Positions 1-23,389 of a DNA stretch of 23,389 nt are shown here, piece by piece; positions within the stretch are counted from its first letter, which is position 1; every line of letters starts with the position of its first letter. Source of the DNA: a virus. The DNA lies in IMG/VR virus record IMGVR_UViG_3300032323_002156, positions 1 to 23,389 of that record; one strand, given 5' to 3'. The position numbers and the translations under genes were made by a program. The notes beneath the pieces were generated by a model. That model worked only from the letters and a program-made list of their open reading frames with translations. It was not told the origin of the DNA and made no database searches.

Positions 1-1257
1 AAATATGCGAGGAATATTAATACCAACGGCAGCCACTCCGTATGTTGCCACAATGATTTTGTCATTGACATCAGCCACTTCATCATATTCTTCCTTTCGA
101 TCTTTGGCCTTGGTTGCACCCGATACAAACACTGCACGGTCGCCCAGTCGTTTTACAAGCTCTTGTCCGGCTGCCACACGATCTACCAGCACCAAAGTAT
201 TGCCTGTTTCATTTACTCGAGCAATCACACTGGCCATCGCATCCAAACGACCACTCTCTTCCAACAAGTATTTCAGTTCACTTTGATAGTTGCTGTACTC
301 CACATGATCCTGTAGTTGCACAATGTTGACATGACAGTTGCTCAAGTGTCCCATTTCCTGTAGTTCGCTGGCTGCCAATCTTGAAATTACCGGACCAATA
401 CTGACATGCAGACTTTGAAACTCAAACTGTTCTTTAGGTACAGTGCCTGTCAACCCCCAGCGTATGGGAATACGACTCATTACACCTGTAAGCAAAGTTT
501 TCAATGCATCTGCTTTGGCCATGTGTACTTCGTCGACCATGACACATACTACATCTTCTAAAAACTCTGTGATGGTGCAATCTTCTGCAGCTGATCCTGA
601 CTTGGTATTCTTAAGTAACACGTTTAGACTTTGCCAAGTACAAATTGTATGTGTTCGACCCCACTCTTTCCTGTCGCCAAAGTACACACCCACATCCAGC
701 CCCATGTTGCGATAGTCATCTTCTGTTTGTGTCACTAGACTTTTGTTGGGCACAATCACAACAGTACGACCATAGGGCTCACAACGCTGGCTCAGTGCCG
801 CTGTCATGATTGTTTTGCCTGCACCTGTGGCAATCTCTTGCAAGCATTGTGGATTTTTTAAAAAGTTGTTGACAATGGCACACTGATAGTCGCGCATCAT
901 TATAGGTTGTCCAGCGGCTGGATGCCCTTTGGGCCACAACACATGAGCAAAACTATCTTCGGCCACAGGTTCAAAGTCGAACACAGTCCGATACTCACGC
1001 TGATCGTCTAGTTCGATATCGTAGTTGTATTCTTCTAAGATGGGAATAATCTCTGGCAACAAGTTTACATAGGTGCTGCCGCCCAATTGAAAGTAGCTGA
1101 CTTTGCCATCCCAGCGACCCAAACGCACTGCTGGAAGATATCTAGCATACGGAACATCGTATTTGAATTTGTTTACCAAGGCTTTGCGTACATCAAGCTC
1201 AAGCCCTTCTATCTTGATGTTTACTTCATCTTTAATGGTAATTATTGCTGTTCTCAT
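1..1257 (-). CDS. uvsW: UvsW-like DNA/RNA helicase (3' end outside window)
   Basis: The frame opens at an ATG at 1257 and stays open for 419 codons to the window edge, so the C-terminus is missing. It is a superfamily 2 helicase. An N-terminal region with an RWDGK-containing stretch (about residues 25-60) resembles the substrate-binding domain of T4 UvsW. It is followed by Walker A ATGAGKT (143-149), a DEVH box (242-245), motif III-like LTGTVP (269-274) and a motif V/VI region near VGINIP (411-416). UvsW of T4-like phages unwinds branched DNA and R-loops and helps shift replication from origin-dependent to recombination-dependent initiation. Its start overlaps the stop of the upstream 290-aa gene (ATGA), so the two are probably co-translated from the promoter at 2133-2161. 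Its company with gp32, UvsX and UvsY in this window supports the call. Confidence 0.93.
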   Translation of the reverse strand, partial: MRTAIITIKDEVNIKIEGLELDVRKALVNKFKYDVPYARYLPAVRLGRWDGKVSYFQLGGSTYVNLLPEIIPILEEYNYDIELDDQREYRTVFDFEPVAEDSFAHVLWPKGHPAAGQPIMMRDYQCAIVNNFLKNPQCLQEIATGAGKTIMTAALSQRCEPYGRTVVIVPNKSLVTQTEDDYRNMGLDVGVYFGDRKEWGRTHTICTWQSLNVLLKNTKSGSAAEDCTITEFLEDVVCVMVDEVHMAKADALKTLLTGVMSRIPIRWGLTGTVPKEQFEFQSLHVSIGPVISRLAASELQEMGHLSNCHVNIVQLQDHVEYSNYQSELKYLLEESGRLDAMASVIARVNETGNTLVLVDRVAAGQELVKRLGDRAVFVSGATKAKDRKEEYDEVADVNDKIIVATYGVAAVGINIPRIF

Positions 1258-2126
1258 TGTATATACACTTGGTTAATATGCTGTCGTTGTTGTATTTCTG
1301 TTAATAATTGTTCTCGGGGCATGGTCTCTATCAACTGAGCCACCGGGAAACGCAATGGCAACAGTCTCGGATCACTGAATTTATCGTACCCGCGACTTTT
1401 AAAAAAATCTTGATGTGTGTTATAATATTCTTGCATGAGTTGTAATTTGGTATGTATTTCTTCTGATGTATTGTCCCAAAATTTAACCACAAAGTCGGCA
1501 CTGTAAAAATCATAAGGTTTGAACATGTCGTCACTGATGTAGGTATCTCGATCCTGAGCAAGGTCCTCTAATGTTTTACCTATCTCACAATAGTTAAGAT
1601 ACACAGTGCCAAAAAAAGTACTCATGGTTCCGTATTTTAACATGTGTTCCTGGGGAATGTGTAGAGTCTTTGGCATGCCATACCATGTGCATACAAATCT
1701 TGGTCTAATCCCTCGAACAACTGACTCACATCTATGAACTGCTAGATTGAGATTGGCCAGGGCCTGCCTAACTTCGTATGGTGCTTGATTCCAAAATTCA
1801 GTGCTCTGCTGATCCAGTTGTCCGTGATATCGTTCAAAAATATTGTGTAGATAATTCAAACAATCTTGATCCTGATAATCAGTAAATGGTCGATCAATGA
1901 TTAACTGATAGGTATTGATAGTGGTAATGCATTGTTGAATATAATGTTCTGCTCGCTTGATTTCTTTCTTGTGGCTGTGGAATCCATAAAATCTATCTGG
2001 ATGATCCAAAGGATAATTGCCGCGACTGTGCATGCGCTCAACCCAAAGTTGGGCAAGTGGCGAATCAATTAACTGGAATTCAAGAGTCAACTTGTCGTTG
2101 CCAACAAGATCAATAAACAAGGACAT
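1254..2126 (-). CDS. Hypothetical phage protein, 290 aa, upstream of uvsW
   Basis: I do not recognise the family. The protein is 290 aa, soluble in appearance (no signal peptide or membrane segment), rich in His, Gln, Tyr and Trp, and mostly helical in pattern. The middle part has a short cluster around residues 150-165 with VCTWYGMP. No nucleotide-binding or catalytic motif is evident. It is the first gene of a two-gene unit with uvsW, sharing the ATGA overlap, and lies directly behind a terminator and a strong sigma70-like promoter. The predicted transcription start almost coincides with its ATG and no Shine-Dalgarno sequence is visible. Co-transcription with uvsW hints at a role in DNA metabolism or its timing, but this is inference from position only. 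Confidence 0.8.
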   Translation of the reverse strand: MSLFIDLVGNDKLTLEFQLIDSPLAQLWVERMHSRGNYPLDHPDRFYGFHSHKKEIKRAEHYIQQCITTINTYQLIIDRPFTDYQDQDCLNYLHNIFERYHGQLDQQSTEFWNQAPYEVRQALANLNLAVHRCESVVRGIRPRFVCTWYGMPKTLHIPQEHMLKYGTMSTFFGTVYLNYCEIGKTLEDLAQDRDTYISDDMFKPYDFYSADFVVKFWDNTSEEIHTKLQLMQEYYNTHQDFFKSRGYDKFSDPRLLPLRFPVAQLIETMPREQLLTEIQQRQHINQVYIQ

Positions 2127-2132
2127 ATGGAT

Positions 2133-2161
2133 ATTATATACTTAGCAGATGCAAAAGTCAA
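2133..2161 (-). promoter_or_regulatory. Sigma70-like promoter for the 290-aa gene and uvsW
   Basis: On the minus strand, TTGACT (2156-2161) and TATAAT (2133-2138) are separated by 17 bp, close to the bacterial consensus. The -35 element overlaps the U-tract of the preceding terminator. Usual spacing would place the transcription start at about 2126, the first base of the ATG, so the message may be leaderless. Confidence 0.72.
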
Positions 2162-2191
2162 AAAACCCGGCGCCGTTTTAAGGGCACCGGG
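2160..2191 (-). terminator. Rho-independent terminator after the AAA+ ATPase / mini-ORF unit
   Basis: On the minus strand there is a 9-bp GC-rich stem (arms 2183-2191 and 2166-2174) with an 8-nt loop, followed by six U residues (2165-2160). One pair is G-U only when read as minus-strand RNA; the plus-strand RNA would have an A-C mismatch. This fixes the direction. Confidence 0.88.
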
Positions 2192-2235
2192 TGTAAATTG
2201 GGCAATATCTCTACTGCCCAGGAGCTAACCGTTTA

Positions 2236-2328
2236 TCAATCCCCTGCTAACAAAATCATTATGCCCAATATTACGGCCCATCCTGGGTGCCCTACTATGA
2301 TTAATAGTACAACACCCAACCAAGCCAT
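2236..2328 (-). CDS. 30-aa single-pass hydrophobic mini-protein
   Basis: A 30-codon ORF starts one base after the stop codon of the AAA+ ATPase (TAA-C-ATG) and ends at a TGA at 2236. The peptide begins MAWLGVVLLIIVG, has a short HPGW turn at about residues 14-17, continues AVILGIMILLAG and ends with Asp. It is therefore one long hydrophobic segment, or two very short ones around the turn. It sits inside the transcript, before the terminator at 2160-2191. There is no strong Shine-Dalgarno of its own (AAGG lies about 13 nt upstream), so translation would rely on coupling to the ATPase. Tiny membrane proteins are common in phages (lysis, superinfection and stress roles), but I cannot assign a function. 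The clean hydrophobic content and tight junction argue for a real gene; the small size leaves doubt. Confidence 0.5.
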   Translation of the reverse strand: MAWLGVVLLIIVGHPGWAVILGIMILLAGD

Positions 2329-2329
2329 G

Positions 2330-3361
2330 TTAGGCACTGACCTTCATACAAGTTACCTTGGCCATGTCCTTCCAACGCAGAGCAAAGCTTTTACGCAACT
2401 GTGCTACCTTGATTGCCATACGCAAACTTACTTCACGTAGCGAGTTCTTGTGTTCTTCCATGAACTCAATTACTTCGGTTTCTGCTTCTTTGTCCAAATC
2501 CATGTTTTCAAACAATGCACCATCTGCGGCAATTTGTTTGATACGCAAGATCTTGTCACGCATGGTATCCAAGGTCAAGTCCAAATAGTGACAGCGACTC
2601 TGTAATGCGTCCAAGTGATCCTTGAGCTTTTGGCTCTTCATTTTGTCAAACTTCAAGTTTGTAATAAAGATGATACTACCGTTGAAGTTGAAACTGTCAG
2701 GAATGCCCTCGCGACGCAACGAACTTGATTCCGACAACCATGAAATCTTACGCTTTGAACCAGAGTCCAGGGCGCCCTTGAGCAAGTTGAGAGCCACATC
2801 ATCCACCAAAATTGAGTCACAGTCATCAAACACCAACATACAGTTCTTGTCTGAATACTTGTACAGGGTTTGATACAAGCCGATTGGAGTGGCTGAGCCT
2901 TTGACGACTTCTGCTCTCAAACGCTTGCCTGACAATTTGTCAAACAAGCAGGCCTGTTCTACAATCTTTTCTACACCGTAGCTCTTGCCCACACCCGGAG
3001 GTCCCGACACAATCATGGCACGGATATCACCTGTGGTTGCTGCTTTGGTCATTTCATCCAAGATCTGAAAACGATTACGAATACGCTCAATGGCCTGTTC
3101 GTCAGTTTCATGTGCAACTTCCACATGAGGTTCCGGTGCAGAATCTGTGGCCATGATTGGTGTGCCGGCAACAAATTCAATGTCTTCAATACTATCTACT
3201 TTAATACGCACCTCGTCAAACTCTGGCCCAAAATAGCCATCTGATTTTACTGTGACAAAGTTGCCCTTTGCGCCAGTTTGGAAACCTTTGACCAATGCAA
3301 AACTTACATTGGCCACGGGCTTGTTTCTGTAACTACCGTTTTTGATTGTGACTGTTGTCAT
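2330..3361 (-). CDS. AAA+ ATPase, 343 aa
   Basis: I chose the ATG at 3361. It has a strong AGGAG (3370-3374) in front and a near-consensus promoter 34 bases upstream, although the frame is open to an ATG at 3535. The N-terminal 70 residues are beta-rich, possibly a small barrel or OB-like adaptor. The AAA+ core follows: Walker A GPPGVGKS (120-127), Walker B LVFDDCD (176-182) and a sensor-1-like IFITN (231-235). The C-terminal part is helical. Such ATPases remodel or load protein-DNA complexes. In T4 the AAA+ clamp-loader subunit is gp44, but the fused N-terminal domain and overall look differ, so I do not call it gp44. It is expressed from its own promoter with the membrane mini-ORF downstream and ends at the terminator 2160-2191. 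Confidence 0.88.
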   Translation of the reverse strand: MTTVTIKNGSYRNKPVANVSFALVKGFQTGAKGNFVTVKSDGYFGPEFDEVRIKVDSIEDIEFVAGTPIMATDSAPEPHVEVAHETDEQAIERIRNRFQILDEMTKAATTGDIRAMIVSGPPGVGKSYGVEKIVEQACLFDKLSGKRLRAEVVKGSATPIGLYQTLYKYSDKNCMLVFDDCDSILVDDVALNLLKGALDSGSKRKISWLSESSSLRREGIPDSFNFNGSIIFITNLKFDKMKSQKLKDHLDALQSRCHYLDLTLDTMRDKILRIKQIAADGALFENMDLDKEAETEVIEFMEEHKNSLREVSLRMAIKVAQLRKSFALRWKDMAKVTCMKVSA

Positions 3362-3394
3362 CTGTTTAGCTCCTACTTTAGTTAATATACTAGT

Positions 3395-3423
3395 ATTGTA
3401 ACGTGGATGCCGTTTCTGGTCAA
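3395..3423 (-). promoter_or_regulatory. Sigma70-like promoter for the AAA+ ATPase
   Basis: On the minus strand, TTGACC (3418-3423) and TACAAT (3395-3400) are separated by 17 bp. The predicted start near 3388 leaves a leader of about 27 nt that carries AGGAG. The -35 element lies inside the inverted repeat TGGTcaACCA (3417-3426), which recurs exactly at the next promoter upstream. Confidence 0.75.
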
Positions 3424-3509
3424 CCAGAGTTATCCACAGATCACGGCGTAATTTATAACCACGTAAGTGCTTGATTTTCAAGCGTTTTTTATATGTTCTT
3501 TTGTTGCTT

Positions 3510-3845
3510 TTACGCAACACCGTAATACGTCGCATCTAATTCTGCCATGATTTCTGCTTGCTCACGCTCGCGTTCCTGGGCCAACCAACAAGCGTGTTGG
3601 GCTAATTCTGCATCGGGTTCTTCAATGATCCAACCCTGTTCACGCAACTGCTCACGACCTTCAAAGGTTTGTTTGAGCTGATCCATTTGATCATGTAGTA
3701 GGTTAATCTGGGTCACAAGAAATTCTTTACTGTCCCATTGTTCTACACTGGCGCCACGTGGACGAAATCCATTCAAGTCCTTGTGAAAATCACTGTAGTA
3801 GCCTTGCAATTCTTCCACTGAAAAATCCCTAAATTCACGTGCCAT
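3510..3845 (-). CDS. Small charged helical protein, 111 aa, unknown
   Basis: I chose the ATG at 3845 (MAREFRDFS), which has GGAG about 7 nt upstream. An in-frame TTG at 3857 would include the ribosome-binding site itself and is less likely. The protein is strongly charged, rich in Glu, Gln and Arg, and predicted mostly helical. One stretch around residues 50-65 has a coiled-coil-like pattern of leucine, glutamine and methionine, and the C-terminal third is Gln/Glu-rich. There is no signal peptide, membrane segment or recognised motif. It is transcribed from the promoter at 3876-3905 and lies before the AAA+ ATPase, with a 148-bp gap holding the second promoter. It may be a partner of the ATPase, but only proximity suggests that. 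Confidence 0.78.
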   Translation of the reverse strand: MAREFRDFSVEELQGYYSDFHKDLNGFRPRGASVEQWDSKEFLVTQINLLHDQMDQLKQTFEGREQLREQGWIIEEPDAELAQHACWLAQEREREQAEIMAELDATYYGVA

Positions 3846-3875
3846 TGTTAGCTCCAAAATTTAATTTATAACAAT

Positions 3876-3905
3876 ATTATAGCAAATTTAGATGTTTTTG
3901 GTCAA
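3876..3905 (-). promoter_or_regulatory. Sigma70-like promoter for the 111-aa gene
   Basis: On the minus strand, TTGACC (3900-3905) and TATAAT (3876-3881) are separated by 18 bp, with TGC just before the -10 (extended -10). It begins 4 bp past the U-tract of the terminator at 3910-3937. The -35 lies in the same 10-bp inverted repeat (TGGTcaACCA, 3899-3908) as the promoter at 3395-3423. Confidence 0.8.
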
Positions 3906-3909
3906 CCAT

Positions 3910-3937
3910 AAAAAAACCCTTGTAAAAACAAGGGTTT
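3910..3937 (-). terminator. Rho-independent terminator after the 179-aa gene
   Basis: On the minus strand a 10-bp stem (arms 3928-3937 and 3914-3923) closes a 4-nt loop, and the A/T end of the stem runs into a U-tract down to 3910. It lies 21 bp behind the stop codon of the 179-aa gene. Confidence 0.88.
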
Positions 3938-3958
3938 GTGGTGTGTTATTTTATAGTA

Positions 3959-4498
3959 TTATGATGCCAATGGCACGGTGTCGTTGAAATTTGGAACCAG
4001 CACATCAAATTCCACAGTTTCGTTGGCATTTATTTGTACTTCCCCGGGTCCACTGATCATGATTGGACCCTTGTTGTATTCAATGTTGTAGCGTTCAATC
4101 AAAGCAACTCCGTTCCATAAAGGTTGCGTTTCGATGTTAGTTACTTTAAAATTGTCAGCAGTACCTGCGGTTGTAACCCAAACTGGATTCTCTTCTGTGC
4201 CGGTATTGATCGTTGCATAATTGTAATTTGTTGTAATATCTTCAATTTGCACTTCGCCACCAGTGACTGACATAGAAAATGGTATGGTACTATTTTGTGT
4301 GTTCAGGGTTGCTACTGGAACATCAATGTCAACTGTTATGTTTGTTGTAGTGTAAGAACCTCCGCCGGTAATAATTGGGCCAGTTTCTGGCAATGTTCCG
4401 GTGTAAATTGTTGCATTTCCAAGTGTAATTTCTACCGCGTTAGTGCTGTTGAAATTGTTTTTTACTTGAAACGATATGTTCATTTGTTTTGTTGCCAT
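3959..4498 (-). CDS. Beta-rich, possibly structural phage protein, 179 aa
   Basis: The 179-aa protein is rich in Thr, Asn, Val, Ile and Gly, almost free of Cys, and shows alternating beta-strand patterns with glycine turns (for example around ITGGGSYTTT near residues 43-52). This looks like an immunoglobulin-like or fibre/capsid-decoration beta-sandwich. No enzyme motif or signal peptide is present. The ATG at 4498 is preceded by AGGAG at good spacing. A T4-late-like box GATAAATA lies just upstream and a terminator directly downstream, so it is probably a single-gene late transcript, which fits a virion protein. Tail fibre, head decoration or receptor-related roles are all possible. The family is not recognised, and the structural role is inferred from composition and promoter type. 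Confidence 0.8.
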   Translation of the reverse strand: MATKQMNISFQVKNNFNSTNAVEITLGNATIYTGTLPETGPIITGGGSYTTTNITVDIDVPVATLNTQNSTIPFSMSVTGGEVQIEDITTNYNYATINTGTEENPVWVTTAGTADNFKVTNIETQPLWNGVALIERYNIEYNKGPIMISGPGEVQINANETVEFDVLVPNFNDTVPLAS

Positions 4499-4517
4499 AA
4501 TGATATTCTCCTGCTTT

Positions 4518-4525
4518 TATTTATC
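4518..4525 (-). promoter_or_regulatory. T4-late-like promoter box (GATAAATA) for the 179-aa gene
   Basis: The minus-strand GATAAATA matches 7 of 8 bases of the T4 late promoter TATAAATA. It overlaps the TGA stop of the upstream glycosyltransferase gene. A start about 6 nt downstream would give a short leader with an AGGAG ribosome-binding site, as expected of a working late promoter. Confidence 0.5.
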
Positions 4526-5303
4526 ATTTCCAATGTTGTTTTACAACTATATCAGTAACTTCTGCTGGTTTAGGCTTTCCATGAAAAACCAGTATAGATG
4601 TGTTGTTGCCAAACTGGGTTCCAGCATTGGGTACATGCCAAACTCTGCGTTTAAAATCATATCCTCCATCCAAGCACTGCCAGCGCCAGCTTTGCACCCA
4701 ATCTTCTGCAAAATATCTACGTTGTTGCTGAGGTATTATTGCTGAAAGATAATCTTGATCTCCAGGGTATCTGCGTATATTTTGCTCTATGGTATTTTGC
4801 GTAAACTCCTGCCAGATCCAATCAAATTGTTCAGTGTCCCAAAACATTACACTGGAGTTTATACCTTGGTGTGTCGGACGCCATAAATGTTTGAAATCTT
4901 TTATGGCCCAGAAATGCCGTTGATTTAATTGTGGCAACCAATCAATATTTTTTACAATCACAGTGTCTAGGTCAAAATACAACAACGGACCTCGATGATA
5001 CTGCTTGTTGAACAATTGCATTTTATACCACCAGGATTTTTTAGGACCTTGGATCCCCCAGTCAATCAAAGAATGTTTGATATATGGTGCTGGCACTGTT
5101 CTAGATTCTTCTGTGTACACATGTAAATTCACCGGACGTGATAAATTTCTTGTCAGCATGTTATACAACACATCTACATAGTGCCAGCTATATCCATCGC
5201 TGTGAATTAAACAGGCACAGTCCACTGGTTGTCCGGACATTTGCAGAAGTGCCTCGGCTTTGAGCTCGCGTTTTTGTTCTTTGGTAAAAGGTGAGTTGGC
5301 CAC
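4524..5303 (-). CDS. GT-A-fold glycosyltransferase (GT8-like), 259 aa
   Basis: This is a probable retaining sugar transferase using a nucleotide-sugar donor. It has an early segment where donor binding would lie (about residues 32-64), a metal-binding DxD motif in YFDLDTVIV (DLD at 111-113), and a C-terminal HGKPKP (about 241-246) like the metal-ligand HGxxKP of GT8 enzymes. No membrane segment is seen, so it is cytoplasmic. The annotated start is a GTG at 5303 without a Shine-Dalgarno. An ATG 21 codons in (5240) is an alternative that would trim a charged leader and keep all motifs. It is divergent from the nucleotidyltransferase-cupin gene at 5346, across a 42-bp AT-rich gap. Acceptor and donor are not predictable. 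Confidence 0.82.
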   Translation of the reverse strand: MANSPFTKEQKRELKAEALLQMSGQPVDCACLIHSDGYSWHYVDVLYNMLTRNLSRPVNLHVYTEESRTVPAPYIKHSLIDWGIQGPKKSWWYKMQLFNKQYHRGPLLYFDLDTVIVKNIDWLPQLNQRHFWAIKDFKHLWRPTHQGINSSVMFWDTEQFDWIWQEFTQNTIEQNIRRYPGDQDYLSAIIPQQQRRYFAEDWVQSWRWQCLDGGYDFKRRVWHVPNAGTQFGNNTSILVFHGKPKPAEVTDIVVKQHWK

Positions 5304-5309
5304 AGTGGT

Positions 5310-5317
5310 TATTTAGC
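5310..5317 (-). promoter_or_regulatory. Late-like box (GCTAAATA) six bases before the GTG at 5303
   Basis: Minus-strand GCTAAATA matches the TAAATA core of the T4 late promoter. It stands 6 nt from the GTG, and no Shine-Dalgarno is present. If used, transcription would begin at about the start codon. It is weak alone, but the same arrangement recurs at 5333-5340 and 14598-14605. Confidence 0.35.
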
Positions 5318-5332
5318 GGCATTATATACCTA

Positions 5333-5340
5333 GATAAATA
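5333..5340 (+). promoter_or_regulatory. Late-like box (GATAAATA) five bases before the ATG at 5346
   Basis: Plus-strand GATAAATA is identical to the box of the 179-aa gene but ends only 5 nt before the ATG. There is no Shine-Dalgarno between them. It would drive the plus-strand block 5346-8839 with little or no leader. Confidence 0.42.
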
Positions 5341-5345
5341 TCGTT

Positions 5346-6110
5346 ATGAAGCAAATTGTATTAGTAACTGGTGGATTTGATCCACTGCACAGCGGACACA
5401 TTGCCTATTTCTCTGAAGCCAAAAAGCTAGGCGATATTTTGATAGTAGGTGTAAACTCTGACGACTGGTTGACCCGTAAAAAAGGTGCGCCATTTATGCC
5501 GCTGTCGGAACGTGTCAACATTGTTCGCAATCTCAAAATGGTAGACTACGTAATAGACTTTCCTGATGACGATGGCAGTGCCAAGAAAGCTATTCAAATG
5601 GTGCGTCAGAGTTATCCAACAGATCAAATTATCTTTGCCAACGGTGGTGATAGAACCAACGATAACATTCCAGAAATGGATGTTGCTGATGCCAAGACCA
5701 AGTTTGTGTTCGGTGTTGGCGGATTTAACAAAGCCAACTCAAGTTCCTGGATTTTACAAGAATGGAAAGCACCCAAAACCGAAAGATCCTGGGGATATTA
5801 TCGTGTGTTACACGAAGTTTCAGGAATGAAAGTAAAAGAACTCACTGTGAATCCCGGAGCAAGTTTAAGTATGCAACGTCACTGGAAACGTGCAGAATAT
5901 TGGATTATATCAGAGGGCCAGTGTGTACTTAAAAGTCAGTTAGATGGAGGGTATCAATTGCCTTCAAAAACTCTTTCCGTTCACCAAGGACACATAATTC
6001 ATGTTGCCGAATGGCATCAATTAACTAACCCATTTGATGTTCCATGTAAGTTGGTAGAAGTGCAGTTTGGTAATCAATGTATTGAGGAAGACATCGAGAG
6101 ACGACCATGA
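5346..6110 (+). CDS. Nucleotidyltransferase-cupin fusion (TagD/RfaE-like + ManC-type cupin), 254 aa
   Basis: This appears to be a two-domain sugar-nucleotide or alcohol-phosphate enzyme. The N-terminal half (about 1-125) is a cytidylyltransferase-type nucleotidyltransferase, with GGFDPLHSGH carrying the HxGH catalytic motif (HSGH, 15-18) and a later SERV segment typical of the fold. The C-terminal half (about 140-245) is a cupin like the C-terminal isomerase domain of mannose-6-phosphate isomerase/GDP-mannose pyrophosphorylase: RSWGYYRVL, then VNPGASLSMQRH and RAEYW. The likely chemistry is activation of a phosphorylated sugar or polyol plus an isomerase or epimerase step, but the substrate is not readable. 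The final ISSTR-like motif of cytidylyltransferases is altered (KANSSSW). It begins a four-gene plus-strand block and overlaps the next gene by ATGA. Confidence 0.85.
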   Translation: MKQIVLVTGGFDPLHSGHIAYFSEAKKLGDILIVGVNSDDWLTRKKGAPFMPLSERVNIVRNLKMVDYVIDFPDDDGSAKKAIQMVRQSYPTDQIIFANGGDRTNDNIPEMDVADAKTKFVFGVGGFNKANSSSWILQEWKAPKTERSWGYYRVLHEVSGMKVKELTVNPGASLSMQRHWKRAEYWIISEGQCVLKSQLDGGYQLPSKTLSVHQGHIIHVAEWHQLTNPFDVPCKLVEVQFGNQCIEEDIERRP

Positions 6111-6793
6111 AACCAATACCAATTTTTATAGGATATGACCCCAGAGAGGCTGTGGCCTATCATACCTGTGCTAATAGTATTATTAGACAGGCCAGTCAAC
6201 CTGTTGCTATTGTGCCATTGGCATTGAACTTGTTTAGTGATTATACTGAAACTCACACTGACGGTAGTAATCAATTTATCTATAGTAGATTTCTTGTGCC
6301 ACACCTAATGGGCTACACAGGACATGCTATCTTCATGGACGGTGACATGATTGTGCGTGGAGATATTGTGGAGCTTTGGGAACAACGCAGTGGTTACTAT
6401 GACGTGCAAGTTGTCAAACATGATTACAAAACTCGAATGACAGAAAAATATCTTGGAGCAAAGAATGAAGATTATCCAAGAAAAAATTGGAGCAGTGTTA
6501 TTCTTTGGAACTGTGCTAACCATGCTAACAAAAAACTAACTCCAGAATTTATTCAACGATCCACCGGAGCACAATTACACAGATTTACCTGGATTGAAGA
6601 CAGTCGTATCGGCGAGTTACCACGGGAATGGAATTGGTTACCCGACGAATATGGTGCCAATCCAGATGCTAAATTATTGCACTATACATTAGGAACACCC
6701 TGTTTTCATGAATTTGCCACCACTCCACAAGGGGACGAGTGGCATCGCGAACACATGTTGGCCGATTACTGTTTACAGAGAAATATTAAATGA
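6107..6793 (+). CDS. Glycosyltransferase, GT8-like, 228 aa
   Basis: This is a GT-A-fold transferase. The N-terminus IPIFIGYDPRE is the usual opening of GT8-like enzymes that bind a nucleotide-sugar. The metal-binding DxD is in FMDGDMIV (DGD, 78-80), followed by GDIVELW. The C-terminal LLHYTLGTPCF (about 195-205) resembles the terminal His-containing motif of the group. It is soluble, with no signal peptide or membrane helix. Its length (228 aa) is on the short side for GT8 but the motifs are complete. It lies between the nucleotidyltransferase-cupin and the first capsule-type transferase, with ATGA overlaps on both sides, so the block is translationally coupled and probably acts in one assembly pathway. 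The sugar donor is unknown. Confidence 0.85.
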   Translation: MKPIPIFIGYDPREAVAYHTCANSIIRQASQPVAIVPLALNLFSDYTETHTDGSNQFIYSRFLVPHLMGYTGHAIFMDGDMIVRGDIVELWEQRSGYYDVQVVKHDYKTRMTEKYLGAKNEDYPRKNWSSVILWNCANHANKKLTPEFIQRSTGAQLHRFTWIEDSRIGELPREWNWLPDEYGANPDAKLLHYTLGTPCFHEFATTPQGDEWHREHMLADYCLQRNIK

Positions 6794-7917
6794 TTTCAAC
6801 AGACAACGAAAATAAAATAATTTTACCCACAGCATTAGTTGATCGACACCCATCAGAAAAATACACTCAGCAACATCTTACAATCGAATCGTCACTGAAA
6901 CACAGTGTATCTGATCTATTGAGATTGCACAATGAAATAAAAATACTAAAACGCATTGAGCATGAGTTTGCTATAATCCCAATACCCGAAGAATATATCA
7001 CTAAAGAATTGCGTTATTATCTCAAACGCAATGGCGGAGACAGTTTAAATCAAGAGTTTATTAATTATGTGATAGAGAGATCTGAAGAGTTTGATCGGTG
7101 TCTTAAGTATACAGATTATCCTGCCATGATCATGGCTGCATACCCAGAAAGTAAATTCTTAGAAAAATCTCGATATCGAACAGAGTTTGAAAATATAACA
7201 GGCCCAGTGTTGTTGCGAGGGATATCAAGTGGAAAAATTGCCAATCAACATCGTAGCCGAGGCGAGGACTACTATTTTATTGAAACAGGTTATCTAGGAA
7301 ATTATCGTTGCGACAATAACCTCACAGGCAGAAAAATATATCACCGCATTGTTAAAAATGCCATGCAACATTCTACCATCATGGATGTTCCCGATGACCG
7401 CTGGCGCGAGCTAGTTCGATTCAATCCCAATTTAGAATACCGTGGGTGGAAACGCACTGGCAGTAAAATATTGGTAGTTCTCCCAACAGAAAAACCATTT
7501 CAATACTACGGTCACGATCGAGAAAAATGGATTCAAAAGGTTGAAAAAACAATTAAAAAACACAGCGACAGAGAAATTGTCTGGAGAGCAAAAGCCAGCA
7601 GAGGTGAGAGGACCAACGACACTATCTACAACGCATTGGATGATGATATCTACGCATTGGTCACTTACAACAGTATTGCCACCGTGGAAGCAATACAACA
7701 CGGTATACCAGCCTTTGGGTTAGCTCCCACCGCGGCAGATCCTGTGTGTAGCAACGATCTTACACAAATTGAAAATCCTGTCATGCCCGACGAGGAAAAG
7801 ATTTACAAATGGTTATGTTCCATAGCCTACAGTCAATTTAGTCTAGATGAAATATTAACAGGCACAGCCTGGAGAATGGTATTGGAAAATGAACAACGCA
7901 CAACCATTGATAGTTAA
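6790..7917 (+). CDS. Capsule-synthesis-like transferase, diverged paralogue, 375 aa
   Basis: The C-terminal 160 residues align by eye with the proteins at 7889-8839 and 14614-15447: a KILVVLP strand, a DREIVWR strand, TYNS (292-295), HGIPAF (304-309), IENP (327-330) and a closing W/F-rich helix. The pattern resembles the capsular polysaccharide biosynthesis (KpsS/KpsC-type, GT-B-like) family, where Arg-x-His-Pro and Asn-Ser near a GIP loop form the donor site. Here the His-Pro of the two paralogues is replaced by Lys-Ala (about 268-269), the distance to YNS is shorter by 16 residues, and the first His of HNS is Tyr. The N-terminal 200 residues are an unrelated-looking extension. It may be an altered-specificity or non-catalytic member. 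ATGA overlaps with its upstream neighbour imply coupling. Confidence 0.72.
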   Translation: MISTDNENKIILPTALVDRHPSEKYTQQHLTIESSLKHSVSDLLRLHNEIKILKRIEHEFAIIPIPEEYITKELRYYLKRNGGDSLNQEFINYVIERSEEFDRCLKYTDYPAMIMAAYPESKFLEKSRYRTEFENITGPVLLRGISSGKIANQHRSRGEDYYFIETGYLGNYRCDNNLTGRKIYHRIVKNAMQHSTIMDVPDDRWRELVRFNPNLEYRGWKRTGSKILVVLPTEKPFQYYGHDREKWIQKVEKTIKKHSDREIVWRAKASRGERTNDTIYNALDDDIYALVTYNSIATVEAIQHGIPAFGLAPTAADPVCSNDLTQIENPVMPDEEKIYKWLCSIAYSQFSLDEILTGTAWRMVLENEQRTTIDS

Positions 7918-8839
7918 AAGTTATTTGAGCAGTTTGCCAGTTAAAATCAATGGACAAGAAAAAATTGATGCATTGACATTTTTTGCCGAAGGCGCTGCTT
8001 GTTGCGGTGATCAGGCATCAACTACAAGAAGTCAGACATATGAGCCATGTGATGTGGGTGCTATTATTGGTAATGCATTTGATGCCAATCCTAGCAAAGT
8101 AACACTGCCACACTACAAAGTACGCAAGATGGTTATGGACACACAAGCACAACTAGGCAAATACTGGCTTAGTATCGATAGCAACGTGTTTATCTACAAA
8201 GATAAACTCAATCCTCACAAATACTTACGCTACAGTTTTAATGGTGTTTTTCCTGCCACTGGAATATATTGCAACGATAATCCAGGAGACGAAAACTGGA
8301 ACAATATTAAACGTGATTATAGCATGGATTTAAAACCGTGGCGCACACAAGGTAATCATATTCTTATCACACTACAAAGACCACTGGGGTGGTCAATGCG
8401 TGGAGTTGATTTAATGTCGTGGTTAAAACGAACTCTTAAACAAGTTAGAGAAAACACAGATAGACCCATTGTGTTGCGTTGGCATCCGGGAGACTGGAAA
8501 GCCTACCCAAATTACAAATCTACATTGGATAAATTTGGCGTCACAGTAAGTTCTCAAGATAGACATATACTACATGACTTAAAAAACTGCTGGGCATTGG
8601 TGTGTCATAACTCAACCCCAAGTGCTGTGGCACCCATAGAAGGGATTCCTGCATTTATCACAGATGATCCTAACTACAGTCAAGGCGGAGAGATTGCCAA
8701 CACTGATTTTGGTTTGTTAGAAAATCCCAACTTACCTGACAGAGAATTATGGATTCGTAAACTGGCACAATGCCATTGGAGTTTTGAAGATCTACGATCT
8801 GGGCGTTGCTGGAGTCACATGCGCAACTACGTCAAGTAA
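7889..8839 (+). CDS. Capsule-synthesis-like transferase, 316 aa
   Basis: It shares with the 277-aa protein (14614-15447) the series LKPW, ITLQRP, DRPIVLRWHP (His-Pro at 199-200), WALVCHNS (HNS 240-242), EGIPAF (251-256), LENP and a C-terminal WSFEDLRSG. His-Pro to HNS is 41 residues in both. The pattern suggests a GT-B-like transferase of the capsule-synthesis type, although no clear nucleotide-sugar identity can be read. The ATG at 7889 overlaps the previous gene by 29 bases, with only a weak GGA ribosome-binding site. An in-frame TTG at 7907 is an alternative start. It is the last gene of the plus-strand block and overlaps the end of the opposing reductase gene by 8 bp, with no terminator visible at the convergence. 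Confidence 0.78.
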   Translation: MNNAQPLIVKSYLSSLPVKINGQEKIDALTFFAEGAACCGDQASTTRSQTYEPCDVGAIIGNAFDANPSKVTLPHYKVRKMVMDTQAQLGKYWLSIDSNVFIYKDKLNPHKYLRYSFNGVFPATGIYCNDNPGDENWNNIKRDYSMDLKPWRTQGNHILITLQRPLGWSMRGVDLMSWLKRTLKQVRENTDRPIVLRWHPGDWKAYPNYKSTLDKFGVTVSSQDRHILHDLKNCWALVCHNSTPSAVAPIEGIPAFITDDPNYSQGGEIANTDFGLLENPNLPDRELWIRKLAQCHWSFEDLRSGRCWSHMRNYVK

Positions 8840-9629
8840 AGTCTTTTAACTGTTGTAGTTGAGTATCGTAGTCAGGAATAGCAAAGTCAAGTTCTCTGCG
8901 TGTATCAACCAGTATTTTATTTACAGTTTTAGGTCCTTGGGTACGCACAATCTTTTTGTCTAGCTCATACACTTGATTGATCTTGCACAGTAAATCATAC
9001 TTGTTGATTTGAACATCATTATTGACCAAATGATATACTCCAGAGATTACAGGATCTTTGATATATTGATCAATACATCTGGCCAACTGCAATGTAGTAA
9101 TACCATTCCACCAGGCATTGTCCCATCCAGGTAATTCTGATTCTTTATTGGTCAGCACCCAGTTAAGCAATCCAGTACCATTTTTTAGTTCGGGTCCAAT
9201 AATACTCATTCTGAAAGTGATGTCTTTGGTATTATTGATCTCTCCAAAACTTTTACTGCGACCATATGCGTTGATTTCAGTGTGCCTGTCGGCTTCGATA
9301 TAATTACCACGTTTTCCGTCAAACACACAATCAGTTGATAAGTGAATCAGTCTTGTGTCGGTATTTTTTAACTTGTGGGAGCAATACTGTGGCCACCAGG
9401 AATTGATAACAATAGCACGGTCGGGACGATCAATACAGTCCTTTACCAACAGTCCAACAGCGTTGACCACAAAGTCAGCATCTAAAGTTTCAAAGAACTG
9501 ATCAGCATTGTCATGCTCTATGTCAAATACAGATCTATCTACCGCGGTAACTGTGTGCCCTTGTTGTTTGAGATATTTTACAATTACATGTCCGGCCATA
9601 CCACGACTACCAACAACAGTTACTCGCAT
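8832..9629 (-). CDS. RmlD/WbvR-like NDP-4-keto-sugar reductase, 265 aa
   Basis: This is an extended short-chain dehydrogenase of the dTDP-4-dehydrorhamnose reductase type. It has an NAD(P)-binding GSRGMAG (7-13), STDCVFDG (98-105) and catalytic YGRSK (122-126), followed by SFGE. In the pathway inferred here it would reduce the 4-keto group made by the 4,6-dehydratase encoded next to it. At 265 aa it is close to RmlD and the WbvR-type reductases of the UDP-L-QuiNAc/L-RhaNAc route, and lacks the extra C-terminal domain of the about 370-aa WbjC/FnlB reductases of the L-FucNAc route. It starts inside the end of the dehydratase gene (10-base overlap), third in the order epimerase-dehydratase-reductase. 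Which C4 stereochemistry results cannot be told. Confidence 0.85.
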   Translation of the reverse strand: MRVTVVGSRGMAGHVIVKYLKQQGHTVTAVDRSVFDIEHDNADQFFETLDADFVVNAVGLLVKDCIDRPDRAIVINSWWPQYCSHKLKNTDTRLIHLSTDCVFDGKRGNYIEADRHTEINAYGRSKSFGEINNTKDITFRMSIIGPELKNGTGLLNWVLTNKESELPGWDNAWWNGITTLQLARCIDQYIKDPVISGVYHLVNNDVQINKYDLLCKINQVYELDKKIVRTQGPKTVNKILVDTRRELDFAIPDYDTQLQQLKDFT

Positions 9630-10606
9630 ATAAACCCACCTTTGATTAACATTTGTTTGATTTGTTCTTTGTTCATAATAAAAGTGCGAGATGAAAATTC
9701 TTCTTGATCAAATTTTGGTAAATGTGAATACTTTGCCTCAAGTTCCGGAGTACATTTCACAGGCAATGTTACAAAATAGTTTTTGTCGTAGTAATAACTA
9801 AGTCCTGCGTCATGCTTGCTGATCAACATTTCGTCTAACTTTTCTCCAGGCTTGCTACCAATTTCTTTGATATCAACCCGACCATACTGTTCCATCAATA
9901 CCTCAGCTATATCTCGTATGTAACATGCCGGCATGTTCATTACAAAGGTTTCTCCACCAATTGAATTTTCTGCAGCTTTAAACAACAAAGTAATAGCTTC
10001 TTCCAAGGTCAGAAAGAATCTTGTCATGTTGAGATCAGTGATAGTAATTGGACCGCCAGCTTTGATCTGTTCAACAAAGTAAGGTATAACTGACCCATTT
10101 GAACCCATGACATTGCCGCCGCGGATACAAACAAATCGAGTATGCTGACTAAGGTCGTTGCCTTGTATTACCAACTTCTCGCCTACCGCTTTGGTCATGC
10201 CGTATAAGTTAAGTGGCTCAACTGCTTTGTCTGTACTTACATCTATTACTTTGTCTACGTTATTCTCAATTGCAGCATTGACAATGTTAGTAGTACCAGT
10301 GATATTTGTTTTGATTGCTTCTTGCGGATGATCCTCGCATATAGGCACATGCTTGAGAGCTGCTAAATGAAACACCACGTCCACATCACGCATGGCAAAT
10401 TTTACTGACTCGTAATCGCGAACATCCCCGATAACAAATTTCAATCTTGAGTCATGAAACTTGCGTTGCATCAACACCTGTTGTAGTTCTCCGCGACTAA
10501 AACATATAATCTCTGCAGGATTGTAGTTGGCTAACAACATGCGTATTAGAGTTTGTCCCCAACTTCCTGTGGCGCCTGATACAAATATTCTTTTTCCGTT
10601 AAACAT
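9620..10606 (-). CDS. UDP-GlcNAc 4,6-dehydratase/epimerase (CapD/FnlA/PseB family), 328 aa
   Basis: This is an extended SDR of the CapD/FlaA1 group, which converts UDP-GlcNAc to a 4-keto-6-deoxy sugar, with 5-epimerisation in FnlA and PseB. Motifs are GATGSWG (11-17) for NAD(P), LAALKHVP (81-88), VSTDKA (123-128), YGMTK (135-139), GNVMGSNGSVIP and the MTRFFLTLEEA segment typical of the family. YxxxK is intact, as in PseB/FlaA1; as I recall, FnlA/WbjB proteins have Met in place of this Tyr. The start at 10606 overlaps the epimerase gene by 8 bases. The FnlC-type epimerase upstream and RmlD-type reductase downstream favour an L-FucNAc/L-QuiNAc route over the pseudaminic acid route, which would need an aminotransferase; none is seen here. 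Confidence 0.92.
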   Translation of the reverse strand: MFNGKRIFVSGATGSWGQTLIRMLLANYNPAEIICFSRGELQQVLMQRKFHDSRLKFVIGDVRDYESVKFAMRDVDVVFHLAALKHVPICEDHPQEAIKTNITGTTNIVNAAIENNVDKVIDVSTDKAVEPLNLYGMTKAVGEKLVIQGNDLSQHTRFVCIRGGNVMGSNGSVIPYFVEQIKAGGPITITDLNMTRFFLTLEEAITLLFKAAENSIGGETFVMNMPACYIRDIAEVLMEQYGRVDIKEIGSKPGEKLDEMLISKHDAGLSYYYDKNYFVTLPVKCTPELEAKYSHLPKFDQEEFSSRTFIMNKEQIKQMLIKGGFICE

Positions 10607-11675
10607 GATTTCCTAATAAAATATTTACTACCGTATCACTGACATTGGTTCTGGCATATTCCACTGGTACATGCCATGATCGATCAATCTGTTTCATAGC
10701 TCGATATCCAGCAACAATATTGTCGACTTCTAATCCAGTCACAATGTTTGATCCACACCAAACAGTTTCTGGGCGTTCGGTAGTTGCACGTATAGTTATA
10801 GTAGGCTTGTAAAACAAGCACATCTCTTCTTGCACAGTGCCTGAATCACTGATAGCCATATAACTATTTTTTTCCAAACACACAAAGTCAAAGAAACCCA
10901 TGGGGTCTGTTAATTGTATACGGTTACTTATTTTTATATCTAACTCACGCAATCGTTGTCGTGTTCGTGGATGACAACTAAACACTATAGGATATTCTTG
11001 AGCAACAGTTTCCATGGCACTAAAAATATTAGCCAAGCGTTCAGGGTTGTCTACATTCTCTGCTCGATGTGCTGTGGCTATGATATACTTGCCAGATTTC
11101 AATTTTAATTGTTTTAAAATATCACTGTGATCAATTGGTTTGCAATAGTAATCTAGTACTTCTTTGATGGGATTACCAGTGACAAACACACGATTGTTTT
11201 GTGCGCCTTCGCGCAAAAGATTTTGTCTACTAAGTTCAGTATAAGGCAAGTTAATGGTGCTGATACTGTCTATTAATCTGCGATTTTTTTCTTCTGGCAC
11301 TGACATGTCATAACAACGGTTGCCGGCTTCCATGTGAAAAACAGGTATGCCCATGCGTTCGCAAACAATGGCACTCAACCCAGAATTAGTATCACCTAGT
11401 ACCAACACAGCGTCTGGTTGAAAGTCTACAATGTACTGTTCTACTCCGACCATGATAGCGGCCAGTTGCTGGCCAATTGTACCACGACTTTCTAACACAC
11501 AATCTGGTTGACGCAACCCCAACTGCTCAAAAAAGATATTATTGAGAGTGGCGTCATAGTTTTGTCCAGTATGCAGTACTCTGTGGTCGCTGACTTGATC
11601 TAACTTGGGTATAATCCTCGACAGTCGAATAATTTCAGGTCTAGTTCCCAGTATGGTCAATATCTTACGCTTCAT
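10599..11675 (-). CDS. fnlC: UDP-sugar 2-epimerase, WecB family, FnlC/WbjD type, 358 aa
   Basis: It belongs to the non-hydrolysing UDP-GlcNAc 2-epimerase (WecB) family: ILGTRPEIIRLS at the N-terminus, LGDTNSG, HMEAGNRCYD followed by VPEEKNRR, and SDSGTVQEE near the C-terminus. The forms HTGQNYD (35-41), HMEAGNRCYD and INLPYTELSRQNLL match the FnlC/WbjD subgroup rather than WecB, which as I recall has HVEAGLR. FnlC-type enzymes invert C2 of a UDP-2-acetamido-2,6-dideoxy-L-hexose as the last step to UDP-L-FucNAc or UDP-L-QuiNAc. Its stop overlaps the dehydratase start, and its own start overlaps the end of the methyltransferase gene by 11 bases. The subgroup call is from remembered motifs and should be verified by a tree. 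Confidence 0.9.
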   Translation of the reverse strand: MKRKILTILGTRPEIIRLSRIIPKLDQVSDHRVLHTGQNYDATLNNIFFEQLGLRQPDCVLESRGTIGQQLAAIMVGVEQYIVDFQPDAVLVLGDTNSGLSAIVCERMGIPVFHMEAGNRCYDMSVPEEKNRRLIDSISTINLPYTELSRQNLLREGAQNNRVFVTGNPIKEVLDYYCKPIDHSDILKQLKLKSGKYIIATAHRAENVDNPERLANIFSAMETVAQEYPIVFSCHPRTRQRLRELDIKISNRIQLTDPMGFFDFVCLEKNSYMAISDSGTVQEEMCLFYKPTITIRATTERPETVWCGSNIVTGLEVDNIVAGYRAMKQIDRSWHVPVEYARTNVSDTVVNILLGNHV

Positions 11676-12192
11676 AGTATCCTATGTAGTAGTTGTCAAA
11701 TCCTTTGATACTGACTCGAGTAAATCCTGTAAAATCTTCAGGAACCCACAAGCTCTTGTGCAGGTCATATTTGTTACCGTGACACCATAGTTCAGGGTTG
11801 TCTACATTTTCGTGATTCTCTGTCCAAATTTCTTCCATGGGAGTGAGCAAGAATATTCGTTGATTGGTTACTTGTTTGACCTGCTCGATCAGACTTAATC
11901 CGGCTTCTTTGGACAGGTGTTCTATAAAATCCAACATGAGCACATAATCCCAACGATCCGGAGTAATGTCCTTAAGTGGAGTTGTTTCCAAGTCGGCCAC
12001 AATGTCCGGTTCTACCCACCCCCATGCATCAACTGTCAATACACGACTACACTGTGCTTTCAATGGATCGGAATACAGTTTTGGCCCGCACCCTAAATCA
12101 AGCAAGGTGCTGGTGGGTCTAACTGATTCTACTAGATATGCCACCAACAGATCATTTGAAAATGCTCTTTTGCCTTTAACTGTGTGTTTCAA
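11665..12192 (-). CDS. Class I SAM-dependent methyltransferase, 175 aa, TTG start
   Basis: This is a compact Rossmann-type methyltransferase. Motif I LLDLGCGPK (30-38) binds S-adenosylmethionine, a DYVLMLDFIEHL stretch (about 81-92) holds motif II/III, and ITNQRIF-like and LLTPMEE strands follow. No membrane segment is seen. There is no ATG near the needed start; a TTG at 12192 has AAAGGGG at 6-nt spacing, so I accept TTG. It overlaps the previous glycosyltransferase by 17 bases and the epimerase by 11. Position between a sugar transferase and the UDP-deoxysugar genes suggests a sugar or glycan O-methylation, but the acceptor is not visible. At 175 aa it lacks any extra acceptor domain. Confidence 0.82.
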   Translation of the reverse strand: MKHTVKGKRAFSNDLLVAYLVESVRPTSTLLDLGCGPKLYSDPLKAQCSRVLTVDAWGWVEPDIVADLETTPLKDITPDRWDYVLMLDFIEHLSKEAGLSLIEQVKQVTNQRIFLLTPMEEIWTENHENVDNPELWCHGNKYDLHKSLWVPEDFTGFTRVSIKGFDNYYIGYYEA

Positions 12193-13048
12193 CTTGTGCC
12201 CCTTTGATTATGTATGCTGGTAAATTGTTGTATTTGTCAACGTTGACCTGTGTTAGAATATTTTCAAACTCTTGTGATTGAGGATGTCCGGCAAACCAAT
12301 GAAATCCGATGGTGCGTTTGCTATTCAATTTCTTTTGTACATCGCGGTCAACTTCTTGATAAAACAATTCAATCTCAGCACTGGTTATAGAATACACACA
12401 ATTTTTATTAAGGAATATAAAAGTATTGTTGGGAAATTGAGTTTGTAAACTTTCAAATGTTTTAAATTCACTGTTGATTAAATCACTGCCCATGCATTGA
12501 TATACCTCAGGATTGTATTCTTTTCTTGCTTGCTCTCCAATGTATTGAAAAAAGTTATTGCCTTGCGATGATAACAAAAATCCCACAGTGTGTTTTCTAC
12601 TACCCGACAATGGACATAATACCGTGTCAACCTGTTTGTTTTCTTGACAATTTTCAGATAAAGACTGCATGGGTTTGGTGTAGAGTATGTCTATATCAGA
12701 CCAAAGACCGCCATAGTTGTTTAACAGTTTCCAACGCAAAAAATCACTCTTGTGAACTTCGTGTGCCTGATTGTCAAAATTGTATTTGGCAAAGTCATGA
12801 GTTACAATTTTTACATTATTAATTTTGGATACCTTATCAAAATAATCCTGTTCAATTTTGACATTTTTTTGATGAAACGATTTCCATGCAGGTGTTGCTG
12901 TACTTAAAATCTCAGGAACATGAACTAGTATGTTCCAGTCTGGATTTTGATCACGAAAAGTTTTAATTGATAAAAATCTAAGGTACGACAGTTTATCTCC
13001 ACCCCAATAGAAATGTGCTATTTTAGGAATTTTAGTTAGATGCCACAT
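12176..13048 (-). CDS. Glycosyltransferase, GT32-like (DxD sugar-binding), 290 aa
   Basis: The central HKSDFLRWKLLNNYGGLW (about 99-116) followed by SDIDIL (DxD at 118-120) matches the GT32 / alpha-1,6-mannosyltransferase-like 'DXD sugar-binding' signature. The N-terminus IPKIAHFYWGGD resembles the IPKiIHqiWfG opening of this family. A conserved-type SGSRKH segment and GSDLIN follow the DxD. It is a soluble cytoplasmic-type transferase with no membrane anchor. It overlaps the GT2 gene upstream by 13 bases and the methyltransferase by 17, in one co-directional run from 14591 to 8832. Donor and acceptor are not predictable; the small, compact protein fits a bacterial polysaccharide branch transferase. 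Confidence 0.86.
   Translation of the reverse strand: MWHLTKIPKIAHFYWGGDKLSYLRFLSIKTFRDQNPDWNILVHVPEILSTATPAWKSFHQKNVKIEQDYFDKVSKINNVKIVTHDFAKYNFDNQAHEVHKSDFLRWKLLNNYGGLWSDIDILYTKPMQSLSENCQENKQVDTVLCPLSGSRKHTVGFLLSSQGNNFFQYIGEQARKEYNPEVYQCMGSDLINSEFKTFESLQTQFPNNTFIFLNKNCVYSITSAEIELFYQEVDRDVQKKLNSKRTIGFHWFAGHPQSQEFENILTQVNVDKYNNLPAYIIKGAQVETHS
12199..12205 (-). promoter_or_regulatory. Shine-Dalgarno (AAAGGGG) fixing the TTG start at 12192
   Basis: Minus-strand AAAGGGG ends 6 nt before the TTG at 12192. There is no ATG alternative near it, so this site is what supports the unusual start of the methyltransferase. Confidence 0.6.
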
Positions 13049-13806
13049 ATATTATTTCCGTTGTTAACAGCTCGAACTTGTAAATTTTCTTTGACCTCTA
13101 ACCATAGTTCTCGGTTGTTCACAGTCACTGGTGGATTGTGTGGATTGTCATAGGTTTTTCTATGATACTGATGAACTACCCACGGATCTTCAACAAACTT
13201 TAATTCCAATTTCATGGCTCTAATACGATAGATTAATTCAACATCATCCATGTCTTGCCCTTGAGCAAATCTTTCGTCAAACCCGTTCAGCTTGACCAGA
13301 TTGTTTCTGGTAATTGCTGTGGTAAAGTGATAAGCATATGGTCTTTCAACAATGTGATTGTACCAACGAGACTTTTTATCAGTAAACATGGGCAGTGGTT
13401 GACCAGACTGCATCACACGAGTTTCAGCTTTAGTGGCTGCATAGCAATGAAAAGTCAAGTAGTTGTTGTCGGTCAATGTTTCTTTGGTGTATTGTAACAC
13501 ATCGCCCATGTGACAGCATTCTGGATTTTGTATAATGATCATGTCGCCGCGACTGGCTCGAAAAGCTGCATTGTATGGCACACACGGATTGCAATAATCT
13601 TTTTTATCACGGGTGTCACTCATGCGTATCACTTGTATATCCAAGTGTGGAAATTCTGCTTTTATGTTATGCAACTGTTCGCTTGGATCACAAAAGTCTT
13701 CGGCAATAACAATTTCTAAATCTTTGACTTGACTTTGACTGATAGTTTTAAGAGTGTATCTCAACTGATCAAGACGATTGAAATAACTCATTACAATTGA
13801 TATCAT
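13036..13806 (-). CDS. Family 2 glycosyltransferase, 256 aa
   Basis: This is a GT2 inverting transferase. The N-terminus SIVMSYFNRLDQLRYTL is the typical opening strand-loop-helix, followed by LEIVIAEDFCDP, the first donor-binding acidic motif. A later IIIQNPECCHMGD occupies the DxD region; the DxD is replaced by PECCH, so metal binding may differ. GFDERFAQGQDMDDVEL (about 193-209) carries the acidic catalytic-base motif, and VVHQYHRK follows. Cysteines and histidines cluster near PECCH. No membrane helix is present. The ATG at 13806 overlaps the previous transferase by 4 bases (ATGA). It is part of the run of three transferases that leads into the methyltransferase and the UDP-deoxysugar genes. 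Confidence 0.88.
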   Translation of the reverse strand: MISIVMSYFNRLDQLRYTLKTISQSQVKDLEIVIAEDFCDPSEQLHNIKAEFPHLDIQVIRMSDTRDKKDYCNPCVPYNAAFRASRGDMIIIQNPECCHMGDVLQYTKETLTDNNYLTFHCYAATKAETRVMQSGQPLPMFTDKKSRWYNHIVERPYAYHFTTAITRNNLVKLNGFDERFAQGQDMDDVELIYRIRAMKLELKFVEDPWVVHQYHRKTYDNPHNPPVTVNNRELWLEVKENLQVRAVNNGNNICGI

Positions 13807-14591
13807 AGATACTTTCTTTGTTCTTGTTTAAATATTTCAAGCTCCTTACGCTTGCCTTTGGCTGACCAAATAGCACTTTCGTTTCTCATGGCCCAGTCAA
13901 TATAACTCATTGGCAATAGGCCTTTGTGATACTGAGGGACCAATTGGTCTAACAAAACCTGGTCCAGAAACCAATATACGTTGTCTTGTTCAATTGCTGA
14001 TCGAAGTTGTTGAGCATAAGTTTTCATAAACTCATAAGTGCCCGCAGTACCATTTAGCAACAGTGCGCCAGCTAAGTGTGTACCGTCTTTGGGTTTTTCG
14101 TATAGATAAAAATCTGCTGGTCCTAGTTGATGTTCAAAAGGTGCTCGAATCAACCCATCCACGTCTATAGCCAAACAACGTTGTCCGGAACGAACCAGTT
14201 CAGCTAGTCTTATAAATCTGACACAAGCATAATATGTTTGACGCACAAGAAGATTCAATGTTGTTTCTCCTTGTGTTTGTCCTTTCTTGTGCATTTGACG
14301 CTGACGATCATTGTCAAATTCTGTACGTTTCAGCCAGCGAGCAGTCACTTTGTTAAACTGTACAGGATCCAGGGTTTCATGGCTGACGCTTACTCCTGTA
14401 CGACTGCGACAAAATTCTAACTGATCTGGCCGAGGATCGTAGATGTGTATGTGAATACCCAAGTTAGGAGTGTTGGCCAATACACTATTAATCAAAGGTC
14501 TTGCATGTTGATCAAAATAAGTTGCATCTGCTGCAGCATAGATAAAGAAATTTGGCTGGTCAAGGTTTCCGAGCAGTGGTGGTATAATCAT
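13803..14591 (-). CDS. GT-A-like glycosyltransferase with DVDG motif, 262 aa
   Basis: A hydrophobic strand is followed by LAIDVDGLI (DVD at 143-145), the metal-binding DxD of GT-A transferases. Earlier residues FFIYAAADATYFDQ are GT8-like, as is FLDQVLLDQL, where the DQ is typically the acceptor-side motif. The protein lacks a clear C-terminal HGxxKP, so it is more divergent than its GT8-like neighbours at 4524-5303 and 6107-6793. It is soluble and begins with an ATG at 14591, without a Shine-Dalgarno. It is the first gene of the minus-strand run 14591-8832 and divergent from the 277-aa capsule-type gene, with only 22 bp between start codons. Confidence 0.75.
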   Translation of the reverse strand: MIIPPLLGNLDQPNFFIYAAADATYFDQHARPLINSVLANTPNLGIHIHIYDPRPDQLEFCRSRTGVSVSHETLDPVQFNKVTARWLKRTEFDNDRQRQMHKKGQTQGETTLNLLVRQTYYACVRFIRLAELVRSGQRCLAIDVDGLIRAPFEHQLGPADFYLYEKPKDGTHLAGALLLNGTAGTYEFMKTYAQQLRSAIEQDNVYWFLDQVLLDQLVPQYHKGLLPMSYIDWAMRNESAIWSAKGKRKELEIFKQEQRKYL

Positions 14592-14613
14592 AGTAAATAT
14601 TTAACTATAAATT
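14592..14613. promoter_or_regulatory. 22-bp divergent intergenic AT region with late-like boxes
   Basis: All 22 bp are AT-rich and lie between two divergent start codons. On the minus strand GTTAAATA (14598-14605) stands 6 nt from the ATG at 14591. On the plus strand AGTAAATA (14592-14599) and TATAAATT (14606-14613) precede the ATG at 14614. A perfect 10-bp palindrome taaatattta (14594-14603) is at the centre. No Shine-Dalgarno is present on either side. Confidence 0.4.
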
Positions 14614-15447
14614 ATGAGAGTCGGTATTTTTGATCAGTACGGAGCTTTAAACAGTGGGCCAGTATTTGCCGCTATTCGTGCTGGACTCGATCATCTTGGC
14701 ATAGAACATACCAGCATGGATAGTAGTGCTGATGTAGCAGTGATATGGAGCATGCTGTGGGCTGGACGTATGAAGCCCAATCACGGTATTTGGAATCTGT
14801 ACCAGTCCACTGGCCGTCCAGTGATTGTAGCCGAAGTAGGAATGTTGCGTCGCGGTTTTACATGGAAGTTAGGCATCAACGGCACAGGATCGACAGCCAA
14901 GTATGGACAAGAATTAATACCCAATCGAGCTAGTCAGCTAGGATTAACTTTGACACCTTGGACCAACTCTGGATACAACATTGTCATTGCCTGTCAACGT
15001 AGCGACAGTGAACAATGGACCGGACAGCCTCCTACAGTTGCATGGCTAACTGAAACAGCACGTAAAATTAGACAATACAGTGACAAGCCCATAGTAATAC
15101 GGCCTCACCCCAGACAGCGTATTGCCAACATACCTGGATGTGTAATTGAAAGTCCTCGCCCCATTCCAGGAACTTATGATAGTTTTGATTATGATCAGTG
15201 TCTTAAGACCGCTTGGGCCGTGATCAATCACAACAGTGGCCCTGGAGCTCAATCTATCCTAAATGGAGTACCAGCGTTTGTTGGATCATCAAGTTTGGCT
15301 GCACCAGTGGCAAACTTGGATCTATCACAAATAGAAAATCCACTGCGCCCAGACAGAACACAATGGATTGAACAGTTGGCACACACCGAATGGACTATAC
15401 CAGAAATCGAATCAGGAATTGCGTTACAAAGACTATTGTTGACCTAG
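14614..15447 (+). CDS. Capsule-synthesis-like transferase, 277 aa
   Basis: It is a paralogue of the 316-aa and 375-aa proteins. It has LTLTPW, IVIACQRS, DKPIVIRPHP (His-Pro at 165-166), WAVINHNS (HNS 206-208), NGVPAF (217-222), QIENP (240-243), RPDRTQW and EWTIPEIESG. This resembles the GT-B-like capsule biosynthesis family, in which Arg-x-His-Pro and Asn-Ser near GxP line the donor site. The start is the ATG at 14614, directly after an AT box and without a Shine-Dalgarno. It is shorter than its paralogues because its N-terminal part is only about 130 residues before the shared core. It stands alone as a single plus-strand gene, and its last 15 bases overlap the opposing methyltransferase gene. 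It probably arose by transfer or duplication and inversion. Confidence 0.8.
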   Translation: MRVGIFDQYGALNSGPVFAAIRAGLDHLGIEHTSMDSSADVAVIWSMLWAGRMKPNHGIWNLYQSTGRPVIVAEVGMLRRGFTWKLGINGTGSTAKYGQELIPNRASQLGLTLTPWTNSGYNIVIACQRSDSEQWTGQPPTVAWLTETARKIRQYSDKPIVIRPHPRQRIANIPGCVIESPRPIPGTYDSFDYDQCLKTAWAVINHNSGPGAQSILNGVPAFVGSSSLAAPVANLDLSQIENPLRPDRTQWIEQLAHTEWTIPEIESGIALQRLLLT

Positions 15448-16188
15448 GTGCATTAGACTTTTGTCAACCCAAGGCACTAATAATTCAGCCTGACGTAACT
15501 CACCATGTTTCATAACACATTGATCGGCTGATTCTGGCAATAACTTATGATCCATAAGATCATACCATGTGGTTGTCTTGGGATCCAATGGTGCAACACT
15601 GCTTTTATAAACTATGGCATTCAACCAAGAATCTGTGGGTTTTTTGAGAAAAAATCCACTACGACAATCCCAACCTGACACAGCCAATTGATGAATTAAA
15701 CTGACCATAGTATGATGATAATAGCACCCAGACTGTTGAGAAAATGCAGATTGACGTTGCTGAAAATTGGTTGTCTGAGGAATTATCAACACCAGCATTG
15801 CACCATCAGCAGCAATGTTCCACCAATGCTTTAGTGTGGCAAGTGGATTGATAGCGTATTGAAAAGCATTGTGGCACCACAGCACATCATACAATGTGTG
15901 CTTGTTTACAGAGATATTGTTTTCAAAATTGGTTTGCTGATAACGAACATTGGAATATTTTTGTGTCAATGACAAGCGGCCAACAAGATCAACTCCTGTG
16001 CATTGAATATTCAACGGTGTTGGAACATCATCTCGTGTGGTTCGAGTGGCCCACCATTCTAGATCTAGCCCAGAGCCGCAACCTAGGTCAACCACAGTGT
16101 TGATGCTTTCCATAAAGCTGTCATGCTCAGACAACATATTCAGTGTTTGTAAACTATGAGCGTGGCTTTCTTCTGCGTTTTTAAACAT
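15433..16188 (-). CDS. Class I SAM-dependent methyltransferase, 251 aa
   Basis: I chose the ATG at 16188, which overlaps the stop of the upstream gene as TAATG. A longer frame to 16284 would lie inside that gene. Motif I is VVDLGCGSG (32-40), followed by a GVDL strand (acidic end holding the ribose of SAM) and YDVLWCHNAFQYAINP, typical of Methyltransf_11-type enzymes. A strand LVLIIPQT and a C-terminal lid rich in Trp, His and Cys follow. No membrane segment is seen. It is the second methyltransferase of the island and the only member of this family near uvsY. It is probably directed to a sugar or small acceptor; the substrate is not readable. Its end overlaps the convergent 277-aa gene by 15 bp. 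Confidence 0.84.
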   Translation of the reverse strand: MFKNAEESHAHSLQTLNMLSEHDSFMESINTVVDLGCGSGLDLEWWATRTTRDDVPTPLNIQCTGVDLVGRLSLTQKYSNVRYQQTNFENNISVNKHTLYDVLWCHNAFQYAINPLATLKHWWNIAADGAMLVLIIPQTTNFQQRQSAFSQQSGCYYHHTMVSLIHQLAVSGWDCRSGFFLKKPTDSWLNAIVYKSSVAPLDPKTTTWYDLMDHKLLPESADQCVMKHGELRQAELLVPWVDKSLMHLGQQ

Positions 16189-16640
16189 TATACTGTGATA
16201 TCCTCCATGCCTGCTGTGCGTAAGCGTACAATGTGACCCATTTGCCATTGCTTGGCATCCAGTCCTTTGAGTATACCCAACCATTTATTGCGCAACAGTG
16301 CTACTTCGTTGATGATAGTTTCAAAGTCAATCACTTCGTCTTCACCATCCACATACTTTTCTGCATCACGACTGGTCAATGCTCTAGCATAGGCTTCTAA
16401 GTATTTTTGAAAGTGGCGTCTACGAATTTTACGTAATTGAATATTGAGAAAGTTAAGTACTGCTTCAATTTCTTGTAACTGATTGAAACGGTGCTCAGTG
16501 ATACCAGGCAGTGCAGAGATATTTTTCTCTACCAAGCCCCCGATCCTACAATCACGCTTGGCTTCTTCCAGTTCTCGTTCATAATGCTGAATAAAATCTG
16601 GGATTGACCCTAGATCAGCAACAACTTTACTATACCACAT
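16188..16640 (-). CDS. uvsY: Probable UvsY recombination mediator, 150 aa
   Basis: This is a small, charged, mostly helical protein. A helix EIEAVLNFLNIQLRKIRRRHF (about 57-77) is followed by a YARALTSRDAE region and a C-terminal helix LLRNKWLGILKGLDAKQ (115-131), ending WQMGHIVRLR. The layout, with two long helices, a basic middle and a final helix, and the size close to T4 UvsY (137 aa) match UvsY, which loads UvsX onto gp32-covered single-stranded DNA. It lies just downstream of uvsX in the same run, three genes on. Sequence identity with T4 UvsY is not obvious to the eye, so the assignment rests on size, helical layout and position. The ATG at 16640 has AAGGAATA upstream. An alternative is a generic phage DNA-binding protein. 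Confidence 0.62.
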   Translation of the reverse strand: MWYSKVVADLGSIPDFIQHYERELEEAKRDCRIGGLVEKNISALPGITEHRFNQLQEIEAVLNFLNIQLRKIRRRHFQKYLEAYARALTSRDAEKYVDGEDEVIDFETIINEVALLRNKWLGILKGLDAKQWQMGHIVRLRTAGMEDITV

Positions 16641-17874
16641 ATTTTTTATATTCCTTTAGCCACGGAAACACCGTTTCCCAATTAGTATGTCGACGTCTGT
16701 CTTTCTCATTGAGATAAATTATTAGTTTTTTTATCTCTTGAGGATCAAATTTAGAATTTGTAATTTCTGTAATAATACCATTCATGTATGACTTGATCAT
16801 TTTGTTTTCATCGGTTTGTTCGGGCATAAGATTCATTATTTCAACAAATGTGTCTTGAAACTCTGATGCACCAAATATTCCTGCTTTCATATATGATGGT
16901 TCAGGAGTAACTCCGCTAAACCAGTGTCCTACCGGGCGGTGTTGTCTCCATTGTTGAAGTTTGATCAATAGAGCTGGCATGGTTTTAATAGTCAACGCAG
17001 AAATTGTTTGATTGATATGTACAGTTAACCATTTTTGTTCTAGTAGATAATTAAAATTTTGTTCCCATTGTGCTAAATCGAGCCCCCACCGAACATATTC
17101 CTGTTCAGCTCCCCAGCAATCAATGCTGCATGTGATATCTACTCTCTTTAATTTTTTAGATCCCAATAGAGTTTTAAATCGGTTGACATACATTTCTAAT
17201 TTTGATTGACTGACCATCAAGTTAGTTACTACATTAAGGGTGCATTCTGGATTGCCTTGTTCGTCGATTTTGTCTAACAATTTGTCAAATTCTTTTTGAT
17301 AGAATGGTTCTCCTCCTAGTATGTGCAAACGTTTAAGAGTCGAAAAACCTTGATCAAACCACTTCCAAAAATACGGAACCAAATCTTTAAAATTTCCATC
17401 AACTGACACCAGCTTTATTCCATGTTGATCAAAAACACCGTGACGTTGATTTTCATCGTTGATTGAAGAGCTCAATGCTGGTCTACAATACAAGCATCCT
17501 AAATTGCAAGTGTTATTAAAATAAACTTCGACAACAGTAGGAGATACATTAATTACTGTCGAATTATCTTCTAACTCCGGGGGAACTAGATTCGGCATGG
17601 TTAGTTGCACCATGCGATCACTAGTTCCTTGTGCCTCTTCAATGTCTCGGCAATAACTACAATTTTTATCAGGCCATTGACCTTGAAGCATTTGACGTCG
17701 ATCGTCTAACACCATTGGATTGTTATGAAAATTATTAAAATTTTCAGAAGTCAATGGATACTCCGATGTTCGATGACAGCTCATTGATCTCCCAGAGTTT
17801 AGATAAAGAGTTGTCCATGCCCATTTCAACTGACAGGCAGTGTTTGTCTTGATCGGAAAATACTTGTCAGACAT
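16630..17874 (-). CDS. Radical SAM protein with extra N-terminal Cys (N-twitch-like), 414 aa
   Basis: The radical SAM 4Fe-4S motif CxxxCxxC is CNLGCLYC (123-130), and the GGEP motif is at 187-190 in LHILGGEPF. Ahead of it, Cys33 and a CSYC pair (72 and 75) with a short DIEE helix resemble a twitch-type auxiliary cluster placed at the N-terminus, a pattern of the N-terminal-twitch radical SAM group. Later ITCSIDCWG and HINQTISALT are barrel strands. Such proteins do radical chemistry on peptides or small molecules; the substrate is unknown. The ATG at 17874 overlaps the stop of the acidic protein (TAATG), and its stop overlaps the uvsY start by 11 bases. It is one of three related proteins in this window. 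Confidence 0.9.
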   Translation of the reverse strand: MSDKYFPIKTNTACQLKWAWTTLYLNSGRSMSCHRTSEYPLTSENFNNFHNNPMVLDDRRQMLQGQWPDKNCSYCRDIEEAQGTSDRMVQLTMPNLVPPELEDNSTVINVSPTVVEVYFNNTCNLGCLYCRPALSSSINDENQRHGVFDQHGIKLVSVDGNFKDLVPYFWKWFDQGFSTLKRLHILGGEPFYQKEFDKLLDKIDEQGNPECTLNVVTNLMVSQSKLEMYVNRFKTLLGSKKLKRVDITCSIDCWGAEQEYVRWGLDLAQWEQNFNYLLEQKWLTVHINQTISALTIKTMPALLIKLQQWRQHRPVGHWFSGVTPEPSYMKAGIFGASEFQDTFVEIMNLMPEQTDENKMIKSYMNGIITEITNSKFDPQEIKKLIIYLNEKDRRRHTNWETVFPWLKEYKKYVV

Positions 17875-18128
17875 TAATAGTCATCGTCGTCGTAATCGTC
17901 ATCGTACTCATCTTCGTCATCGTCTTCATCTTCGGCATGATCATCAAGATACTGTTTGAGTGCTTGTTTGATTTCGCTATCGCTTTTGAATGCTGATTTG
18001 ATTTCTTCTGCTGATACATCATTGTCAATTAACACACCAACCAGTGCTTCGGCTGCTTCTGCACGATCCATTCCATTAACATAGCGTTTGAGTTCTTGCC
18101 AAACTTCATTTGCTAACTCTGCTGCCAT
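17874..18128 (-). CDS. Small acidic-tail protein downstream of uvsX, 84 aa
   Basis: I chose the ATG at 18128 (MAAELANEVW), which has AAGGAG upstream and directly follows the uvsX stop. A TTG/ATG start further out (18164) would run into uvsX. The first 55 residues are helical (LKRYVNGMDRAEAAEAL, then AEEIKSAFKSD and SEIKQALKQYL). From about residue 62 the tail is almost only Asp, Glu and Tyr (DDHAEDEDDDEDEYDDD and on), about 22 acidic-rich residues. Acidic tails in phage replication proteins (as in gp32) mimic DNA or recruit partners. The location in the uvsX-uvsY run suggests a modulator of recombination, but no family is recognised. Confidence 0.8.
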   Translation of the reverse strand: MAAELANEVWQELKRYVNGMDRAEAAEALVGVLIDNDVSAEEIKSAFKSDSEIKQALKQYLDDHAEDEDDDEDEYDDDYDDDDY

Positions 18129-18129
18129 A

Positions 18130-19194
18130 TTACGCTTCTCCTTCCACAGTTTCTTCAGAAACACTTACTTCAGATTTTTGATTTGCAAAGTCTGCCATCA
18201 GCTTGTCTAGGCATCCATCTTCGTTGCTTTCCCATGCTTTACGGAACATTTTTAAAATTTCTCCATCGCTGGTTACAAACGACAAACGGTTACCGTCTTT
18301 CTTGAGAATACCTTTTTTCTCAGCAAGATCAACAAGACCTGAATGTGGACTCATACCAGTGGTATATGGAATTTTGACTTGTACACCCTCAAACGGTTTG
18401 GCATAACGTGTTTTCATGATCTTACATGCAGCACGAATACCGTTGACTTCACTAACTTTGTTGCCATCTTCATCTTCTTTGAGTTTCAATTTCTTCATAG
18501 CAACAACAATTGAACTTGCGTAGATAAAACCTTGACCGCCTGAAATTTTATCATCTGGATCAAACATGTCTTGTGACGCATAAGTGTGATTGGTCACTAC
18601 CATGCCTACGTTGTAACTACCAAACATGTTTACACAATTACGAACCAATGCTGTAAGTGCTTTGGGCTTACGACCCAAGTCACCTTTCATCTCGCCTGCT
18701 TCAAACTGATTAACATCTGTTGGAGTCAGCAACATACCCAATGAGTCAATAACAAACAACACTTTTGGACGCTCGCCATCTGGTAGTGCTTTGTAATCAC
18801 TCATGAATGTACTAATTGTTTTAGCAACGTCATCAATCATGGCCATTGAAAGCTTCAACAACTTGCTTTCGCTGGTATCGACGCCTAGTGCTTGTAGCCA
18901 TGCTTCATCAAGAGCATTTTCACTGTCAATCAACACAACAAAGATACCTTGCTCTTGTGCGTGTTTGACAATGTTACCGGAACAGATATATGATTTACCT
19001 GCGCCCGAGTCTCCGGCAAATACAGTAACTTTGCCCAGTGGAATACCTTTGTGAAAGTCTCCCGAGATCAAATAGTTCAGAGCATAGTTGCCTGTGCTAA
19101 TCCAATCTGTTGGATCATTGAATCCAATACTTAATCCGTCGATACTTTTTGTAATTTCCTTGCGGAACTTTGATACGTCAAATGGTTTTGCCAT
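18130..19194 (-). CDS. uvsX: UvsX-like RecA-family recombinase, 354 aa
   Basis: This is the phage strand-exchange protein. Walker A is GDSGAGKS (61-68), Walker B is VLFVIDSLGM (145-154), and the GGQGFIYASS region (about 219-228) corresponds to a DNA-binding loop of the RecA core. A DSENALDE stretch (90-97) holds the catalytic Glu position typical of RecA/UvsX. The length is close to T4 UvsX (about 390 aa, with a longer C-terminal tail). UvsX forms filaments on single-stranded DNA with gp32 and UvsY, and feeds recombination-dependent replication. The start at 19194 has AAGGA upstream and overlaps the preceding radical SAM gene by 17 bases. The stop is two bases before the ATG of the acidic-tail protein, so the two are translated together. 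Confidence 0.95.
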   Translation of the reverse strand: MAKPFDVSKFRKEITKSIDGLSIGFNDPTDWISTGNYALNYLISGDFHKGIPLGKVTVFAGDSGAGKSYICSGNIVKHAQEQGIFVVLIDSENALDEAWLQALGVDTSESKLLKLSMAMIDDVAKTISTFMSDYKALPDGERPKVLFVIDSLGMLLTPTDVNQFEAGEMKGDLGRKPKALTALVRNCVNMFGSYNVGMVVTNHTYASQDMFDPDDKISGGQGFIYASSIVVAMKKLKLKEDEDGNKVSEVNGIRAACKIMKTRYAKPFEGVQVKIPYTTGMSPHSGLVDLAEKKGILKKDGNRLSFVTSDGEILKMFRKAWESNEDGCLDKLMADFANQKSEVSVSEETVEGEA

Positions 19195-20347
19195 GATTGT
19201 TTCCTTCTCTTAATTTGTACAAATCTTTAAAAATTTTACTGCTATCTAAATTTCTTCGTTGATCTAGTTCTGCTAATTTAGCAAACGAATCATTGAGATT
19301 TTTATCAAATGGTTGTTGAATATAGTGTAACATGTTTCGATAACTATCTTCAAGCAAATACCCAGGTGCTTCGTTGATTCTAATTTGTAGTTTGTTCTTG
19401 ATTAATTGTAACACACTTTCCGGTAGGTGTCTAATATTTAGGTGCAATGGATTCAACAGTGCACCAATAACAAAACTATTGTTATGAAATCCTAGTTGTT
19501 TAAAATAGTCCACACATCCAAAAATGCTATCATAATTTAGCAAAAAATACAACATATTAAAAGTTATTTTATGATCTAATTTGCTGATGATTTTTAAGTT
19601 ATCCACAAAGTCTGCCCATTTTCCGCCATATCGAATGTAATCAAACTCTTGCTCGATTGTTTCAACACTTATTGTCCAATGAACATTTTTAAACCGGCAT
19701 ATTTCTTCAAAGATTCGAGTGTCAACTTTGCTAAGATTGGTGTTAATTCGAAGTTGGACATCTGGATTCAACTTTTGCAATAGTTCTAAATTTTCTTTCA
19801 TCAACAAAGGTTCGCCGCCGGCAAGATACACATGTTTAAGAGTGGGCGCATGTTGATATATGTATTGTTTGAACTGTTCACGTTGATCGTCGGTCGGAAT
19901 ACTTGGTTGTATTTTTAACTCGTCTGCCCATTTGCTACTAAAAACCGGGCCGCAATACACACACGAAAAATTACACAAGTTACTCCACCGCACATCTATA
20001 GTTTGTAAGTCAAAGTTTTTGGGTTGATAAGTTGAAACTGGCACATGTTTGAGTTCACGAATATAAAATATTCGATCACTGATGATATCAAATCCTTTTT
20101 TACCTCTTTCCAACTCGTAACAAGTTTGACAACTAGGCACAGGGTTTTGTGCTATTATACTGGATTGTCTGTTGATGTTTTCAGTGCCCAATACAATTTG
20201 ATCGATAGAACTATCTTGTATATTTCCAATGGGCATGGTTTCAACACTGCGAATACAGTTTTTGACTTTGCCATCAAAGTTATACATAAGTCCGGTCCAT
20301 GGCATGGGACAGAAGTAAGGATTGGTCAACATGTCCTTGGGTGTCAT
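19178..20347 (-). CDS. Radical SAM protein with extra N-terminal Cys (N-twitch-like), 389 aa
   Basis: The radical SAM motif is CNFSCVYC (125-132), followed by AGGEPLL around residue 175. The N-terminal region begins with FCPMPWTGLMYNFDGKVKNC, placing Cys13 and Cys31, and has CQTC at 73-76, a typical N-terminal twitch arrangement of four cysteines for an auxiliary Fe-S cluster. The C-terminal third has no further clusters. The ATG at 20347 overlaps the stop of the dehydrogenase gene (ATGA). Together with the proteins at 16630-17874 and 20877-21818, it forms a set of three divergent relatives in one transcription run. The substrate is unknown; its neighbours (SDR, sulfotransferase-like) suggest a common small-molecule or sugar pathway, by inference only. 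Confidence 0.91.
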   Translation of the reverse strand: MTPKDMLTNPYFCPMPWTGLMYNFDGKVKNCIRSVETMPIGNIQDSSIDQIVLGTENINRQSSIIAQNPVPSCQTCYELERGKKGFDIISDRIFYIRELKHVPVSTYQPKNFDLQTIDVRWSNLCNFSCVYCGPVFSSKWADELKIQPSIPTDDQREQFKQYIYQHAPTLKHVYLAGGEPLLMKENLELLQKLNPDVQLRINTNLSKVDTRIFEEICRFKNVHWTISVETIEQEFDYIRYGGKWADFVDNLKIISKLDHKITFNMLYFLLNYDSIFGCVDYFKQLGFHNNSFVIGALLNPLHLNIRHLPESVLQLIKNKLQIRINEAPGYLLEDSYRNMLHYIQQPFDKNLNDSFAKLAELDQRRNLDSSKIFKDLYKLREGNNHGKTI

Positions 20348-20880
20348 CGTGGTCCCAAGGAAATGTCTGGTATTGATAAATTTGGTTCAGCCAATTCAAA
20401 AATGTTGACCAATGTGCTGGCCCAATGATCAACATCGGCAGCTGGCGGAACTGTTTTGTCTGGACTGGTTGCAATGTTTCCAGGACGTACTATGGTAGTA
20501 CGCACACCCAATCGTTGATGTCGAATTTGTTGAACTGCTTGTTCCAGTGCTATTTTTTGTACTCGATAGTGATCCATGTCTAGTCCTTTGATACTGGACA
20601 CTGGATCTTGAGTCATCATGGTGCTGATTACAATAATGTGTTTTTTTGTTCCTGTCCATCGTTTGACCATTTCAAACAATAGTTCTGTCTGTGCATATCC
20701 AGCTTGAGCATTGTTGATAAAAACGTCACAAGGTTCTATTAGATCTGCTATTTTGGGTATGACACGAATGTTGTGCCCATGGCGTCGACTTAGTCCAACA
20801 ATTTCATGTCCGCGATCGGTGTATTGTTTGGCCAATGCTTGACCGATTCCTGCGGTATGTCCGGTAATTGCTATTTTCAT
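20344..20880 (-). CDS. Short-chain dehydrogenase/reductase (SDR), 178 aa
   Basis: This is an NAD(P)-dependent oxidoreductase with a classical SDR fold. The cofactor loop is GHTAGIG (7-13), LSRRHG suggests NADP preference (Arg after strand 2), FINNAQAG (54-61) is the NNAG-like motif, Ser86 lies in VISTMM, and the catalytic YRVQK (105-109) is complete. At 178 aa it is shorter than the usual about 250, missing part of the C-terminal substrate lid. It has ATGA overlaps with both radical SAM genes flanking it, so the three are tightly coupled. It may oxidise or reduce a carbon that a radical SAM partner handles, but no substrate is evident. Confidence 0.87.
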   Translation of the reverse strand: MKIAITGHTAGIGQALAKQYTDRGHEIVGLSRRHGHNIRVIPKIADLIEPCDVFINNAQAGYAQTELLFEMVKRWTGTKKHIIVISTMMTQDPVSSIKGLDMDHYRVQKIALEQAVQQIRHQRLGVRTTIVRPGNIATSPDKTVPPAADVDHWASTLVNIFELAEPNLSIPDISLGPR

Positions 20881-21818
20881 GATCTTAGGTTATTCTGTTC
20901 CAATAGGTACTGATCTAATTCAACTTGATTATTTTTATCCACTGCCACAAATCCTGGCATGACATCTTGATATGGCAAAGTCAAGGAGTTTGCGTACTTA
21001 ACATTCAACACGCTGGGCGCATTTAAAAGTGCATAGGAGTGTAGTAGATTGTGATCTTTGACAAACTTTAATATATTTTCAAAATCACCAATGTTCAACG
21101 CACTCACAGTGGTCCACGTGTTTAATTCAGTTAGGCCCATGGATTGATATTTTTTTAAATTTTGATAATATTTTTTCCATTTGATTGGCCAACGTACTCG
21201 ATCATGTACCGGGCCAATGCCATCCAAACTAGCTGTTACAGTTACATCAATGCCTTTTGATACTAGATCTTCTAGTTCGGGTATAATCAACGAACAGTTG
21301 GTGTTGACTCTAACGCTTCTAACATTTTTTGGCAAGTTGTTGAGAATCTGTCGATAATTTTTACTGGCGCTGGGCTCTCCACCGTTGATATCTAAATGCA
21401 CAATACGATCCTGTGGTAATGCCCAAAAACCAAAAGAATTGTCTACTATTGGGTAGTTTTTAAATTTTAAACTACCAATTTTTGTACTTAGTTGTTCGTT
21501 GCAAGTTAGACAAGCACTGTTACATATATTGTCTAATACTCCTCCCACCATCAGATAATCAGCTTGACGTTGTGTTTGATCAAAGTTAACAGAATTTAAT
21601 CTAATACTGCCTTGTCCCATTTCTTCTGTTTGTTGGCATCGAACACACTCACTGGGCCAAATATTATTTTTAAATTTTTCTTTGGTCGCTACCAACCAGT
21701 TGCTGTTTTCCATATGTTGTAATGTGGGAAATCGAGGTGCGTTGATCATATGACCACAACGACTTACAGAGTTGTCGGGATTAAATCTTACAAAATGATC
21801 AAGTCTTGGGCAATGCAT
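20877..21818 (-). CDS. Radical SAM protein with extra N-terminal Cys (N-twitch-like), 313 aa
   Basis: The radical SAM motif is CNSACLTC (99-106), and LDINGGEPSA follows around residue 145-154. Ahead are Cys3, Cys21 and a CVRC pair (58 and 61), again an N-terminal twitch-like arrangement. ATG 21818 is preferred to the TTG one codon upstream. It overlaps the end of the sulfotransferase-like gene by 20 bases and the start of the SDR by 4 bases. It is the shortest of the three radical SAM proteins, ending soon after the barrel with a Gln/Asn-rich tail. The fixed order sulfotransferase-like, radical SAM, SDR, radical SAM in overlapping genes suggests one biochemical pathway. Chemistry and substrate cannot be read. 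Confidence 0.9.
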   Translation of the reverse strand: MHCPRLDHFVRFNPDNSVSRCGHMINAPRFPTLQHMENSNWLVATKEKFKNNIWPSECVRCQQTEEMGQGSIRLNSVNFDQTQRQADYLMVGGVLDNICNSACLTCNEQLSTKIGSLKFKNYPIVDNSFGFWALPQDRIVHLDINGGEPSASKNYRQILNNLPKNVRSVRVNTNCSLIIPELEDLVSKGIDVTVTASLDGIGPVHDRVRWPIKWKKYYQNLKKYQSMGLTELNTWTTVSALNIGDFENILKFVKDHNLLHSYALLNAPSVLNVKYANSLTLPYQDVMPGFVAVDKNNQVELDQYLLEQNNLRS

Positions 21819-22470
21819 CAAAAATTTGTTGTGCTTTTTTAAAAATTAAATCATACACATCTGTGTGTTTTTTTTGTATGTCAGAAATCAATTCATCAAA
21901 TGTAAATTCTTGTCCTACTCTATCTAACAACAGTTGATCTAGATAAAAGTACAAATCAAGTTTTTTCCAATTAAAGTGTTTGATGTTTTCTAAAAATTCA
22001 GCAGTTGGTGGAGCAACATCAGCTCGAAAATTTAAGTTGGACAATGAGTCAATATCACTCATTGAGCTAAATTTTAATTTTGTAGTTGGATGTAGATACT
22101 TATTGAGATTCAACAACCAAAAAAATTGAGGACAATAATGTCTATTCAAAAACAAATAATTATCAACAAACCATAAAATAGTTTTATGATCCAACCCAGG
22201 ATAGTCTCTATCTATGTGCTGTAAGTATGTATTAACACCACTGATAAATCTCTCTTTGGGTGCTCTAATAAACACAGTGATCGGTTGATGTATCTGTGTA
22301 ATCTGTTTGTTGGTAATAATTTGCCAATCAGGTCTTTGCCCACTTTGAATTTGTGCAAAAAACGAACTACTGCCATTTTTCATAATGGGAAAAATATAAT
22401 GCTGTGAGGAACTTAAATAAATTACCTCACAGCTATCTGGAAAGATAGTATTATCTATCTCGCTAAACAT
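21799..22470 (-). CDS. Sulfotransferase-like protein, 223 aa
   Basis: I chose the ATG at 22470 over the adjacent TTG. YIFPIMKNGSSSFF (KNGSSSF, 31-37) resembles the 5'-phosphosulfate loop of PAPS-dependent sulfotransferases (PKxGSTSL-like), and VFIRAPKERFISGVN (66-80) resembles the 3'-phosphate-binding motif (RDPxxRxxSxY). HYCPQFF (111-117) matches the HxxPQ motif of carbohydrate sulfotransferases that act on glycans. The remaining C-terminal 100 residues are helical. No membrane anchor is present, unlike Golgi enzymes. Its neighbours encode gp32 (3 bases upstream) and a radical SAM protein (20-base overlap). A PAPS-dependent sugar or small-molecule sulfation is the best guess; motif matching is by eye. 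Confidence 0.7.
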   Translation of the reverse strand: MFSEIDNTIFPDSCEVIYLSSSQHYIFPIMKNGSSSFFAQIQSGQRPDWQIITNKQITQIHQPITVFIRAPKERFISGVNTYLQHIDRDYPGLDHKTILWFVDNYLFLNRHYCPQFFWLLNLNKYLHPTTKLKFSSMSDIDSLSNLNFRADVAPPTAEFLENIKHFNWKKLDLYFYLDQLLLDRVGQEFTFDELISDIQKKHTDVYDLIFKKAQQIFDALPKT

Positions 22471-22473
22471 CAA

Positions 22474-23389
22474 TTACTTCTGTTGACGTGCTCTAATCAT
22501 TGCCAAGATATCTTCGGCTTTGTTAGCGCCTGCCGCAGGAGCTGTTGCTTGAACTGGTGCGCTGGCTGCTACAGGTTCGTCATCGTCGAACGCACTTGCT
22601 ACAGGAGCTGGTGCGACCTTGGTTGCCGGTGCATCTTCATCATGACTTGACACAGATGCTGAGCCGCCTGCTGGTGCGTTAACACCTGCTGGACGATAGT
22701 ACTGTCCCCAACGCTCTGTGTCATATGGTTGACCGTCTACACTTGCTTCAAACATTTCCTTCATTACCTTTAACTCAACATCAGTTGGCTTTTTAGGCAA
22801 GAACGTTGAAAGATCGTATAAACCATATTGATCAATGGCTGCTTGTTCTGCTTCTGTCAATGCCGACTCTTTGCGAGCCCACTTTGATGTTGAATAATCA
22901 GCAAAGCCACCCTTTGATGTCTTGGTAATACGGAAGTCTAAGCCACGTAGTAAATCTGTTGGTAGTTCTTCCAGCTCTGGATCCATCAATGCTGACTTGA
23001 TAGTGGCAAAAATTTGTGGACCAATGATGAATCTACGAATTGGATTTTCTGGTGTCTTGTCTTCGTTCATTGGGTTTTCACGTACAAAGCCTTGGAAAAT
23101 GTAACTGCGTTTTTTCCAGTACTTACGACCCATTTCTTCCAGTGATTTGTCTTTGAACCAAGTGCGTACTTCTGCTAGAATTGGACAAGCCTCTTGCCAC
23201 ATTTCCACGCACGGTACTTGAACCATGACTTGTTTGGAATCCATCTCGCCTTTGATGCCGTTGAACGGTAAACGAATCATTGCTCGTTCTGCCCAGAAAA
23301 ATGTGTTCTTTGGATTTGCGTCTGGTAGGAAGCGTAGTGTTGCTGATGAACCTTCTTCCATATTCCAGTGTGGGTAAATTGAATTATCA
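22474..23389 (-). CDS. 32: gp32-like single-stranded DNA-binding protein (5' end outside window)
   Basis: The frame is open through the window edge: nine codons (DNSIYPHWN) precede the ATG at 23361, so that ATG is internal. The DNSIYPHWNMEEGSSATLRFLPD opening is that of T4-type gp32 core domains as seen in marine T4-like phages, with the LAST (KRKST) N-terminus presumably beyond the edge. YIFQGFVREN and the FATIKSALMDPELEELP region follow (about 95-145 of the visible part). The C-terminal 90 residues are Ala/Pro/Asp-rich and low complexity, ending AEDILAMIRARQQK. Two Cys occur (CVEMWQEAC), with no CxxC, so the zinc site of T4 gp32 (His and three Cys) is not evident. It protects ssDNA for UvsX and UvsY. 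Confidence 0.93.
   Translation of the reverse strand, partial: DNSIYPHWNMEEGSSATLRFLPDANPKNTFFWAERAMIRLPFNGIKGEMDSKQVMVQVPCVEMWQEACPILAEVRTWFKDKSLEEMGRKYWKKRSYIFQGFVRENPMNEDKTPENPIRRFIIGPQIFATIKSALMDPELEELPTDLLRGLDFRITKTSKGGFADYSTSKWARKESALTEAEQAAIDQYGLYDLSTFLPKKPTDVELKVMKEMFEASVDGQPYDTERWGQYYRPAGVNAPAGGSASVSSHDEDAPATKVAPAPVASAFDDDEPVAASAPVQATAPAAGANKAEDILAMIRARQQK

Follow-up and report, generated by a model that had tools for sequence, protein, structure and literature searches.

The cyanophage P-SSM7 carries an annotated sulfotransferase (PSSM7_018), and sulfotransferases, with a role called unclear, are also carried by OM43 phages (PMC10580990). Radical SAM genes can be abundant in a single viral genome, such as the T4-like marine viral genome TARA_ERS488813_N000010, which contains 12 of them, tied to Fe-S cluster supply (PMC5332604); the word sulfotransferase does not occur in the main text of that paper. 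In the C3 deoxygenation of apramycin, the radical SAM enzyme AprD4 is accompanied by an NADPH-dependent reductase partner, AprD3 (PMC5461906). A search limited to openly licensed PMC papers returned none on a module of sulfotransferase and radical SAM enzymes in phages. To our knowledge, no described phage system joins sulfation and radical C-H activation chemistry.

We analyzed a window of 23,389 nucleotides from a viral genome (IMG/VR record IMGVR_UViG_3300032323_002156), in which a sequence-only reading had proposed an unusual phage sulfation system. What is indeed unusual is that a sulfotransferase-like gene is joined to genes for radical SAM enzymes and an SDR; a phage sulfotransferase alone is not new, as P-SSM7 and the OM43 phages show. 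Sulfotransferases of phages and phages rich in radical SAM genes are each known on their own, and the coupled module was absent from the papers searched. Like TARA_ERS488813_N000010, large genomes that carry it hold many radical SAM genes each.

Layout, conservation and carriers of the cassette

Four genes on the minus strand, named ST, rS1, SDR, and rS2, overlap head to tail and are flanked by a gp32-like SSB gene and uvsX (Table 1). The ATG of ST is placed 3 bp past the gp32-like stop at 22474, and the overlaps are 20 bp for ST/rS1, 4 bp for rS1/SDR, 4 bp for SDR/rS2, and 17 bp for rS2/uvsX; the position directly after gp32 and the chain of overlaps are thus as first described. The earlier reading had put all four genes between 20344 and 22470, which is correct for ST, rS1, and SDR, but rS2 lies outside this interval. 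Past uvsX lies rS3, the third gene for a twitch radical SAM enzyme, which is present in some loci and absent in others. The window also encodes glycosyltransferases and a Polysacc_synt_2 / RmlD / UDP-GlcNAc 2-epimerase set. Simple promoter and terminator scans gave signals near the shuffle level.

Table 1. Positions of the cassette genes, their motifs and the neighboring genes in the window.
Feature	Position	Strand	Description
gp32-like ssDNA-binding protein gene	22474..23361	-	Upstream boundary; phrog_1192, E 1.5e-64
ST	22470-21799	-	223 aa, ATG at 22470, sulfotransferase-like
5'-PSB-type loop PIMKNGSSS of ST	22363..22389	-	Residues 28-36, invariant K31
3'-PB-type loop RAPKERFISG of ST	22237..22266	-	Residues 69-78, invariant R69 and R74
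HYCPQ motif of ST	22126..22140	-	Residues 111-115, with invariant Q115 and with invariant H111 as the putative catalytic His
rS1	21818-20877	-	313-aa twitch-type radical SAM enzyme, always partnered with ST
CX3CX2C motif CNSACLTC of rS1	21501..21524	-	Radical SAM motif; three Cys, each 100% conserved
SDR	20880-20344	-	178-aa short-chain dehydrogenase/epimerase-like protein
rS2	20347-19178	-	389-aa N-terminal twitch radical SAM enzyme
UvsX gene	18130..19194	-	Downstream boundary; phrog_97, E 6e-69
rS3	17874-16630	-	Twitch radical SAM enzyme encoded downstream of uvsX; NF033640, E 5.8e-68

IMG/VR was searched with ST and with rS1, which gave more than 130 loci; the non-redundant set with a complete rS1 comprises 87 loci from IMG/VR and one MAG contig together, many of them found by the rS1 query alone. 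ST lies directly upstream of rS1 in 87/87 of these loci, and the overlap between the two is always 14, 19, or 20 bp. Where enough downstream sequence was available (75 loci), SDR is present in 68, and 72 have a gene of the twitch radical SAM type under the label rS2, which may also catch rS3-type genes. An optional protein of 158-206 aa, found in 27 of the 75, is regarded as 2OG-oxygenase-like, since it retains an HxD...H pattern and has a weak match to Asp_Arg_Hydrox. ST and rS1 stand alone before uvsX in five loci (L022, L103, L107, L122, and L131), in which SDR and rS2 are both missing; L086 has rS2 without SDR, and L097 has SDR without rS2. In the marine contigs L144 and L224-L228, located away from the gp32-uvsX site, ST and rS1 are still joined, and SDR, 2OG, SGNH, and rS2 genes occur nearby in other orders. 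SDR and rS2 constitute a second, sometimes missing, unit beside the ST-rS1 core.

Purifying selection acts on each of the four genes, with a median dN/dS of 0.13 for ST, 0.10 for rS1, 0.09 for SDR, and 0.08 for rS2, and a value of 1.1 in one ST pair. The joint presence of the genes in other genomes, on which the sequence-only reading had staked its proposal, is borne out. With the 87/87 pairing, the low dN/dS, and motif residues that coincide with the invariant ones, the cassette is more than a chance arrangement.

The UvsX of the window is 58-68% identical to that of three large phages in culture, RaK2, Munch, and Phosso, in which SSB and uvsX are adjacent and the cassette is absent between them. 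The ST and rS1 profiles found no match in RaK2, Munch, Phosso, or Ettore. An empty profile result carries little weight unless a positive control goes with it, but the ST profile does match 11/11 cassette records. The carriers are uncultured relatives of jumbo phages, and the cassette lies between two DNA-recombination genes. Uncultured contigs of 340, 182, and 145 kb contain 13, 14, and 15 NF033640 sites, respectively, some arrayed in a row, compared with zero to one weak match in the four cultured relatives; the radical SAM array of the 340-kb contig adjoins a carbamoyltransferase gene. No match to ST, rS1, or SDR was found by tblastn against 50,697 phage records, and queries with rS2 and a marine rS1 for cultured phages with the cassette found only distant radical SAM genes of Vibrio phages. 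A bacterial origin was considered and set aside: in a genome collection the rS1 profile gave one true relative, L144 (a Porticoccaceae MAG contig), and the other matches are radical SAM proteins with 22-37% identity. The L144 contig may itself be viral.

Fold and conserved residues of ST

The AlphaFold2 model of ST, built from 72 relatives, has a pLDDT of 91.4 and a pTM of 0.87. Re-alignment of the model against the PDB with VIA gave PAPS sulfotransferases in all of the first 19 rows (Z 6.1 to 3.0), headed by heparan-sulfate sulfotransferases, and the next unrelated row has a Z of 2.8. In a Foldseek search against viral models, the top three matches are annotated sulfotransferases, with a best E of 1.5e-14. 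The placement of ST came from these two sources; Foldseek against the PDB gave no match at E <= 0.001 and, used alone, left ST unplaced. The weak Foldseek-PDB match and the modest VIA score (Z 6) both count against our preferred explanation given below. The model, the VIA rows, and the viral matches together support the sulfotransferase-like fold that the earlier reading had proposed for structural checking.

By sequence, the window protein alone has no Pfam, PHROG, or NCBIfam match except a chance-level Pfam one, and phmmer and profile searches of the PDB sequences gave chance matches only. Sulfotransfer_2 (PF03567) is weakly matched by 20/72 relatives at E <= 1, the best at E 0.0015 and 19.1 bits, below the curated cut-off of 22 bits; the window protein has no PF03567 match. 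The motifs first noticed are present, KNGSSSF at residues 31-37, RAPKERFISG at 69-78, and HxCPQ, as HYCPQ, at 111-115. K31, R69, R74, H111, and Q115 are invariant across the 72 relatives, and S77 and G78 are conserved at 96% and 99%, so that both the lysine of a 5'-PSB loop (K31, 100%) and the Arg...Ser of a 3'-PB loop (R69, 100%; S77, 96%) are found. ST can thus be described as sulfotransferase-like, with a predicted PAPS sulfotransferase-type fold and the expected cofactor-binding and catalytic residues, and sulfate transfer is its predicted activity.

The best fold neighbors in the VIA list are the heparan sulfate sulfotransferases HS2ST, 3-OST, and NDST, with Z of 5-6 over ~155 residues. 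The catalytic-lysine position of HS2ST and NDST1 appears to coincide with K31 of ST: in the model, K31 would correspond to K83 of HS2ST and K614 of NDST1 if the stretch from residue 20 to residue 31 is ungapped, an equivalence read from the VIA aligned ranges. Both K83 and K614 contact PAPS (PMC6081452, PMC3733922). These enzymes are eukaryotic and only 8-13% identical to ST, and the likeness in fold need not extend to the acceptor. The P-SSM7 sulfotransferase resembles ST in its fold type, the Arg/Ser 3'-PB loop, the HxxPQ motif (HFRPQ in P-SSM7), and in being a single small phage protein. However, it passes the PF03567 cut-off, which ST does not, its gene adjoins gp5 outside any radical SAM cassette, and the Foldseek TM between the two is low, at 0.32.

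The short length of ST (223 aa in the window, down to 177 aa in L144), its weak Pfam scores, and its obligate coupling to rS1 would also suit a protein that binds PAP/PAPS or a nucleotide and assists rS1 as an accessory subunit, rather than an active sulfotransferase. We consider such a role very unlikely, as conservation within the ST family is highest at the Lys, Arg, Arg, Ser, and His that serve PAPS binding and catalysis.

The radical SAM enzymes and the SDR

The rS1 protein matches Radical_SAM (PF04055, E 1.3e-6) and NF033640, the latter at E 3.8e-36 and 125 bits, under the curated cut-off of 170. In contrast, rS2 (245.1 bits) and rS3 (229.8 bits) are over this cut-off and belong to the NF033640 N-terminal twitch proteins (N_Twi_rSAM), whereas rS1 stays below it and is always linked to ST. 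rS2 also matches PF04055 at E 1.9e-16 and SPASM (PF13186) at its N terminus. The CX3CX2C motif is found in 100% of the 87 rS1 and 83 rS2 sequences, as C99/C103/C106 in rS1 and C125/C129/C132 in rS2, and the N-terminal cysteines C3/C21/C58/C61 of rS1 and C13/C31/C73/C76 of rS2 are likewise 100% conserved. SDR matches PF01370 (E 2.5e-9) and PF00106 (E 3e-6); T6-G7, G11, G13, Y105, and K109 are 100% conserved in 81 sequences, giving the TGxxxGxG and YxxxK motifs of classical SDRs.

The AF2 model of rS1, with a pLDDT of 90.4, aligns to enzymes of the radical SAM superfamily, and its fold neighbors include viperins, MoaA, BlsE, and SkfB. Since SkfB is a peptide enzyme, viperin and MoaA are nucleotide enzymes, and BlsE is a sugar enzyme, these neighbors do not fix the acceptor class. 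Among PDB sequences, the rS1 profile matches only SkfB, a sactipeptide maturase (E 5.9e-5), which is also the top Foldseek entry; that the closest solved sequence relative is a peptide maturase counts against our preferred explanation given below. It would agree with an operon that modifies a peptide or protein, in which the twitch enzymes would be maturases and ST would sulfate tyrosine or another side chain of a phage protein, and the weak Asp_Arg_Hydrox match of the optional 2OG-like protein points the same way. A small protein beside uvsX (18164-17877) has an acidic Tyr tail, DDDDY, kept in most homologues, and was considered as a sulfotyrosine substrate. However, the tail is also present in Sinorhizobium phage Phosso, where the ST profile finds nothing, so the tail does not track ST; this idea is undercut and survives as a weak part of the peptide alternative. 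Moreover, the overlapping cassette contains no precursor-peptide gene or small ORF, and the closest solved sulfotransferases are glycan enzymes rather than tyrosylprotein sulfotransferases, although absence from the list is no exclusion. We regard modification of a peptide or protein as unlikely.

Alternatively, the replication and recombination genes that surround the cassette in most loci, the alignment of rS1 to viperins, MoaA, and BlsE, and weak pVip matches would fit the synthesis of a modified nucleotide or nucleoside, such as a chain terminator, a DNA hypermodification precursor, or a counter-defence compound. This is quite unlikely in our view: in L144 and L224-L228, ST and rS1 stay together even though their replication-gene surroundings are gone, and the viperin matches are at superfamily level. 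We know of little precedent for the sulfation of nucleotides. A viperin-like antiviral enzyme was set aside, as the NCBIfam and PADLOC viperin matches are weak and at superfamily level.

A putative phage tailoring operon

The explanation we prefer, to which we give about an even chance, is a phage tailoring operon in which the ST-rS1 core and the SDR-rS2 unit would modify and sulfate a carbohydrate or small polar metabolite. Its layout, folds, residues, pairing, and selection are computed, and its activity, step order, acceptor, and purpose are what we infer. The core would be a translationally coupled pair of a PAPS-dependent ST and an rS1 with an N-terminal auxiliary Fe-S (twitch) domain; the gene overlap and the obligate pairing suggest that the two act on one acceptor. 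On this shared acceptor, rS1 would activate a C-H position and ST would add sulfate from host-made PAPS. SDR and rS2, with the optional 2OG-oxygenase-like protein, may make a further radical/redox edit similar to that of AprD4/AprD3, a comparison by enzyme type only.

A search for APS kinase in 16 large contigs, which may be fragments, came up empty, while 11/14 control genomes gave matches; PAPS would therefore have to be host-made, a dependence that counts against the explanation. A phage-encoded supply was set aside on the same result, which, given possible fragments, is not proof. A carbohydrate-type acceptor is favored because the fold neighbors of ST are heparan-sulfate enzymes and because sugar genes lie in the window, but these genes are weak evidence, since such genes are common in these phages. 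The carbamoyltransferase gene beside the radical-SAM arrays of relatives was also counted toward a carbohydrate. In our view, a carbohydrate or another small polar metabolite is the most likely acceptor, and it may be used in altering the surface of the virion or host or as a counter-defence compound. The observation made by the sequence-only reading holds, and its interpretation as a sulfation system is partly supported. Its further suggestion is that the glycan island of the window may supply the acceptor.

More tentatively, and somewhat doubtfully, large uncultured phages may run a pathway of radical SAM and sulfation enzymes, with a dozen or more twitch enzymes per genome. Its product would be a sulfated glycan or metabolite, specific to phages and chemically of a class new to viruses. 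If the tailoring operon is as we propose, phages that infect freshwater and marine bacteria would run their own multi-step small-molecule or glycan chemistry, combining sulfation with radical C-H activation. ST and rS1 are a defined two-gene unit open to expression and product testing, and they could help to explain why environmental phages carry so many radical SAM genes.

Genes between the cassette and uvsX

In several related loci, the interval between the second radical SAM gene (rS2) and uvsX encodes a 310–353-aa protein, whose motifs are SGNH-hydrolase-like by eye and for which a Pfam search gave no match. In the related locus L086, this interval holds a 435-aa protein that by eye resembles ANL ligases, again with no match in the Pfam search; the locus also carries two sulfotransferase-family genes in tandem.

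The acidic tail of the small protein encoded beside uvsX in the window may be SSB-like. The terminal acidic-Tyr pattern is conserved in most homologues, the N-terminal part is divergent, and a counterpart is present in the Sinorhizobium phage Phosso. The uvsX of phage Ettore looks split, its N-terminal fragment being 81 aa long; a homing endonuclease is annotated nearby.

Coordinates of the features
Feature	Locus	Position	Remark
310–353-aa protein	L003	9149-10081	rS2–uvsX interval; also in other loci
310–353-aa protein	L132	5326-6387	rS2–uvsX interval
L086 genes	L086	5350-10810	
Small protein, acidic tail with final Tyr	window	17877-18164	adjoins uvsX
uvsX region	L233 (phage Ettore)	5882-10716	
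RmlD-type, Polysacc_synt_2 and UDP-GlcNAc 2-epimerase genes	window	8832-11675	consecutive
Cytidylyltransferase-like domain fused to mannose-6-phosphate-isomerase-type cupin	window	5346-6110	
Twitch radical SAM array	L239	G001:C1:132000-151900	

Sugar-nucleotide genes and radical SAM arrays

Judged by its families, the row of consecutive sugar-nucleotide-type genes may encode a UDP-L-FucNAc-type route.

The loci L239, L240 and L241 of large uncultured relatives carry four to five or more consecutive twitch radical SAM genes, adjoined by a carbamoyltransferase, with glycosyltransferase-like proteins, recognized by eye, nearby. Further sulfotransferase-like proteins, likewise judged by eye, possibly lie beside these arrays. 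The twitch family model NF033640 has 13–15 places per genome in these relatives, against 0–1 in the cultured relatives.
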